Shown here piece by piece: positions 1 through 64,000 of a stretch of DNA of 64,000 nt (position 1 is its first letter; every line of letters begins with the position of its first letter). Position numbers and translations under genes: made by a program. This DNA is from Candidatus Heimdallarchaeota archaeon (GTDB taxonomy: Archaea; Asgardarchaeota; Heimdallarchaeia; JABLTI01): contig JAGXNT010000095.1 in NCBI GenBank assembly GCA_019894765.1, positions 1-64,000 on the forward strand, read 5' to 3'. Below the pieces are notes generated by a model, which was given only the letters and a program-made list of their open reading frames with translations, was not told the DNA's origin and did no database searches.

Positions 1-471
1 CCTGAAGATTCACAACAACCATTTGGTGCTAAAGCAGAAGAAGCTAAGCCAAAGGAAGAACTAAAAGCAGGTGTCATTGAATTCGAGACTGGTCCAGTGC
101 CAATAGAATTCATTGAACCAATCATTAATAGTATCCCTGTAGACATGACTTTTGTTGATGAAAACGATAAAGTAGTTTTCTTCAGTAAAGGAGAAGAACG
201 GATTTTTCTCAGAACAAAAGCTGTTATTGGTCGAGATGTGCATCTTTGCCATCCAGAAAAGAGCATTCACGTAGTTAAAAAAATACTCGCTGATTTCCGA
301 GACAAAAAACGAGATATAGCTGAATTCTGGATTAATCTTGGTGGTAGAATGATTCACATTCGTTACTTCGCTGTACGAAGTAAGGAAGGCAAATACCTTG
401 GTTGTCTAGAAGTTTCTCAAGATATTACTGAAATCCAGAAACTTGAAGGACAAAAACGGTTATTAGATTAA
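1..471 (+). CDS. DUF438-type protein, C-terminal PAS domain (5' end outside window)
   Basis: The frame is open from base 1 with no stop before the TAA at 469-471, so the gene begins upstream of the window; the GTG at 97 is probably internal. What remains is a linker rich in Glu, Lys and Ala followed by one PAS domain. The segments VIGRDVHLCHP and EVSQDITEIQKLEGQKRLL are typical of the PAS domain that ends DUF438 (often hemerythrin-PAS) proteins. In that family the PAS domain is thought to sense a ligand or redox signal and the N-terminal part carries DUF438 and hemerythrin-like domains; these cannot be checked here. The gene converges on the AIR-synthase-like gene with a 24-bp gap. The family call is good, the signal sensed is unknown. 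Confidence 0.75.
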   Translation, partial: PEDSQQPFGAKAEEAKPKEELKAGVIEFETGPVPIEFIEPIINSIPVDMTFVDENDKVVFFSKGEERIFLRTKAVIGRDVHLCHPEKSIHVVKKILADFRDKKRDIAEFWINLGGRMIHIRYFAVRSKEGKYLGCLEVSQDITEIQKLEGQKRLLD

Positions 472-495
472 ATTTTGAATTCGAAGGTCAGTTTT

Positions 496-1533
496 TCATA
501 AACTGCCTTCTTCTAATTTTCTTAAAGCTTCTATAATAGCATCAGGTCCAGGTGGAGGAACCACTTCACCATCTAATGTAATTCCATTTTCTTTTGATGT
601 TATTTTACCTATAATTTCTATGGGGATTTCTTTTGTTGATTCCTTCACGATTTCTTTTGCTTTTGATTCAGAAGTTATAACAAGCAATGTCCCCGAGGAG
701 ATGATTTTTAGGGGATCAGCTTCCAATAATTGACAAACATCAATTGTTTCTTTTGTGAAAGGAAATTTCTCAGAGTAGAGTTCTAGTCCAAAATCCATTG
801 GAGAAATTGTTTCATAAGCAGCACCTAAAACCCCGCCCTCAGTTGCATCATGCATTAGATTTGGTTTAATTTCCTTGTTTATTTTGAGAGCAATATCAAC
901 TATGGAGATTTCATCTCCGAGTTCCAATAATTTGTCTAGAGTTGCTGGACCCAAAAGCTCGCCCAATTGTTCGTATCCTTCATTAGCAATTATTCCCATT
1001 CCTTCTTTTGCACACCACCCGATACAAAGCATAACATCGTCCTCTGTAACCTCTCGAGTAACATAGTAATCCTTTGGAACGAAACCAAGCATAGCACCAG
1101 AAACGATTGGTGTATTAACAGACGAAGAGAATTCAGTATGACCACCTAAAACTATAATTTGCTTTTTATCACATTCTTCTTGAATTCCTTTCTGAATATT
1201 TAATACTTCAACAGCTGAGCTCCCAACAGGAAGAATGATTGTAGCATTAAAGCCAAAGGGAATCGCTCCGCTTGTTACAACATCGTTAGCATTTACTATT
1301 ACTGCATATTTCCCAGGTTCAGGAGTAGGAAATGTTATTGGATCCGTTTTGTACACTAGGTAGACTTTTTCTTTACTATTGTAGAATTTCTGAACTTGCA
1401 TTATTGCTTTCTGATAATCAATTACTGCTACATCTGCACCTACTTGTGGCCCCTGAACAACACTATCTGGTAGTTTTTCCTTTTCACCAATTATCTGATC
1501 TAATAAATCAAGGGGGAGTTTACCTTCTTCCAT
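496..1533 (-). CDS. AIR synthase-related protein (HypE/PurM superfamily)
   Basis: A 345-residue ATP-grasping PurM-fold protein. An N-terminal Asp-rich motif (VGADVAVIDY), the ANDVVTSGAIP segment, and GGHTEFSSSVNTPIVSGAMLGF in the middle match the AIR synthase/HypE/SelD/ThiL superfamily, which binds ATP and activates an oxygen or carbamoyl group. The closest look is to archaeal HypE-related proteins, but the C-terminus lacks the Pro-Arg-Ile-Cys tail that HypE needs for cyanide-ligand transfer, and no hyp genes are nearby. I therefore call it AIR synthase-related only. The ATG start at 1533 has GAGG seven bases upstream. Substrate unknown. Confidence 0.8.
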   Translation of the reverse strand: MEEGKLPLDLLDQIIGEKEKLPDSVVQGPQVGADVAVIDYQKAIMQVQKFYNSKEKVYLVYKTDPITFPTPEPGKYAVIVNANDVVTSGAIPFGFNATIILPVGSSAVEVLNIQKGIQEECDKKQIIVLGGHTEFSSSVNTPIVSGAMLGFVPKDYYVTREVTEDDVMLCIGWCAKEGMGIIANEGYEQLGELLGPATLDKLLELGDEISIVDIALKINKEIKPNLMHDATEGGVLGAAYETISPMDFGLELYSEKFPFTKETIDVCQLLEADPLKIISSGTLLVITSESKAKEIVKESTKEIPIEIIGKITSKENGITLDGEVVPPPGPDAIIEALRKLEEGSL

Positions 1534-1632
1534 TGGAAAACCTCAATGTAATCATTGACAAAAATAACATCATTTCCTTCTAATTAAAAACTATTCCAAG
1601 AATGTTCGGGAAACAAGAATAGAATTAGATGA

Positions 1633-3039
1633 TTAATCGTTTAATTCATCTTCAATAACAATATCATAGGGATGCTCAAGAAGTAATCCTTGGATAATTT
1701 TAGGTAATTGAAGTATGTTTTTCCAAATTACTCGCCATTTTTTCTGTTTGATGAATTTTCCAACTAATCGTACATATCTTCCAGGATTAAGAATTGGGGA
1801 ATTTATCAAGTCCTCCGCTTCCAAGACCTTATCAAATAATTCCTTTGCTGTGTATGGTGAAGTTCCATATTTCTTATCATTGTAAGCATAAATGTCGTCT
1901 GGTTTGAGTTGTCCACTATCAACAGCTTCATGCCAAAATTCAGATCCAATGACATATTGGAATGCAAACGGTTGGACAATATCTACCTTAGAAGTTCGCA
2001 AATAATCAACAGTTGCTTGCATTTCTTTTGCTGTTTCTGTTGGACCACCGACTATGAATGAACCGATCATAATAATATCATATTTATTTGCTAGTTCTAG
2101 TGCTCGATCTACTTTGGGTAGCCATTGTTTTGGATCCCCGGGTGCTTTCTTGTAAGTATCAATTACTCGAGGAACTATTGATTCTATACCTACTTGTAAA
2201 CCACTGCAATTTGCTCTTTTCATTAATTGAAAAGCTTCTTCGTCTATTTGATCTACCCGAGCTAATGCCCAAAAAGGGATATCTAATCCTTCTTTTATTT
2301 TCATTCGGAGAATAGTCTTAGAAAATTTCGTATTGAGAGCCAAGCTATCATCTACAACTAGGATGTTCTTATATTTCAACTCGTGTTGAATGATTGCGAT
2401 TTCCTCGATGATTTTCTCCGGACTTCTACGACGATGCTTTAGTGTTAATTCATTGCGACTACAAAACCGGCATTTTCTCCAAGGACAACCTCGTATCCAC
2501 TTCATACTTGCGGAATCATCCATGTAAATGCCTGCTAATTCATTGTATTCAATATGCCTAACATGACTTCTATCGGGTATGGGTAGATTATCAATATCCT
2601 CTACACACCCAAGATCATAGAACTTTTTAGTAGGATTTTGGATAATATCAACAATATCTAGATCTGCTTCGCCTGAAACGGCAATATCTAGTCCGGGATA
2701 TTCAGTTAGAACCTTCTCTTTGAAGAAAGAAACGTGTGGACCACCAGCTAAAGTAACAACATCAGGATTAATTTTCTTAGCAGCCTTCAGAATTCCATAA
2801 CCAATTTCTCTGAATGGTGTTAAAATGGTGGCTCCAACATGAGTATAGTTTTCTTCTTTCATATGACTGTAGAGTTGTTGTGGGGTCCAACCTTCCCCAG
2901 ATAGATCAATTACCTTTACTTTTATTCCTGCATCTCTTAAAATACTCCCCAGTGTTAGGGGGCCCAAAGGTTGACAGAAACGATCAATATATCCCCACCT
3001 ACTTGGAGGGTAAACTAAGAGAACAGATTCATCAGACAT
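1633..3039 (-). CDS. B12-binding domain radical SAM protein
   Basis: A 468-residue protein with a cobalamin-binding-like Rossmann domain (residues about 1-140, with YPPSRWGY near the start and LAGGPHVSF) and a radical SAM barrel. The cluster motif is C-P-W-R-K-C-R-F-C, so four residues rather than the usual three separate the first two cysteines. GIESIVPRVIDTYKK and the IIMIGSFIVGGPTET segment are typical of the Elp3/MiaB-like barrel of this class. Family members methylate or rearrange unactivated carbons in lipids, tetrapyrroles or natural products; the substrate cannot be read from the sequence. It stands alone, with 100-150 bp gaps on either side. A weak GGTGG lies about 13 bases before the ATG. 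Confidence 0.85.
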   Translation of the reverse strand: MSDESVLLVYPPSRWGYIDRFCQPLGPLTLGSILRDAGIKVKVIDLSGEGWTPQQLYSHMKEENYTHVGATILTPFREIGYGILKAAKKINPDVVTLAGGPHVSFFKEKVLTEYPGLDIAVSGEADLDIVDIIQNPTKKFYDLGCVEDIDNLPIPDRSHVRHIEYNELAGIYMDDSASMKWIRGCPWRKCRFCSRNELTLKHRRRSPEKIIEEIAIIQHELKYKNILVVDDSLALNTKFSKTILRMKIKEGLDIPFWALARVDQIDEEAFQLMKRANCSGLQVGIESIVPRVIDTYKKAPGDPKQWLPKVDRALELANKYDIIMIGSFIVGGPTETAKEMQATVDYLRTSKVDIVQPFAFQYVIGSEFWHEAVDSGQLKPDDIYAYNDKKYGTSPYTAKELFDKVLEAEDLINSPILNPGRYVRLVGKFIKQKKWRVIWKNILQLPKIIQGLLLEHPYDIVIEDELND

Positions 3040-3191
3040 ATTTTGCTTTTTCCACCTTTAGGTAATGCTTGAAGCAATCAACTTCGATTATTTATATGTG
3101 AGAGTAATTTAATGTTTTCTATGAATTTCTTGTAGAAAAATAAAAAGGAAAAAGTAGCAACAAGAAAAATTTGTTGCCATAAATTTTAGAT

Positions 3192-5249
3192 TTAATGTGG
3201 AGGATGTTTTTTCTTCTTAACCATTTTAGCCTTCATTTCAGGAGAACTTGATTCTTTCATTTGTTTTAAGTGCTCTAATGCAGCAGGTGGGAGCTTTCCT
3301 TCAGCCACCATTTTCTTGATTTTCTCTGGATCAATATTACCAGAAGTCATCATTGCTTGAGGTGATAAATCAAATTCTTCTTCATCTTCTTCTAAGAAAG
3401 CTTCAATATCAATGGCATCAATACCTTGGAAGCGGTAGTAAGTCTCATACAGATCAGCATAAATACCATCGCTTTTCATTAGTTCATCATGAGTGCCCAT
3501 TTCCATTAATTCTCCTTTCTCAAAAACAACAATCTTGTCTGCATCATGTATAGTAGATAATCGATGAGCAATAACAAAGGTTGTTCTATCTTTGAAGAGT
3601 TTTCTTTGAGCGTCTTGAACTAAAGATTCCGAATAAGCATCTAATCGAGAAGTTGCTTCGTCAAGGATGAGTATTTGAGGATCAGAAAGCATTGCTCTTG
3701 CGATAGTAATTATTTGTCTTTGTCCTGCACTGAGTTGTTTTCCCCCTTCTCTAACCATGGTATTATAACCGTCTGGTAGGGCTTGGATGAAAGTGTCCGC
3801 ACCAATCATTTGACAAATTTTGTAGACTTCTTCATCTGTAGCATCTGGTTTTCCATATTTGATATTATCGTAAACAGATGCTGTGAACAGATATGGTTCT
3901 TGTGGAATTAGCCCTATTGCTTGACGTAATGAGTGTTGCGTGACTTCGCGAATGTCTTGTTCACCGATTTTTATTGATCCTTTTTGAATGTCATAGAATC
4001 TGGTAAGCAGCATGCTTGCGAGAGTCGTTTTTCCAGCTCCCGTATGGCCAACCAAGGCAACCATTTCTCCTTGTTTAACATCAAAATTAATGTCTTTTAG
4101 CACCCAGGTGTCCAAGTCGTATGCGAACCATACTTTATCGAACTTTATGGAATAATTTTCATTTAGTTGTTCTGCGTTTGGAGCATCAGGTATTGCTGGT
4201 GTTGCTTCCTTTATGTCTAAAATTCTGTCCAAAGCTCCTAGTGAAGTTTGCAATGTTGGGAACATCATTGATAAGTGTGTAACTGGTCTGAGGAATTGTG
4301 CAGCTAGCATTGTTCCCAGGAATATTTCTCCATAGGATAAATTGGTTATTACTCCACCAACGTATAATATCATTGAGGTTACGATAGCACTTATTGTTGA
4401 AATAATGGGCATGATGACATTCATCATGATTCCAAATTGTATGCTCATTTTGTAGTATTGTTGGTTCAAAACTTTCATTTGATTCGAGAGATTTACTTCT
4501 TGATTGAAAGATTTGCTAACAGCGACTCCTGAAAAGCTTTCAGCCATTTTTCCAGAAACTTCACCGAATTTTCGTCTAATTCTAAGGACGATTTTTCTGC
4601 CTAATGTACTAAGAATTCCACTGAGAAGCAAAGCAAAAGGTATTGACCCTAAACAAATTAACAAAATTTGCCAGTTTATCTGAAATAGAATTACAAAGAA
4701 AGTTACTACTAGTAAGAATAATTGCACTACTATTGTGATGAAGACTTGAATACCTGTTGAGACTTCATCTGTATCACTTGTTATCCTTGAAGTTATGTTT
4801 CCACTTTGTTCTTTCTTTATGTAACTCATTGAGGAATTGATTAGTTTATTGTAAACATCTGTTCGCATATCATTAACCATGAATGCTCGTACTCTCGAGA
4901 GAATCCTGGTGTTGAAGGAATTAATAACAAATCCTAGTGATCCTAAGAATACAAACAGACCAGCGTATACTAAAACCGCTGTTAATCCTGTTAATTCGAA
5001 TCCAAATAAAGTTATAATATTTGAATTTGAAGGATCTATCGAATCTATCCCCATCGACAAGAATATCGGATTCAGAATTTGAGTTCCAGCATAAAGTAGA
5101 CTGATTAACCCAGAAGCAATCAATAATCCTTTGTATTTTCCAAGATATGCTCCAAGAGCTTTTAACAACACACCAATGGGTCGAGCTGCTTTTTTCTTCT
5201 CCATGGATAATCGTTGCATTGGTCCTCCGCCGTGTCCACGCATTCCCAT
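3192..5249 (-). CDS. ABC exporter half-transporter, catalytically complete ATPase site
   Basis: A 685-residue type IV ABC exporter subunit: about six membrane helices (residues 40-330) followed by an ATPase domain with Walker A GHTGAGKTT (401-409), signature LSAGQ, Walker B ILILDEATS with the catalytic Glu, and an H-loop AHRLS. The signature departs from LSGGQ. An acidic and Lys/His-rich tail of about 90 residues follows. Its ATG overlaps the stop codon of the upstream partner (TAATG, 5247-5251), and GGAGG precedes it, so the two are translationally coupled. The pair resembles heterodimeric exporters of the TM287/TM288 type. Substrate unknown; multidrug or lipid export is possible. Confidence 0.9.
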   Translation of the reverse strand: MGMRGHGGGPMQRLSMEKKKAARPIGVLLKALGAYLGKYKGLLIASGLISLLYAGTQILNPIFLSMGIDSIDPSNSNIITLFGFELTGLTAVLVYAGLFVFLGSLGFVINSFNTRILSRVRAFMVNDMRTDVYNKLINSSMSYIKKEQSGNITSRITSDTDEVSTGIQVFITIVVQLFLLVVTFFVILFQINWQILLICLGSIPFALLLSGILSTLGRKIVLRIRRKFGEVSGKMAESFSGVAVSKSFNQEVNLSNQMKVLNQQYYKMSIQFGIMMNVIMPIISTISAIVTSMILYVGGVITNLSYGEIFLGTMLAAQFLRPVTHLSMMFPTLQTSLGALDRILDIKEATPAIPDAPNAEQLNENYSIKFDKVWFAYDLDTWVLKDINFDVKQGEMVALVGHTGAGKTTLASMLLTRFYDIQKGSIKIGEQDIREVTQHSLRQAIGLIPQEPYLFTASVYDNIKYGKPDATDEEVYKICQMIGADTFIQALPDGYNTMVREGGKQLSAGQRQIITIARAMLSDPQILILDEATSRLDAYSESLVQDAQRKLFKDRTTFVIAHRLSTIHDADKIVVFEKGELMEMGTHDELMKSDGIYADLYETYYRFQGIDAIDIEAFLEEDEEEFDLSPQAMMTSGNIDPEKIKKMVAEGKLPPAALEHLKQMKESSSPEMKAKMVKKKKHPPH

Positions 5250-7129
5250 TAGTTGTTTCCTCCATTGTTTTTGTTATGTTTTAACGCATCCTCGATCAAT
5301 TGGGATCCAACTGGGAGTAAACTTATCATAAACTGATATTCCTCACATCGACGAAGTAACTCTTCGTGGGAACCAATATCGATGATCTTCCCTTTATCGA
5401 GAAAGATAATTAAATCTGAATCAACTAGAGTTGACAATCTTTGGGTGACAACTATGGAAGTTCGCCCTTTAATCAACTCCTCCATCGCCAACCGTAATCG
5501 AACTTCTGTTTTAATATCAACTGCACTTGTGGAATCATCCAATAACAGTAATTTTGGATCAGCCAACAAAGCTCGTGCAATTGCGACTCTTTGTCTTTGG
5601 CCACCTGATAAATCAACACCTCGTTCACCAATGAGTGTTTCATAACCATCTGGGGTTGTCTCAATAAATTTAGCAATTTGGGCTCTCTTAGCTGCAGTTC
5701 GTATTTCCTCCATTGTAGCATCTGGTTTGGAGAAGGATATGTTTTCTCTGAATGATGTCCCAAATAAGAAAATATCTTGCTCAACGAGGGTAACATCCTT
5801 TCGGACGTCGAACGTATGCATTTCCTCAAAGCTTACACCATTTAATCGTATTGATCCTTTATCTGGATCATAAAGTCGCAATAAGAGTTTCAGAATAGTG
5901 CTTTTACCCGATCCCGGACCACCCAGAAGGGCAATTCGAGAACCAGCAGGAATTTTAAATGAAACATTCTCTAATACATTCTTTTTCTTCCCAGGATATG
6001 AAAAAGTAACATTATCGAACATTAAGTCACTTGACCAATCAGCTTCTGGTGATTTAGTTGGTTCAACTAAGGGATCTGCAAAAGTCATGACATCCCAAAT
6101 TCGTTTTGCATTCATCCTACCAGCTTGGAGTCCAAGTAACCTCATAGGAACCATGAAATTCAAAATAATCAATTGTATCAGTAGGGAAAGCATAGAGGTT
6201 ATTTGACCAATACTCATTGAACCATCATTTTTGGAAACCATCCAAAGACCAATACCAAAAACTACAGCAGTAGCGATAACCATTATTAAAGCTGGCCAGT
6301 AAAAAGCACTTAGAAATCCTTCTTTTTTTATCTTGTCTGCAAGTCGTAAACTTTGCTTAGTGAATTTCTCTTCTTCTATTGTTTCACTATCAAAGGATCG
6401 AACAACTTCAATACCTCTGAAAGTTTCTTGCGATGAAGAAGAAACATTCCCAAGTTCTGTAGCTAGTTCTTTTCGGATTGGTCCAATTCTTCGAGCAAAT
6501 ATCCAGGCTAATACTAGATAAACTATAAAGCTAAAAACGATACCTATGCCAATTCTCCAATCTGCAATACCGATTATTTTTGAACCAATTGGGATTCTAA
6601 TGAAGAAATAGATACAAACAATAATTATGCTTAGGAATGAATTTAGTAAGTGTCGAAGAGAGGGAGTAAAGGAAAAGCGAATCTGATTAGTTTCATTCAT
6701 TCCCATTGATAAAAGGACACCAGAATCATGTTCATCATGAAATGCCATAGAATGATTTTGAACTACATCAAAAAACTCTTGACGTATATCTCGCTCAAAA
6801 CGATAACTAGCTAAACTCCACAAGTATGCGCTTAATGAGGAAGTTAACCAACCTAATAATGCAGCACCCACAATAGAGATTACAACTGTTTTAAAGTAGT
6901 CATCTCCTTTTGCTAAAATATCTAGTGCCAACCCAAGTAAGATTCCGGGTAACACACTGATTACAGCATTTAAAATTATTATAAACATGGAAGTAAACAT
7001 TAATCCAGGATACCGTACTAATCCTGACCAGAACCATTGATTGGCGGATTTGTATTTTTCAGTAGCAAGTGCTTGTGGTTTATGATCGTTATATTCTATT
7101 GTTACATTCTTTACTTCTTTTGTAGCCAA
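5249..7129 (-). CDS. ABC exporter half-transporter, degenerate ATPase site
   Basis: A 626-residue partner of the gene downstream, with six predicted membrane helices and an ATPase domain: Walker A GGPGSGKST, canonical signature LSGGQRQRVAIARALL, but Walker B LLLLDDSTSAVD, where Asp replaces the catalytic Glu, and TQRLS replaces the H-loop His by Gln. In heterodimeric exporters such a subunit provides the non-hydrolysing nucleotide site, which pairs with the LSAGQ-type signature of the partner. The start is TTG at 7129 because GGAG stands eight bases before it and the first ATG would delete the N-terminal elbow. The promoter faces a divergent DNA-binding-like gene, suggesting local control. 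Confidence 0.88.
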   Translation of the reverse strand: MATKEVKNVTIEYNDHKPQALATEKYKSANQWFWSGLVRYPGLMFTSMFIIILNAVISVLPGILLGLALDILAKGDDYFKTVVISIVGAALLGWLTSSLSAYLWSLASYRFERDIRQEFFDVVQNHSMAFHDEHDSGVLLSMGMNETNQIRFSFTPSLRHLLNSFLSIIIVCIYFFIRIPIGSKIIGIADWRIGIGIVFSFIVYLVLAWIFARRIGPIRKELATELGNVSSSSQETFRGIEVVRSFDSETIEEEKFTKQSLRLADKIKKEGFLSAFYWPALIMVIATAVVFGIGLWMVSKNDGSMSIGQITSMLSLLIQLIILNFMVPMRLLGLQAGRMNAKRIWDVMTFADPLVEPTKSPEADWSSDLMFDNVTFSYPGKKKNVLENVSFKIPAGSRIALLGGPGSGKSTILKLLLRLYDPDKGSIRLNGVSFEEMHTFDVRKDVTLVEQDIFLFGTSFRENISFSKPDATMEEIRTAAKRAQIAKFIETTPDGYETLIGERGVDLSGGQRQRVAIARALLADPKLLLLDDSTSAVDIKTEVRLRLAMEELIKGRTSIVVTQRLSTLVDSDLIIFLDKGKIIDIGSHEELLRRCEEYQFMISLLPVGSQLIEDALKHNKNNGGNN

Positions 7130-7204
7130 ATTTTCGACTCCGCAATTATTTTTTTCAAATATAATTCAACAAATAAATTATCATACAAATCACACATATT
7201 TAAC

Positions 7205-7228
7205 TTTTTTGTCTAATCAGACAAAAAA
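7205..7228. promoter_or_regulatory. 24-bp palindrome, candidate operator between ABC exporter and RHH-like gene
   Basis: TTTTTTGTCT (7205-7214) and AGACAAAAAA (7219-7228) are perfect inverted arms of 10 bp separated by AATC. The site lies just upstream of the TATA-like element of the plus-strand gene and within the upstream region of the exporter operon on the other strand. Such a position suits a repressor or activator acting on both. The neighbouring RHH-like protein is the obvious candidate binder; this is inference. Confidence 0.65.
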
Positions 7229-7238
7229 TTAATATATC
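7229..7238 (+). promoter_or_regulatory. TATA-like element of the RHH-like gene
   Basis: TTAATATATC is centred about 28 bp before the ATG at 7261, the spacing expected if transcription starts at or next to the start codon. There is no ribosome-binding site before that ATG, which agrees with a leaderless message. Confidence 0.5.
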
Positions 7239-7260
7239 ATACAAAGAATACATATCATAG

Positions 7261-8157
7261 ATGAATCAAGACGTGTCAGAAATGTTTGTAGTGAAGAAAG
7301 ATATTGAGGAAATGAAAGATATCACACTACGTGGAGTGAACAAGGAATTGTACGAACAATTTACTGTTCATGCAAAGAAACATGGATTATCAGCCGGAGA
7401 TGCTTTTGACAGCATAGTAATGATTGACAAACAACCTTGGCGTAGACACTTTAGTAGACATAGACCTCCACTTTATGGGAAAGCTCCTGAAATCATTAGA
7501 GATTTAGAAAAATTGGTTGTATCAAAAAAGGATCTCATCTCCGCTGGAGAAAATACGATGTTTCTCTTTAGTACGATTAATGAGTTAACCTTTGAGGAAG
7601 ACGTTGATGCACCCACCCTAGTAAAACACGTTAGATTGATTCGACGATGTGAAACTAAATTCTTAGGAGATATTCCTAAGATTATTCAGCAAGGTATTAT
7701 TCGTAAACGACCAGCATACACTCACCCATCGAATAAAGATCAACTAAAAGATATAACAATTAGAAATGTCTCAATTCAGCTTTACGATGAGTTTGTTTCT
7801 AATGCTAAGGATAATGGTACAACAACCGGGGAGTATTTTTCCAAGATTTTAGCACATGCCATTACATTCTTTGATATTAGTGAAATAATATCAGCATTAG
7901 GTGAAAGAGAAGTTTTAGTTGTTAGAGAAGAGGAAGAACTCTTTGTTTCGAAGAAGGATTTAGAAGTTTTAGGTGAAAGAGGATTGATTATCTATGGTAT
8001 CCCAAAAATAGAATTCGCTAAAGATATTGGTCAAGAACTTTTCCTCAAAACAGTTATCAAGATTATTAAATGCGACCAGGTTATTCTCCCAGCAAACATC
8101 CCACGCTTGATCGTGCTTTCACGAGCCATTCAATGTAAAGAAACTAAAATTGCATAA
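7261..8157 (+). CDS. Tandemly duplicated ribbon-helix-helix-like protein, putative regulator
   Basis: A 298-residue soluble protein made of two copies of one unit of about 145 residues. Each unit opens with a segment resembling a CopG/Arc ribbon-helix-helix: KDITLRGVNKELYEQF (about residue 20) and KDITIRNVSIQLYDEF (about 163), followed by a helix. Each then has a second conserved part beginning VSKKDL with alternating strands and ending in IPKII or IPRLI. RHH proteins bind DNA as dimers, so a fused duplicate could bind as one chain. It is divergent from the ABC exporter operon, with a palindrome between. I do not recognise the full family; the regulatory role is inferred from fold resemblance and position. 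The start ATG has no ribosome-binding site. Confidence 0.6.
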   Translation: MNQDVSEMFVVKKDIEEMKDITLRGVNKELYEQFTVHAKKHGLSAGDAFDSIVMIDKQPWRRHFSRHRPPLYGKAPEIIRDLEKLVVSKKDLISAGENTMFLFSTINELTFEEDVDAPTLVKHVRLIRRCETKFLGDIPKIIQQGIIRKRPAYTHPSNKDQLKDITIRNVSIQLYDEFVSNAKDNGTTTGEYFSKILAHAITFFDISEIISALGEREVLVVREEEELFVSKKDLEVLGERGLIIYGIPKIEFAKDIGQELFLKTVIKIIKCDQVILPANIPRLIVLSRAIQCKETKIA

Positions 8158-8165
8158 TTGAATTC

Positions 8166-11100
8166 TTATTCTTTTAATATACAAACGAAAACATCACGTT
8201 TCTCTATCATATAAGAGTAGTAGGATACTTTGTATTCTTTGATTTGTCCATCACCAGTTTTCAAAGGCAAAGAAAATTCGCCTGTTTTGTTGATAAACAA
8301 TGATGAATATCCTTCCACATGATCATCTTGTGAGGTAGTTGCAAATAATTCTGAGAATAACATTTTCACAAATTTTTTGTCAGAGATACCGAATTCATCC
8401 TTTGCAGCTTTATTTGCCATAACAAGATGACCTGTACTATCATCAACAACAAGCAACAATTCAGCTAAAGCATCAAAAATAGTAAGTAAGCTTAATTGCT
8501 TTGCAAGCAGTTCTTGCTCAACTATAAACTTCGCAATAGCTGTTCCAATATCTCTACCAATTGCTTCTAAAATACCTTGATTTTCACTAGAAATTGTTCT
8601 GTATTCTTTTGAGGAAAGCATTAACGCACCAATTACAATATTTTTCGATAAGAAGGGAACAGAGATGATTGATTTAAAACCTCCTACATCTGCATGTTGG
8701 TTCACGGATTCAAATTCCTCTAAAACATAAGTTTCTCCAGCAACAAATAATTGCTTATATTGCGGTGAATTAGTGTCGATAGTTCCCATGTCATTAATTA
8801 GCACTTTTGGCATTCCAATGGAGCGTTTTAATTCAGCGTTTTTGGTTATATGATTTAGAAGATAAATCGCTCCTCCGGTGAAATTAAGCGAACTAAGAAT
8901 GGTATTTAGAACAAAATCAAAGAACTGCTCAAGATTTTCCGCTTTGTATCCTGCGGAAATAACCTTATTCAGTAATTCAAATTCATGATATCGACTTCTC
9001 AATGATTCCTCTAACTGCTTAACATCGGAAATATCTAAGATTACACCATTTATTGAAATGATATTTCCTAATTCATCTCGATTTGCAGTAAGATTCATGA
9101 TCACAGGAATAAGAGTTCCATCCTTATGTTTTCTTACTGTTTCAAAAGTGAGCTTACCAATGGCAATAGCTTGCTTAAGCATTTCTTTTTGTTGGTTTTC
9201 TTGACCTGGAGGTGACATGAGAGAGATGGATTGACCGATTAGTTCTTCAGGTTTGTAACCAAAAACCTTCTCAACTGCTGGATTTGCATAAATGAATATC
9301 CCTTCTGGATTGGTAGATAAAACTACTTGATCACTAAAGGAGATTATATTGGTTAATCGCATTCTTTGTTCTTCAATTTCTTTTCGTAAAGAAATATCTT
9401 GTCCAATGAAAATATACGCTTCAGTTTTTTGTTCTTCATTGAGAATTACTGAGATACTTGTTTCAAAGGGAATAATTTGATTTAATTTATTCTTCAATGA
9501 ATACTCGACATTTCTCAAAAGACCTTTTTCAGCAGCTAAATGAACATCTAGTTTTGCTTTCGCTCGATCTCCCAATGAAATAAAGCTAAAGAAATCAGAT
9601 CCTAGGATTTCTTCTTCATTGGTAACTCTTAGAATATTCAGTGCCTGTTGATTAAGTGTAATTATTTTTCCTTCTAAATCAGTGTTAATTATGGCAAAGG
9701 GAGAAGTTTCAATTAATCGACTATACAATTCTTGGCTTTCTCGCAGGGCTTCTTGAGACCACATTCTTTCGAGAGCAGTTGCAAAGAATCTGACAATAGT
9801 TTCAAAGAAAAATCTGTCTTCCTCAGGAATCTCTTTTGGTTTATTTGATACAATTTGTAATGTGCCAAGAAGCTCTCCAGATGCATCTAATATTGGCCAA
9901 GTTATATTTGCTTGAGCATCAAACCTTTCCAGTCGTTCTTGATATTGTTTGGTAATAGGATGTTTAGTTACATCTGGAGCGAAAATAGGTTCTTTCGTTC
10001 TTGCTACATGAGTATTCAAATAGCTTTTATCAGCAATAGGCAAAGGTTTAATCAAATTTTGTTTGTCTATATCTTGTAAAACTACAGCAATTGGTACAAG
10101 TTCTTGCGTCTCTTTATCAAACAATCTGAAAGTGCCATTGTCATATTGTAGTAATTCAGTTAGTCCTTTGAGGATTCGCTGACACAAATCAGTTAAATCC
10201 TTTGCATTTACTGTAGCTTCTGCTAATAAATGAAATGCTTTTCTTTCTCGTTCTAATGTTAGCTGAAACCGTTTCTGTTCAGTTATTTCTAAAATAACAA
10301 TCCCAGTAGCATATTCATCTTTTATTTTAATTGGTGTAAGATGTACAACCACCCATTTTGTTTTCCCGCTTCTTGTAGTGACTTGATATTCCTCTATTTT
10401 CGAAGTGGTTGGATTATCTCCTCTTAATAAAGCAAATTGATTTCTTAATCGATCTAAATCTTGCAAAGAGAAAATCTGCCTACTAAATTCACGGACATTA
10501 GTTGACTCAAAATCTTCTCGAGAGTATTCTGACATTTCAATGATAACATCATTAATGTAAAGAAAATCCCCATCAACATTAGTTAGGATAACACCCAACA
10601 ATGATTGTTCTGCAAATGCTCTGAATTTTTCTTCACTATCTCTTAAGGCATCTTCTGCTTTTCTGTATTCAAGTGCTGAAGCTAGCATATCTGCAATTGT
10701 AGCGAAAAGAGTTCGATCCTCTTCTGGGATTATCTTCGGAGTGTGATTCACTAATTGTAAAACACCTAGCAGTTCTTCCCCTACGGTAATTATTGGCCAA
10801 GTTATATTAGCTCGGACAGTGAAATTTTGTAGTTGTGGTGGAATACTACTGAGAAAATTGCTATCCATAATATCGGGAGCGAATATTGCTTGTTTAGTTC
10901 TTGCTACATGAGCTCCCACATGTGATTCCTCTTGAATTGAAATTGCTTTTAGTTTTTCTTTTTCTTCTTCTGAAACTCCATAAATTGCTATTGGATATAA
11001 CATGTCATCTTCAGGATTATATAAGCGAATAGTTCCAGCATCAAATGAAAATGTTTCCGCCAAACCATCTAGAATTACTTGACATAATTCCTCTGTAGAT

Positions 11101-12314
11101 GTGGCTTGAACAGCTGCTTCAGCAATTATTTGGAATGCCTTCCGATCCCTAATTAAAGCGTCTTGTGCTTTCTTCCTATCTGTGATGTCTAACAACATTC
11201 CTTGAATATATCCTTCATCAGGATAGATTATCGCTGATTCACTTACCCAAAATAAGGTTCCATCAGCTTTCTTAAGTTGAGCTAATTCTTCCTCATAATA
11301 TCCTTCTTCAAGTAATTTCTCCACTAATAAATCTCTAGTTTTTATATCAACATAGAAATCTGTAGCTGTATGTTTCTTTAGTTCTTCAATTGAATTACAA
11401 CTAAAGAGCTCAGCCATTTTATCATTCGCTTCAAGAAATTCACCTGTTTGGATATCTGACCGATACAAACCTATTACTGCATTTTCGAACAAGTCTTGGT
11501 ATTTTTGCTGTGCTTCCTTATCTTCAGTGTTATCGATTATGACTGCTGAAACTGAGGTTAACTGCCCTTGAGCATCAAAAGCTCCTAGATTGAACTGCAA
11601 CCACCATCGTTCCTCGTCATCTTTTCGCTTGATTTTATAGTCAAGCATTTTAGGAACGATACCTTTCTTGAATTGCTCAATATTCTCATTATAATAATTT
11701 CTGAAATCTGGATGAATTATTTGATGTATGAAATTTGGTGTTTCTTGCCAATCTTTGATTTGGTAACCGCTTAAATCCTCCAGAAACTTATCAACAATAG
11801 AGTATTTTCCTGATGGTAATTCTATCTTGAGAAAACCCCTCACTCTTCTTGTTAATTGTTGATAAACACTTTGTAACTCCTTGATCATTTGATCAAGTTC
11901 TACGATCTCTCTTTCTAAACGTATACTCTTTGCTTTCTCTTCTTGTTCTCTTAGTGCTCGTTCAACAGATGGCACCAATCTTTCCAATCGTGATTTAATA
12001 ACGTAATCTGTTGCACCTTTCTTCAGTGTTTCAATAGCTAATTCTTCCCCTAAAACACCGGAAATGAAAATAAATGGGATATCAGGGGCATGTTTTTTAC
12101 TTAAGGCAAGAGCTGTGAAACCATCAAATGAAGGGAGGTTATAATCAGCTAATATTATATCAAAAGCATTCTTTTCTAGATTTTCAATGAAATCTTGTTC
12201 ATTGTCAACATGAATGATCTCACAATTTACTTCTTTCATTAAGAGCGTTTCTCTTACTAATTCTGCATCGTTTATATTATCTTCCAAATGCAGTATTCTA
12301 ATGAGAGGTTTCAT
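8166..12314 (-). CDS. Giant REC-PAS-GAF sensor without a kinase domain
   Basis: The protein opens with a receiver domain (residues 1-125) whose phosphoacceptor is the Asp in LADYNLPSFDG (D57 from the chosen start), followed by a coiled segment and alternating PAS and GAF domains to the C-terminus: roughly PAS, PAS, GAF, PAS, GAF, PAS, PAS, GAF, PAS. GAF repeats share the pattern ARTKQAIFAPD and WPI. No HisKA, HATPase_c or GGDEF module is present, so signal output must be by interaction or through a separate kinase. I start it at ATG 12314 (GGTG nine bases before) because the paralogue begins MKSPLKIVHLEDN, matching MKPLIRILHLEDN; an ATG at 12329 would add five residues. It lies downstream of that paralogue. 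Confidence 0.85.
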   Translation of the reverse strand: MKPLIRILHLEDNINDAELVRETLLMKEVNCEIIHVDNEQDFIENLEKNAFDIILADYNLPSFDGFTALALSKKHAPDIPFIFISGVLGEELAIETLKKGATDYVIKSRLERLVPSVERALREQEEKAKSIRLEREIVELDQMIKELQSVYQQLTRRVRGFLKIELPSGKYSIVDKFLEDLSGYQIKDWQETPNFIHQIIHPDFRNYYNENIEQFKKGIVPKMLDYKIKRKDDEERWWLQFNLGAFDAQGQLTSVSAVIIDNTEDKEAQQKYQDLFENAVIGLYRSDIQTGEFLEANDKMAELFSCNSIEELKKHTATDFYVDIKTRDLLVEKLLEEGYYEEELAQLKKADGTLFWVSESAIIYPDEGYIQGMLLDITDRKKAQDALIRDRKAFQIIAEAAVQATSTEELCQVILDGLAETFSFDAGTIRLYNPEDDMLYPIAIYGVSEEEKEKLKAISIQEESHVGAHVARTKQAIFAPDIMDSNFLSSIPPQLQNFTVRANITWPIITVGEELLGVLQLVNHTPKIIPEEDRTLFATIADMLASALEYRKAEDALRDSEEKFRAFAEQSLLGVILTNVDGDFLYINDVIIEMSEYSREDFESTNVREFSRQIFSLQDLDRLRNQFALLRGDNPTTSKIEEYQVTTRSGKTKWVVVHLTPIKIKDEYATGIVILEITEQKRFQLTLERERKAFHLLAEATVNAKDLTDLCQRILKGLTELLQYDNGTFRLFDKETQELVPIAVVLQDIDKQNLIKPLPIADKSYLNTHVARTKEPIFAPDVTKHPITKQYQERLERFDAQANITWPILDASGELLGTLQIVSNKPKEIPEEDRFFFETIVRFFATALERMWSQEALRESQELYSRLIETSPFAIINTDLEGKIITLNQQALNILRVTNEEEILGSDFFSFISLGDRAKAKLDVHLAAEKGLLRNVEYSLKNKLNQIIPFETSISVILNEEQKTEAYIFIGQDISLRKEIEEQRMRLTNIISFSDQVVLSTNPEGIFIYANPAVEKVFGYKPEELIGQSISLMSPPGQENQQKEMLKQAIAIGKLTFETVRKHKDGTLIPVIMNLTANRDELGNIISINGVILDISDVKQLEESLRSRYHEFELLNKVISAGYKAENLEQFFDFVLNTILSSLNFTGGAIYLLNHITKNAELKRSIGMPKVLINDMGTIDTNSPQYKQLFVAGETYVLEEFESVNQHADVGGFKSIISVPFLSKNIVIGALMLSSKEYRTISSENQGILEAIGRDIGTAIAKFIVEQELLAKQLSLLTIFDALAELLLVVDDSTGHLVMANKAAKDEFGISDKKFVKMLFSELFATTSQDDHVEGYSSLFINKTGEFSLPLKTGDGQIKEYKVSYYSYMIEKRDVFVCILKE

Positions 12315-12403
12315 GTAGCAATGCACCACAAAATAGGTCTAAATATAAAATGAAGACCGTTATTACTAATCCTTCAATATATTCTCTGAAATTGTAATTT
12401 ATT

Positions 12404-12439
12404 TTACTTTTGATTGAGGATTATTTGTAATAAAAGTAA
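12404..12439. other. Inverted repeat between the two sensor genes
   Basis: TTACTTTT (12404-12411) and AAAAGTAA (12432-12439) can form an 8-bp stem around a 20-nt loop, directly after the stop codon of the upstream sensor gene. It could slow transcription or mark the 3' end of that message. The arms are AT-only apart from one pair each, so the call is weak. Confidence 0.3.
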
Positions 12440-12453
12440 GAGAAAGTCTGCGT

Positions 12454-15400
12454 TTACTTACATCGAGCAATTACTACATTCCGATTTGTATACTTTGCTC
12501 TATAAAAGATAAAAGTATCAACCATTTTTTGTCCTGTCTTAGTTTCCAGAATTAAGGGTGCTTCTTTGAGTTTGCCAGTAGTTACTTTTTCTAAGACATT
12601 CTCCATAGTTTTCGATTCTTCTTTCGGGAAGAGTTCATGGAATTTCTTCTTAAGGAGTTCTTTCTTACTAAAACCTAATTTGCTTCTCACTTCTTTGTTG
12701 ATATTCAAAATTGCTCCTGATTCACTATCAAAAACAATGAAGAAATCATCCATTGCATCAAAAATTGTTTGCAGGTTCTTTTCAGAATTAACAAGTTCTT
12801 CCTCTGCACGCATTTTTGCTATTGCTGTACCCATTTCACGACCTATAGCTTCAAAGGTAGTTAAATCATCTTTGGATATTGTTCTTTTTTCTTTTAAGCT
12901 AAGAACTAATCCACCGATGACTTTTTGTTGTGAAAAGAATGGCACACCTATTAGTGTTGATATACCAAGTCCTTTGTGACCTTCACTCATTTTCATATAA
13001 TCTTCTACAAGGATTGTTTTTCCATCAACAAAAAGTTTCTTGAAAGATTTGTTCTTGATTGACAATTCTTTTGCATCAGTTGTAAATTGACTAGATAAAC
13101 CTAAAGATCGACGAATCTCAGCTACGGATTTCTCTTCATTTATGAAATAAATAGCCCCACCATTGAAATCTAGCGAATTCAAGACTGTCGACAAAGTGAA
13201 GTCAAGTAATTCATCCATGCTTCTAGCAATATAACCTGCAGAAATAATTTTGTTTAACACTTCAAGCTCATATGATCTTCCTTTCAAGGTCTCTTCTAAT
13301 TCCTTTGTATCGGAAATATCAACCATAATGGCATTAATTGTAGCTAGTTCTGCTTCCTCATCTGTAATTGACGTTAATGTCATAATTATAGGAATGAGAG
13401 ATCCATCTTTATGTTTGCGAACTGTCTCAATCGTTGTTTTTCCTTCAGCGAGAGTATTCTTTATCAATTCCTTTTGTTGTTGTTCTCCTCCTGGCGGAGC
13501 AAGAATAGACATCGGTTTTCCAATTACTTCTTCGGGTTTGTAACCAAGTACATCCTCTATTGGAGCATTAGCATAGAGAATATTTCCATCCGTGTCAGCT
13601 GAGAGAACCACTTCTTTGCTATTTTCTATGATATTGACCAACTGTCTTCTATGACGTTCAATATCTTTTCTTTCAGTGATTTCCCAAATTAATATTTGTA
13701 CCGCAGGTTCACCACGAAATGTAGTTAGAGTAGCATAGATTTCTGCGGGAAAAACTTCAGCATTTGTTCTTCTCAAAAGTGTTTCATAAAGTGATGGTTC
13801 TATGTCGTCAATTTCATAGATAGAATTCAGGTAATTATCTATTTGCTCTTGACTTTGATCGCTAAAATACTGTAGGGGATTTGCTCCGATTATATCTTTG
13901 ATGGATTTTACTTGCAGCATATTAAAAATAGTTGGACTGGCATATTTTATTTCATTATTTTGTATTAATAACACACCCATTTGTATAGGCATGGATTCTA
14001 CTAATTTTCTGTATTGACTTTCGCTTTCAATGAGAGCTTCATCCGCCATTTTTCTCTCTACTGCAGTTGAAAAAATACCAGTAATATTTTCAAAAAACAA
14101 TCGATCTTCTTCTGGTATATCTTTCTTAGTTTTTGATCCCAATTGAATTGATCCTAGAAACTTTTTATTTGCATTATAAATTGGCCAAGATATGTATGAT
14201 CGATATTTATACTTAGTAATTATGTCGGTATTTTTCAGAAATTCGTGTTCTGCAGTATCAGGTGCAAAGATTGATTTTCCAAGAAATTGTGTTAAGGGTA
14301 ATTGTGTTTCTTCTATCATTACGTGTTTTAACAAATCTTTAGCTTCTTCTTCTAATCCGTAGTCAGCCATTGGTACTAAGATTTTTTCGTTTTCATAATA
14401 AATGCGGATTGAACCTGAATCAAAACCAAGAGTCTCCACCAATCCGATCAAAACTTTTTGACTTAAATCTTGAATATCTAAGGATTGAACTGCAGCTTCT
14501 GCTATAAGTTGAAGCACTTTGCGATCTCGAACAAGTGCATCTTCAGCCTTTTTCCTCTGCGAGATATCTAACAACGAAGCAATACTTTGCTTTGAATCAG
14601 GCACTAAACTGACGGTAATAAAAGTTTGAACTACTTCACCGTTTTTACGTAATAAACGAGCTTCATAAGTAGATGGTGCTTCATCTTCTTTTATCCTTCG
14701 AGCTTGATGATAACTTATTAGTCTTGGTAAATCATCTGGGTGAACAAATTCAGTCCACTTCTTTATACCCACAATCTCTTCTTTAGTATAACCAGAAAGA
14801 ATTTCCAATTGATGGTTACACTTTGAAACAATCATATCATCCTCAATAGTGATTGTTGCAGTGCCTTTATGCTCAAAGATATTCTCTAATTCTTTCTCCC
14901 TGGTGGCCAGCTCCATCTGTGCTAATTTTTGTTTTGTAATATCGTTCATAACACCTTCAAGAAAACCTTCCTTTTGATAAATCGAAGCTGACATAGTTAC
15001 CCAAATTGGTGTTTTGTCTTTTCGATACAACTTCATTTGATAACTTTTTACAAACCCCTCTTTTTGTATTATATCAAGAAATTCTAATCGAGATTTCTCA
15101 TCCGGATAAAATTGTCTAGCTGAAAATTGTTTTAATTCAGCAATGGTTTCGCAACCAAACAATTGTGCCATGGTTTCATTTGCTTCTATGATTTCTCCAG
15201 TTTCGATATTTGATCTAAATATCCCTACTAATGCATTTTCGAATAAATTCTGGTATTTGATGAATGATTCCTTTGTTTCCGTATTATCAATAATTACAAT
15301 TGAAACTGAAACTAATTTTTGTTCTATATCATAGGCCCCTATGTTGAATTGTAACCACCATCTCTCTTCGTCATCTTTTCTTAAAATTCTATATTCAAGC

Positions 15401-16047
15401 ATTTTTGGTACGAAACCGTTCTGCATTTGCTTGAAACTCTCGAGATAGTATTCCTTGTACTCAGGTAGAATTATTTGTTCTATAAAATTGGGAGTATCAT
15501 ACCAGTTTTGTGTTGTATATCCACTCAAATCCTCTAGAAACATATCGACTAAAGAGAATTTTCCGGATGGTAAATCCATTTTTAGGAATCCTCTAACTCG
15601 TTCTGCTAGTTTTTGATGCATTGCTTCAAGTTCTGTTATGGTTTTCTCTAGTTTCTTTCTTTGGTGTCTATCTTCTTCTTCACGTAATGCTCTTTGTATC
15701 GCAGGTACTAATCTTTCCATTCGGGACTTCATGACATAATCAGTTGCCCCACTCTGCAATGCTTCAATTGCTAATTCTTCCCCCAAAACTGCAGAGACAA
15801 GTATGAAGGGTGTGCGAAGCCCCATTTCTCTCGTTAACTTCAATGCACTTAATCCATCGAATGATGGCAAACTATAATCAGCTAAAATGACGTCTATTGA
15901 TTCTTCTTTTAGAGCATTAATAAAATCACTTCTATTATCTACACTAGTAATTTTACAATTAAGATCATCCAAAGTAAGGATTTCTTGTACTAATTCGACA
16001 TCAATTTTATTATCTTCAAGATGGACTATTTTTAGGGGTGATTTCAT
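12454..16047 (-). CDS. Giant REC-PAS-GAF sensor, paralogue of the gene downstream
   Basis: A 1197-residue protein with the same plan as its neighbour: receiver domain with phosphoacceptor D57 in LADYSLPSFDG, a helical linker, then a run of PAS and GAF domains. The N-terminal 400 residues are closely similar between the two (for example MLEYRILRKDDEERWWLQFN against MLDYKIKRKDDEERWWLQFN), while this one has one GAF-PAS unit fewer and ends after a PAS domain with VVIARCK. There is again no histidine kinase or nucleotide-cyclase domain. The pair arose by tandem duplication and probably responds to different ligands within one pathway. PAS contents suggest soluble small-molecule or redox sensing; no membrane helices are seen. 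Confidence 0.85.
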   Translation of the reverse strand: MKSPLKIVHLEDNKIDVELVQEILTLDDLNCKITSVDNRSDFINALKEESIDVILADYSLPSFDGLSALKLTREMGLRTPFILVSAVLGEELAIEALQSGATDYVMKSRMERLVPAIQRALREEEDRHQRKKLEKTITELEAMHQKLAERVRGFLKMDLPSGKFSLVDMFLEDLSGYTTQNWYDTPNFIEQIILPEYKEYYLESFKQMQNGFVPKMLEYRILRKDDEERWWLQFNIGAYDIEQKLVSVSIVIIDNTETKESFIKYQNLFENALVGIFRSNIETGEIIEANETMAQLFGCETIAELKQFSARQFYPDEKSRLEFLDIIQKEGFVKSYQMKLYRKDKTPIWVTMSASIYQKEGFLEGVMNDITKQKLAQMELATREKELENIFEHKGTATITIEDDMIVSKCNHQLEILSGYTKEEIVGIKKWTEFVHPDDLPRLISYHQARRIKEDEAPSTYEARLLRKNGEVVQTFITVSLVPDSKQSIASLLDISQRKKAEDALVRDRKVLQLIAEAAVQSLDIQDLSQKVLIGLVETLGFDSGSIRIYYENEKILVPMADYGLEEEAKDLLKHVMIEETQLPLTQFLGKSIFAPDTAEHEFLKNTDIITKYKYRSYISWPIYNANKKFLGSIQLGSKTKKDIPEEDRLFFENITGIFSTAVERKMADEALIESESQYRKLVESMPIQMGVLLIQNNEIKYASPTIFNMLQVKSIKDIIGANPLQYFSDQSQEQIDNYLNSIYEIDDIEPSLYETLLRRTNAEVFPAEIYATLTTFRGEPAVQILIWEITERKDIERHRRQLVNIIENSKEVVLSADTDGNILYANAPIEDVLGYKPEEVIGKPMSILAPPGGEQQQKELIKNTLAEGKTTIETVRKHKDGSLIPIIMTLTSITDEEAELATINAIMVDISDTKELEETLKGRSYELEVLNKIISAGYIARSMDELLDFTLSTVLNSLDFNGGAIYFINEEKSVAEIRRSLGLSSQFTTDAKELSIKNKSFKKLFVDGKTILVEDYMKMSEGHKGLGISTLIGVPFFSQQKVIGGLVLSLKEKRTISKDDLTTFEAIGREMGTAIAKMRAEEELVNSEKNLQTIFDAMDDFFIVFDSESGAILNINKEVRSKLGFSKKELLKKKFHELFPKEESKTMENVLEKVTTGKLKEAPLILETKTGQKMVDTFIFYRAKYTNRNVVIARCK

Positions 16048-16167
16048 TAGTAAAACTCTCTGAAGTCGAGTAGAATACTGCTAAAATTGCTACTACAATA
16101 TTCGTCTGAATTTAATTCTTGTTTCACAAGTTATAACATTTACTTTATATGCCAAACAGTAAGAAAA

Positions 16168-16197
16168 TTTTTCACTCGGTTCTAACCGATAGAAAAA
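16168..16197. promoter_or_regulatory. 30-bp imperfect palindrome, candidate operator
   Basis: TTTTTC-NN-TCGGTT-CT-AACCGA-NN-GAAAAA at 16168-16197: the inner 6-bp arms and the outer 6-bp arms are perfect, with a two-base mismatch between them. It sits in the 267-bp spacer between the divergent sensor operon and the creatininase-family gene. The rest of the spacer shows nothing I can support. The binding protein is unknown. Confidence 0.5.
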
Positions 16198-16314
16198 GAA
16201 TTTTTTAGTTAAGGAAATAATTAATCATTCAAATGAAACGTGCATGAAAATCACTGCCAATTGATTTGATTAGCTTTATTAATTCCGAAAATATGGAAAG
16301 GAAGGGTAATTTAA

Positions 16315-17070
16315 ATGAAAACCATCAGAACCGAAGAAATGAACTGGCAAGATATACAAGAAACAATACAAAAAGGATTCAAAACGTTAGTAGTTGCAGT
16401 TGGATCAATAGAACAACATGGACCACACTTACCAACGAATACAGATACATTGATTGGCGATTCCTTAGTTAATGAAGTTGTGAAAAAAATAGGCAACGCA
16501 TTACAGGGACCAACCATAAGAATTGGTTGCTCGAAGCATCACTTAGACTTCCCAGGAACAATTACTTTGGGAAAAGATACTTTTAAAGCTGTTATTTGTG
16601 ATTATACTGAAAGTGTTGCTGAGCATGGTTTTGATAATATAGTTTTCATCCCAAGCCACGGAGGAAATTTTGAACCTTTAGAAGAAGCCATTAGCGATTT
16701 AAGGAAAAAAATTACAAGAGTTAAAATCTTTGGGTACACTGATCTTTATGGATTTCTTGATTTATTAACCAGTTTTTCAATCGATGCTGGTAAAACTCAA
16801 GAAGAAGCAGGTGCTCATGCTGGCGAAAACGAAACCTCACTTATCCTGGCTTTGGCAGAGGAGTTAGTAGTAAAAGATAGACTTCTTCCTGGTTTCACTG
16901 AAAAATTCACAGAAAAAGAAGGACAAATAATTTTTGAAAAAGGCATGAAAACTCTAACTGAAAATGGAGTTATCGGAGATCCAAGGAGAGCTTCTAGAAG
17001 AGACGGGGTAATTTATTTTGAGAAACTTGCAGATTTCATGGCTAATGAAGTGTTAAGAATGATATCTTAG
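16315..17070 (+). CDS. Creatininase-family amidohydrolase
   Basis: A 251-residue metal-dependent amidohydrolase of the creatininase/FAPy deformylase/MftE group. Metal ligands are visible in GSIEQHGPHLP (residues about 31-41), in IPSHGGN and in AHAGENETS. Family members open cyclic or formylated amides, such as creatinine, formamidopyrimidine in the archaeal F420/riboflavin route, or the mycofactocin precursor; the substrate here cannot be chosen. Length matches the family. GGAAGG lies upstream of the ATG. It is monocistronic by spacing. Confidence 0.85.
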   Translation: MKTIRTEEMNWQDIQETIQKGFKTLVVAVGSIEQHGPHLPTNTDTLIGDSLVNEVVKKIGNALQGPTIRIGCSKHHLDFPGTITLGKDTFKAVICDYTESVAEHGFDNIVFIPSHGGNFEPLEEAISDLRKKITRVKIFGYTDLYGFLDLLTSFSIDAGKTQEEAGAHAGENETSLILALAEELVVKDRLLPGFTEKFTEKEGQIIFEKGMKTLTENGVIGDPRRASRRDGVIYFEKLADFMANEVLRMIS

Positions 17071-17196
17071 GGTACTTCTCTCTTGCTCCTTTATTTTCTT
17101 TATTCTACTATGTTCTTTTGTTAAATGTACATATGCTAATATTCAATAATAGCAATAGCTTTAAATTATTCAGCAGTAACTGACAAAAATACTTGA

Positions 17197-17204
17197 CTTT
17201 AAAG
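17197..17204 (+). promoter_or_regulatory. TATA box of the HAD phosphatase gene
   Basis: CTTTAAAG is centred about 30 bp before the ATG at 17231 and preceded by an A-rich stretch. No ribosome-binding site lies before that ATG, so a leaderless or near-leaderless message is likely. Confidence 0.5.
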
Positions 17205-17230
17205 AAAAACGGTTAAATGAGCATCTAAAA

Positions 17231-18091
17231 ATGACTTCTAGTAATATTAAGAGCGTTTCAACAACTATTACAGAAAACAATGGGTCCAAAATAAAAGGAA
17301 TCATTTTTGATTTTGATGGCGTACTATCTTCATTTCATGCTAGAATTGGTTGGCCTATTACAAGCGCTGCGTTAAGAGTTAAACCGGATATTACAAGAGA
17401 TCAAATTTATGACATGGCTCTTACTGTTCTTACAATGTTGTCATCAATAGATCAAAATGACAGCAAAACAACTCTAATAAAATTCATTTTTGGAGTTGGA
17501 AAGAATTTTGGCATGTCTAATTTTCAAGTTCTTAAGTTTATGATTACTATGTTCATTGTCTACCGAAAAAATAGAAAAACCGTTGTACCAAATATTGGTG
17601 TCAGAGAAGTTCTAAGAGAAATTTTAGCTCAAGATTACAAAGTAATTTTATTGACTAATACAAGTCAAGGAATAATCGATATTGCAAAACAGAGAATTCC
17701 TGAAATAAATGAATTCGATTTAATTTTAACTCGAGATGACGTTAAAGTCCTCAAACCAAATGCTATTGGATTAATAAAAGCAATGGAGATTCTAGGGTTA
17801 GAAGCTGATGAAGTAATTCATATTGGGGATCAAGCAAGTGATATTATTGCAGGGAAAAGAGCGGGAACTATGACCATTGCTGTTAATGATGAAACAATGG
17901 ATTTCTATAAACAACATCTTAGAAATGAGAATCCTGATTTCATAATACGAGATCTACGACAACTACCTAATCTTTTGAGATTTTTACGTGATTGTATTAT
18001 TGAAGATATCCGAACAACAATTGATCTAACTGAAAAACCTTTTCCAGACGATCTTACTATAAATGAGCAAAGTAGCAAACCAACCCCTTAG
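17231..18091 (+). CDS. HAD-superfamily phosphatase (phosphoglycolate phosphatase-like)
   Basis: A 286-residue haloacid dehalogenase-type hydrolase. Motif I is IFDFDGVLSS (residues about 26-35, nucleophile Asp plus DxD), motif II is LLTNTSQG, the Lys of motif III precedes PNAIGLIKAMEILG, and motif IV is HIGDQASDIIAGKRAG. The large helical cap between motifs I and II (residues 40-130) places it in subfamily I. Such enzymes act on phosphoglycolate, pyrophosphate or sugar phosphates; the exact substrate is not evident. A polar 30-residue tail is extra. It converges on the SWIM gene. Confidence 0.85.
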   Translation: MTSSNIKSVSTTITENNGSKIKGIIFDFDGVLSSFHARIGWPITSAALRVKPDITRDQIYDMALTVLTMLSSIDQNDSKTTLIKFIFGVGKNFGMSNFQVLKFMITMFIVYRKNRKTVVPNIGVREVLREILAQDYKVILLTNTSQGIIDIAKQRIPEINEFDLILTRDDVKVLKPNAIGLIKAMEILGLEADEVIHIGDQASDIIAGKRAGTMTIAVNDETMDFYKQHLRNENPDFIIRDLRQLPNLLRFLRDCIIEDIRTTIDLTEKPFPDDLTINEQSSKPTP

Positions 18092-18114
18092 CATCCAAAA
18101 ACTATCTGAGTAAT

Positions 18115-18444
18115 TTAATTCTTTGAAGGAAATATTGATTCTTTGTTAGGCCAAACATCTGTTAATTCTGCAACCCCAAGTATATGAGAACAGATTTTTC
18201 TATGTTTAAAAAATGGACAACTACACTCATACACCCCATCAGTGTATCTCACCCAGTACTTTCCATACTTTTGACTAATAACGACATATTTGAACCAAGA
18301 CCAATTTCCAGTATTTTTGTTTCTCTCTCCTTCCATAAATTGAATTCGCTTTGAGTTTCGCAAGTATTTTCTGCTTATCCTATATTTACCTGCAACTAGT
18401 CTATCTTTTTGAATCCAGTCAATTATCCAATCAGGTATAGGCAT
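18115..18444 (-). CDS. SWIM zinc-finger protein
   Basis: A 109-residue protein whose C-terminal half carries a SWIM zinc finger, C-S-C then 9 residues then C-S-H (YECSCPFFKHRKICSHILG, about residues 73-91). SWIM fingers bind DNA or proteins and are common in archaea and in transposase- or helicase-linked proteins. The N-terminal half is basic with Trp residues (WSWFKYVV). GGAG lies 10 bases before the ATG. It is the last gene of a minus-strand run with ArsR, a retropepsin-like protein and ArsM; whether it belongs to the same operon is uncertain. Confidence 0.8.
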   Translation of the reverse strand: MPIPDWIIDWIQKDRLVAGKYRISRKYLRNSKRIQFMEGERNKNTGNWSWFKYVVISQKYGKYWVRYTDGVYECSCPFFKHRKICSHILGVAELTDVWPNKESIFPSKN

Positions 18445-18490
18445 GGAAAAATTACTCCAATAATCTGCATCTAAACAAATATTCTATGAT

Positions 18491-18955
18491 TCAGCAACAC
18501 TTACCTTTAGGCATGATGTAGACTAAATCACGAATTTGTTCAATAAATGGGCGGACCTCTTCTTGGAGCTTGTAAAATTTCCATTTTCCTTTCTTTTCAA
18601 AAGCAATTAATCCACCTTCTCTCAGGTTTCTTAAGTGATGGGAAATCAGTGTTTGATGTTCACTGAATGCGGACTCGAAATCACAATTACAAGCCCATTC
18701 TTTATTTAAGAGAATTAACAAAATTTTCAATCGAATTGGATTGGCAATGAGCTTCAATGTTGCTGCGAAATCATCTGCTTTCTCAAAAACATCAATTCCG
18801 GAGAGGTATTCCTTTCTATCTAGAGTTACACAGCAGATTTCTTTCAGATCAATTTTGTTAATTATTTCATCAAGATTTGGATCATCCTCTCTACCTTTTA
18901 CCATTACTATTTTGACTACTTTTTTCTCTTTTTTCTTTGTCTCTTCCAAACTCAT
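18491..18955 (-). CDS. ArsR-family metal(loid)-responsive regulator
   Basis: A 154-residue winged-helix protein. The ArsR core spans residues about 60-130 (LKLIANPIRLKILLILL, then the recognition helix with LISHHLRNLREGGLI and the wing KGKWKFYKL). Cysteines that could hold arsenite or a metal are ACNC near residue 84, ICC near residue 41 and the terminal GKCC. The N-terminal 55 residues are an extension not seen in small ArsR proteins. Its place next to an ArsM methyltransferase supports arsenic sensing. A small inverted repeat lies just upstream. Confidence 0.85.
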   Translation of the reverse strand: MSLEETKKKEKKVVKIVMVKGREDDPNLDEIINKIDLKEICCVTLDRKEYLSGIDVFEKADDFAATLKLIANPIRLKILLILLNKEWACNCDFESAFSEHQTLISHHLRNLREGGLIAFEKKGKWKFYKLQEEVRPFIEQIRDLVYIMPKGKCC

Positions 18956-18978
18956 TTGACCATATCCATTGCTAGATT

Positions 18979-18995
18979 TACATATTTATTATGTA
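18979..18995. promoter_or_regulatory. Inverted repeat upstream of arsR
   Basis: TACATA (18979-18984) and TATGTA (18990-18995) are separated by five bases, in the 61-bp gap upstream of the ArsR-family gene. ArsR proteins bind imperfect palindromes of this size. The arms are short and AT-rich, so chance is possible. Confidence 0.35.
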
Positions 18996-19016
18996 TTGCT
19001 TCTTTTTTATTTGTTA

Positions 19017-19826
19017 CTAGATTAATGAAAATCGTTGATTTGGGTAATCAAGTATTATTTTGTAGTTCCTAAGAAAGTTGTAACCAATAATTCCATTTTT
19101 TATCTTAGCAGCTTTTGGTGCGACATTATCTAAATCAGTAGCAATAATTTGCATATTTTCTTGAGTAGACATAGCTATGTTAAAAGCTTTAAGTAAAGCG
19201 ATTTCCATTTTAGCTTCACCGCCTACTCCTTTCACTATTCCAGGGAATGGTTGAGTTTCAAGCTGTAGTTTATCAGCTAATTGTTTTGTTATTACAGTTC
19301 CTCCAGCACCCGTATCTAAAACAAAATCAAAAGATTCAGATCCATTGATTTTTACTGGAACACCAATTAGATGTGAATCATTGATATAGACAAAATCATG
19401 CCACTCCACATCAGAATAATCATTTGATTGATTGTTCATATTCCAATCAAATAGTAATTTCTTCTGTGGATAATCTATCGTTAAAATATAATGCTTCAAA
19501 GTAGTAAAACCAATTGTACCGTCTACAGGTTGACCACATTTACCAAGTAATTTATCAAAATTGAGTACTAAAACATCTTCATTTTCATAGGTTTCATTAG
19601 CAATTCTCAATTCTTCTAATAAAGCGATTTTATGAGGAATACTAACGGATATATCTTCTACTTCCATGTCTAGTGTTTCAATACCTAATTTTTCTGCTAA
19701 ATTTTTTGATATCGAGGTTGCTTTAGCACCTGTATCTAAAATGAAATTGAAAGGTCCTTCCTTGTTCACATAAACATCTAGACGGATGTGATTTGATGAT
19801 TCATCAAGTTTGAAATTTACAGCCAT
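19017..19826 (-). CDS. Two-domain retropepsin-like aspartic protease
   Basis: A 269-residue soluble protein holding two retropepsin-like domains in one chain. Each has the active-site triplet: FILDTGAKATS (Asp31) and FVLDTGAGGTVIT (Asp171), 140 residues apart, each followed by an LAEKLGI or LADKLQL helix and a hydrophobic-Gly strand (TIGFTTL, IIGYNFL). A single-chain pair of DTG sites is the arrangement of pepsin-like enzymes, while retroviral-type enzymes are homodimers. No signal peptide is seen, so it acts in the cytoplasm. It lies between ArsM and ArsR; a link to arsenic is unproven. Peptidase activity is inferred from both DTG motifs. Confidence 0.8.
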   Translation of the reverse strand: MAVNFKLDESSNHIRLDVYVNKEGPFNFILDTGAKATSISKNLAEKLGIETLDMEVEDISVSIPHKIALLEELRIANETYENEDVLVLNFDKLLGKCGQPVDGTIGFTTLKHYILTIDYPQKKLLFDWNMNNQSNDYSDVEWHDFVYINDSHLIGVPVKINGSESFDFVLDTGAGGTVITKQLADKLQLETQPFPGIVKGVGGEAKMEIALLKAFNIAMSTQENMQIIATDLDNVAPKAAKIKNGIIGYNFLRNYKIILDYPNQRFSLI

Positions 19827-19862
19827 TAGTCATTACCACTTTAAAGATTTCAATTGTTTTTT

Positions 19863-20630
19863 TTAATTTGGTTTCTTTGCAGTAATAATGCCACTTTGCA
19901 TCGAATAGGTATTACCATCTTTCCATTTGATTCTGCCAGCATTTTTACTTTCAATATTTATTGAAATATCAACAAAACCTGCAGCTTTAATAGCTTCAGT
20001 ATAACCTTCAGCTGTTAAGGCTCCTGCAACACAACCACACAAAGCATCTTTGTCTTCTAACAAACTCTCAGGTAATTCTTGTTCTGCAATTATGTCAGCA
20101 TCAACAAGACGTCCACCAGGTTTTAGAATTCGAAAGGCTTCCTTGAAGACCTGGGTTTTGTCTGATGTAAGATTAATCACACAATTAGAAATCACTACAT
20201 CAGCAATATTATCTTCAAGTGGTACATTCTCAATGTCTCCTAATCTTACTTCTACATTTTCTAAAGACATATCTTTAGCTAATTTAGTTGCATAATCAAT
20301 CATTTCTGGAGTCATATCAATTCCAATAGCTTTTCCAGTTTGACCTGTTAGTTTAGCAGCTTCTGTTAGATCATGTCCTGGTCCACTACCAAAATCTACA
20401 ACAACATCTCCTTCTTCTATTCCAGCCTTACTGGCTAGATTACTAGAGGAACCAAAACTAGGAACTTTTATTACTTTTTTATCTGGCGATGTTGAGGTTT
20501 CACTTGAACAACAAGAATCAGCTTTTGATTCTGGTTCGGTTGTCACTGGAGAACAACAAGATTCTCCTTGAGTTGCATTTTCTAAAGCTTTCGCATAACT
20601 TTCTTTGATGACTTTTTTTGAATCAGCCAT
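19863..20630 (-). CDS. arsM: Arsenite S-adenosylmethionine methyltransferase
   Basis: A 255-residue class I methyltransferase. The SAM site is VVDFGSGPGHD (residues 77-87), with IGIDMTPEMI and RLGDIENVPL behind it. The arsenic-binding cysteines expected in ArsM are present: C150 in ISNCVINL and C198/C200 in ALCGCVAGAL, about 50 residues apart as in known enzymes. The N-terminus adds two Cys pairs (CC at 25-26 and 40-41) in a polar segment, likely extra metalloid ligands. Methylation of As(III) yields volatile or exported species. It heads a minus-strand run that includes ArsR, and a palindrome lies 22 bp upstream of the start. Confidence 0.9.
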   Translation of the reverse strand: MADSKKVIKESYAKALENATQGESCCSPVTTEPESKADSCCSSETSTSPDKKVIKVPSFGSSSNLASKAGIEEGDVVVDFGSGPGHDLTEAAKLTGQTGKAIGIDMTPEMIDYATKLAKDMSLENVEVRLGDIENVPLEDNIADVVISNCVINLTSDKTQVFKEAFRILKPGGRLVDADIIAEQELPESLLEDKDALCGCVAGALTAEGYTEAIKAAGFVDISINIESKNAGRIKWKDGNTYSMQSGIITAKKPN

Positions 20631-20652
20631 TTTATCACCTTAGTTGATAGTA

Positions 20653-20674
20653 TATATGAAATATTTTTCATATA
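20653..20674. promoter_or_regulatory. 22-bp inverted repeat upstream of arsM, candidate ArsR operator
   Basis: TATATGAAA (20653-20661) and TTTCATATA (20666-20674) are perfect 9-bp arms with a four-base spacer. A further half-site TTTCATA follows near 20682. The site lies 22-44 bp upstream of the arsM start, overlapping the expected promoter, as a repressor operator would. Confidence 0.6.
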
Positions 20675-20794
20675 AAAGATTTTTCATACGTACAATAATG
20701 TGTTTTAAGCACAAATAATGGAATAATAAAGTAAGAAAAATGATAATTATTATGATGATAAGTGATTCTACTGTTTTTCTAATTATCTAACAAA

Positions 20795-20804
20795 CATATA
20801 AAAC
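20795..20804 (+). promoter_or_regulatory. TATA box of the alpha/beta hydrolase gene
   Basis: CATATAAAAC is centred near 20799. A start site about 25 bp downstream would fall near 20825, after the first ATG at 20818, and so favours the later ATG at 20851. Confidence 0.5.
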
Positions 20805-20850
20805 CTATTAATACAAAATGAATTATTCACATCGCTTCATGGGTGTAAAA

Positions 20851-21813
20851 ATGGATAAGAATAATGATATCTTTAATTTAACAGAGGGGCAAGAAAAGAG
20901 AATAAGTTCTTTTCTCGAGAAAGGAAGAAGAGATACCCCATTATTTTGTGAAGAAGGTGTAAATGAAGAAATTTTTATCTCTGTTAAGGATGGAGAAGTG
21001 CGAGTTTTACACCACAAACCTGAGAAACAAACAACTAAACGACCAATCCTTTTTTTGCCAGGATTTGTAGCAGCACCATGGACTTGGAATGATTTTCATC
21101 GCTCACATCATGGGTTTGCTGAATATTACTATTTTGAAACTCGAGAAAAGAAATCTAGTAAAATGAACAGACACAGAAAAATCCAATTATCAATAAAGCA
21201 ATCAGCAGTGGATTTAGCAGATGTCATTGAGTATTTAGGATTAAACAAAATAGACTATGTGTTAGCATCTGCCAGTTACGGAGGTGGAGTGGTTTTTCAA
21301 GCATTAATTGATAAATTAATCAAACCACCTACTACTTATTCATTTGATCCAATTGCCGAGTGGATATATGTTTCTCCATTTATGAACGTCTTTATTCGGT
21401 TTACTCCGGGATTTATTTTGGGTCCTTTCAGAACAATATTTACCAAAATGTATCTAAGGAGAATGAAAAATCAATCGCAAAAAAACAGAATGATAGCTTT
21501 TGTGCAAGGCGGAGAACCTTGGAAATTCAAAAAAAGCACTCGACAAAACTTGAAGTGGGATATTCGAGAGGAATTATCAGAAATTGACACAGAGCTATTC
21601 ATAGCCCATGGACCTTTAGACAAATATCATCCTAGAATGGCGTACTATAATTTTACAAAAGCTATTCCAAAAGGCAGATTTGTTTTTATGAATACTACAG
21701 ATGAAGATCGAGAGTTGTTAGCAGGGGTTATTGCTACTGAATTTGCTAAAATAACGAAGGAAGATGGATTGCCAAAGAGCTTAAAGCAGTTTGAAATTAA
21801 GATTGATCGATAG
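20851..21813 (+). CDS. Alpha/beta-hydrolase fold protein
   Basis: A protein of about 320 residues with an alpha/beta-hydrolase fold: oxyanion-hole strand PILFLPGFVAAPWTWNDF, nucleophile elbow ASASYGGG (the second Ser), and a late Asp/His pair in IAHGPLDKYHP. The nearest function is esterase or lipase, but no substrate can be named. I start at ATG 20851 because GGTG lies five bases before it and the TATA box at 20795-20804 would place the transcript start after the ATG at 20818, which would add 11 residues. The gene converges on the CbiX-like gene with a 3-bp gap. Confidence 0.75.
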   Translation: MDKNNDIFNLTEGQEKRISSFLEKGRRDTPLFCEEGVNEEIFISVKDGEVRVLHHKPEKQTTKRPILFLPGFVAAPWTWNDFHRSHHGFAEYYYFETREKKSSKMNRHRKIQLSIKQSAVDLADVIEYLGLNKIDYVLASASYGGGVVFQALIDKLIKPPTTYSFDPIAEWIYVSPFMNVFIRFTPGFILGPFRTIFTKMYLRRMKNQSQKNRMIAFVQGGEPWKFKKSTRQNLKWDIREELSEIDTELFIAHGPLDKYHPRMAYYNFTKAIPKGRFVFMNTTDEDRELLAGVIATEFAKITKEDGLPKSLKQFEIKIDR

Positions 21814-21816
21814 ATC

Positions 21817-22350
21817 CTATGTTACATTCTTCATAATATGGTTTCCAATGAACTCTGCAACATCAGCTATATCATATGGCCACACATAAGTTATTTCCAC
21901 ATCAGGATACTTTTGAGCTATTTCATCAATCGCTTCTGGAATATCTATTTCTTGGTGCCCCCCACCAGGAGTAACCATAGTCGTTGTTACATAGATTTTT
22001 TTAGGGTTTAATTTTAAAGCTTCTAATAAAGCATCTTGGATAGTTGGGTTACAGAATTCATTAAATCCAACAAAAGTTTTTACTCCAGTAACTTTCTCAA
22101 TGTTTTTTCCAATTTCAATACCACTTGTATAATAAGGATCATTCTCTGCTGTTCGAGGCCAGTTTTTCATTTTATGTTCAATAGCATCTGCTCTTTTCTT
22201 TGTTACCGCATCAATACAATAAGGATCATGCTCAACTTGAAGATGTACACCATAGAAGAAAGCCATTTCATCCCCAGGAAAATCTGTTGGAGGTGAACCA
22301 TGCATCGCTAAAACTATTTTAATCTCTTCTTTGTTTAATGACGAATTCAT
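21817..22350 (-). CDS. CbiX/ferrochelatase-like protein
   Basis: A 177-residue class II chelatase-like protein. The opening AMHGSPPTDFPGDE holds the conserved His of the chelatase family, GFNEFCNPTIQDALLEAL is the strand-helix seen in CbiX/SirB, and TTTMVTPGGGHQEIDIPEAI carries the second conserved His. CbiX inserts cobalt or nickel into sirohydrochlorin as a homodimer of such half-size units. It could serve B12 or F430-like cofactors, or another metal; no other tetrapyrrole genes are close. The radical SAM protein at 1.6 kb is a B12 user, but not neighbouring. Confidence 0.75.
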   Translation of the reverse strand: MNSSLNKEEIKIVLAMHGSPPTDFPGDEMAFFYGVHLQVEHDPYCIDAVTKKRADAIEHKMKNWPRTAENDPYYTSGIEIGKNIEKVTGVKTFVGFNEFCNPTIQDALLEALKLNPKKIYVTTTMVTPGGGHQEIDIPEAIDEIAQKYPDVEITYVWPYDIADVAEFIGNHIMKNVT

Positions 22351-22439
22351 AATTTATCCACAAGTATCAGACATTCATAATCAAATTAAATTATTCTGTT
22401 TAGAAAATAAAAAAAGTAGAAAAAGAATAAAATCAAGTT

Positions 22440-23813
22440 TTATTCTTTCTGAGAACCTGAGATTGCGAATGAAGGTAATTTCATAGGTGGAACTTTTGCT
22501 TGTGTATCATTTAGGTCAGAGTATTTGCCTATTAGGTCAATGTTGGCAAAGAATCGAAGAACGCTATCTGTGTAGCGAAGAGTTCGCAATGGATATTGGA
22601 TTTCACCATCTTTGACAAGCCAAGCACCATCTCGAGTTAAACCTGTAAAGATTCCTTTAGTAGGATTTACAGCATTTTGGTAATGGAAATGAGTGATGAG
22701 TAGCCCATTCTTTGTTTCAGCAATCATCTCATCAAGGTTTGAATTGCCTTCTCCAATGAGTATGTTTCCTGGAAACGGCATTGATTGACCTCTAAATTTG
22801 GCGTTGTGTCCAGTGCTTTTGACACCGTCTTTATCCGCAGTCAATGTGTCATAAGCTAAATTCATTGCTACACCATTAGTGATCATATCTAGCTTTGATT
22901 TAGGATAACCTTCGTCATCATAGAATCCTCGATAAACTAAACGCTTATCGAAACCATCATCCCAAAGATTAAGTTTTTCGTCGAATAATTTTTCACCGAT
23001 TTTATCTCGTAAGAAGCTAACATAATCCTGATACATCATGGCACTAAAACCAAAATAACTCATGAAAAACATAAGACCGCCTACTGCAGCTGGTTCAAGG
23101 ATTACTTCATAATTCCCTGGGTCAACATATTTCATGCCAAAACCATCTGCGGCTTTCTTGGCTGCTTTTTCAGCAACAGTTTTGATTTGTAACTGAGTGA
23201 AATCGTTTTGATTATCAGAAGACCAACCAGCAGTTTGTTCCTTTCCATCTTCAGCTAAAACAGTGAGATTGATATTGCTACCAGTTGCTGCACCGTAAAC
23301 TTCCACACCTAGGGAGTTCATGATTGCTTCTTCATATAATCCATGAGAAATTGCTCCAGCAACAGCATTAACTCGCTTATCAATAGCATGAGCAGAATCA
23401 ATAGCAAGAGTAGCATATTCGGCTCGTGACTCAGGAGTAGCGTCAATAGTATTCTTAGAAACTAATTCACTTAAAGGAATTTCATTGTACTTTTGTTTTT
23501 CAGGCAAGGATTTGAAGTCTTTGTTTTCAGGAGATATTTTAGCCACTTTGACTGCATCAGCAACTGCTTGCTTGAGAGAAGCATTATCAAAAGTTTCTAC
23601 AGTTGTAGAGCCTTTTTGTTTACCAAAGTAGACAATGGTTCTTACATTGAAATGGTTTTCAGCAACATTTTGATCAATAATGCTGTTAGCTAGACGAGTA
23701 AGTGCAGTTGTTCTTTTACCAATTCTGACTTCAGTTTGTGTTGCACCAAGCTTTTCAGCTTCTTTGAGTAAAACTTGGCATTTCTCTAAAAGTAATTCTT
23801 TATTGTACTCCAT
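22440..23813 (-). CDS. tldE: TldE/PmbA, partner subunit of the TldD/TldE protease
   Basis: A 457-residue PmbA/TldE-type protein, similar over its length to the TldD encoded upstream but without a metal-binding HExxxH. Recognisable segments include QAVADAVKVAKIS and GNILIGEGN near the C-terminal barrel and an LTRDGAW loop. In known pairs TldE is the inactive half of a heterodimer that degrades unfolded peptides or trims natural-product precursors. Its ATG lies inside the end of tldD (14-bp overlap), so the subunits are translationally coupled. Confidence 0.9.
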   Translation of the reverse strand: MEYNKELLLEKCQVLLKEAEKLGATQTEVRIGKRTTALTRLANSIIDQNVAENHFNVRTIVYFGKQKGSTTVETFDNASLKQAVADAVKVAKISPENKDFKSLPEKQKYNEIPLSELVSKNTIDATPESRAEYATLAIDSAHAIDKRVNAVAGAISHGLYEEAIMNSLGVEVYGAATGSNINLTVLAEDGKEQTAGWSSDNQNDFTQLQIKTVAEKAAKKAADGFGMKYVDPGNYEVILEPAAVGGLMFFMSYFGFSAMMYQDYVSFLRDKIGEKLFDEKLNLWDDGFDKRLVYRGFYDDEGYPKSKLDMITNGVAMNLAYDTLTADKDGVKSTGHNAKFRGQSMPFPGNILIGEGNSNLDEMIAETKNGLLITHFHYQNAVNPTKGIFTGLTRDGAWLVKDGEIQYPLRTLRYTDSVLRFFANIDLIGKYSDLNDTQAKVPPMKLPSFAISGSQKE

Positions 23814-25278
23814 CGGTATCAGTCGCCTCCTTAGTTACACCAACACGAATATTATGGAATCGTGCTGTACCACAACCGTGGCCTACATACATGACCTGTC
23901 CCGGTTGACCTTTTCCGCAGTTGGGTGTTCCCAACAATTTCCAATCATCCTTTGAGTGGGCATCCATGCTTCCCCAGAATTCTGGAGTGATTGCTGTATA
24001 AGTTGGACTTTTTATGATATTGCCAATTTCGCCATTAACAATCTCCCAAGCAATTTCTGTTCCGAATTGGAAGTTTAGTCTTTTATCATCAATACTCCAA
24101 CTTCTATTGGTGGACATTAGAATTCCTTTCTTGGTATCAGCGATTATTTCATCGCGTTTCCAATCTCCTGGTTCAAGATTAATGTTAACCATTCTTACCA
24201 GTGGTAGCTTTTGTGGGTCATCTGCTCGCATTCCAGATGAGCTATGCTCTAAGCCTATTATTGCTGCAGTTTCCCTTGAGCTTTGATAGCCAACGAAAAG
24301 ACCTTCTCTTATCAGGTCAACTTTTCTAGCTTTTACTCCTTCATCATCATACCCATATGTTCCTAGACCGGCTGGTGATGTCGAGTCTGCTACAAAGTTT
24401 ACATGTTCACTACCATATTGCAATTTGCCTAGTAAATCGGGAGTCATGAAACTCGTCCCCGCGAATGCTGCTTCTGTTCCTAATACTCTATCTAATTCTG
24501 TAGGATGACCACAGCTTTCATGAATTTGTAACATCAACTGATGCCCATCTATTAGAAGTGTTGTCTTCTCAGTTGGACATGCTTTTGCTTCTGTTAAGGC
24601 AATTGCTTCATTAGCAGTTTTTTCAACATTCTCTAGTAGATTTAAGCTTTCAAAATACTCGTATCCTTCAGCCGAGAAATTTCCTCTAAAAGATCCTGGG
24701 AATGATCTTCTTTGTGGTTGTGTTCCAGGACTTATTGCAGTACATGCCATTCCCCCACCACAAAAGGTGATTTGTTGTTTTATGTATGCTCCTTCTGTAC
24801 TTGCAAAGATTTTATCCTCTCTATGACCACGATAATCGGATTGAGACATTTTTATAACTTCAGGATTGACTTCTCTCATCCTCTTATCTGCATCAACCAA
24901 AATTTCGATTTTATCCTCTGTTGGCACAGAGAACGGATCTTTCTTGAAGGGTGTCTTATAAGTATCTTCAACCGCTTTTTCATCCACAAATTCAATAGGC
25001 TTCTTTCTTGTTGCACCAGAAGCTTTCCCTATTCTTACAGCAAGTTTTGCTACTCGCTTTATTTCGTCTGCAGTGAGCTCATATGAACCAGCGAACCCTA
25101 ATCCGCCGTTAGCAATAGTTCTAATGCCAAACCCTTTTGTTGTTCTAAGGTTCAGCGATTCAATATTTCCTCGTTTAATTGCAATGTCTTCGCCTGTTAT
25201 AGTAACAATACGAATATCCGCGTAAGTAGCACCTTCTTTACTGCAAGTCTCCAAGGCTATTTGTGTGAGATCTCGCAT
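23800..25278 (-). CDS. tldD: TldD metalloprotease subunit
   Basis: A 492-residue TldD protein with the zinc motif HESCGH in LMLQIHESCGHPTELDR (about residues 248-264) and the third-ligand region near the C-terminal Cys-rich segment LLGTPNCGKGQPGQVMYVGHGCG. It forms the active half of the TldD/TldE heterodimer, which encloses its site and hydrolyses small unfolded peptides. GGTG stands 10 bases before the ATG. It is first in a two-gene operon. Confidence 0.92.
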   Translation of the reverse strand: MRDLTQIALETCSKEGATYADIRIVTITGEDIAIKRGNIESLNLRTTKGFGIRTIANGGLGFAGSYELTADEIKRVAKLAVRIGKASGATRKKPIEFVDEKAVEDTYKTPFKKDPFSVPTEDKIEILVDADKRMREVNPEVIKMSQSDYRGHREDKIFASTEGAYIKQQITFCGGGMACTAISPGTQPQRRSFPGSFRGNFSAEGYEYFESLNLLENVEKTANEAIALTEAKACPTEKTTLLIDGHQLMLQIHESCGHPTELDRVLGTEAAFAGTSFMTPDLLGKLQYGSEHVNFVADSTSPAGLGTYGYDDEGVKARKVDLIREGLFVGYQSSRETAAIIGLEHSSSGMRADDPQKLPLVRMVNINLEPGDWKRDEIIADTKKGILMSTNRSWSIDDKRLNFQFGTEIAWEIVNGEIGNIIKSPTYTAITPEFWGSMDAHSKDDWKLLGTPNCGKGQPGQVMYVGHGCGTARFHNIRVGVTKEATDTDGVQ

Positions 25279-25631
25279 ATTAGAATTACACCATGCTAGT
25301 TTATCTACTTGAATTTATTATTCTTTCTAAGACTCTTGAACGTTCAATTATGTATGAATGGATTAGTTGTACAATGCTTATTCTTCAGAATTGAGAGAAA
25401 TCACAATCGGTATACTTTGTTTTTCAACCCATATATAAAAAATATAAGGAAAACGTATGATTAAACCCAAACTATACGCATTTTGAACCTATTTTTACCC
25501 TACTACAACCATTGTCAAAGATTGTTAAAAATCAACTTCATACTATAACAATTATAGAAAACAATGAGCAGTTACCTGAATCTATAACGGTTTTGCTCAT
25601 GGTTTCACTAAGCAAAAAAAAGTGATTAAAA
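25279..25631. other. 353-bp intergenic region with one inverted repeat
   Basis: Divergent promoter region between tldD and the surface-protein gene. It is very AT-rich. The only structure I can support is ATGAGCA (25564-25570) against TGCTCAT (25594-25600), a 7-bp inverted repeat with a 23-base spacer, 32 bp before the ATG at 25632. It could be an operator or a 5' leader hairpin. No tRNA or small ORF is evident. Confidence 0.4.
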
Positions 25632-26618
25632 ATGAAATCGTTGAAAAAATCAATTATTGGTATTTCACTCATTGGTTTATTTCTCCTTACACTTGGCAGT
25701 CAATTAGTTGCCGGGGAAACTGAAGAAATCAGTGTTAGTGAAAATTTGGGCGCCATTACTGTTAGTACAGAGTACCTCACTGTCAAAATTATCCCTACTC
25801 AAGCTCATCTTATGTGGTGGTATGGCAATAAAACTGATGCCGATGAAATATATAAGCTCCAATTAGTTAAGATTCGTGAATTCGTGGGTGCTGACGAAGT
25901 TCTCGATGATCAAACTGAGCTTGGCGGTCTTTCTTACAATCTTATAACCGGAGCATGGGTTTCCGACATAGTTGAAGGTGATGATGAAGTTACCATAACA
26001 TTAAGTTTGGAAGGTCTTGCAAATGGAGCTGATGTGTATTTAATCATGCATATTTACACTCTCGACGTTCCTGTTGAGGGTACTGATCAAGTTACAGATG
26101 CACTAACCGAAGTAAAATTCGATATTATTGTAGATAACTGGGATTTCTCTCCAGCAGCTCAAGGAATTGCAATTCAAACCTACCTTACTGAGATTCAACA
26201 CAGACACAGAGTTCGCGTAAGAAATGGTACTGTTGCTGAAAATGGTAATACTACAAGAACTATGCAATTCGAAAGTGAAGATCTTGGTGATAAAGTTGTA
26301 GCTTATGCTGAATGGACAAATTTTGCTAACGTTTACAATGATACAGATGACTTGGTTGAAACTATTGTCGTAGGAACAACCTATTTTGAAGACCCTGGTA
26401 CGCCGCCAACTGATGTTCCTGGTTTTGCAGAAGGATTAGGTCATTTATGGATCACCTATCCAAATTATGGTGATGATTACAAAATGGTTCATGACCCAAC
26501 CATCGGTATTAACGAGGATGCATTTACAAACAATTTAGGACTCTATTTAGGCACTATTCTTGGTGGCTTAACTCTAGTATCGATAATTGCAATAGTTATT
26601 GTAAGACGCAGAAAATAA
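25632..26618 (+). CDS. Membrane-anchored surface protein, function unknown
   Basis: A 328-residue type I membrane protein. Residues about 5-27 form a signal peptide (IIGISLIGLFLLTLGSQLVAG), the body is a beta-rich ectodomain, and residues about 302-324 form one membrane helix followed by the basic stop RRRK. At least four N-glycosylation sequons are visible (NKT, NGT, NTT, NDT), as expected for an archaeal cell-surface protein. I do not recognise the ectodomain. GTGAT precedes the ATG by five bases. It is followed by an M42 peptidase with a 120-bp gap and is probably transcribed alone. Confidence 0.75.
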   Translation: MKSLKKSIIGISLIGLFLLTLGSQLVAGETEEISVSENLGAITVSTEYLTVKIIPTQAHLMWWYGNKTDADEIYKLQLVKIREFVGADEVLDDQTELGGLSYNLITGAWVSDIVEGDDEVTITLSLEGLANGADVYLIMHIYTLDVPVEGTDQVTDALTEVKFDIIVDNWDFSPAAQGIAIQTYLTEIQHRHRVRVRNGTVAENGNTTRTMQFESEDLGDKVVAYAEWTNFANVYNDTDDLVETIVVGTTYFEDPGTPPTDVPGFAEGLGHLWITYPNYGDDYKMVHDPTIGINEDAFTNNLGLYLGTILGGLTLVSIIAIVIVRRRK

Positions 26619-26738
26619 TTTCTTGAAACATAGGAAACAAACCTTTTTGTTTCCATTTTTTCTCTTTTTTTAATTCTATTTTCTTTCATTTTAACAAAGC
26701 TTTTAGTTGTAGATATTTTAGAAGAATTGGTGATTAAT

Positions 26739-27800
26739 TTGACTAAGCAGATTACAAAAGATTTGGAAGAGTTATCACAAATTGTTGGTGTTGCTTCTCG
26801 AGAGAAACGAGTTGTCAAAGCTATTGAAAAGAAAATTAAAGGTTTAGCTGATAAAATCGAGATAGATATTTCTGGTAATTTAATCGCTACACTTAATGGA
26901 ACTGAGAAAGATGGACCCGTTCTTATGCTTGATGCTCATACGGATGAAATTGGCTTAATGGTTAGACATATCACACCGGATGGCTTCATTTATTTTGCAA
27001 AGATCGGAGGATTCATTGATTTATTATTTTCAGGTCAAACTGTTATCTTCGTTCCTGATGATGAATCAAAAAACCCAGTCTACGGTGTTATTGGTCTCAG
27101 ACCTCCTCATATCACTCGTGGAGAGGTTAAAATTCCAAGTGCTGATGATTTAGCTGTTGACATTGGTGCAGCTAGTGCTGAGGAAGCAGCAAAATGGGGA
27201 ATTGAGATAGGCACCACAGGTACTCTTGTTGGGGAGTTCAAGAAGAAACCCAATGGGCGTGTTATAGGTAAAGCTTTTGATGACAGAACAGGATGTGTTG
27301 TTCTTATTGAGATTTTTAGGAGATTAGCAGAGAATAAACCAATGGGAACCATTATATTCAATTTTGCATCCGGTGAAGAAGTTGGTGCTAGAGGAGCTAC
27401 CACTGCTGCTTATACGATTGAGCCTAATATGGCTTTAGCAATAGAGAATACAACTGCTGGCGATACACCAGGCGTTTCACCACAGGAATGTCCTACAAAA
27501 TTAGGTGATGGACCAGCTATTACTGTTGCTGATCATTCATTAATTGTGAATGAGAAGATTGTCACTCTTTTGAAAAAACTAGCTAAAGAGAACAAGATTC
27601 CTTATCAATTTAAGAAACCATTATCTGGTGGAACTGACGCGGGAAGAATTGCTCTTGTTCGAGGAGGTATACCTTCAGGTGTTGTCTCTGTTCCTTGTAG
27701 ATACATTCACAGTCCAATAAGTTTGCTTGATATAAAGGATATTGAAAGAGCTTGTGATTTGGTAGAAGCTTTTACACGAAGCTTCCATGAAATCCTCTAA
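26739..27800 (+). CDS. M42-family aminopeptidase/endoglucanase-type peptidase
   Basis: A protein of about 353 residues of the M42 family (TET-type aminopeptidases). Metal ligands and catalytic residues are in LDAHTDEIGLMV (His and Asp), FDDRTG (Asp), ASGEEVGARGA (catalytic and binding Glu) and RYIHSP (His near the C-terminus); IENTTAGDTPG holds another. These form dodecameric tetrahedral peptidases that finish peptide breakdown after the proteasome. The frame can begin at TTG 26727 or GTG 26730, but GGTGAT at 26729-26734 stands five bases before TTG 26739, which I take as the start. Confidence 0.88.
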   Translation: MTKQITKDLEELSQIVGVASREKRVVKAIEKKIKGLADKIEIDISGNLIATLNGTEKDGPVLMLDAHTDEIGLMVRHITPDGFIYFAKIGGFIDLLFSGQTVIFVPDDESKNPVYGVIGLRPPHITRGEVKIPSADDLAVDIGAASAEEAAKWGIEIGTTGTLVGEFKKKPNGRVIGKAFDDRTGCVVLIEIFRRLAENKPMGTIIFNFASGEEVGARGATTAAYTIEPNMALAIENTTAGDTPGVSPQECPTKLGDGPAITVADHSLIVNEKIVTLLKKLAKENKIPYQFKKPLSGGTDAGRIALVRGGIPSGVVSVPCRYIHSPISLLDIKDIERACDLVEAFTRSFHEIL

Positions 27801-27889
27801 TTCTCTTTCTTTTCTATTTTTATCACAATAATTTTAAAGAAATCTAGAGCAAAATACATTTTGTGTAAAACGTATTGGAGTAATTGTTG

Positions 27890-29260
27890 ATGGTTACAAA
27901 GGATTTACGACCATTTTTTAATCCCAAGAGTTTAGTTCTAATTGGAGCTTCTGAGAGAGCAGGTTCTATTGGCGGTATGCTTGCTAAGCACCTTCTCGAT
28001 GGAAAATTTGAAGGAAATCTATATTTTACCAACATTAAACGAGACTCTGTTTTCGAGCACAAGTGTTATCCAAATTTAGATTCACTGCCTGAAGATCCTG
28101 AACTGGCTGTTCTAGCAATTCCAGCTCGTTTTATCCCTCAAGAACTGGAGAATTGTGCTAAGCGAAATATCCATCATGCAATTGTCTTAAGCGGTGGTTT
28201 TGCAGAAGTTGGAAATAAAGATTTAGAAGATGAACTTGTCAGAGTCTCTCGAGAGAACGACATTAGAGTCATTGGTCCAAATTGTGCTGGTATTGTTTCT
28301 TCTCACACAAAAATGGTTGCCGCGATGGAAGACAGCTTTATCCCTGGGGGATTAACCATTATCTCTCAAAGTGGAGCTTTAGCTGGTTCTATGATGCTTC
28401 GAGCAACAGCTGAGGATTTAGGAATAGATAAATGGATTTCCTTTGGAAACGCTTCGGATGTAGAAGAAGCAGAACTCCTTAGTTATGTTGCTAAAGAGAA
28501 AGATTCACCTACAAAAGTTATCTTCTTGTATCTAGAAGGGGCAACTCACGGTAGAAAATTGGTTAAAGCTATGACAGAAGCTACTAAGCTGAAGCCAATT
28601 ATTTTCTTGAAAGGTGGTCGCTCAAGTATTGGTAATAAAGCAGCCATGACACACACTGCTTCACTTGGTGGAGACCCTCAGATTTACGAATCAGTTGCTA
28701 AACAAACAGGAGCTATCTGGGTGGAATCATTAGATGAAGCATTTGATTCTTATGAAGCTTTAGCATCTTATTCTGATCGAGGAGGAAAAAGAATCGCTAT
28801 AGTTACAAATTCAGGTGGTCCTGGAGTGCTCCTATCTGATAATTTGGATTTCTTAGGTTTAGAATTGAATCAACCTTCTGATGATTTACGAGAGAAACTT
28901 AAGGATCTACCAGAAGCATGTCCTCGTGAAAATCCTTTTGATTTACTAGGTGACGCTAATCCAGATAGATATGAATTAACTCTAAGAGCGCTTGCTCATT
29001 CTGGGGAATTTGATACAATTGTTGTTATTATGGTTCCACCAGGTGATGCTGACATAAATGGTGTTGCCAAGAAAATTGTGGAAATAACAAATGAAGACCA
29101 TAACACAGCTATTATTGGTTGCTTATTAGCAGGACACAAAGTTGTGGAAGCAACTAAAATTCTTAGAGATAACAATATTCCTAGCTTTCCGACTCCGAAA
29201 CGAGCTGCTTGGGGTGCTTACGTATTAAACAAATGGAAAGAAATCAAGGAAAGAGATTAG
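27890..29260 (+). CDS. acdA: Acyl-CoA synthetase (ADP-forming), alpha subunit
   Basis: A 457-residue alpha subunit of ADP-forming acetyl/acyl-CoA synthetase. It has a CoA-binding Rossmann domain at the N-terminus (FFNPKSLVLIGASERAGSIGG), a ligase domain with NCAGIVS and ISQSGALAGSM, and the phosphorylated His in AMTHTASLGG. A further ligase segment begins IVTNSGGPGVLLSD. It makes ATP from acyl-CoA in peptide and organic-acid fermentation. The beta (ATP-grasp) subunit is not in the window. Start ATG 27890 has GGAG nine bases before; two TTG codons precede it in frame. Confidence 0.9.
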   Translation: MVTKDLRPFFNPKSLVLIGASERAGSIGGMLAKHLLDGKFEGNLYFTNIKRDSVFEHKCYPNLDSLPEDPELAVLAIPARFIPQELENCAKRNIHHAIVLSGGFAEVGNKDLEDELVRVSRENDIRVIGPNCAGIVSSHTKMVAAMEDSFIPGGLTIISQSGALAGSMMLRATAEDLGIDKWISFGNASDVEEAELLSYVAKEKDSPTKVIFLYLEGATHGRKLVKAMTEATKLKPIIFLKGGRSSIGNKAAMTHTASLGGDPQIYESVAKQTGAIWVESLDEAFDSYEALASYSDRGGKRIAIVTNSGGPGVLLSDNLDFLGLELNQPSDDLREKLKDLPEACPRENPFDLLGDANPDRYELTLRALAHSGEFDTIVVIMVPPGDADINGVAKKIVEITNEDHNTAIIGCLLAGHKVVEATKILRDNNIPSFPTPKRAAWGAYVLNKWKEIKERD

Positions 29261-29278
29261 TCATAATCTCTATTTATT

Positions 29279-32200
29279 TTATTCTACTGTTGTTATGATC
29301 ATCTGTGAGAGAGATCTTAGATTGGAATAGAAAGTATTTGCAGCAGATTTTCCAATATATTTTTCACTTAATTCACTGAAAAATTCCATTGCTCTAACTT
29401 CATTTTTGCTTAATTTACTATAAGCAGCTTTTCTAATGAATTCCTCAAGATTTTGTGCGTCCTTAGAACGTTTCAATGAATAATGAGGTGTTAGAATTAG
29501 CCTTACTTCTGTTAATTCATCCTTGCTTTTTACGAATGAGACATTTTTTATCCCTCGGAAAATGTGTTTAAGAGTGCTCTGAGGTAGTATTAAATTATCG
29601 AGAGAAATATACCAGTCCTCTGTCTTTTCATCAAATTTTACAGCAAGATCATCATTGAATAAATTAAAAGCAACAGCAAGTGTTTGTCTCACCATCTTAT
29701 TGAAAACTGGAACCACTTCTTCGATTATTGCCCTTCTAATGACCGTTTTCTTATCAGTTACGGTTTCTTTTCCATATGATGCTTTGAGATTTTGATTGAT
29801 TTTTCTATTCAAATCAGAACCATTTGTTAAATTACCATTCGATTTCATTAATCCAATCCAGAACAATTTATCTGTAAGTTTATCTATGTATTCTGAATCC
29901 GCTACCCATAGTGAAGCATAAACTTCTATGAGGTCTTGAAAATCATTACTAATGGGGTTTGTAAAATTACTCCTTATAGTATTTATTTGCTTACTTATAT
30001 CATAGGACTCTGGAAGTTGAGTAAATAAGTAGTATTTTGTTTTAGAAATATCTTGAGCTAATTGATTAAGGTCTCTTCCTCCACTGAAGATTTTCCTCAT
30101 GAATCCCCCACCGGAAACAACATTGCCTAACCATCTATTAGAATCCCTTAATCGTTTGGCAATTTTACCAAATTTCTGCTGACCACTAGTTTGACCTGCT
30201 GTTACCTTTGTTTTCTTTTCAAGTTCATCTATGGCTTTCTTCAGAGACTTCTGACGACTTTCTATAATTTTATGAGCAAAACGTACCCACAAGTTTTCCA
30301 ATACTTTCGGGTTTTCAATAAGGATTGAAACTTTGCCTTCGAGTTTTAAAGCTGGAATTTTAACTGAAAAACCATTCAACTGAGTTGTTGTTACATTTTC
30401 GCGATTTTTCCCATCAGCAGATTTAATCCAACCATTATTATAAGCTACTAAAGCAAGATGAATAGGTGAAGGGAGAATTTGTTGGAAGCGAGTATTTTTT
30501 TCGAGAAATTTAGTATTATCTTGAGAAAATAATTCACGACCATTTGGTCTTTTTGTTATCTGATCAACATATCGTTTAATTACACTAATACTTTGAAGAT
30601 CAGTTGATAATTCGTTTATTAAATTACTAATAGCTGTAGGAGGATTTGGAAATGTCTCCGGTCCAAAAATTGTTTGGAGAATTTTAGCAATCGTGGATTC
30701 TAAAGAGCCTCTAAATGATTGGAAGAAATATGCCAAGTTCTCAAAATTCTCGAATCTCTGTAATGTTGGTTTTGTTTTAGTCATTCTTCCTACTATAAGG
30801 GTTCTAGTTTCTTGTACGAGCTGGAAGTCCAGGTTTTTCTCTAATTGCCTGATACTGTTCTGAATAGCAATAACTGGTTTATCTCTTCGAGCATAGGATG
30901 TCTTTTCTAAACATTCTGTTACTAGAGCATATACTATATCAGGGACATTTCTGAATTGATATGGTTGAATTACTGATTGTAGGAAATAAAGAATCATTAA
31001 GTCTTGAGCTGAAGAATTTCTTTCATCAGATAAATTAGAACGAATCTGCCCAATAATATTATACAAAACAACTGCTTCATCTTGAGATGTTTTGTATCTT
31101 TCCAGTGATCTTATTGCATCAGATTTTACAAAACTAGTTAATTGCTTTAATTGCGGGTCTACAAGTAATATAAATGGATGTTCTTTCTTAATGGTATTAA
31201 GAAAATTCACTTGGATTTTTGATAAGATTTTATCCTTTTGCTTCATGACCTCATTTGGAGAATATTTTGAGGAGGCATCTCTTAATAATAACAAAATCTT
31301 TTCGGATATCCAGGTTTTATCAACTAATTCTTCTTTTAGTATCCCTGGTAAAACATCATTAACTATAAGATCTAAATCTGATTTATCAAATGCTCTTTCT
31401 TTTGACATTGACACGAATTTTAAGGGATATTTTCTGAATAATTTCCGATACAATTCTTTATTTGTAGAACTCAGCAATTCTTTTATTGCTGACTCAAGAT
31501 CAGCATTTTTTGTTACGAGTATTGCTTCAAAGAGTGAACTTTCGTTTATTAATTCAACTTCAGGGAGGTCTACTGTTCCTCTATCTGAGAGGGCTTTTGA
31601 TGAATCCTTTAATTGAGTATATGCTTTTGTAATTTCGCTAACAATCTCTTTTCGTGCGATTATCGCTTTTTTATTGAGAAAATCATCAATAATTTTTGTT
31701 ATTTCATTCAATGGATTCTTAGCGGAACCAAACAAAAGGGGAAGTAATGCATCACACTCAATGCATTTAACGTAAAAATACCTAGCAAGTTCTTGCAGAA
31801 GTTCCTCTTGAGACATTGTAGATATCTTTTTTGAAGAATAATCCCGTGTCCAATTTGCAAATTGTGCTTGATTCGACCACATATCATCTAATAATGTAGA
31901 AACTTTAGACTTTAGTGAACGTGTAAAATAGCGAACTTTATCACTTGATTTTCGATTCATCTGATTTGCTACTGCAGCTACACTATCTATAGCATCCTCA
32001 ATTTGAGGAATTAATCCAATACTGGAATATACTTCCTCGAATCGTGTAACTATGCTTATTGCTAATTCGGATGCATAATCTACAATAAAATTAAGTTCTT
32101 TATCCTCTCCCTCATATCCTTTTATAGCTATTAGTATGATTGGATTATGATTTCGCACTGGGACTATTTTTGACGCAAGAATTCCATTTTGAAATCGGGA

Positions 32201-32395
32201 GAAATTTATTCTATCTCTCTTTGATTTTGTTTTCTCATCAGTTTTATCACCGGCTAATCCAATTTCTTGCGCAAAATTCGCCAGAGCACCACCTAGAGCA
32301 CTAACTAGTGATGTATCTGTTTGTATGAAACCTAGTGAAACGAAGTCTGTGTTGTCTTCTCTTGAGATGATTATCTGTGCGTCCAATTCTAACAC
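29279..32395 (-). CDS. Very large helical protein with a longin-like N-terminus, function unknown
   Basis: A 1038-residue protein I cannot assign to a named family. Residues 1-125 alternate strands and helices in the order strand-helix-strands-helix (LDAQIIISRED, SLGFIQTDTSLVSALGGALANFA, ILIAIKGYEG, ELNFIVDYASELAISIVTRFEEVY), which resembles the longin/roadblock-type small domains found in many Asgard proteins. The remaining 900 residues are mostly amphipathic helix with a basic stretch near 735-770. No membrane helices or Walker motifs are seen. GTG 32395 is the longest start; TTG 32386 has GGTG six bases before and may be the real one. It is divergent from the V4R protein. Confidence 0.55.
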   Translation of the reverse strand: MLELDAQIIISREDNTDFVSLGFIQTDTSLVSALGGALANFAQEIGLAGDKTDEKTKSKRDRINFSRFQNGILASKIVPVRNHNPIILIAIKGYEGEDKELNFIVDYASELAISIVTRFEEVYSSIGLIPQIEDAIDSVAAVANQMNRKSSDKVRYFTRSLKSKVSTLLDDMWSNQAQFANWTRDYSSKKISTMSQEELLQELARYFYVKCIECDALLPLLFGSAKNPLNEITKIIDDFLNKKAIIARKEIVSEITKAYTQLKDSSKALSDRGTVDLPEVELINESSLFEAILVTKNADLESAIKELLSSTNKELYRKLFRKYPLKFVSMSKERAFDKSDLDLIVNDVLPGILKEELVDKTWISEKILLLLRDASSKYSPNEVMKQKDKILSKIQVNFLNTIKKEHPFILLVDPQLKQLTSFVKSDAIRSLERYKTSQDEAVVLYNIIGQIRSNLSDERNSSAQDLMILYFLQSVIQPYQFRNVPDIVYALVTECLEKTSYARRDKPVIAIQNSIRQLEKNLDFQLVQETRTLIVGRMTKTKPTLQRFENFENLAYFFQSFRGSLESTIAKILQTIFGPETFPNPPTAISNLINELSTDLQSISVIKRYVDQITKRPNGRELFSQDNTKFLEKNTRFQQILPSPIHLALVAYNNGWIKSADGKNRENVTTTQLNGFSVKIPALKLEGKVSILIENPKVLENLWVRFAHKIIESRQKSLKKAIDELEKKTKVTAGQTSGQQKFGKIAKRLRDSNRWLGNVVSGGGFMRKIFSGGRDLNQLAQDISKTKYYLFTQLPESYDISKQINTIRSNFTNPISNDFQDLIEVYASLWVADSEYIDKLTDKLFWIGLMKSNGNLTNGSDLNRKINQNLKASYGKETVTDKKTVIRRAIIEEVVPVFNKMVRQTLAVAFNLFNDDLAVKFDEKTEDWYISLDNLILPQSTLKHIFRGIKNVSFVKSKDELTEVRLILTPHYSLKRSKDAQNLEEFIRKAAYSKLSKNEVRAMEFFSELSEKYIGKSAANTFYSNLRSLSQMIITTVE

Positions 32396-32681
32396 CGAGC
32401 AATAATGATTGCTTTTGATTCTCCTTTAAAATGTATCGAATTTACCATTATTTCGTTAAAGGAATTTAATGATTATAATTGGAAATAGAAATTATATCTT
32501 TTGAGATAAATGGTAATTTCCATATTTCTTATTTAAATGTTCTAAAATAGACATAAAATTTCAAAATTAAATTTGTCGATATCAAAGTGCTTTTTAACGG
32601 GTAAACAAAGAATTAAGGTACGGATAATTTTGAAGATCTTATACTTCAAGCAAACTAACGAATAACTTTGGTAGATTATTT

Positions 32682-33728
32682 ATGGCTCTTGATATTATTA
32701 GGGAACAAAGAATGATTCGCACCTTATTTTACTCTCTAGTGCAATCTGCAGATCTTCTTGTTGATAATAAATCTAAATGTGAAAAATTCATTTCCTCTGT
32801 TGCTAAATTTATCAAAGAAAGAGCCTTAAGGGAAGATGAAACAAGAGATCAAAAAGAAATTGTTACAGATCTACTTGAAATGTTAGGATGGAAAAGTATT
32901 ACCGTTAATTATAACCAAGATGATGGACAGGGAATTGTAACGCTTGGAAAAAATAGATTCTTTGTGAATGATATTGCGGAATCAGATGGAACATTGCTTG
33001 TTTTGCAGGCACTTATCGAAGGTATTGGACATTTCTTATTGAAGAGTCCGGTGAAAACTAAAGCTACACTTTCCTTGAAATCAGACAGTCACTATAATAT
33101 ACAATTTTCTAGAATCTTGTCTGCAGTTAAGGAAGAAGAAGTAGAAGAAAAACCAAGTCTAGTTCCTATTAAAGTTGAAGAAATGGGAATTCATAGTACT
33201 TTAACTATTGACAAGATTTTCTATCCTATTTTTTCAAAAGATTTACCTGATTTTATGCTCTTTGAAACAATTTGGAAAGTTATTACAGAATCTTATGTCG
33301 CCAATTTCTCTGCTGATGCAAGCGATCCTGTAAACGAAGCACTAAAGAATCCATCAATGACTAATCTATCATTAATTATTATGAAACTTACCGAGGATGA
33401 AAAAGAAAAAGAGATAATTAATATGGCAGAGATTGTAGGAGAATTCTTTGTAAAAATACTCTCTACAAAAATGACTGACCCAATTATTACAAAATTACAA
33501 TCAACTCTCCAAGATAAACATGCCAATAACTATCTCATCTATTATGATTGTCGATTTTTCTGTGCGGAAAAGAAATTCGTAAACAGATGCACCTTTATTC
33601 GAGGTATGTGGGTGGGAATACTGAACGAGATTTTTGGAAGACAAGTTATAATAAAAGAGCTATATCATGCAGGTAAAAGAGATAGATACTGTATGATAGA
33701 ATTAGTGCCTGAAGAAAGCTCACAATAA
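32682..33728 (+). CDS. Protein with two V4R/Bet3-like domains
   Basis: A 348-residue protein. The C-terminal half (about 195-345) matches the V4R/TRAPP-Bet3 pattern: CTFIRGMWVGILNEIFGRQV, then KELYHAGKRDRYCMIELVP, where the usual domain ends in GDPYC-F. The N-terminal half (1-140) repeats the plan in weaker form, with LLEMLGWKSITV, TLLVLQALIEGIGHFLL and SHYNIQF. V4R domains occur in bacterial and archaeal small-molecule sensors and share their fold with the Bet3 subunits of the TRAPP vesicle-tethering complex. Two fused copies would give a TRAPP-like dimer in one chain. It is divergent from the longin-like giant; joint function is inference. Confidence 0.6.
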   Translation: MALDIIREQRMIRTLFYSLVQSADLLVDNKSKCEKFISSVAKFIKERALREDETRDQKEIVTDLLEMLGWKSITVNYNQDDGQGIVTLGKNRFFVNDIAESDGTLLVLQALIEGIGHFLLKSPVKTKATLSLKSDSHYNIQFSRILSAVKEEEVEEKPSLVPIKVEEMGIHSTLTIDKIFYPIFSKDLPDFMLFETIWKVITESYVANFSADASDPVNEALKNPSMTNLSLIIMKLTEDEKEKEIINMAEIVGEFFVKILSTKMTDPIITKLQSTLQDKHANNYLIYYDCRFFCAEKKFVNRCTFIRGMWVGILNEIFGRQVIIKELYHAGKRDRYCMIELVPEESSQ

Positions 33729-33736
33729 TGATTTGT

Positions 33737-35020
33737 TTAGAGTTTTTTCTTAATTTCTTCTCTTGCTATTGAAACAACATCATTAATTGTAAGTCCTGTT
33801 TGTTCAGTGATATGTTTAATATCATCAAATTCAGGTTTGAAATGAGCAATTTCGCCTTTCTCATTATAAGAGATTTTTGCGCGAATTTTGAAATTTTTTT
33901 CTTTGACTTTAATCTGTAATTCCTTAATCTCTCTTCTAAGCATTATTTTGTTACTATTTATTATTCGAACACCTATTGTGCTTGTTTGATTCATAATTTC
34001 TGCTGCAAAAATCCCAACATCTTTAGGAAGACATAAAACAGAGATCATTGTTCCCGGTCTCCCTTTTTTCATATAAATTGGTGTTAAATAAACATCTTTT
34101 GCACCCATCTCTAAGAGCTTTTGACTCAAGAATCCGATTGTCTCACCTGAGCAATCATCTAGGTTCGTTTCAATAATTGAAATCTCTTCTTGAGGATGTT
34201 CAGATTCAAGATTGCTACCAAGGATTAAACGCAATGCATTTGGTGTTTTTTCAAATTCTTTTGTACCAAAACCTGCTACGGATTTCTCTATTGTTATGTA
34301 AGGATAATTCTTTACAACTGAGTTTTTACAAGTATTCATCAAAGAAGCAATGAGAATTGCACCAGTTGGAGTTAATAATTCACTCTTAATAGATCCACTA
34401 TAAACAGGAATCTGATATCCCTTAACAATTTCAACAACAGCTGGGGCTGGAACAGGAAGGGTTCCGTGTGAAAATGTGACTGTACCAGAACCAATGGCAA
34501 CTGGGAGAAGATAGATGAAAGCATCAAACAATCCTAGTTGGTCTAGTAAAACTGCAGCTCCCAGAACATCCAAGAAAGTATCCAAAGAACCTGCCTCATG
34601 GAGATGAACATTATCCAAGGATTCCCCATGAGCTTTTGCTTCTGCTTCAAATAAGATCTCAAAAGCTTTCTTACTAAATGTTTGTGCTTTTTCAGACAAC
34701 TGCTGGAGTTTGAAGAATTTATCAATGATGCTAAAAACTTGTGGAATTTTCAAATGACGATGAGGTTCTGATAATTTAATTTGTAAGTTAATTCCTTCAA
34801 TAGCATGGAGATTTTTGTGCTGTATTTTTACTATAATTGTTGCTTCATCTTGTAAATCAGCTGCTTGAATTATTTTAGTTGCTAAGTCATCTATTAATTG
34901 TTGTCTCTTTTTATCAGCAACAGTTTTTTTCTCATCTGCTTGGTATAAAGCGAGTAAAGCGCTTAAGAACATATCACCTGAAGCTCCAGCAATCTGAGCA
35001 TCGATAATTAAACTCTTCAT
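33737..35020 (-). CDS. larC: Nickel-pincer cofactor biosynthesis protein LarC
   Basis: A 427-residue LarC/DUF111 protein. The start MKSLIIDAQIAGASGDMFL, the HLHEAGSLDTFLDVLGAAVLLD segment and GTLPVPAPAVVEI are hallmarks of the N-terminal domain, and ETNLDDCSGETIGFLSQKLL opens the C-terminal CTP-dependent cyclometallase domain. LarC inserts nickel into the pyridinium dithiocarboxylic acid mononucleotide made by LarB and LarE. In some lactobacilli it needs a frameshift; here it is one uninterrupted frame. LarB and LarE are not in the window. GAGG precedes the ATG by seven bases. Confidence 0.92.
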   Translation of the reverse strand: MKSLIIDAQIAGASGDMFLSALLALYQADEKKTVADKKRQQLIDDLATKIIQAADLQDEATIIVKIQHKNLHAIEGINLQIKLSEPHRHLKIPQVFSIIDKFFKLQQLSEKAQTFSKKAFEILFEAEAKAHGESLDNVHLHEAGSLDTFLDVLGAAVLLDQLGLFDAFIYLLPVAIGSGTVTFSHGTLPVPAPAVVEIVKGYQIPVYSGSIKSELLTPTGAILIASLMNTCKNSVVKNYPYITIEKSVAGFGTKEFEKTPNALRLILGSNLESEHPQEEISIIETNLDDCSGETIGFLSQKLLEMGAKDVYLTPIYMKKGRPGTMISVLCLPKDVGIFAAEIMNQTSTIGVRIINSNKIMLRREIKELQIKVKEKNFKIRAKISYNEKGEIAHFKPEFDDIKHITEQTGLTINDVVSIAREEIKKKL

Positions 35021-35299
35021 AGTAATACCTCAGTGATTCTTCCATATTATTTGTGAACAATTAAACGAATACATATTAAGGTTGTTTGTTAATTAATAAA
35101 ATATTCATCAAGAATTGCTTAATAAAAGTGAGAAATGAATAAAATAATTCAAGAGGATTTTAAAACGTTTATTAGAGGGAATTACATAATTCTATACCTA
35201 AACACAAAAAAAGTGTATTTACAAATCTTATTATTCTTGATTGACTAGGAAAATATTGAAAGAATAGTTTATTGTGATTATATTAATGGTGAAAAAAAA

Positions 35300-37930
35300 A
35301 TGAAATATGAATTTGGTCGCTCTCCATGTCATTATCTTCATACTGTGCTCGAGAGACTTGCTGATTTAAACAGCTCGTTATTAGAGGCTCATGAACGTGC
35401 ACTATTGGCAAGAGCAAATATGCTTGCGTATGAAATAACGGATACTGTTCAATACGCAACAAATGCAAGACGGCTTGGAAATGAAATCTTGAGGGATATC
35501 TTAACAAAAGAAAGTTACATTCCAGAAGAAGAAGAATTGAAATTGCTGTACTTTTTACATCGTGAAGGCTCAATTGAAATAGATGAACCTCAAATTGAAC
35601 GAATAATTGAACTACAGGAGAAATGGCCCGATCCAGACGATAGGATTTGTGCTTTATTACTTGCTTATAGCATTTCTATTGAAAAAAGCGAACTAAAAGA
35701 GCAAATCTACTCTTTGCTTGAATCTCTCCCAAAAGAGGAGAAATTATGGCCACACGCTACTGCTTATATTATGTCTAATAGGCAATTCGAGTTACCTAGC
35801 AATGTTATTGAGCTTGCTAAAGAGATATCAGGTAGTGATAATCCTGCAGCATATCTAGACAAGATAATTTGGATTAAATCTATGTATGACCCAGATTTTG
35901 GCCCTCGAAATTTTGAAGCTCGAAAACAATTAGCAGAAGAAATCTATCAATGTGACCAACCTGTTGAAGTTCTTTTTGTTCTTGGTTATATGAGAAATGA
36001 AAATGTTCTCGAAAACATCCAGCGCAATATAGAAGAAGTCAAGTCAATCTTGGATTTCACTCCTAAAGTTAATCTTCCATTAGAGGTTAGGGATGCCCCC
36101 ACTAATGATGCGGTAATTCTAGGTCGTTCAGGATCTGTGATTCGCAAAATTGGTTGTCAAGGAACTCTCTATCTTGGCAGAGTTTCCGAAGATGGAAAGC
36201 ATAAACACTTTGGGAAGAAAGTTCTCATGGATGCTGCCTATCCTCATGTTGTGTTCATATCTGGGCATCGTGGATCCGGAAAAAGCTATACATTAGGAGT
36301 TATGGCTGAAGAATTATCTAAAGCTAAACTAGATGTTGGAATAATTCTTGTGGATCCGATTGGTATTTTCTGGGCACTGAAAAATCAAAACACTGATACA
36401 AATGAAAATGTTCTACTCGAGAGATGGGGATTAAAACCAGATGATGTCGATGATGTCGAGGTTTTCACTCCAATTGGTATTTATGACGAATTCCCAGATG
36501 AGACTATTGACTCACCTTTTGCTTTGAAACCTTCAGATTTACATATAGAAGATTGGTGCAGAACTTTTGATATTGATCGATATGAAATCAGAGGAACCGT
36601 TTTAGAAAAAGCAATGCAGATTGTACGAAGAGAAAAACCAGATTATTCTATTGATGATATTATCGAAGCTTTGGATGACCCTGCAATTGCAAATCAATAT
36701 AGGACTGATTCAATACAAGCTATAAGATCAAGAATGGAAGCAGCAAAACGATGGGGAATATTCTCAGGTGTTGGAACACCTTTATCCCGTTTAAGCACTC
36801 CAAACAAAATTTCTGTTCTAGACATAAGCAATCCCCGTATTGGTGATAGCTTACGAGCATTACTTGTTGGAATAATTGCAAGAAAGATTCTAGAAGCAAG
36901 AATTCAAAGCTCTCGTGGAGAAGTTTTCGAAGAGTCTGGTGATACAAATGGAACTATTCCAGTTACATGGTTATTAATTGATGAAGCTCACGTTTTAGTT
37001 CCAAACAACAAGAAAACAGCAGCTTCTGATCCCCTTATAGAATATGCTAAGCAGGGAAGAAAACCAGGTTGTGCATTAGTGTTAGTTACGCAACAACCAT
37101 CTGCTATGCATAAGGACATCATGAGTCAAATCGATATAATGATAACACATCTTCTGACTTTTGAGGATGACATCAAAGCTTTCCTAAAAAGAGTTCCAGC
37201 TTCTGTTCCAGAGCAATTTGAGGATTCCGATTTCATTCGTAGCATGCCTACTGGTGTTGGATTGTTTTCGGATCAAAAAACACAAAATAGGAGTTTCGTT
37301 GTAAAGATTCGTCCTAGAACATCGTTACATGCTGGCAGAGAAGCTGTTCCATCTTCTTTGAGGAGGCAATTGCGAGATCAAAAACAACCTGAAGAAACAA
37401 CAGTTGACAGAAGAGATGTAGTCATTGAAACTCTAGTAACTGAACCAGAAATAAAAGTTAAATCTGACTCACTTATCCCTGAACCAGTTCCAGAGAGAAG
37501 AGTAAAACCACCTCCTAAACAAAGGGATCATAAACCTAAAACAAAAAGCGAATTTCCAATTCCGGAACCCAGTATATTGCCAGAAAAAATGGTTCTCAGT
37601 ACACTGGAGCGAAAACTGGAATACGGTCATAACACCTTTTTATTTGATGGATCAAAATCCACTAAATTTGATAAGCATCAAAGATCGGGAGTTAGACAAG
37701 GAACTATTGATGAGGTTTTACCAGACATCCTTAGTAAGTTGGAAGATATCGGTTGGGAAATCAGTGAGATGATTCTTGAGAAGACTATCGCTGTGATACT
37801 TATGAAGCTAGAAAGCGCAGCATTAGGTATTGCTTATACAATTTTAGAAGACAAGCTAGCAATGTCCTATCTAGTTGTAGCAAAGGAACGCTTCAAGAAA
37901 AACACCTATGACAAGATCTTCGACTTGTAA
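35300..37930 (+). CDS. HerA-like ATPase with helical N-terminal domain
   Basis: An 876-residue FtsK/HerA-superfamily ATPase. Residues 1-250 are helical repeats of unknown type; a small beta barrel follows (about 270-300, ILGRSGSVIRKIG); Walker A is SGHRGSGKSYT (about 319-329), Walker B is WLLIDEAHVL (about 557-566), and VLVTQQPSAM is sensor I. A proline- and charge-rich linker (about 690-770) leads to a separate C-terminal alpha/beta domain of about 100 residues. HerA forms hexamers with the nuclease NurA in DNA end resection; no NurA gene is nearby and the added domains are not those of HerA proper, so a different translocase role is likely. GGTG lies eight bases before the ATG. Confidence 0.75.
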   Translation: MKYEFGRSPCHYLHTVLERLADLNSSLLEAHERALLARANMLAYEITDTVQYATNARRLGNEILRDILTKESYIPEEEELKLLYFLHREGSIEIDEPQIERIIELQEKWPDPDDRICALLLAYSISIEKSELKEQIYSLLESLPKEEKLWPHATAYIMSNRQFELPSNVIELAKEISGSDNPAAYLDKIIWIKSMYDPDFGPRNFEARKQLAEEIYQCDQPVEVLFVLGYMRNENVLENIQRNIEEVKSILDFTPKVNLPLEVRDAPTNDAVILGRSGSVIRKIGCQGTLYLGRVSEDGKHKHFGKKVLMDAAYPHVVFISGHRGSGKSYTLGVMAEELSKAKLDVGIILVDPIGIFWALKNQNTDTNENVLLERWGLKPDDVDDVEVFTPIGIYDEFPDETIDSPFALKPSDLHIEDWCRTFDIDRYEIRGTVLEKAMQIVRREKPDYSIDDIIEALDDPAIANQYRTDSIQAIRSRMEAAKRWGIFSGVGTPLSRLSTPNKISVLDISNPRIGDSLRALLVGIIARKILEARIQSSRGEVFEESGDTNGTIPVTWLLIDEAHVLVPNNKKTAASDPLIEYAKQGRKPGCALVLVTQQPSAMHKDIMSQIDIMITHLLTFEDDIKAFLKRVPASVPEQFEDSDFIRSMPTGVGLFSDQKTQNRSFVVKIRPRTSLHAGREAVPSSLRRQLRDQKQPEETTVDRRDVVIETLVTEPEIKVKSDSLIPEPVPERRVKPPPKQRDHKPKTKSEFPIPEPSILPEKMVLSTLERKLEYGHNTFLFDGSKSTKFDKHQRSGVRQGTIDEVLPDILSKLEDIGWEISEMILEKTIAVILMKLESAALGIAYTILEDKLAMSYLVVAKERFKKNTYDKIFDL

Positions 37931-38054
37931 AATCAGGTTGTGATATATTATTCCCAAAAAGAAAGAGATTCAGTTAGATAAAAAGTTCTTCGAGAAAAAC
38001 CAAGAACTTTTTTCACAACTTTTTCAGAAAGTTGTTTGGCCCATAATTGAACCT

Positions 38055-39044
38055 TTGACTATTGAAATCGCTGCAAAGGATTACGCTTTGCTAAAAGAAG
38101 AAGTCTGGAACCTCTTCTACAATTCTATACAAACGAATAATAAAAGAAAATCACTGTCTGAAAAAGATTTCTTGAAAAAGATTCCTTCATTTAAGGATCT
38201 GAAAGTAGCTGAATTTATTTTTGATTTAGTAAATGATTTCACAGAGAGTTTCTATGAGGAACTAGTCTTTAGTAAGAAACCTGAAGCAATTACAGATGCG
38301 ATCACTCTTCTTGTTTACCAGCAAATAATCATTACTTGGATTAGTCAATTGGTAGAGCAGACCATTACTCCACTATTACTCTTTTCCATAAAAAATTCCG
38401 GGAAAATTGAGGAAGTAAAACAAATCATTGCTCGCGTTTTTCTTGCTATTGCACAAGATCAAGTAGACTCAGTTGAAGCTGAAAATCAAGTTAGTACTGT
38501 CTTACGCAATAATTATGATTTATCTGATAATCTCGTGGTTTTTATTAAATCACTCATCAAAACATTTGCTAGTTTCAAAGAAAAACATGGTTTCGATGAA
38601 CTCGCAAAAATTGGAGAAGAATCGATTAAAGGTATGAAAACTAGGTTAACAGGGAAACCTCATCTTTTCTCGAAACCCATTAGTGATTCCTTATATGACC
38701 GTGAGAGAATTGTCAATGAGTGGGTAAAAAATATACTCATACCATCATGTATTGTTCTTCGTATTGCTGGTGAAGAATTGCATAACAACTTTGTGGCGAA
38801 ATGTAAGAAGAATTTTGACTTATTCTTGGATCAAACTTTGACAGCAGAGGATTTTGAAAAACGACTAAATATTGATTTGAAAAAGTTCGGTGGTGAAGAG
38901 GAAGAATTAATTATGCCAATTCAGGAGTCCATTGCAAGTTCAATTAGATTTCTCGAAATAGCAAGAATTGATGATCCTTCTCTAAGTTTATTAGTTCTGA
39001 TTATGGATGAAGAACAGGATAATGCACGGAAAAGCTATTCCTAG
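38055..39044 (+). CDS. All-helical protein of unknown function upstream of ESCRT-III
   Basis: A protein of about 329 residues, almost entirely predicted helix, acidic, without membrane segments or known motifs. I do not recognise it. The start is unclear: the frame is open from 37944, the only conventional start is TTG 38055, and no good ribosome-binding site precedes it; residues encoded upstream (for example VVWPIIEPL) look like continuing protein. An unusual start codon upstream, or a sequencing error, is possible. It lies between a HerA-like ATPase and the ESCRT-III gene on the same strand, with gaps of 124 and 136 bp, so co-transcription is possible but not shown. Confidence 0.55.
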   Translation: MTIEIAAKDYALLKEEVWNLFYNSIQTNNKRKSLSEKDFLKKIPSFKDLKVAEFIFDLVNDFTESFYEELVFSKKPEAITDAITLLVYQQIIITWISQLVEQTITPLLLFSIKNSGKIEEVKQIIARVFLAIAQDQVDSVEAENQVSTVLRNNYDLSDNLVVFIKSLIKTFASFKEKHGFDELAKIGEESIKGMKTRLTGKPHLFSKPISDSLYDRERIVNEWVKNILIPSCIVLRIAGEELHNNFVAKCKKNFDLFLDQTLTAEDFEKRLNIDLKKFGGEEEELIMPIQESIASSIRFLEIARIDDPSLSLLVLIMDEEQDNARKSYS

Positions 39045-39180
39045 AAAAATAGACTTTTAGATGAATGCGTATATATATTAATGAAGTAACAAGAATAAAA
39101 AACAAGCTTAATGCTTAAAGAAAATGTTTTTTATATCGATTGTTCGAATAAAGCTTACAAAGAATTGGAATGTATGAATA

Positions 39181-39846
39181 ATGCCTAAAATAAAAAATTG
39201 GTTGTTTGGTAAAGATAAACCTAAAGATACTGAAAGTATTGCTAAAATTAGACGTGTTATCAATAAATATACCTTGCAGTCTAGAAGATTGACTCAACAA
39301 GCTGATGAGCAAAAGGATATTGCAAGGAACATGATGACTAGTGGAAATAAAGCAGGTGCGAAACAGGCCTTAATGCGTCGTCAATTGTATCTTAAGAAAT
39401 TAAATGAAACCCAAAACAAAATGCTCAATTTACAAGGTATGATAGAATCAATTTCTGAAGCAAAAGATGTAGCAGAAACAACGCATGCAATCAAAGATGG
39501 AGTAGTAGTCATTGAAGACACTCTGAAGAACGTCTCACCTGCAGACACTGAAAGAGCTATGTTTGAAATGCAATCCTCAATGGAGAAAGTAGCATTTGCT
39601 TCTGATGCTTTAGCTGATACCTCCTTCTCTGAAACAGAATTAGATCTTGATATGGAAGATATGATAGACCAAGAAATGGCTGAGCTGGAAATGGAACTAT
39701 CATTAGGACAAGTTGATGAGCTCCCAGATGCAGGGACAACCACAACAAAAATCAAAGATAAAGAACCTGTTGAAGAAGAAGATGAAATCGGAGATGAAAT
39801 TGCAGAACTCCGAAAGAAAATTGAACGTGAAAGAAGCGGAGCATAA
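39181..39846 (+). CDS. Snf7-domain ESCRT-III protein
   Basis: A 221-residue ESCRT-III protein. Residues 1-15 are basic, residues 20-95 form the long hairpin of helices 1 and 2 (SRRLTQQADEQKDIARNMM, KQALMRRQLYLKKLNETQN), residues 96-145 the third and fourth helices, and the C-terminal part is acidic (LDLDMEDMIDQEMAELEME), as in CHMP proteins. Near the end DEIAELRKKIERER resembles a MIM1 helix that would bind the MIT domain of Vps4. ESCRT-III polymers bend and cut membranes in division, budding and repair. No Vps4 or ESCRT-II gene is seen here. It converges on a winged-helix gene and CDC48. Confidence 0.85.
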   Translation: MPKIKNWLFGKDKPKDTESIAKIRRVINKYTLQSRRLTQQADEQKDIARNMMTSGNKAGAKQALMRRQLYLKKLNETQNKMLNLQGMIESISEAKDVAETTHAIKDGVVVIEDTLKNVSPADTERAMFEMQSSMEKVAFASDALADTSFSETELDLDMEDMIDQEMAELEMELSLGQVDELPDAGTTTTKIKDKEPVEEEDEIGDEIAELRKKIERERSGA

Positions 39847-39894
39847 AGAATAATAATTACGTAGCGTTTTTGAACGCTACAATTAGTTCTTTTT

Positions 39895-40167
39895 TTAATC
39901 TTCACCTACAGCCATGTAAACCCTGTCTTCACCAATTAATTCAATTCTTCGTTTGTTCTTTGTAATAAAAGAAACGTGGACAATACCTCTTATCTCTAAT
40001 TCCATGAGGATTTGATTAATCTCAGTTTTTGAGACATCACCAAATTCCATAGACAAGATTGTAACTAACTCATCATCCAATAAAACACCTTGTCGTTTTT
40101 GAATGGCCATTAGAACTGCGGTTGCTAGAGGCATGGTTTTCCATATTGCTGCTCTTTCTTTAGACAT
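39895..40167 (-). CDS. Small winged-helix protein
   Basis: A 90-residue protein with a single winged-helix fold: helix MPLATAVLMAIQKRQG, helix LLDDELVTILSMEF, recognition-like helix SKTEINQILMELEIRGIVHV, and a two-strand wing (FITKNKRRIELI). Similar small proteins occur in other archaea. It could be a DNA-binding protein, or an interaction domain like the winged helices of ESCRT-II. The position, convergent with ESCRT-III and 139 bp downstream of CDC48, is suggestive only. I do not assign a function. Confidence 0.65.
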   Translation of the reverse strand: MSKERAAIWKTMPLATAVLMAIQKRQGVLLDDELVTILSMEFGDVSKTEINQILMELEIRGIVHVSFITKNKRRIELIGEDRVYMAVGED

Positions 40168-40306
40168 TTTGACATAAAACTCCTAAGATAAGATAGTTAT
40201 TCAAAAATCGGAACAAAATTCCCAAATCAATCTTTATCAATTACCTTTTAAAGAATTGTGGTTTGTTTGTTTCGATGATTGTGTGAGATAATTATTATAG
40301 GACATT

Positions 40307-42499
40307 TTAGATGACAGGTGAAAGCTCACTAACCTCAACTGAGGCTCGTTTGAACCTTTCTACTGCCTTTTCATAATATTTCATCATATCAGCAGTTATT
40401 GAAGCATATACTTTCTTATTCGCAGCTTCGAAATGTTTTAATCTGACTATTGAAGCATTCATATCTTCTCTTAGAGATAACATTGCAGCTTCTCTACATA
40501 AAGATTCAATATCAGCTCCTGAAAATCCTTCGATATTTTTTGCAATTTCTTTTAGATCAACATCTTCAGCTACGGGCATTTCTTTTGTAAAGATTTGAAG
40601 GATTTTTAGTCTTGCTTTTTGATCTGGTGGTGGAATTAGCACAAATCGATCAAATCGTCCAGGTCTTAACAGTGCACTATCTATAATATCGGGTCTATTT
40701 GTGGCTGCTATAATTACAACTTGTTTAATCATTTCTAAGCCATCAATTTCTGTTAAAAGCTGACTTATGACTCGTTCTGTTGTTCCTGAATCACCAAATC
40801 CACTACCTCTTCTTGGAGCAAGAGCATCTATTTCATCAAAGAAGACAATAGTTGGAGCAGCCATTTTTGCTTTCCTGAAAATTTCTCTAACAGCTTTCTC
40901 AGATTCGCCAACCCATTTGCTCATAACTTCTGGTCCTTTAATACTAATAAAATTGACTTCGCTTTCAGTAGCTACCGCTTTTGCGAGAAGTGTTTTTCCG
41001 CAACCGGGTGGACCAAATAATAGTATCCCTCTTGGTGGTGATATCCCCAATCTGCTAAATGATTCTTTGAATTTTAAAGGCCATTCTATAGCTTCCTTTA
41101 ACTCCCTAACTTGATTGTCTAATCCCCCTACATCTGTCCAGCGAATATTTGGTATTTCTGTGAAAACTTCTCTAATAGCTGAAGGTTGTATTTCCTTCAT
41201 GGCTGATTGGAAATCATCGTGGGTTACTATTAGTATTTCTAATAATTCAGGAGTGATTATCTTATCAGCCTCTTCAATATCGGGGAGAAATCTTCTTAGG
41301 GCTTTCATTGCTGATTCTCGACAAAGAGCTTGTAGGTCAGCACCAACATAACCATGAGTTTTTTCTGCCATTAAATCTAAATTAACGTCTTCTGCAAGAG
41401 GCATCCCTCGAGAGTGAATTAACAAGATTTCGCGTCGACCATCTCGATCTGGAACACCGATTTCGATTTCTCGATCAAAACGACCAGGTCTTCTTAGAGC
41501 GGGATCAATAGAGTCTGGTCTATTAGTAGCTCCAACTACTATTACTTCTCCTCGGGAAACCATACCATCCATTAAGGCTAGTAACTGAGCAACAACTCTT
41601 CGTTCAACTTCTCCTGTAACCTCAGCTCTTTTACTTGCAATTGCATCAAGCTCATCAATAAAAACTATAGTGGGAGCTTTTACTGCAGCATCTTTGAAAA
41701 TTTGTCGAAGTCTTTGCTCAGATTCACCATAAAACTTTGACATGATTTCAGGACCATTTATTGTTACAAAATTAGAAGCACTTTCATTTGCTACAGCTTT
41801 TGCAATTAGTGTTTTCCCACAACCAGGTGGACCGTGTAAGAGAACTCCTTTAGGTGGATCAATTCCCAGCTTCTTGAAGAGTTCTGGGTGTCTCATCGGT
41901 AGCTCGACCATTTCACGAATTCGTCGAATTTGGTCTCCAAGACCACCAATATCTTCGTATGAAGTTCGCGGTAGAGCTTCTTCTGAAATTTGAACTGGTT
42001 TATCGATGACTTTTAGTTCAGTATCTTCTGTAATTCTAATGATTCCCTTAGGATTTGTAGATGTAACTGTGAAAGGTAAAGATTTGCCTAAAATTGGAAT
42101 TAAAACAGTATCGCCCTCGGTTAATGGATAGCCCAATAATTTTCTTTTCACAAAATTCTCGAAGCTGTAATCAATAGCAACTGGCGTTTGGAAAGGTGCT
42201 AAAGTTACTGTTTTTGCATTTTTTGCATTTGCTTTGGAAACTGTTACTTTCTCAGATAATCCAACATCAGCATTATTTCTTAGAAGCTTATCCATTCGTA
42301 TTAAGCCAGCATTTTGGTCTTCAGGATAAGCAGGCCAAGCAATTGCAGAAGTTGTTTTCTTCCCCTTTATTTCAACAACATCACCGGTTGTAACACTAAT
42401 TTGTCGCATTGAAAGACCATCAATTCGAACTTTTTGTCTTCCGATATCCCGTTGTCTTGCCTCAGCAACTTTCAATGTAATAGTGGATTTTGTTGGCAT
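40307..42499 (-). CDS. cdc48: CDC48/p97-type AAA+ ATPase
   Basis: A 730-residue protein with the full CDC48 plan: N-domain double-psi barrel (residues 1-90), CDC48 domain 2 (100-165), AAA module D1 with Walker A GPPGCGKT (223-230) and Walker [10 protein letters not shown] (278-286), and D2 with Walker A at 496-503 and Walker [10 protein letters not shown] (551-559). Arginine fingers lie in LRRPGRFDR. The hexamer unfolds proteins and feeds them to the proteasome. The C-terminus (VSELSPVI) lacks an obvious HbYX motif. GTGAT precedes the ATG by five bases. Confidence 0.95.
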
Positions 42500-42688
42500 A
42501 TTTAATCACAGTTTCCAATAACTATATGCTTTTTAGCAAACAATCTGCTTTTTATTGTTAATCTATCGACAATCATGATTAGTTTTCAAGTCTTTCGATT
42601 ATATTCGAATTAACCTTTAGATTATGCTTTTAAAAAGAATGATTTAGTGACATAAAACTAAATTAAAAGAAAAAAAGAAGTGGATGTT

Positions 42689-42949
42689 TTAATCTCCACC
42701 CATTCCAAACAAGTTTTGTCCTGCTCCAACTTGCTGGATATTTATTATAGTTTCACACCTGGGACAGACAAACACCATAGAATAAATGTGCGTCGAAGTA
42801 CCAAGTATTGGTGCGCGTGGGCCATCTGCTTTTCCCATATATCCTTTTATCCAAGAAATTTCGCCTTGGCAATGAGGGCATTTCATTTTTCGCCCAAATT
42901 CAAAAGGATATTCCATCTCCATTACTTTAGATATATATTTCCTGAACAT
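42689..42949 (-). CDS. Small zinc-ribbon protein
   Basis: An 86-residue protein with two CxxC knuckles (CPHC and CPRC, about 30 residues apart) that would hold one zinc ion; the C-terminus is Gly-rich (GAGQNLFGMGGD). I do not recognise the family; small zinc ribbons of this kind bind nucleic acids or act in translation and transcription. The frame can begin at GTG 42958, but that codon overlaps a GTGAG ribosome-binding-like run and I prefer ATG 42949. Another in-frame ATG lies just before the first CPHC. Confidence 0.6.
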   Translation of the reverse strand: MFRKYISKVMEMEYPFEFGRKMKCPHCQGEISWIKGYMGKADGPRAPILGTSTHIYSMVFVCPRCETIINIQQVGAGQNLFGMGGD

Positions 42950-43043
42950 TTTACTCACTTTGAAAATTACATTTAGTAATTAATCTAATGTCCTTATTAA
43001 GATGTTGAAATAAAAAAAAAGGTAATTGACTTTCTCAGAAAGT

Positions 43044-44489
43044 CTATTTCTTAATTTTCCAGATTGTTCCTTTAGGTGAATCTTCTAGAACAATATGTAC
43101 TTCTGCTAATTTGTCCCTAATTTTATCGCTAGTTTTGTAGTCTTTGTTATTTCTGGCTTCGTTTCTGAGATCAATTATGAGATTCAGTAGTTCATCTAGA
43201 GTTTTGTCATCGGCACCAAGTGATACCTCAGAGCTTTTTACTAAAAGACCAAAAGTATCCAATAGTAACTTGTACATCTCAAATGCTTCTTGGAGTGTTC
43301 CGTGATTAATTTCACCTTCAATGTATTTATTGAGAGCTTTCGCGAGTTCATGTATAGCCTTCAAACCTTTTGGAGTATCGAAGTTTTTATCCATTCCTTT
43401 TTCGAAGTCTTTTCGTACTTTTTTAACTTCTTTGAGCAATTCTTCTTCTCGCTCACTCATCGGAGATTTTTGGGTTAGGGAACGCATGTGACTTTGCACA
43501 TTTTCAAAAGTTGTACGAAGACGTTCCACGCTATTTTTCGCTCCATCGAGTTTATCTTCAGAGAATTCAAGGATTGCACCATATCTTGTAGATAGGAAAA
43601 AGTATCGAATAGTATCTGCATCGAATTTATCCATTAATTCGTGAAGTGTCGTAATATTACCCAAGGATTTTGACATTTTCTCTTCCTTAAGATTAAGGAA
43701 TTCACCATAAATCCAATACTTTACGAATGGTTTGCCAGTAGCTCCTTCTGATTGAGCAATTTCATTGGTATGATGTGGGAATTTAAGATCAACGGCACCA
43801 GAGTGTATATCAAATGTTTCACCAAGATATTTCATTGACATTGCAGAACATTCTATATGCCAACCAGGTCGTCCTTTACCCCATGGGCTTTCAAAGAAAA
43901 TTTTTCTTTTGATTTCTTCTTCAGTGCTTTTCTTCCATAAAGCGAAATCTTGGACATTGCCTTTTTCATATGTATCTGCTTTTGCTCGAACACCGACTTG
44001 TAAGGTTTCAAGATCAACATTAGCAATTTTACCATAATCTTTGAACTTTTCAATTTTAAAGTAGACACCATCGTCTGTTTCGTACGCATAGCCTTTTTCT
44101 TCAAGTTTCTTGATGAGTTCTATCATCTCTTGAATATGATCTGTAGCTCTTGGATAGACATGAGCTCGTTTCATATGTAGCCAGTCGATACCTTCAAAGA
44201 AAACATCAGTGTACTTTTCGGTAAATTCTTGGAGAGTCAGACCTTCTTCTGCGGAATCTCGGATTGTTTTATCATCAATGTCAGTAATATTCATCAATTG
44301 GAAGACTTCAAAACCTTTGAATTCAAAATATCGTCGCATCATATCAGCCATGAAGAATGTTCTATAGTTTCCTATGTGTGGAGTACCATAGACAGTTGGA
44401 CCACAAGTGTACATGGTAACCTTACCATCCACTAGTGGTTTGAATTCCTCCATTTTTCTTGTAAGGCTGTTTCGAACAACTAATGTCAT
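43044..44489 (-). CDS. cysS: Cysteinyl-tRNA synthetase
   Basis: A class I aminoacyl-tRNA synthetase of about 481 residues. The HIGH motif is PHIGNYR, preceded by zinc ligand Cys in YTCGPTVYG; further zinc ligands are in HIECSAMSM and the PHHTNEIAQSE segment; KMSKS is EEKMSKSLGN. The C-terminal helical part carries the DALR/anticodon region. It charges tRNA-Cys in the cytoplasm. GTG 44501 opens the longest frame, but it is part of GGTG, which stands seven bases before ATG 44489, so I use the latter. Confidence 0.95.
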   Translation of the reverse strand: MTLVVRNSLTRKMEEFKPLVDGKVTMYTCGPTVYGTPHIGNYRTFFMADMMRRYFEFKGFEVFQLMNITDIDDKTIRDSAEEGLTLQEFTEKYTDVFFEGIDWLHMKRAHVYPRATDHIQEMIELIKKLEEKGYAYETDDGVYFKIEKFKDYGKIANVDLETLQVGVRAKADTYEKGNVQDFALWKKSTEEEIKRKIFFESPWGKGRPGWHIECSAMSMKYLGETFDIHSGAVDLKFPHHTNEIAQSEGATGKPFVKYWIYGEFLNLKEEKMSKSLGNITTLHELMDKFDADTIRYFFLSTRYGAILEFSEDKLDGAKNSVERLRTTFENVQSHMRSLTQKSPMSEREEELLKEVKKVRKDFEKGMDKNFDTPKGLKAIHELAKALNKYIEGEINHGTLQEAFEMYKLLLDTFGLLVKSSEVSLGADDKTLDELLNLIIDLRNEARNNKDYKTSDKIRDKLAEVHIVLEDSPKGTIWKIKK

Positions 44490-44715
44490 TTTTTTCACCA
44501 CTAAAGTAATTCAATGAATATTATCCATTAAATTCTTCGTTTAGCTTCTTATTTCCCAACCTCTAATCTCTTTTAAAAGGATTCTTGCAAGTATTGCCTA
44601 GAATTTGGTAAACTTAATTTCCCTTTACTTAACTGAAATTAAAGCACATAATATTGATATACTTATGTTTGTTTAACACTTGATAGAAATCGAATATTAA
44701 TACAGGTTTTTTAAA

Positions 44716-46125
44716 ATGGCTACAAAAGGAAAAATTCAGATAGAACCTCCAAATAATAAAGCAATCTTCTCCTTCATTATTTTCACATTCCTTTTTTTTG
44801 GATTAGGAATTACTTTCTTTGTACTCATGCTCTTTGAAGCAGATGTTGTACAATACCTTGATGACTTTGTTAATGCTCTTATTTCCGGTGGCACTTGGCT
44901 TCAATATTGGTGGGTTCTTGTTGTTATACTTGTTGGGTTAGCTGTAATTGGTTTTCTCGTAGGTTGGCTACTTTTAGTTCTAACTGCCAAATATGGTCAT
45001 ATTTTGGTCATAGCAGGAAGTATCTTCTTCATTGTTGGTAGTGCTATTGGTGGACTACTAGTTGCGTTCTTAATCCCTGGATTAGGCATTCTATTTGCTT
45101 TGCCAGGTTTAATACCTGCAGCTTTAATGTTATTCGTAATGATTTTCAGCTTTAACAAAATAAGAAGAGCAGGCGAATTCCTGAAATTCACTGGCAAAGT
45201 TGTGCTGGCAGAGAAAGGAATGATATTATCTCCATTATTTGTTACATTTATTTCAGTACTAAATTTTCTAACTATTGCATCGATTTATGGCTATTTCATA
45301 ATACTTACTGAAGGAATGGCTCTCCCTTGGCTTGGATATGTTTTGGGAACTGTTACCTCTTTAATTCAGATGATTATTTATTACGGAATCTTTTATGCTT
45401 CTGAAGCGATTAATACAACATATGCTTACGAATGGTACCGAAAAAGAGATCCTGATATGAAATTCTGCTTGAAAAATGTTCTTGGAAAAGCAGGACCAAT
45501 ACTTACCTTTGGAATTGTTACTGCATTAGTACAATGGATTCAAAGTATGCTAAGAAATGCTGCTTCCCGATCACAGCAAAAAGGAAATGTTGCAGGTATG
45601 GTTCTAGCAGTTCTTGCAAGAATATTGGCTTCATTGATGGGTATAATTTTCAAATACTTGACTTATTTCACATTACCAGCTATAGTAATAGAAGGTCATG
45701 GTTTCAAGGATGGCGTTAAACGCAGCTTCAATTTACTTAAGAGATACTACATGGATGTCTTAATTAGAGAAACAGGTGTTAGTCGAGCCTTTGGAATCCT
45801 ACAATTCATTGCATTCTTTCTTTACGGTGTACTAGGTGCAATAGCAGGCATGGTACTTCATTTAACTCCAAGTATTGCCCTTGCTCCGGAAATTGCTTAT
45901 CCACTTTGTATTCTCTCAGCAGTAATCTTTGCATTTATTCCTACATTCTTCATCTTTAGACCGATGAAGACCGCATACTTAACCTTTGTTTTCGCATATG
46001 CCCAAGATGAAGAAACAGGATTCAGTTTGCCAACCAGAATGCCAAAAGATCTACAGGGAGAACTCAAAGACGCAAGAAAATCATCCAATAAAGAAAGATC
46101 AATTGCTGGCCTTGTTAAAGATTAG
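44716..46125 (+). CDS. Multi-pass membrane protein (DUF6159-like)
   Basis: A 469-residue integral membrane protein with about ten hydrophobic helices: a cluster of four in residues 15-145, then a second part with helices up to residue 430 and a basic cytoplasmic tail. The segment YFTLPAIVIEGHGFKDGVKRS resembles DUF6159-type membrane proteins, which have the same VIEG and KRS signature; their function is unknown. No transporter motif is visible. It stands alone by spacing, divergent from cysS. Confidence 0.65.
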   Translation: MATKGKIQIEPPNNKAIFSFIIFTFLFFGLGITFFVLMLFEADVVQYLDDFVNALISGGTWLQYWWVLVVILVGLAVIGFLVGWLLLVLTAKYGHILVIAGSIFFIVGSAIGGLLVAFLIPGLGILFALPGLIPAALMLFVMIFSFNKIRRAGEFLKFTGKVVLAEKGMILSPLFVTFISVLNFLTIASIYGYFIILTEGMALPWLGYVLGTVTSLIQMIIYYGIFYASEAINTTYAYEWYRKRDPDMKFCLKNVLGKAGPILTFGIVTALVQWIQSMLRNAASRSQQKGNVAGMVLAVLARILASLMGIIFKYLTYFTLPAIVIEGHGFKDGVKRSFNLLKRYYMDVLIRETGVSRAFGILQFIAFFLYGVLGAIAGMVLHLTPSIALAPEIAYPLCILSAVIFAFIPTFFIFRPMKTAYLTFVFAYAQDEETGFSLPTRMPKDLQGELKDARKSSNKERSIAGLVKD

Positions 46126-46224
46126 AATTAGAGGTTGACTTATACAACCTCATTTACTTCTTTTTTCCGTCTTAACTCCATATGTAGAAAAATGGAAACT
46201 GAGGAAATTCCCAGTTTTTTATTA

Positions 46225-47379
46225 TTATTTACTTTCTCTTAATGTCAGAGATGACAATAGGAGCAGTAGAACTATGAAACCTATGACTGGAGCGATTTGC
46301 CAATGCCACAGAAATCCTGTACCTTCTATCATTACCGTTCTCAAATATTCTGCTCCATGTGTTAGAGGTAAGATGTAGGATATTGGAAGCAACCAATTTG
46401 GTAGTGTTTCTAGGGGAACTAGAATACCCGATAGTAATAACATTGTAAATGTTACCATTGGAATAAACTGAATTGCTTGTAATTCCGTTTTTGCAAATGT
46501 TGAGAGGAGGAATCCCAAAACCATTCCACACATTCCCATAAGCAGTAACATGAAGTAGATTGCGAAATAAGCTCCAGCTCCACCTATTACTGGAACATTA
46601 AATGCAAAAATCGTCAAGATTAGAAGGATTGATGCTTGGATAACAGATACAACTGATAACGGAATTAAGTAACCCAACATTATGTTGACTTTTCTATAGG
46701 GCGAGAGTAGTAAAAGGTCCAATGTTCCTGCTTTTCGTTCACTTATTAATGAGATAATTGATAATATAAACGACATAAAGAAAACCGCAAAAGGAAGTAT
46801 TGATGGCATCATATATTGCAGTTGAGTTAAACCTTCATCAAAAGCAAATTCTGCATTAATTGAAAGTCCAATACTACCTCCCATAATATTTTCTAGGGAT
46901 TCACTAAGAATTTTAAGTATTGCTCCGCCAATTTGTGGATTAGAATTATCAATAAATGCATCAATAGTAATTTCTATTCCACTGCTTGATTCTAGAATCG
47001 AAAATAAATCTACTGTAAAATTAACTGGGAACATTATTGCACCATAGAATTCACCATCTAACACACTTTGTTTTGAAGCATTCCAATCTAAAATTGTAGT
47101 TTCCTCAATTGGAGTAATATCAACTTCATCTGATTCATCAAGATAATCAATCATTGTATTGCTAACTGAAATTGTTTTGTTTCCTAAAGGTGTTGTGACT
47201 TCTATTGTAGATTCATCAAGATTAATTGCTAAGACATCAATATTCTTTATCTCTCCACTGAACCCATAACCAATTACTAATGACATTACTATAGGGACGA
47301 TTAACATTAATGCTATTAACCGCGGATCTCTGAGAATGAATTTCGAGACTCTTTTTGCAACTAACCAAGTCATTCGCAT
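46225..47379 (-). CDS. ABC-2 type transporter permease
   Basis: A 384-residue permease: one N-terminal membrane helix (LIALMLIVPIVMSLVIGYGF), an extracytoplasmic domain of about 150 residues (50-190), and five helices at the C-terminus with the ERKAGTLDLLLLSPYRK coupling segment that marks ABC-2/DrrB-type exporters. The ATPase is the gene before it, two bases away; GGAG lies eight bases before the ATG inside the end of the ATPase gene. Substrate unknown; drugs, lipids or polysaccharide are usual for the class. Confidence 0.88.
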   Translation of the reverse strand: MRMTWLVAKRVSKFILRDPRLIALMLIVPIVMSLVIGYGFSGEIKNIDVLAINLDESTIEVTTPLGNKTISVSNTMIDYLDESDEVDITPIEETTILDWNASKQSVLDGEFYGAIMFPVNFTVDLFSILESSSGIEITIDAFIDNSNPQIGGAILKILSESLENIMGGSIGLSINAEFAFDEGLTQLQYMMPSILPFAVFFMSFILSIISLISERKAGTLDLLLLSPYRKVNIMLGYLIPLSVVSVIQASILLILTIFAFNVPVIGGAGAYFAIYFMLLLMGMCGMVLGFLLSTFAKTELQAIQFIPMVTFTMLLLSGILVPLETLPNWLLPISYILPLTHGAEYLRTVMIEGTGFLWHWQIAPVIGFIVLLLLLSSLTLRESK

Positions 47380-47381
47380 TC

Positions 47382-48116
47382 TTAGGTCTCCTCGGCAGCT
47401 AGTTTCAGAAACACTTCTTCCATTGTAATAGAAGAGGTTTGCTTCTTGAGAACAGCAGGAGCATCTAATGCAATCATTTTAGCTCCTCGCATGAATCCTA
47501 CTCTGTCAGCATAATCCGCTTCATCAAGAAAATGAGTAGTAATTATTATTGCACCTTTCACTTTTTTATTGAAATCACGCAGATATTTCCATACTTCTTT
47601 CCGTAAAATAGGATCTAAACCTACAGTTGCTTCATCTAGAAGCAATAATCTTGGATTATTGACACAAGCACATGCCAAAGCACACCTTTGCTGTGTACCT
47701 CCAGAGAGATTAACTGCTCGAACTTTTTCATATTCTACGAGATCTAAGACTTGAATTAATTCGTCAGTTTTTTCTTTGATATCATCTTTTAGCATGCCTT
47801 TTATACCTGCAAAGAATTCGATATTCTCTCGAGTAGTTAGAGATTCGTATAAAGCTCTTTGTTGAGCCAAATAGCCGATGTCCCGTTTTATCTTATTTCT
47901 CTCTTTAGGAATACTCCATCCCAAAACCTGAATTTCACCCATCGTTGGTGCAAAAATACCTAAAATCATCTTGATTGTAGTTGTTTTTCCAGCTCCATTT
48001 GGACCCACTAAAGCAAAAATCTCGCCTTCAGCTATTTCCAGATTTAAGGTGTCAACAGCTCGTAATTCCCTAAATTCCTTTGTTAAGTTTGTCAGTATAA
48101 CTGCTGAATCAGACAT
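47382..48116 (-). CDS. ABC-2 exporter ATP-binding protein
   Basis: A 244-residue ATPase: Walker A GPNGAGKTT, Q-loop IGYLAQQRALYESLT, signature LSGGTQQR, Walker B LLLLDEATVGLD and H-loop TTHFLDEADYADR. The signature has GGTQQR as in DrrA/CcmA-like proteins of this class. It drives the permease encoded next. The start ATG has little upstream ribosome-binding sequence and could be leaderless. Confidence 0.92.
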   Translation of the reverse strand: MSDSAVILTNLTKEFRELRAVDTLNLEIAEGEIFALVGPNGAGKTTTIKMILGIFAPTMGEIQVLGWSIPKERNKIKRDIGYLAQQRALYESLTTRENIEFFAGIKGMLKDDIKEKTDELIQVLDLVEYEKVRAVNLSGGTQQRCALACACVNNPRLLLLDEATVGLDPILRKEVWKYLRDFNKKVKGAIIITTHFLDEADYADRVGFMRGAKMIALDAPAVLKKQTSSITMEEVFLKLAAEET

Positions 48117-48306
48117 TTAATTCATCATATCATGATAAGTTGTTTCAAAATAAAAATTTTTACGCAAGAGATTAGTGATATAGAGAAGATGATCTTTTCT
48201 TACGATGCATGTATTGATTATATTGAATAGTTTTAATAATGAATTTTATAATACCTTATTACCTAATAGCTTGTTGGATTTTTAGGCATCCAGGAGAAAT
48301 TATAAG

Positions 48307-49605
48307 ATGCAGGATGAGCAAGCAGCGCTTAAAGATGAGAAGGAAACTAAGGAAGAAACTCCAAAAACCAATATTAAGGATCGCTTCAAACGATTAGGTA
48401 TTGGTTTTAGACGTCGACTATTAAAATTTTCAATTGTTTCATTAATAGGATTGGGAATAAATCTAGCGTTTCTTAATCTTGCAGAATTCATTTTGTATAA
48501 GTTTAATTCTTCTGTTATAGAAGCACCCCATAATTTATGGGGAATTTTTAGTTTTACATATATTGATTTAATGGCAATTGCTGTTGGTATTGCAGCAGCA
48601 ACCTTGTCTAATTATATCCTCAATAAAGTTTGGACTTTCGGAGAAGCCAAAGCAGAAAAAGTTGTTACACAGTTCCTTAAATATGCTATAGTTGGTGCAT
48701 CAGGAGCTATACTAAAATACGTATTGACTACAGGTTTCAAAACGCTATTCTTAATGGCAATTCCATCAGATAGATGGGCAACTGTACCTGCAAGTGCGAT
48801 TGCATTCATCATTACAGTATTCTGGAATTATATGTGGAATGAAGTATGGACCTTTGATGTAGTAGAAAAAGTGCCAGAGGAACCCATAGTAGTTCCACCT
48901 GATATGGATTTCAGCGATATTACATTGATTACACCCACCTTTAATGAAAATGAAAATATTGGTCCTTTAATGGAACACATGAATGAGAACTATAATGGTA
49001 TAAAACTCATCGTTGCTGATGATGGATCAAAAGATGGAACAAGAGAGCAAGTTCGAGAATTCAAAGAAACAAATCCTGATTTTCTATTGCTTGACAGAGA
49101 ACAAGAGGAAATCCATGGATTAACTATTAGTGTACTTGACGCTATCAAAATGACTGAAACCAAGTATTATATTGTTATGGATTGTGATTTTCAACACCCA
49201 CCGGAAAAGGTTGGAGAAATAGCTATTAAACTCCGGGAAGGATTTCATTTCATTGTAGGTGAACGTGACGAAATTCCAGATTGGCCTTTCATGAGACGAG
49301 TAATTTCTTGGGGAGCAAGTGTAATAGGGAAATTCTCGCTTTGGATTCATCGATCCGCGAAGTGTGGAGATGTTATGAGTGGATTCTTTGGAGGAGAGAC
49401 TGAATATTCAAAAATGGTGATTGAAAAACATCCGAAAGGTTTCCGTCCAAAAGGATACAAAGTAATGTTTGAATTATTGAAGCACTCTCGCAAAAAAGAG
49501 ACAAAAGTTGGGAGAGTAGGGTATGTCTTTAATCCTCGAGTAAGAGGAGAATCAAAGATATCAAGGAAACATATTTTTGAATTCCTAAAATCAGTATTTC
49601 CTTAA
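48307..49605 (+). CDS. GtrA-like membrane domain fused to family 2 glycosyltransferase
   Basis: A 432-residue fusion. Residues about 35-185 are a GtrA-like four-helix membrane domain (RRLLKFSIVSLIGLGINLAF, NYILNKVWTFGEA, NYMWNEVWTFD). Residues about 200-430 are a GT2 glycosyltransferase of the dolichol-phosphate mannosyltransferase type: TLITPTFNENENIGPL, VADDGSKDGT, and MDCDFQHPP. It would move a sugar to a polyprenyl phosphate or flip the product for N-glycosylation. In the common arrangement the transferase precedes GtrA; here the order is reversed. GGAG lies 10 bases before the ATG. Confidence 0.85.
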   Translation: MQDEQAALKDEKETKEETPKTNIKDRFKRLGIGFRRRLLKFSIVSLIGLGINLAFLNLAEFILYKFNSSVIEAPHNLWGIFSFTYIDLMAIAVGIAAATLSNYILNKVWTFGEAKAEKVVTQFLKYAIVGASGAILKYVLTTGFKTLFLMAIPSDRWATVPASAIAFIITVFWNYMWNEVWTFDVVEKVPEEPIVVPPDMDFSDITLITPTFNENENIGPLMEHMNENYNGIKLIVADDGSKDGTREQVREFKETNPDFLLLDREQEEIHGLTISVLDAIKMTETKYYIVMDCDFQHPPEKVGEIAIKLREGFHFIVGERDEIPDWPFMRRVISWGASVIGKFSLWIHRSAKCGDVMSGFFGGETEYSKMVIEKHPKGFRPKGYKVMFELLKHSRKKETKVGRVGYVFNPRVRGESKISRKHIFEFLKSVFP

Positions 49606-49664
49606 TTTAGTAAGATATAAAAACCTCTGAGGGATTTGTATAGAATGACAGGAGTATACTTCTT

Positions 49665-50021
49665 ATGATACCTAAAGTTATGTTGAGGAAACTCTACAAA
49701 AAAGGCAGTTTGAAGCAAGACGAAAATGAAATTACTTTCATATTGCAGAATGAAATTTATCCTGCAACTATTGTTGGATTGGACCCTATAAAGATAAATG
49801 AGCAAGATTTTGATATTGATAAAATAAAAGTTCTAATCAATGATGATGTCGTTGTTAATTTAGCGGAAGTTACAAAGGAAAATCCCTTCAAGTTAACAAA
49901 AGGTGATACTTTTACTTTCAGGATAGAAGGCAATATAGATCCTGGGAAACACAAAATTGATTTTAGTTTTCTCACAAAAGAAGCTGGAAAAATAGCGTTC
50001 GATGTAGAAGAAGAATTCTAA
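49665..50021 (+). CDS. Conserved archaeal small beta-rich protein, function unknown
   Basis: A 118-residue soluble protein beginning MIPKVMLRKLYKKGSLK and followed by alternating strands (ITFILQNEIYPATIVGLDPI, DTFTFRIEG). The pattern matches a family of short archaeal proteins that I recall only as uncharacterised, sometimes mis-named after HMG-CoA reductase. No catalytic motif is seen. GGAG stands 10 bases before the ATG. It converges on the 5S-like RNA, ending 23 bp from its 3' end. Confidence 0.65.
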   Translation: MIPKVMLRKLYKKGSLKQDENEITFILQNEIYPATIVGLDPIKINEQDFDIDKIKVLINDDVVVNLAEVTKENPFKLTKGDTFTFRIEGNIDPGKHKIDFSFLTKEAGKIAFDVEEEF

Positions 50022-50026
50022 CAATT

Positions 50027-50043
50027 AAAAAGAGTGATCAAAA
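50027..50043 (-). terminator. U-tracts ending the permuted 5S RNA
   Basis: Immediately after the 3' end of the RNA (reading the minus strand) come TTTT at 50043-50040 and TTTTT at 50031-50027. Archaeal RNA polymerase stops at such U-runs. They lie just before the stop codon of the convergent gene. Confidence 0.55.
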
Positions 50044-50200
50044 GGCACGAAACCCACCATTTCCGGGATCGGACGAGTCCGGGTGTTACCCTCCAGCTTT
50101 GACCGCGTCGCAACGCAGCTTAATGATGTTCCCGAACGATCGCTCAGATCAGTAATTACCACTACGTTTGAAGGCTTAACTTCCGGTGATGAGTTTCTGC
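50044..50200 (-). rRNA. 5S ribosomal RNA in circularly permuted order
   Basis: This GC-rich island in AT-rich surroundings carries both halves of an archaeal 5S rRNA in reverse order. Reading the minus strand: the 3' half (50186-50113) begins CCGGAAGTTAAGCC, as in loop B/helix III of 5S, and ends ATCATTAAGCTGCG. The 5' half (50108-50061) includes GGTAACACCCGGACTC, as at the start of 5S. The two are joined by GCTGCGT-TGCG-ACGCGGT (50119-50102), a 7-bp helix I closed by a TGCG tetraloop. Helix II is CCTTCA/TGGAGG (50174-50169 with 50095-50090). Helix IV is TAGTGGT/ATCATTA (50164-50158 with 50127-50121). The new ends pair over 14 bp (50200-50187 with 50059-50045, one bulged G). Helix III's 3' strand occurs twice, as expected from an ancestral tandem duplication. 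Confidence 0.85.
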
Positions 50201-50225
50201 GTATTCTTTCGTTTCTTCTTTCGCT

Positions 50226-50231
50226 TTTAAA
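50226..50231 (-). promoter_or_regulatory. TATA box of the permuted 5S RNA gene
   Basis: TTTAAA on the minus strand (in the run CTTTAAAAG) with an upstream purine-rich GTAAA ends 26 bp before position 50200, the 5' end predicted from base pairing. This is the standard archaeal TATA-to-start distance and supports an independent transcript that begins at the permuted 5' end. Confidence 0.7.
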
Positions 50232-50301
50232 GTTTACCGTTTTTATGGTATATCAGCTCATCGTCAAAGTATTGTGAAAAAAATTGGAAAAGAGAAGTAG
50301 G

Positions 50302-50541
50302 TTATACTAGTCTTTTTATAAAGTAATGTGTATCCTCGTCTTCAAAGACGCCAATAAATTCGTTGCCAGTTCGTTTAGCCCACCGTGGAAAATCTTCTTT
50401 AGAACCAGAATCATTAGAAAGGACTTCTAATGTTTCCCCTATTTTGATTTTTAGTATCTCTTTCTTAGCTTTTAGAATTGGCATGGGGCATTGCATCTCA
50501 CGACAATCAATTGTTTTATCCGCAGTTGGCATGTCAGTCAT
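50302..50541 (-). CDS. tusA: TusA-family sulfur carrier protein
   Basis: A 79-residue TusA protein with the persulfide Cys in QCPMPILKAKK (about residue 18), followed by the usual beta-alpha-beta fold. It accepts sulfur from a desulfurase and hands it to DsrE-type proteins for tRNA thiolation or cofactor sulfuration. GGTGAT stands five bases before the ATG, a textbook archaeal site. The stop of the dsrE2-like gene upstream is 10 bp away, so the two form an operon. Confidence 0.92.
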   Translation of the reverse strand: MTDMPTADKTIDCREMQCPMPILKAKKEILKIKIGETLEVLSNDSGSKEDFPRWAKRTGNEFIGVFEDEDTHYFIKRLV

Positions 50542-50551
50542 TTAATATCAC

Positions 50552-50971
50552 CTAAATGAATAATTGTATGTCACTGTCTGCAGCAATATCTAAAAAGCCT
50601 GCTGCGCCCATGTAACCTGCTAATCCATCAATTAGTTGTTTCTTTTTAACCATCATAATGTCCATGGTTGCAGTACAAGCCCAAAGTCTTACTTTGCCTG
50701 TTTCCATAACTGCTTCTAAAAGATCTGGTAATGAGGCCATACCGGTTCGCTTAATCATTAGTCGCATCATAGGGGTCATTAGATACCATGAGCCACTAAG
50801 CTTTGCTTTTTTGAGGCCTTTCTTCTTGAGAAGATTGAGTCCCCAAAAAGTAAAGAATATGTCAACCTCAAAATCGCTAGCCCCAGCCGCAGCTGCTAAC
50901 ATTAATGGTGGATAGGCTTTGTCGAGTGTACCTGAGTGCACTACTATAGCCATTTTTTTTACGTCTGCCAT
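50552..50971 (-). CDS. DsrE2-like protein
   Basis: A 139-residue DsrE/DsrF/DrsH-like (DsrE2) protein. It starts KKMAIVVHSGTLDKAYPPLMLAAAAGA, has FFTFWGLNLLKKKG and ends its core with LWACTATMDIM, where the Cys is the candidate sulfur carrier. DsrE2 proteins pair with TusA in persulfide transfer; the gene directly before tusA fits that. Some relatives are membrane-bound; here the ends of the chain are only moderately hydrophobic. Confidence 0.85.
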   Translation of the reverse strand: MADVKKMAIVVHSGTLDKAYPPLMLAAAAGASDFEVDIFFTFWGLNLLKKKGLKKAKLSGSWYLMTPMMRLMIKRTGMASLPDLLEAVMETGKVRLWACTATMDIMMVKKKQLIDGLAGYMGAAGFLDIAADSDIQLFI

Positions 50972-51145
50972 TTTTAATCAAAAACCTATAGGTTTACTTT
51001 AGCTTTAGGCTGATTACCACTTTAACTAGGGATATTATAAAGCTGAGCACTTATTTTCTAAGGCATTTTTTCAGTTTATTTTTTAAACCGTTTCACTTAT
51101 ACAGTAACTAGTTTTCCATTTGATAGGAAAAATACGGTGAAACTT

Positions 51146-51511
51146 ATGGGTAAAATTGCATTTTTACTAATGACTTCCCCATACACATTTCAGAATTCAG
51201 ATACTGTGATTAAGCTGGCTAAGGCTGCGGTCAAAGCTGGTCATGAAGTCACAGGTATTTATCTCTATACTGATGGTGTTTACAATGCTGTAAAAACCAT
51301 TAAGCCATCTGATGAGCGAGATAGGAATATTGCAGAATTGTTCAAGGAATTAACTGACGAAGGTATTACAGTTGCATCTTGTCCGATATGTGCTGAATAC
51401 CGAGGAACACATGACGAAAACCTGCTGATTGAAGGTGCTGGTTTTGATGGTCTCGGAGCTCTAAGTGAGTTCGTCAAAGACTCTGATAGAATACTTATTT
51501 TCACATCCTAG
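51146..51511 (+). CDS. TusD/DsrE-like sulfurtransferase subunit
   Basis: A 121-residue DsrE-fold protein with the active Cys in ASCPICAEYRG (about residues 81-92), as in TusD/DsrE. It heads a three-gene plus-strand run equivalent to tusDCB. In bacteria TusBCD form a hexamer passing sulfur from TusA to TusE and MnmA for thiouridine in tRNA. The frame also has GTG at 51137, but that GTG is part of GGTGA, which lies five bases before ATG 51146, so I start there. It is divergent from the dsrE2-tusA pair. Confidence 0.85.
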   Translation: MGKIAFLLMTSPYTFQNSDTVIKLAKAAVKAGHEVTGIYLYTDGVYNAVKTIKPSDERDRNIAELFKELTDEGITVASCPICAEYRGTHDENLLIEGAGFDGLGALSEFVKDSDRILIFTS

Positions 51512-51523
51512 GAGGAGAAACGT

Positions 51524-51883
51524 TTGGAAAAAGTATTAATTATTTTCAGAAAAGGTCCTTATGGTCACATCAATAGTCTTGAAGGCGTTAGAATTGCTCA
51601 AGGATTACTAGTGTTGGATGTCGAAAATGAAGCTGTTTTCATTGATGATGGTGTTTTTAATCTCATTAAAGATCAAAACCCGGATGGCATCGGTCTTCAC
51701 TCTGTTATGGGAGCACTCGAAGCCATGCATCGTTATGATATTCCAATTTATGCCATTGAATCCTCTCTTAAACAAAGAGGGATTAAACCAGAAGATCTCG
51801 ATCCAAAATTGGAAGTGAAGGTCATAACCATTGATGATCTCAGTGAGTTAATTACTCAAGTTGATGCAACAATTGCACTATAG
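51524..51883 (+). CDS. TusC/DsrF-like subunit
   Basis: A 119-residue DsrF/TusC-like protein (KVLIIFRKGPYGHINSLEGV, then ALEAMHRYDIPIYAIESSLKQRG). It has no Cys at the DsrE position, as is usual for this structural subunit. TTG is the start, with a strong GGAGGAG eight bases before it, only 13 bp after the upstream gene. It would form part of a TusBCD-like complex. Confidence 0.82.
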   Translation: MEKVLIIFRKGPYGHINSLEGVRIAQGLLVLDVENEAVFIDDGVFNLIKDQNPDGIGLHSVMGALEAMHRYDIPIYAIESSLKQRGIKPEDLDPKLEVKVITIDDLSELITQVDATIAL

Positions 51884-51896
51884 GAGACCGTAAAAA

Positions 51897-52226
51897 ATGA
51901 CAAAATTACTTTATATCACTTCAAAAAGCATTTACACTTGTGCATCTCAAGGAACCCTACTAGATATAACCGCAGCTCAAAAAGAGAAAGGTAACGAGGT
52001 TGGTATTCTCTTGATTCAAGATAGCACTCTCGCTTGTTGGAAAGGAGCTGAAAACGTTATTGCTGATGCAACTGGTATGGGAATCAAAATCTACGCTCTC
52101 AAAGAGGATTTAGAGGCTCGTGGAATTATCGGTGATAAGATTAATCCCAAAATCAAGCAAGTAAATTATGATGAATCTATTGCCATTATCATGGATAAAT
52201 ATGAGAAAGTTATCACTTGGTGTTAA
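51897..52226 (+). CDS. TusB/DsrH-like subunit
   Basis: A 109-residue DsrH/TusB-like protein that opens KLLYITSKSIYTCAS and has an ACWKGAENVIAD segment in the middle; VITWC ends it, matching the short Trp-Cys tails of DsrH proteins. It is the third gene of the tusD-C-B-like run, 13 bp after its neighbour with GGAG upstream. The three likely assemble as in bacteria. Confidence 0.8.
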   Translation: MTKLLYITSKSIYTCASQGTLLDITAAQKEKGNEVGILLIQDSTLACWKGAENVIADATGMGIKIYALKEDLEARGIIGDKINPKIKQVNYDESIAIIMDKYEKVITWC

Positions 52227-52360
52227 TTTTCAATTGCGATAGACTGTTTCTACTTTAGAAACTCAGTCTATTCTTCTTTTCTTCTTTCTCAAATAAAGGG
52301 TCAATTTTAAAAGAAAAACTACGAATCTTTTCTACGAGTAATAATTTTGAAGGTAAAAAC

Positions 52361-53200
52361 ATGGCAGAGAAAAAAGTTCAAGCTCCAAGCATGCCTGCAA
52401 TCGATCCAATGAAAGCAAAAATTATGGCTGCTTTGAAAGATATTAAGCATGTCTTAGTGGTTGCTAGTGGGAAAGGCGGAGTAGGAAAAACAACAGTAGC
52501 TATAAATTTAGCTACTTCATTAGCTAAGAGAGGATTTTCTGTTGGTATATTAGATGCTGACATCACAGGCCCAAATGTTCCTAAAATGGTTGGTTTAGAA
52601 GATGAGAGACCTGCTTTTGATGAAGATCAGAAGAAGATTATTCCTATTGAATCAGCAGATGGTGTCAAAGTTATCTCTATGGAATTTCTTTTAGAAAACA
52701 AAACTGATGCGGTTATTTGGAGAGGGCCATTAAAGATGGGAGCAATTAATCAGTTTCTTGGTGACGTAAAATGGGATTACTTGGATTATTTGGTTATTGA
52801 TCTTCCACCCGGAACTAGTGATGAACCTTTAAGTGTCGCACAAATGATTCCTAGAGCGGATGGAGTTATTATTGTTACAACTCCTCAAGAAGTTGCTTTA
52901 CTTGATGTTAAGAAGTCCATTAGCTTCGTAAAGAAAGTTGGCATGAAGGTTATTGGTATTGTTGAAAATATGAGTGGATTCAAGTGTCCTCATTGTGACG
53001 AGGAGATCAACATTTTCAGTAAAGATGGTGGGAAAAATGCTGCTAAAGAATTAAATATTCCATTCTTGGGAGCCATACCTATTGATCCACAGATAGTTCC
53101 ACTTTCTGATGCGGGAAAACCCATTGTTTCCTCAAAAAATGATACCCAGAAAGTTTTCGATAAAATTGTCGACAACATTCTAGCTGAAATTGAAAAGTAA
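52361..53200 (+). CDS. apbC: Mrp/ApbC/NBP35-family Fe-S carrier ATPase
   Basis: A 279-residue P-loop ATPase. The deviant Walker A is [10 protein letters not shown] (about 38-47), [12 protein letters not shown] is switch [15 protein letters not shown] is Walker B/switch II, and the metal-binding CxxC is KCPHCDEE. Such proteins bind and transfer 4Fe-4S clusters to apoproteins. It follows the sulfur relay genes by 134 bp on the same strand, so a link between sulfur trafficking and Fe-S assembly is plausible though not shown. Confidence 0.92.
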
Positions 53201-53261
53201 GTTCTAAGAAAAATAAAATGAAGAAATTCTGAGAATTTCTTTCTCAAATTTCCTTTCTCTT

Positions 53262-54050
53262 TTAAATATAATAGTTTCTTCTATCAGATCTAGATGTTCT
53301 TGTTTCATTTAATTCGTCGATGACTTTCATCGCATTTGCTTCTGTTTGTTGAATCTCATTTATCATTTGATCCATCTTTGAGAGATCCATTTCGAATCCA
53401 AATAATTTAGCAAGTGCTCGAAGAACGTTTTTCGATGCAACTGGATCCACACCAAAAGCTGCTGCAGGTCCTTCTTGTGGTCTAACCTTTCCCATCAAAC
53501 CATAAGATTTCAACCCTCTTTCTGCTGCAAGAGCTGTGAGTACACCTACTGCTCCACTAACCCTTCCTTCTGTAAATAATTTGATATCATGATCTTTGAG
53601 AGTTTTTGCATCTTCTTCGGTATAAGCAAAACCTGTGACTTCTGGAGTTTTTTCTAGATCTGCTGGTCTAAATCCTCCGATAGCAACAATGGTTTTTATG
53701 CCCCATTTTTCCGCGAGATCTAGAATACTATTAATTACCTCAAACATCCCATCAGGTCCTTCTTGTGGTTGGCTTTCCCCGGTCAGAATAATAATTGGAG
53801 GGGTGTTTTTCTCAATAGCCCAGACTTCACCATGAACTAGTTTCCCTAATTCACCATTAAAAATCACTAAATGTGGAAAATAACAAGAATATATTTTGGC
53901 TGCTTTTTCTGCATTAAAGTACTCAATTAATTGCATGCCTGCAATACGACCAACGAGTCCCTGTCCTGGGAAACATTGGATGAGAACTCCATCTTTCAAA
54001 TCATAATCTTTTATTATTTTTGTAATTGTTTTTGAATCTTTTCCACTCAT
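53262..54050 (-). CDS. PAC2-family protein (proteasome assembly chaperone-like)
   Basis: A protein of about 262 residues of the PAC2 family, with LIQCFPGQGLVGRIAGMQLIEY at the start of the fold, IILTGESQPQEGPDGMFEV and GLMGKVRPQEGPAAAFGVDP later. Archaeal PbaA/PAC2 proteins relate to eukaryotic proteasome assembly chaperones, though their own role is uncertain; CDC48 in the same window belongs to the same degradation route. A C-terminal helical extension is present. I prefer ATG 54050 over GTG 54059. Confidence 0.88.
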   Translation of the reverse strand: MSGKDSKTITKIIKDYDLKDGVLIQCFPGQGLVGRIAGMQLIEYFNAEKAAKIYSCYFPHLVIFNGELGKLVHGEVWAIEKNTPPIIILTGESQPQEGPDGMFEVINSILDLAEKWGIKTIVAIGGFRPADLEKTPEVTGFAYTEEDAKTLKDHDIKLFTEGRVSGAVGVLTALAAERGLKSYGLMGKVRPQEGPAAAFGVDPVASKNVLRALAKLFGFEMDLSKMDQMINEIQQTEANAMKVIDELNETRTSRSDRRNYYI

Positions 54051-54182
54051 TTTGAACACACGATTAGTTATTTTATGTATACACTATACACTGCTCTAAT
54101 AAAATGACTAACTTTCATAATTAAATACTCAAAATAATTTGATAATCTAAAGAGAAAATGAATCCAAAGAAAAGGGAGAAGA

Positions 54183-54491
54183 TTATTCTACCTTAACAAT
54201 TTCAACAGATCTTGCTCTTGGATAAGTTCGTACCCAAGTTGACTTGCATTCATCGCAAGTTAATCTTAGATCTACTTTAATTGAAGTTTTAGAAGCCATC
54301 TTAAGCTGAGAAGCTGCTTTCTTGGAATATCTACCTTTGTTTCCTGAGCCTTTCTTGTGTCTATTTGCCCTTCTAGTACCTTTAACAAGACCACTGCCAC
54401 GTCGACCGCCTTTTTCTTGTCTTACAGTCATCACAGTGTGTTTTTTGCATTTTCGGCAGAAAGTGCGCATTTTTGCAGGAATTTTAACCAT
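54183..54491 (-). CDS. rpl44e: Large ribosomal subunit protein eL42 (L44e)
   Basis: A 102-residue protein, very basic, with the L44e zinc ligands in TFCRKCKKHT at the N-terminus and LTCDECKST toward the C-terminus. The middle GGRRGSGLVKGTRRANRHKKGSGNKGRYSKK is the conserved tRNA E-site-facing loop region. It is found in archaea and eukaryotes only. The TTG at 54500 is too close to GGAGAT; ATG 54491 lies eight bases behind that site and gives the expected MVKIP start. The usual eS27 partner is not adjacent here. Confidence 0.95.
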   Translation of the reverse strand: MVKIPAKMRTFCRKCKKHTVMTVRQEKGGRRGSGLVKGTRRANRHKKGSGNKGRYSKKAASQLKMASKTSIKVDLRLTCDECKSTWVRTYPRARSVEIVKVE

Positions 54492-54592
54492 AGCTTTCAA
54501 TCTCCAGCTTGTTCACTATAATTATAGGTTGGGCAACAGAAGCTTGTATTTAAAAGTTAGCATGATAAAGGTATAAGAAAATTACTGTTTTT

Positions 54593-55459
54593 TTACAAAT
54601 AAAACAAGAATTGCGAACATACAATTTCTATGTTTACATCGTAATTTGCAACAGGTATAGGTTTGATGAAAGTGTACGCTCGTTCTGATGGAACGAACCC
54701 TGTTACTATCGAGCCATAAATGTGGAAATCATCATCCACATTTGTACTACCGGAATACACTATACTTGATTGATTGTAGAGAATTTTCAGTGTTTGGTAA
54801 GTATGGTAGCCAAAGGTTGCTCCTTTAATATCGATTTGTATTATTTGTATTGAAATTGAGAGGACATTACTCACTGAATCAAACCAAGAATAAATCTTTA
54901 CTCGATAATCTAATTCAATTTTCATTACTTGGTCATCCGGTCGCAATAATGTCAAATTTGTTAAGCCTTGATAAGCTAATCCGTCTGTGGACCCATTCAC
55001 GAAGAAAACTGTTTGAGCGTTTGGACCTTTAAGATATTTATGGTCACCAATCTCCACAAGAACTCCTCTTCTGTTTTCAAGAAGATACGTAAACTGACCT
55101 AATCCTGTAAACGTGTATGATTCATTGTAGCTTCCAGCAGTATTGGCAAAAATAAAACTTGCATTTTTACCAGCTTCGTAATCAAATCGTCCAAAATTTG
55201 GATCTGTTCTCACAGCTTCTGTTGACCCCGAACCTCCACTGAATAAATCAAAAATGGTTTGATCAATATCTAGCATATAAGATGTTACACTGTTTATAGT
55301 GTTTGATGTTTGGAAATTATTGTAGGTAGGATATAACCAAGCAAAAACTACGCCGATTGCAGTGATAAATAGAAACATCATCATCATTGCAGCAAGAATA
55401 TGTGAAACAGCAGATTTGTCTTTGAAAAGCTTTCTAAAGAATTTTCTTTGTAGTTTCAA
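54593..55459 (-). CDS. Archaeal type IV pilin-like protein
   Basis: A 288-residue protein with a class III signal: basic N-terminus (RKFFRKLFKDKS), then AVSHILAAMMMMFLFITAIGVVFAWLYP, a single hydrophobic helix that would be processed by an archaeal prepilin peptidase near KDKSA and form the pilus core. The rest is a beta-rich exposed domain with several N-glycosylation sequons (NAS, NES, NGS, NLT, NQS). It could be a pilin or minor adhesin. The start is TTG with GGGG nine bases before. No pilus assembly genes are in the window. Confidence 0.75.
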   Translation of the reverse strand: MKLQRKFFRKLFKDKSAVSHILAAMMMMFLFITAIGVVFAWLYPTYNNFQTSNTINSVTSYMLDIDQTIFDLFSGGSGSTEAVRTDPNFGRFDYEAGKNASFIFANTAGSYNESYTFTGLGQFTYLLENRRGVLVEIGDHKYLKGPNAQTVFFVNGSTDGLAYQGLTNLTLLRPDDQVMKIELDYRVKIYSWFDSVSNVLSISIQIIQIDIKGATFGYHTYQTLKILYNQSSIVYSGSTNVDDDFHIYGSIVTGFVPSERAYTFIKPIPVANYDVNIEIVCSQFLFYL

Positions 55460-55564
55460 GTTCGTATACCCCGATTGTTTAATGTTACTCTTCCTTTAAG
55501 AAGAAGTTAATACTAATTGATTACATTCACGTTTATTATTTCTTTGGTTTGTGAAAATTCTCTA

Positions 55565-56251
55565 TTAGTTCTTTTTTCCAAGGATCATAGCATGGTCTTT
55601 TTCTAGGGGATGCAAATCAATTGCTTCTAAAACCTCAAATCCTTCATCTTCGAGGATACCCATTTGCTGTTTGTAGACAACTGAAGGATTTTTTGTAGAA
55701 CTAATACTCCTCGCTTTTATTGCTAGCAAGATATAACCATCAGCTTTTAGAAACACATTAGCATTATCAGCTATTATCTTCGCTTGATCAGGTTGGGCAA
55801 CATCGCAATACACAACATCTACTTTTTCCAAAAGGTAATCATAATTTCTTGGATACCTAGCATCATCTAATATTGGGATCATATTTTCTCTTTTTTCACA
55901 GAGAAAAACTAAATCTCGAATAGATCTCGGTGAAAACTCTACACAATACACAAAGCCTTCTAAATCAATGATGTCAGAAACATGGGATGGTGTTGTTCCT
56001 GATGCCGCTCCCAAGTAAAGCACTTTGCTTCCGGGTTTTATTGGAACAAAGTTTAAGCCTTTAATGATGGCAGCTGCTAATTTTGATCTTGTTGGATCCC
56101 ATAAGCGATATTCTTCGCTTTTAAATGGAATTAAATCTTCATCATATACCTTAAATCCTGGATTTAGGTTTTTTGTAGCGATTTTCTTACTTCCATCTGG
56201 GAAGAAGACATTGTAGATACCTTTGAATGATCGGTAATTTTTAATTTCCAT
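55565..56251 (-). CDS. flpA: Fibrillarin-like rRNA/tRNA 2'-O-methyltransferase
   Basis: A 228-residue archaeal fibrillarin. The SAM site is VLYLGAASGTTPSHVSDI, followed by YCVEFSPRSIRDL, the PILDDARYP Asp and the VDVVYCDVAQPDQ motif; K in AIKARSIS completes the catalytic tetrad. It methylates ribose in rRNA and tRNA as part of the box C/D sRNP. It lies six bases after nop5, the usual archaeal operon. Confidence 0.96.
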   Translation of the reverse strand: MEIKNYRSFKGIYNVFFPDGSKKIATKNLNPGFKVYDEDLIPFKSEEYRLWDPTRSKLAAAIIKGLNFVPIKPGSKVLYLGAASGTTPSHVSDIIDLEGFVYCVEFSPRSIRDLVFLCEKRENMIPILDDARYPRNYDYLLEKVDVVYCDVAQPDQAKIIADNANVFLKADGYILLAIKARSISSTKNPSVVYKQQMGILEDEGFEVLEAIDLHPLEKDHAMILGKKN

Positions 56252-56257
56252 TTTTTA

Positions 56258-57505
56258 TCATCTCTTTTTATTACTTGATGAGGAGGATTTAGGTCTATTT
56301 TGGGTCCCTTTTCTCAGATATGGTTTTGGTTTCCTGTGGTCTCGTCTTATCGGCCTCTCTGGTGGATCCGGATATTTAGCAAGGACCTCTGCAATCTTCT
56401 CGGTTACCTCTTTTGCTAAGGTTTCAGATTTATCTTCGGCTTCAAAGAAATCCATTCGGGCAGCAATTGACAGACGACCAGAAATCGCTCGAGCAATTTT
56501 CCCTCTTTGCCACCATTTTGCTTGATTCAATCTTGAATCTTGAAAGATAACACCATGTTTTGGTGGAGGTGCCCCTGTTTTGATGGTTCTATAAAGTGCT
56601 TTTTCAGCACCCAAAATTTGAATTTTACTTGAAGGGCATAATGCTAAATTTCTCAAACTACCTGCTAATGAAATAAGTCTTGCTCCGAGCAATGCATTCA
56701 CAACCCCACACATATTTGGAGCTATTGCAGTCATTGCTTCCTCCATCCATTTTTCAAGGGCTTGTCGACGTTTAAACAACTCAACAATAACAGTAGCTTG
56801 ATCTTGTATAATTAGGATATCTTGGTCGAGGAGTGGTGACCCCATCGAAGTATTACGAGAAGCAAGTAGCGTTTCTGCTTTTTTCTCTGGTAAACTGAAT
56901 TCATCCACCAATAATTTCTTGCTAATATTGGATTTATTCCCTGTTTCACTTACTACTTTTGCAAAGGTGTTGTGATTCTCTATTGCATCAACTAATTCCG
57001 GAAAATGCATGCCATAAAATTCTCTAAGACGATTTGAAAACAAGTTTATTGTTTTATCTAAATCATCTATTGTTTCAATGGCATGAACAATGAGTCCATC
57101 TCTTTTCTCAGCAGCTTGCCTGACTCTTTCCCTTGTCAAGAGAATGATAGTTTGTCGTAAAAATCTAATATAATCTTTTCGTGACTTAAACAAACCCAAA
57201 TTCTGAACATTATCGATAAAACCTTTGTGGAAAACATCAATGACAGGATCATCATAATCAATAACAGCGTTGACTCCCTTCGAAGATAATACTCTATTAA
57301 GATTTAGGTTTTGAACGATAAATTGATCTTTTTTGTGATCCTTTAGCAAATCTTCTAATTCTTTTGGTAATTCTCCTACATCGAGTTTTGCTAATTTATC
57401 GGAAACAATTTGCGGTTTCAATTCAAAATTCCTAGCATCGATTATGTTCCCTTCATCATCTAGAGCAAAGGGTCCGACAAGTGTTACTGTTAGATGAATT
57501 TTCAT
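56258..57505 (-). CDS. nop5: Nop5/Nop56/58-family box C/D sRNP protein
   Basis: A 415-residue Nop5 protein: N-terminal FlpA-binding domain (1-120), coiled-coil (about 130-260), and the Nop domain with IAPNMCGVVNALLGARLISLAGSL (conserved GARLI) binding the L7Ae-kink turn, followed by KTGAPPPKHGVIFQD and a Lys/Arg-rich tail. It joins fibrillarin to guide RNAs. GGAG lies eight bases before the ATG. It is first in the nop5-flpA operon. Confidence 0.96.
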   Translation of the reverse strand: MKIHLTVTLVGPFALDDEGNIIDARNFELKPQIVSDKLAKLDVGELPKELEDLLKDHKKDQFIVQNLNLNRVLSSKGVNAVIDYDDPVIDVFHKGFIDNVQNLGLFKSRKDYIRFLRQTIILLTRERVRQAAEKRDGLIVHAIETIDDLDKTINLFSNRLREFYGMHFPELVDAIENHNTFAKVVSETGNKSNISKKLLVDEFSLPEKKAETLLASRNTSMGSPLLDQDILIIQDQATVIVELFKRRQALEKWMEEAMTAIAPNMCGVVNALLGARLISLAGSLRNLALCPSSKIQILGAEKALYRTIKTGAPPPKHGVIFQDSRLNQAKWWQRGKIARAISGRLSIAARMDFFEAEDKSETLAKEVTEKIAEVLAKYPDPPERPIRRDHRKPKPYLRKGTQNRPKSSSSSNKKR

Positions 57506-57620
57506 TGTCTTAACTCCAAAACTACAATTAGACTTTGTTTTCCTTCTAAAATGTAAATATTCCGATTGAAAGATATTAAATTTGGTCTTTTAAAGTAATT
57601 TATGAATTTATTTAATTCTC

Positions 57621-58361
57621 TTAAAGTTTTTCAACAAAAGCTGGGAGGGTTTCTTCACATTTTCCTTGTATGAAAACATCAGCAATTCGAGAATGATCTG
57701 TTTTTTCCTTATTGAACACAAGAAGTTTTGCACCGTTATCTTTTGAAATATAGGGCAGTGTAGCTGCTGGTACTACTTCAGCGCTTGTTCCTACAACAAT
57801 AGCCAAGTCGACTTTTTTAGCGATAGCAAACGATTTATTGATCAGACTTGAAGGTAATTGCTCATTAAATAAAACAACATCAGGACGATACATACTCCCA
57901 CACTGACATTTCGGTGGGATTTCTTTCGGAGGTTCTGTAAACACTTTTTTCTTATCGCACTTTGTGCAACGAACTCTTGTTAGATTTCCATGGATTTCAA
58001 GCACGTTTTTAGAACCTGCTTTTTGATGTAAGCTATCAGCATTCTGTGTGATAACATATTGACAAAAGTTTTTTTCTTCTAATTCAGCAATTGCAATATG
58101 GGCAAGATTTGGTTTTGTATCTAAAATAAGTTGAATTCCTTCTGCGTAAAAAGTCCAAATTTTCACAGGATTCTTGAGCCAAGCATTTAGTGTAGCAACC
58201 TCTTCAAAATCATATTTTTCCCAGAGACCATCTTCACCGCGAAATGTAGGAATATTTGAAGCTCTTGATGTGCCTGCACCTGTTAAGACATAAGCACTTA
58301 TTCCATCATTTTTCTTAAGACTATTAGCTATTTCTACAGCTTGTGTAAGAGCATTAGACAT
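57621..58361 (-). CDS. cobB: Sir2-family NAD-dependent protein deacylase
   Basis: A sirtuin of about 246 residues: NAD site VLTGAGTSRASNIPTFRG, QNADSLH, catalytic His in VLEIHGNLTRVRC, and zinc Cys pairs CTKC and CQC. FNEQLP and VGTSAEVVPAATLPY match class III/U sirtuins. It removes acetyl or longer acyl groups from lysine, in archaea for example on Alba-type chromatin proteins or acetyl-CoA synthetase. Start ATG 58361 is chosen over TTG 58370; neither has a good ribosome-binding site. Confidence 0.93.
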   Translation of the reverse strand: MSNALTQAVEIANSLKKNDGISAYVLTGAGTSRASNIPTFRGEDGLWEKYDFEEVATLNAWLKNPVKIWTFYAEGIQLILDTKPNLAHIAIAELEEKNFCQYVITQNADSLHQKAGSKNVLEIHGNLTRVRCTKCDKKKVFTEPPKEIPPKCQCGSMYRPDVVLFNEQLPSSLINKSFAIAKKVDLAIVVGTSAEVVPAATLPYISKDNGAKLLVFNKEKTDHSRIADVFIQGKCEETLPAFVEKL

Positions 58362-58455
58362 ATTTCTCAAAGTACAAATAACAAATCTTATCTAAAATGA
58401 TTTTTGAAAAAGAGAGAGAAAATTCCCTAAAAAGGGAATCTATCAATTCAGTGCC

Positions 58456-59406
58456 TTAACCTTTGAATTTGAAGTAAATAGCTCCATGAGGACATGCATC
58501 TAGACAAGACCCGCAGTTATTACAATTCGCATCTCTGACTCGTTCAAACGAGTAATCTAATATTGGGACTTGCATAGCAGATTTTTCACACATATCTTCA
58601 CAGCTTGCACAATGTGTACAGCGTGCGGGATTTCTTGCAATTCCAACTAAACTGTATTTTGCTGGGAAACCCATGGCATAACCAATTGGGCAAATGTATC
58701 GGCAATAAAATCTTGGGATAAAGACACTTAAACCAATTATTGCAACTAATATTACAATTCTGAAATAAAACATGAAATTCCAATCACTCGCTGCGAATTC
58801 TGCATCTCCACCTGGATATTGTTCCCAGAAGATCATGTAGAAGAACATCACAAATAGTGTTGCTGCTGGATTAAATGGAGTCCAAGGTTGATTTGAAAAA
58901 GCATTAAAACTATCCACAATACTTTGACCAATTAATTCTTTGTATCCTACGAAACCGGCAACAATAACGATAGCCCAAAAGATAACTGCTCGAATATCTC
59001 TTAATCCCTTATTCAAGGGTTTTGAGATTTTCAATTTCTTAACTGGAACTAGTCGCATTAAATCCTGGAAGAAACCAAAGGGACAAATCCAACCACATAA
59101 TGTTCTTCCGAATAATGCACCTATAATCAGACATACTCCGAATATTATAAACGGAAAGAACCCTGAAGCAATTCCGTCTTGGAATACATCGAATGCTCCA
59201 ATTATTGTTGTGAATGGGGCACCACTTGGCTGATTAATTGGTAATGGAATATATGTCCAACCAAGGCCAATTAAACCACCATTTATTACTAGAAATGAAA
59301 TTATTTGTACTAACCATCTTAGTAGACGTACCTTTCGAGCATTCATACCTTCCAGTATTCTTAACCCGAATGTTTTTGCTCTTGAATCTTTAGAACTTGT
59401 TCCCAT
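58456..59406 (-). CDS. NapH/NosR-like 4Fe-4S membrane polyferredoxin
   Basis: A protein of about 316 residues with five or six membrane helices. The two CP motifs typical of NapH/NosR/RsxA-type proteins are CGWICPFGFFQD and CRYICPIGYAMG, and the C-terminus has two 4Fe-4S ferredoxin motifs (CTHCASCEDMC and CNNCGSCLDACPHG). It moves electrons across or at the membrane between quinones or ferredoxin and an unknown partner. The GTG at 59418 is inside GGTG, nine bases before ATG 59406, so I use the ATG. The small membrane protein upstream is probably its subunit. Confidence 0.88.
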   Translation of the reverse strand: MGTSSKDSRAKTFGLRILEGMNARKVRLLRWLVQIISFLVINGGLIGLGWTYIPLPINQPSGAPFTTIIGAFDVFQDGIASGFFPFIIFGVCLIIGALFGRTLCGWICPFGFFQDLMRLVPVKKLKISKPLNKGLRDIRAVIFWAIVIVAGFVGYKELIGQSIVDSFNAFSNQPWTPFNPAATLFVMFFYMIFWEQYPGGDAEFAASDWNFMFYFRIVILVAIIGLSVFIPRFYCRYICPIGYAMGFPAKYSLVGIARNPARCTHCASCEDMCEKSAMQVPILDYSFERVRDANCNNCGSCLDACPHGAIYFKFKG

Positions 59407-59434
59407 TTTGTCTTTCACCGACGTCAGTTGTTTA

Positions 59435-59635
59435 CTAAGTTATTGGGTTTGGTATAGGAATACCTGTTACATATTGCCAAATGAAATCTCTAAATGCATC
59501 AACTTTTGTTGGGTCCATATTGAAAAGTTCTGCAAAATTGGGATAATTTTCAATGTTTAAAACGAGCGTAATTCCTACAACTAGGGATATCGCTCCTATG
59601 GCAAGTATTAGGATCATCCATGACCTTGGTTTCAA
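59435..59635 (-). CDS. Small membrane protein encoded with the polyferredoxin
   Basis: A 66-residue protein with one N-terminal membrane helix (WMILILAIGAISLVVGITLVL) and a short outward segment ending in PIPNPIT. I do not recognise it. TTG is the start with GGTG six bases before. It lies 28 bp upstream of the polyferredoxin on the same strand, so it is probably a subunit or assembly aid for that protein. Confidence 0.6.
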   Translation of the reverse strand: MKPRSWMILILAIGAISLVVGITLVLNIENYPNFAELFNMDPTKVDAFRDFIWQYVTGIPIPNPIT

Positions 59636-59769
59636 ATTTTACACCGCGTTTAATCTGCTTTGATTTTCTTCAGAACTACTGCATGTAGAAAATTTGTCTT
59701 TAAAATATTTTTCCGTTTGTTTGTGGATACTATTTAACTAAAAACAAGGAAAAAACTTTCTTAATAAAA

Positions 59770-59970
59770 CTATTTATGCATCTCCTCTTCATTTTTCAGC
59801 TTCACGAGGGTTTGTGCGTACTTGTGATCTTCAGCATAAATTACTTGCACAGGGTTGATTTTGAATCGTTTCTCGCATCTACTACAAAAGCGAGTTTTTT
59901 GTCTGCTTCTCGCATAAGTCCATTTTCCACATCGTGGACAGCGAATAACAATGAATTGTTTAAACGACAC
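59770..59970 (-). CDS. Small zinc-ribbon protein (DUF1922-like)
   Basis: A 66-residue protein with a zinc ribbon (IRCPRCGKWTYARSRQKTRFCSRCEKR, two CxxC pairs) and a charged C-terminus. It resembles DUF1922-type archaeal zinc ribbons of unknown role. GTG start with GAGGT six bases before. It lies 43 bp downstream of the YjbQ gene on the same strand, so the two may be co-transcribed. Confidence 0.7.
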   Translation of the reverse strand: MSFKQFIVIRCPRCGKWTYARSRQKTRFCSRCEKRFKINPVQVIYAEDHKYAQTLVKLKNEEEMHK

Positions 59971-60013
59971 TAGTCAACCTCACATAGACATAATTGTTTG
60001 AACTACAAAAACG

Positions 60014-60439
60014 CTAGCTTATTTTCTTGTCTCCCATAACAGTCACAATGATTTTTCTTGCACGACCTCTTGTATCAAGCTCTAGAAAAACAACTTGCTG
60101 CCAAGTTCCAAGTACTGGAGCCCCATCAATGACAGGAATTGTTATCTCAGGAGACAATAAACTTGCTCGCAAGTGACTATGGGCATTATCATCTTGAAAA
60201 TCATGCTGATAACCGATTCCTTTCGGGACAAGCTTATTCAATAGATTAATTGTATCCTGAACTAGTCTTGGTTCATATTCCATAGTTGTTATTGCTCCTG
60301 TTGCTCCAGGCACAAAGACATTTACTAAACCTTGTTTTATACCAGATTCTTTGATAGCATTTCGAATATTCAAAGTGATATCAAAAATTTGAATTTCTCC
60401 TTCAGTATCTAGATCAATTTCTGTTGAGTACACTACCAT
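60014..60439 (-). CDS. YjbQ/UPF0047 family protein
   Basis: A 141-residue YjbQ-family protein. The hallmark segments are VFVPGATGAITTMEYEP, the GIGYQHDFQDDNAHSHLRASLL stretch with conserved His residues, and LGTWQQVVFLELDTRGRARKI. Relatives show weak thiamine-phosphate synthase activity in bacteria, a role that remains uncertain. Length fits the family. It precedes the small zinc-ribbon gene. Confidence 0.9.
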   Translation of the reverse strand: MVVYSTEIDLDTEGEIQIFDITLNIRNAIKESGIKQGLVNVFVPGATGAITTMEYEPRLVQDTINLLNKLVPKGIGYQHDFQDDNAHSHLRASLLSPEITIPVIDGAPVLGTWQQVVFLELDTRGRARKIIVTVMGDKKIS

Positions 60440-60518
60440 ATGAGCAATCCCTCAGTATTGATTAACAAAACAGCAACTATTCTTATTATGGTTTTTGGAA
60501 AGAAAGGAAAAAGAGTAA

Positions 60519-60674
60519 TTATCCTCGTTTCTTGCTATCCCACAACTCTTTTCGTAAAAGATCTCTTATCGCTACACGAATTGCTTCAGACCTACTTGGA
60601 TAGACACCTAATCTAACTAAATCATCTAATCCTTCAAGAAATGTTTCCGGAATTTTTACTGAAATTAAATTCAT
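60519..60674 (-). CDS. CopG-type ribbon-helix-helix protein
   Basis: A 51-residue protein with a full RHH fold: strand [11 protein letters not shown], helix [15 protein letters not shown], and helix [15 protein letters not shown]. The PSRSEAIR pattern is the standard end of the RHH turn. Such proteins bind operators as dimers, as antitoxins or nickel/metabolic regulators; no toxin gene is next to it. ATG at 60674. Confidence 0.85.
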
Positions 60675-60887
60675 GGTTACACATTACACCCTTTTTAGTT
60701 CTACATTAGGAAACGATAATGTAATCGGTAATACGTTTCTTTGTTAAAGTAGTACTTAAAAGCTTTGGGGATGAAGATGATACCTAGATTTATATTTACT
60801 CGACAGTTTTTTAGGGAAAATTGTTATTTTTTATGGGATAATAAGAAATATTAAGAGTTGTAATAAGATAATTCTCAGTGAATAGTA

Positions 60888-60998
60888 GTCGCTGTGGCCA
60901 AGCTGGGTAAAAGGCGTCAGACTCGTAATCTGAAAAATCGGGGGTTCAATAAGTAGAAGTTGCGATTTCTACTCGAACAAATCCCCCCAGCGGCTCCA
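60888..60998 (+). tRNA. tRNA-Thr (anticodon CGU) with an intron in the T-loop
   Basis: Acceptor stem GTCGCTG (60888-60894) pairs with CAGCGGC (60988-60994), then T and encoded CCA (60996-60998). The D-arm runs 60897-60915. The anticodon stem is TCAGA/TCTGA (60917-60921, 60929-60933) and its seven-base loop CTCGTAA gives anticodon CGT at 60924-60926. The T-stem is GGGGG (60940-60944) with CCCCC (60983-60987), but between them are 38 bases instead of 7. Removing 31 restores a loop TTCAAAT. All other arms are normal. Its gene ends 16 bp before the convergent thioredoxin reductase. Confidence 0.92.
60949..60979 (+). other. 31-nt tRNA intron in the T-loop
   Basis: The insert (position may shift by one or two bases) sits after TTCA of the T-loop. 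It contains the hairpin AGTAGAA (60952-60958) with TTCTACT (60967-60973). GTTC (60944-60947) pairs with GAAC (60975-60978), giving a 4-bp helix between two bulges, a relaxed bulge-helix-bulge of the kind cut by the archaeal splicing endonuclease. The splice sites are inferred from the need to restore a seven-base T-loop. Confidence 0.8.
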
Positions 60999-61014
60999 TC
61001 TTTTGATGTTTTAA

Positions 61015-62199
61015 TTATTTCTTTTTCAGAAAGTCTCTTACCATTAAAGCTACTGCTGCTCCTTCGCCTGCTGCAGCTGCCGCTTGTTTTGTAGAGCCTG
61101 CTCGGCAATCACCAGCCGCAAATAGTCCAGGAGTACTTGTCATCATGTTTGTTTTTGTTACTATGAATCCACCTTCATCACAGTCTACAAAATCCTTAAC
61201 AAATACTGCATTTGGCTTTATTCCAATGAAGATAAAAACACCATCCGGATATAGTATGATATCTTTCTTTGTTTCTTTATCATAGAATTTTACTCCCTTC
61301 AAAGTTTTCTTTGGACCTACGATGAATTCTTTAACAACTTTGTTTTTTACTAATTCCACATTTGGTATTTCAGATATTTTCTGTTTTAGAACGGCTGATG
61401 CTTTCCATTCATCTGATCTTCCCACGATTGTAACCTTGGATGCAAATCGAGCCAAAAATACTGATTCCTCGAAAGCAGAATTTCCTCCTCCGATAACCAT
61501 GACTTCTTTTCCTTTGTAAAATGGACCATCACAAGTGCTACAGAAGTGGATTTTGTATCCAAGTAATTTTCTCTCTCCTGGAACTTCAAGCATTTTATAT
61601 TCACTCCCTGTAGCAATAACCATTGCTTTCGCATCTATTTCATCTCCTGCTGTTGTTGTAGCTACTAAGCAATGTCCCATATCATCTATGCTTGCAATTT
61701 CTGTTGCTTTAATGAATTCCACACCAAATTTTTCAACTTGTTCTGTAATTCTATCAGCTAATTCATTTCCTGAAATTCCATCAGGAAATCCAGGAAAATT
61801 ATCTAGTCTCTCTGTTACTCCAATCTGTCCTCCCAAGGCACTTTTTTCAGCAAGTGCAGTATCATAACCTTCACGAGAAGTATAAAGAGCACAAGTTAAA
61901 CCTGCGGGACCTCCACCTATGATCAAAATGTCGTGATACTTGTGTTTAGGTGTTGTTAATAAGCCTAATTTTTGCGCCAACTCCGCATTCGTTGGAACCA
62001 CAAGATACGTACCATCATCGAATTCAATGGTTGGCACCCGTCGTTTTCCATCATTAATTTTCTCAACAATTAATGCTGCTTCCTCATTCTCATCTATATC
62101 TATCCAATTATACGGAATTCGGTGTCCACCAAGAAATGTTTTTGATCGCTTACAATCAGAGCACCAAGAGGTTCCATAAAAATTCGTAATCTTTACCAT
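61015..62199 (-). CDS. Glutaredoxin-thioredoxin reductase fusion
   Basis: A 394-residue flavoprotein with an N-terminal glutaredoxin-like domain (1-80, active site WCSDC) joined to a thioredoxin reductase-like domain: FAD site ILIIGGGPAGLTCALYTSREG, redox motif HFCSTCDGP, NAD(P) site MVIGGGNSAFEESVFLA, and C-terminal FAD motif TPGLFAAGDCR. The first domain could be the electron acceptor of the reductase in the same chain, replacing a separate thioredoxin. It is convergent with the tRNA gene. Confidence 0.9.
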   Translation of the reverse strand: MVKITNFYGTSWCSDCKRSKTFLGGHRIPYNWIDIDENEEAALIVEKINDGKRRVPTIEFDDGTYLVVPTNAELAQKLGLLTTPKHKYHDILIIGGGPAGLTCALYTSREGYDTALAEKSALGGQIGVTERLDNFPGFPDGISGNELADRITEQVEKFGVEFIKATEIASIDDMGHCLVATTTAGDEIDAKAMVIATGSEYKMLEVPGERKLLGYKIHFCSTCDGPFYKGKEVMVIGGGNSAFEESVFLARFASKVTIVGRSDEWKASAVLKQKISEIPNVELVKNKVVKEFIVGPKKTLKGVKFYDKETKKDIILYPDGVFIFIGIKPNAVFVKDFVDCDEGGFIVTKTNMMTSTPGLFAAGDCRAGSTKQAAAAAGEGAAVALMVRDFLKKK

Positions 62200-62261
62200 A
62201 TGATAATGCTGTCATGGTTAGTTTTAATTTTTTTCATTCATTAAACCGGATAATTACCCAA

Positions 62262-62702
62262 TTATTTACCATTTAGTGAGTTCATTTGTTTGATATATTC
62301 ACTAATTGATTTTGTGATATTTGTGGATGTCTCTTTTGCTTTCTTCTGATCAATTTGACTATAATTGTTAAGTAGAAATGAGTAGTATTGCATATAGGCT
62401 TCCATTTGAAGATTAATATTTGAGATTATTTTATCTATGGCTTCTAAACCTTTCTCTGAAATGGAATAACCATATGGTTTAACTGCATGCAATTTCAAAT
62501 ATCCCCTAACATGCAAATTGTGTACGGATGGATAAATTGTTCCTTTCTTTGGTTCCCATAATCCTTCAAACGATTCCTTTAAAACAGCCATTATTTCTGT
62601 CACTTTCTTTGGAGTATCTTTTGATTTCGCGAACTCCATAAGAATTGCCACTTGAATCGAACTCGTTTTTCCTACTCCTGATACAACATCGAGAATCCAC
62701 AT
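62262..62702 (-). CDS. PadR-family transcriptional regulator
   Basis: A protein of about 146 residues: winged helix with SIQVAILMEFAKSKDTPKKVTEIM, the PadR turn GTIYPSVHNLHVRGYLKL and the wing KPYGYSISEKGLEAI, then a long helix (residues 100-140) for dimerisation. PadR proteins repress genes for small-molecule stress. TTG 62708 would add two residues; I take ATG 62702. No clear ligand or target. Confidence 0.85.
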   Translation of the reverse strand: MWILDVVSGVGKTSSIQVAILMEFAKSKDTPKKVTEIMAVLKESFEGLWEPKKGTIYPSVHNLHVRGYLKLHAVKPYGYSISEKGLEAIDKIISNINLQMEAYMQYYSFLLNNYSQIDQKKAKETSTNITKSISEYIKQMNSLNGK

Positions 62703-62791
62703 ATTCAATCAGTTAGAGGTCTGACTTGAGTTATTTAAATGTTTCTTGGATGAAGAGACAAATTAAAGGAATTTATGGTTCAATTGCAGAA

Positions 62792-63694
62792 TTACGGTTT
62801 TTCACCTATTGTTATTATTCGATGAACGATTTCCTGTTCATGAGTTTGTTTTAGTTCTTTTTCAGTTATAGTTACTAATTTATTATAATAGTCGAAAACA
62901 ACACCATAGGCTTCATCGATTTCTTTCTCATTTTCGTTATTTCGTAGCAAGATATCTCTCACTTTTGCTTGTTGCTTTTTAGCTAAATCATATCTAAGTT
63001 TGAACCATTTCTTCTTTTCAGAAAAGTCATACCGTGTATCCGAAATCGTGAATACTGAGGTCCACCCATAACAAGTGATATTTTTTAAGCCAACTTCTTC
63101 AAAGAATTTCGGATAGAAATAAGTCCAAGGATTTCTTGGTATCATATCTTCTTTGTCTTTCATTCTCTCCATGCATTTGTATCTTACAGCTTTTTCTAAG
63201 AAATCAAATGCCTTTGTTATTTCTTCAGATGGATAATAATGTCTACTTGCAGGTAAAGGATCAATGGTTATGATTTTTCCATTGCTTTTAACTACTCGAG
63301 ACATTTGTTGTAAAGCGACTACTGGATCCAATAAATTATGAATAACAATATGAGAAATCGAATAATCAAAAGAATTTGACGGGATAGTAGTAGTTTCAAT
63401 TGGCTCATTTACAATAGAGATGTGTTCCTTAAATCGATTCTTCAAAGTTTCTACAAACGTTTCATCTGGTTCTAAACAGGTAAGTTTAATGTTGTCAAAT
63501 AGATTGAGAAGAATATTGGTGAAAAACCCACTTCCGGATCCTATCTCGAGAACTTTACTGTCAGGTTTCTGTAGGAAAGAAAGCCATTTCTGAAACTGCT
63601 TCTTAGCATCATCATCGTGTTCAAAATATCTTCCAACGGTTATATCGTCTACTCCTTGAAGCTTACTCCAATCATACTTTGTTTTATCCAACAA
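62792..63694 (-). CDS. Class I SAM-dependent methyltransferase
   Basis: A 300-residue methyltransferase: SAM site VLEIGSGSGFFTNIL, LTCLEPDETFVETLKNR as the second strand, and HIVIHNLLDPVVALQQMSRVVKSNGKIITIDP as motifs III to V. The last 110 residues are an added helical part. Substrate unknown. TTG start has GGAG six bases before. It precedes (in transcription follows) the truncated hydrolase, 27 bp away on the same strand. Confidence 0.85.
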   Translation of the reverse strand: MLDKTKYDWSKLQGVDDITVGRYFEHDDDAKKQFQKWLSFLQKPDSKVLEIGSGSGFFTNILLNLFDNIKLTCLEPDETFVETLKNRFKEHISIVNEPIETTTIPSNSFDYSISHIVIHNLLDPVVALQQMSRVVKSNGKIITIDPLPASRHYYPSEEITKAFDFLEKAVRYKCMERMKDKEDMIPRNPWTYFYPKFFEEVGLKNITCYGWTSVFTISDTRYDFSEKKKWFKLRYDLAKKQQAKVRDILLRNNENEKEIDEAYGVVFDYYNKLVTITEKELKQTHEQEIVHRIITIGEKP

Positions 63695-63721
63695 AATTAA
63701 CTCCTTAAAAACTAAAAAAAA

Positions 63722-64000
63722 TCACTTTAGTATTGATCTCTTGCGAATAAATTCATAGATTAGTTCATTAATCTTTTCCATCTCAGATTCATGCGTTAAA
63801 CTATGCGAGGATTTTTCCAGAAATACTAGTTCTTTATCTTCAGAGGAAACTCTATCATAAATTATCTTTGCTGATTTCCTTAACCATTTATCATCTAATG
63901 ATCCCTGGAGAATGAGAATAGGATCATTAATTGATGCTAGTTTCGACTTGTTATTTTTCAAAAGCTTTCGCAGTGTATTAGCAGGTCCAATAGGATACCC
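63722..64000 (-). CDS. Alpha/beta-hydrolase, C-terminal part (cut by window end)
   Basis: The frame is open to base 64000, so the N-terminal part lies outside. The visible 92 residues hold the end of an alpha/beta-hydrolase: strand DPILILQGSLDDKWLRKSA with the acid residue, and catalytic His in EKSSHSLTHESE. This pattern fits a serine aminopeptidase S33/monoacylglycerol-lipase-like protein. It is transcribed before the methyltransferase, so the two may form an operon. Confidence 0.75.
   Translation of the reverse strand, partial: GYPIGPANTLRKLLKNNKSKLASINDPILILQGSLDDKWLRKSAKIIYDRVSSEDKELVFLEKSSHSLTHESEMEKINELIYEFIRKRSILK

What the first reader, a model, noticed from the sequence alone, without database searches (positions are those of the whole stretch)
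50044..50200. Circularly permuted 5S ribosomal RNA gene
Seen: on the minus strand the 3' half of a 5S rRNA (CCGGAAGTTAAGCC ... ATCATTAAGCTGCG) precedes the 5' half (GCGGTCAAAGCTGG ... GGTAACACCCGGACTC). The natural ends are joined as GCTGCGT-TGCG-ACGCGGT, a 7-bp helix I capped by a UNCG-type tetraloop. New termini pair over 14 bp. Helices II and IV form at their proper places. A TATA box ends 26 bp upstream of the predicted 5' end and U-tracts follow the 3' end. Known: permuted 5S rRNAs occur in some mitochondria (for example brown algae and oomycetes), and permuted SRP and tRNA genes exist in a few archaea and algae; I know of no cellular archaeal 5S like this. Inferred: it arose by tandem duplication of a 5S gene, since helix III's 3' strand (CCCGGAA) remains in both parts. 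A ribosome built with it would have its 5S termini in the loop C/helix III region instead of helix I.
Basis: partly seen in the sequence, partly recalled or inferred. Interest (0 to 1): 0.96.

Follow-up and report, generated by a model that had tools for sequence, protein, structure and literature searches.

The report
Permuted, circular 5S rRNA in Asgards
In this window, and in 137 of 227 genomes searched from the same archaeal phylum (Asgard archaea), the gene for the small 5S ribosomal RNA matches a form written with its second half before its first half, and its flanks are predicted to let the tRNA-splicing enzymes join the two ends, so that these ribosomes would carry a ring-shaped 5S RNA, which would explain why the gene has gone unrecognised.

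Summary
On the minus strand (50197-50049) a 5S rRNA gene has its 3' half before its 5' half, with helix I closed as a UGCG-capped hairpin. A profile trained only on normal-order Asgard 5S gives the rejoined circle 59.0 bits, against 26.3 in gene order. It is not a local oddity: 137 of 227 genomes of the phylum match a permuted model, 64 have an Rfam 5S over the cut-off, and the five overlaps are explained.

I differ on the mechanism. The new termini can form a bulge-helix-bulge-like motif (4-bp helix, 3-nt bulges, long outer stem) whose predicted cuts rejoin the canonical sequence (CCCGGAA|GTTAAGCC) as a 120-nt circle; 26 normal Asgard 5S are 118-121 nt. In relatives the motif covaries (9 of 9 pairs), recurs at other breakpoints and sits as an intron in a normal-order 5S. 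EndA and RtcB genes are present in relatives. So the RNA is probably circularised, like Thermoproteus SRP RNA, rather than linear with displaced ends. No transcript data were available, the window's own genome is not held, and some clades fit the motif poorly.

The parts
50225..50238 (-). Conserved promoter block GGTAAACTTTAAAA; TATA-like box TTTAAAA at 50231-50225
   Evidence: CGG.AAACTTTAAAA invariant in 8 of 8 aligned Heimdall loci within otherwise variable upstream DNA; best TATA-like match lies 41-50 nt before the hit start in 22 of the 73 permuted loci with a match of 7 or 8 of 8, no shuffle control. A start site about 50203-50200 is inferred.
50187..50197 (-). Outer helix h, 5' strand (GAAACTCATCA) in the transcript leader
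   Evidence: Pairs with 50049-50059; 100% of cells paired in 8 loci, 2 pairs with double changes
50183..50186 (-). H, 5' strand of the predicted 4-bp BHB central helix (CCGG)
   Evidence: Upstream strand covaries with the strand at 50063-50066 across relatives. In the window itself CCGG is self-complementary and the minimum-energy fold pairs it with 50079-50082 instead
50180..50182 (-). Predicted bulge 1 (AAG); predicted cut between 50181 and 50180
   Evidence: Register test; the cut position within the bulge is the recalled EndA rule
50113..50180 (-). 3' half of the 5S rRNA (GTTAAGCC...GCTGCGT)
50109..50112 (-). UGCG tetraloop that joins the former 3' and 5' ends and caps helix I (arms 50119-50113 and 50108-50102)
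   Evidence: Compensatory changes in L009; 21 of 32 loci have a four-base loop by the automatic count, 15 of them UNCG
50061..50108 (-). 5' half of the 5S rRNA (ACGCGGTC...GATCCCGGAA)
50063..50066 (-). H', 3' strand of the predicted central helix; the same bases form helix III (with 50079-50082) in the mature RNA
   Evidence: Helix III 100% paired in 32 loci, 4 of 4 pairs with double changes; H covariation
50060..50062 (-). Predicted bulge 2 (AAA); predicted cut between 50061 and 50060
50049..50059 (-). Outer helix h, 3' strand (TGGTGGGTTTC) in the transcript trailer
50061..50180 (-). Predicted 120-nt circular 5S rRNA after joining 50061 to 50180
   Evidence: Length 120 against 118-121 in 26 normal-order Asgard 5S; 59.0 bits with their HMM

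Best explanation
This is a circularly permuted 5S rRNA gene whose transcript is likely cut by the archaeal tRNA-splicing endonuclease at a bulge-helix-bulge-like motif predicted to form from its own leader and trailer, and likely sealed by RtcB into a 120-nt circular 5S rRNA. Shown by sequence: the half order, the closed helix I, conservation of the 5S helices, the covarying leader-trailer motif of relatives, and the canonical sequence produced by rejoining at it. Inferred: that transcription starts about 20 nt before the 3' half, that EndA cuts between the second and third bulge bases, that RtcB joins the ends, and that the ring enters the 50S subunit unopened, with helix III forming once the leader strand is gone. 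Permuted and normal-order genes probably interconvert through tandem duplication, because a tandem pair of permuted genes contains a normal-order gene with a BHB intron and the reverse.
For: Rejoined sequence is a 5S: 59.0 bits with an HMM of 26 normal-order Asgard 5S, 26.3 in gene order; over 50 loci mean 50.7 against 22.4; best of 1000 shuffles 4.9; circle length median 121, normal 118-121. Motif: in the 50 of 59 loci tested, 31 have all 9 of the H+h pairs and 45 at least 7 at the canonical-join register; at ten other offsets 0-1 have 9 of 9; 300 rounds of shuffled upstreams give mean 1.86 (most 6) with at least 7 and mean 0.013 with 9 of 9. Over 37 distinct motif rows 90.1% of cells paired (57.5% shuffled), 9 of 9 pairs with double changes, slid registers 23-40%. 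Nine of 13 distinct upstream/downstream H combinations pair fully, mean 2.8 when dealt at random, 0 of 5000 deals as high. The same 3-4-3 motif (CACG/CGTG) sits as a hairpin intron in a normal-order 5S of G020 (read by eye). In the L062 group the motif has moved into loop C and still rejoins canonical ACCCGGTC|CCATCCGAACC (found automatically in L080 only; read by eye for L062, L065, L067, L078). An EndA-family gene in 58 of 58 genomes of the class of G004, two matches in 47; RtcB in 75 of 83 of the class of G122 (not searched in the class of G004). Distribution nearly exclusive: 137 permuted, 64 Rfam-normal, 5 both and explained.
Against: No RNA data: neither circle nor junction has been seen. 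In the window's own minimum-energy fold the leader CCGG pairs with helix III's 5' strand and H forms 0 of 4 pairs; only relatives with non-palindromic strands tell the two pairings apart. The far flank of the motif is weak: beyond bulge 1 the strand enters the 5S body, so this is a relaxed (hBH-like) motif, not a full hBHBh'. Four of 13 H combinations do not pair fully (CCGG/ACGG in 4 loci, CCGA/CCGG, GGGA/CCCG, GGGA/TAAC). In the Heimdallarchaeum-like group (L057, L074, L089, L092, L100, L102, L108, L134, L235) the pairs next to H are 0-4 of 5 and in those measured 24-29 nt separate outer stem and H; L115 of the same group fits 9 of 9. The G040-G047 group fits poorly: L069 and L090 rejoin one base long, L157, L158, L159 and L239 have H 2-3 of 4. 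L066, L154 and L238 also fit poorly, and 13 of 79 distinct cores were not evaluated, among them a clade (L056, L086, L101) without the usual AAGTT context. The register (k = 0 or 1) was chosen to maximise pairing, which the shuffles do not repeat. 31 of 227 genomes show neither form. PMC12918454 says, of studies of pure cultures, that 16S and 23S but not 5S are circularised (passage).
Confidence: 0.78

Rival explanations
1. The mature 5S is linear and permuted: helix I stays closed and the 14-bp terminal helix stays on the RNA in the ribosome.
For: Terminal helix is stable and conserved; in the window's minimum-energy fold it stacks on the leader strand paired with helix III's 5' strand; permuted mitochondrial 5S of brown algae are known (citing passage, PMC11528492).
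Against: Does not explain why the extra upstream strand keeps complementarity to helix III's 3' strand, why the pairing register restores the canonical join in most tested loci, why the breakpoint can move with the motif (L062 group), or the same motif as an intron in G020.
Confidence: 0.12
2. The precursor is circularised at the BHB but later reopened in the helix I loop, giving a conventional linear 5S, as in algal permuted tRNAs.
For: Permuted pre-tRNAs go through a circle and are then opened (PMC3978253, passages; PMC7758197, passages).
Against: The former ends are joined by compact loops (four bases in 21 of 32 loci by the automatic count, 15 UNCG) on helices of 6-13 bp where the count worked, leaving little to trim.
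Confidence: 0.18
3. The locus is a degenerate 5S remnant or an assembly artefact of tandem 5S copies, and a normal 5S does the work.
For: Tandem normal 5S in two Bacillus contigs also match the search pattern.
Against: 24 of 27 5S pairs with compensatory changes in 32 loci; 137 of 227 genomes match, with no genome's best E between 2.5e-13 and 4.6e-9; in the single-contig genome G015 the two weak Rfam hits at E up to 1 are its two permuted copies.
Confidence: 0.02

Closest known systems
Permuted SRP RNA gene of Thermoproteus tenax (Plagens et al. 2015, PMC4731332; abstract and passages seen)
   Same: A 'missing' universal RNA; gene halves swapped; short leader after a TATA box; leader and trailer form a BHB motif; there shown to be cut by the tRNA splicing endonuclease and to yield a circular RNA
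   Different: Here the RNA is 5S rRNA, the arrangement spans much of a phylum with several breakpoints, and circularisation is predicted, not shown
Circularly permuted tRNA genes of algae and one archaeon (PMC3978253, PMC7758197, passages)
   Same: 3' half before 5' half, BHB at the new termini, circular intermediate
   Different: tRNAs are reopened at the acceptor ends; here the old ends are fused by a short loop with little to trim
Permuted mitochondrial 5S rRNA of brown algae (Valach et al. 2014; not held; known here through a citing passage in PMC11528492, and recall)
   Same: 5S with halves swapped
   Different: Organellar; no splicing motif is described in what I saw; whether the two arrangements share an origin was not tested
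Archaeal 16S/23S circularisation and permuted 23S of Pyrococcus furiosus (PMC12918454, PMC7758197, passages)
   Same: BHB, EndA and ligation act on rRNA precursors; circular 23S reported within archaeal ribosomes
   Different: The genes are in normal order; 5S is said not to take part
Ordinary 5S rRNA, RF00001
   Same: Helices I-V and 120-nt length of the rejoined RNA
   Different: Gene order and predicted topology; the linear model stays under its cut-off

Membership tests
5S ribosomal RNA | Helices I, II, III, IV, V | tested here: met
   93.3% of cells paired, 24 of 27 pairs with double changes over 32 loci; in the window's single-sequence fold only I and II appear
5S ribosomal RNA | Sequence similarity to 5S when the order is restored | tested here: met
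   59.0 bits rejoined, 26.3 in gene order, shuffles up to 4.9
5S ribosomal RNA | Rfam RF00001 gathering score in gene order | tested here: not met
   16.4 and 13.8 bits, cut-off 38; expected for a permuted gene, so filed as a permuted 5S, not as a linear RF00001 member
5S ribosomal RNA | Incorporation into the large subunit | not testable with these tools
   No RNA or ribosome data; the 5S-binding protein family uL5 (PF00281) is found in 212 of 227 genomes
BHB substrate of EndA | 4-bp helix with 3-nt bulges | tested here: met
   31 of 50 tested loci, the window among them, have all H and h pairs possible at the canonical register; definition from PMC7714728. Not the window's minimum-energy pairing
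BHB substrate of EndA | Outer helices on both sides (canonical hBHBh') | tested here: not met
   Only the leader-trailer side is a long helix; the other flank was read by eye and is weak; relaxed form
BHB substrate of EndA | Cleavage and ligation | not testable with these tools
   Needs RNA
Permuted, circularised ncRNA gene (T. tenax SRP type) | Swapped halves with BHB at termini | tested here: met
Permuted, circularised ncRNA gene (T. tenax SRP type) | Circular RNA observed | not testable with these tools
   No reads available
Mitochondrial permuted 5S | Encoded in an organelle genome | tested here: not met
   Neighbours include ribosomal protein L44e, Cys-tRNA synthetase and DsrE genes; near-identical loci lie in MAG contigs titled Asgard or Heimdallarchaeota

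The most novel reading that the evidence does not exclude
Most Asgard archaea, Heimdallarchaeia included, run their ribosomes on an endless, covalently closed 5S rRNA made by the tRNA-splicing machinery from a permuted gene; the phylum has repeatedly moved the permutation point, and other lineages carry an intron-bearing (G020) or plain normal-order 5S instead.
Probability: 0.6. Interest if true: 0.97.

Novelty: new variant of a known kind. Interest (0 to 1): 0.95.

Why it matters
It would account for a printed gap: the authors of the closed Heimdallarchaeum genomes wrote that 5S genes could not be predicted by existing HMMs (PMC8813620, passage), and a single-contig genome of matching size here (G015, 3,326,783 bp; identity inferred from size alone) carries two permuted copies. 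It would extend BHB splicing to 5S rRNA and predict a ribosome whose 5S has no ends. It also offers a rare, discrete genomic character on the Asgard tree: eukaryotic 5S is in normal order (recalled), so where permuted, intron-bearing and normal forms fall bears on how Heimdall-type archaea relate to eukaryotes (inference). Annotation pipelines need a permuted model; one built here (R1) left no genome between E 2.5e-13 and 4.6e-9.

Tried and rejected
Rejected: tRNA/tmRNA (none in the window); other Rfam families (all sub-threshold); tandem normal 5S as the source of the pattern (true for the two Bacillus hits L002 and L010; the three Treponema hits L005, L006, L011 are a normal 5S followed by a short ACACCCGTTC stretch). 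A copy-remnant origin for the upstream CCGG was rejected because relatives have complements. G048:C310, G110:C68 and G134:C263 were set aside as bacterial-looking 5S on contaminant contigs, judged by eye from sequence. My first loop count failed and was replaced, which itself mis-starts six rows with a gap at the first helix I column (counted there as 15-nt loops). mis-anchored L055 and L073, which fit 9 of 9. The d = 8 control keeps 41 of 50 at 7 or more pairs, and d = 10 keeps 22, because they slide along the same stem; only the 9-of-9 count (1 and 0 of 50) discriminates. A rooted tree with outgroups was not made; the tree of 70 genomes (3 of 73 dropped for coverage) is midpoint-rooted from one operon and no support values were printed. 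Literature: no permuted or circular 5S of a cellular genome in the listings (titles and abstract starts; open-licence PMC only, no preprints).

Full report
What is there. On the minus strand of the window, between a DsrE-family gene (50552-50971) and a small gene for a lone HMG-CoA_red_N domain (49665-50021), lies a gene with the 3' half of a 5S rRNA, then a UGCG loop, then the 5' half. Rfam in gene order sees only two weak pieces (16.4 and 13.8 bits, cut-off 38). The half-order pattern occurs once in the window and in none of 100 shuffles.

It is conserved. The pattern found 12 stretches in the collection of 84,980 species genomes: 7 contigs titled Asgard or Heimdallarchaeota, each with a 111-bp span, 2 Bacillus tandem 5S and 3 Treponema stretches. 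In the 8 aligned sequences the promoter block and the whole RNA are conserved, the flanks much less. The terminal helix and closed helix I are 100% paired, with 4 of 18 pairs changed on both sides. Both neighbour genes recur: DsrE in 8 and the small gene in 8 of the 11 loci compared. None of the 7 genomes has an RF00001 match over the cut-off. The window's own genome is not held, so exclusion of a second 5S rests on relatives.

It is widespread. RF00001 reached its cut-off in 64 of the 227 genomes held for the phylum of G004 (G004 is the genome of L007, titled Heimdallarchaeota; that the phylum is the Asgard one is inferred from this). Of 60 regions fetched around weak hits, 51 showed the halves in reversed order by motif, 1 was called normal (L052, in fact another breakpoint) and 8 were not classed. 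A covariance model of the permuted core (R1; 32 loci, which match by construction) found 137 of 227 genomes at E 1e-12 or better, with no best E between 2.5e-13 and 4.6e-9. In most of the 137 the order was not inspected one by one; it rests on the model. Both kinds were scored in 5 genomes: three are bacterial-looking 5S on contaminant contigs (by eye), one looks like a permuted unit read across a tandem or contig end (G037), one is an intron-bearing normal-order gene (G020). Neither form was found in 31 (18 of 33 left-over or special genomes searched again at E up to 10 gave matches, none a new strong one). Completeness is not told for these genomes. By class: 54 of 58 permuted in the class of G004, 63 of 83 in that of G122 (6 normal after removing two contaminants, 14 neither), 20 of 86 in the rest (53 normal, 13 neither) (classes).

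It is a 5S. The 27 pairs of the mature 5S fold are paired in 93.3% of cells over 32 loci (66.9% shuffled; 37-51% with slid partners), 24 of 27 with double changes. An HMM built from 26 normal-order Asgard 5S scores the rejoined, circularised sequences at a mean of 50.7 bits against 22.4 in gene order (50 loci), 1000 shuffles at most 4.9; L090 gains nothing. The window gives 59.0 against 26.3.

How it probably matures. Leader and trailer form a long stem (h). Next to it a 4-base strand of the leader (H) can pair with the 3' strand of helix III, leaving three bases on each side: h-CCGG-AAG / CCGG-AAA-h in the window. This is the bulge-helix-bulge shape (four-base helix, two 3-nt bulges; PMC7714728; PMC6379350; passages). 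Cutting after the second bulge base (recalled rule) and joining gives CCCGGAA|GTTAAGCC, the canonical 5S sequence, as a 120-nt ring. Over 50 tested loci (59 minus 5 of another breakpoint and 4 without anchor; several are close relatives), 31 have all nine pairs at this register and 45 at least seven; ten other offsets give 0 or 1 with nine. A wider set of 79 distinct cores (2 of them Bacillus) gave 66 evaluated, 46 with a full H and 32 with nine of nine; the two Bacillus controls score 2 of 4 and 2 of 5. On 37 distinct motif rows the pairs covary strongly. The mature 5S has no evident use for the H strand, yet in 9 of 13 distinct combinations it is fully complementary, among them CTGG/CCAG, CTGG/TCAG, CGTG/CACG, CCGA/TCGG, CGGG/CCTG, CAGG/CCTG.

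Independent variants point the same way. In L062, L065, L067, L078 and L080 the break lies in loop C, with CTGG-AA|C and CCGG-TC|A; joining gives ACCCGGTC|CCATCC, which L063 and L091 have uninterrupted (automatic only for L080). In G084 the break lies in loop B with CCGA-AAA / TCGG-AAA (by eye). In G020 a normal-order 5S with open helix I has a hairpin CAGTCT-ATCG-AGACTG between CACG-GAA and CGTG-AAA: the same motif as an intron (by eye). All 58 genomes of the class of G004 have an EndA-family match and 47 have two, as expected of heterotetrameric enzymes, which accept relaxed motifs (PMC4731332, PMC7714728, passages); RtcB is in 75 of 83 of the class of G122 and was not searched in the class of G004.

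What speaks against it, and limits. No RNA was seen. In the window's minimum-energy fold the leader CCGG pairs with helix III's 5' strand, not with the trailer, and helices III, IV and V are absent; because CCGG is self-complementary the window cannot decide between these pairings, relatives must. The motif is one-sided (relaxed). Four of 13 H combinations do not pair fully. The Heimdallarchaeum-like group mostly has an insertion between h and H; the G040-G047 group fits poorly; L066, L154 and L238 too; 13 cores were not evaluated. MK-D1 is reported to have one 5S gene (PMC11316595, passage), and two other Asgard MAGs a 5S (PMC9723677, passages); their arrangement was not checked.

Evolution. 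In a one-operon tree of 70 genomes, normal-order 5S falls in four groups: G177-G179, G183-G217 (next to the Heimdall-like permuted block under the midpoint root), G066-G070 beside permuted G173/G174, and G086-G090 beside the Loki-like permuted block (root arbitrary, no support printed). More than one change of state is needed. A tandem copy of a permuted gene contains a normal-order gene with a BHB intron, and the reverse, so tandem duplication could move between states; a tandem permuted pair exists (G061). This is inference.

Known relatives. The closest precedent is the Thermoproteus tenax SRP RNA: missing gene, permuted, leader plus trailer forming a BHB, cut by the tRNA endonuclease, circular RNA shown (PMC4731332, abstract and passages). 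Permuted tRNAs (PMC3978253, passages) and permuted brown-algal mitochondrial 5S (cited in PMC11528492, passage) are the other two. The listings showed no report of a permuted or circular 5S in a cellular genome.

Noticed in passing
L141 (G020:C117:8277-8414, minus): Normal-order 5S with open helix I and a hairpin intron-like insertion between CACGGAA and CGTGAAAGTT, the same site as the permutation point in relatives.
   Followed up: partly
L148 (G084:C63:7464-7700, minus): 5S permuted at a different point (loop B / helix II), again with a CCGA-AAA / TCGG-AAA motif at the ends.
   Followed up: partly
L234 (G212:C15:39893-40044, minus): Normal-order 5S with an insertion of about 33 nt after GGAAGTTAA, possibly another intron.
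   Followed up: no
L150 (G108), L156 (G101), L237 (G128): Permuted 5S genes with an additional stem-loop of about 30 nt inside loop C (CCGAA...GAACCCGG); may be a second intron.
   Followed up: no
L155 (G160:C277:9390-9511, minus): Permuted 5S with a stem-loop insertion after ACTACCC, absent in its relative L107.
   Followed up: no
L146 (G061:C510), L242 and L259 (G037), L046 (G087:C1): Tandem permuted pair in G061; several permuted copies at contig ends in G037, perhaps an array; three normal-order copies about 375 bp apart in G087.
   Followed up: partly
G048:C310, G110:C68, G134:C263 (L142, L143, L144): Bacterial-looking 5S genes on contigs of Asgard MAGs, probably contamination.
   Followed up: partly
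G160:C300:3321-4655 (RtcB) and G040:C46:13305-13439 (EndA fragment): One in-frame TGA inside a full-length RtcB match and one TAG inside an EndA match; recoded or broken genes.
   Followed up: no
window 49665-50021 (+): Stand-alone 118-aa protein matching only the N-terminal domain of HMG-CoA reductase (PF25653), found beside the 5S in 8 of 11 loci compared.
   Followed up: partly
L005, L006, L011 (Treponema MAG contigs): A short TTTACACCCGTTC stretch follows the 3' end of a normal 5S in all three; looks like a repeated 5S fragment.
   Followed up: no
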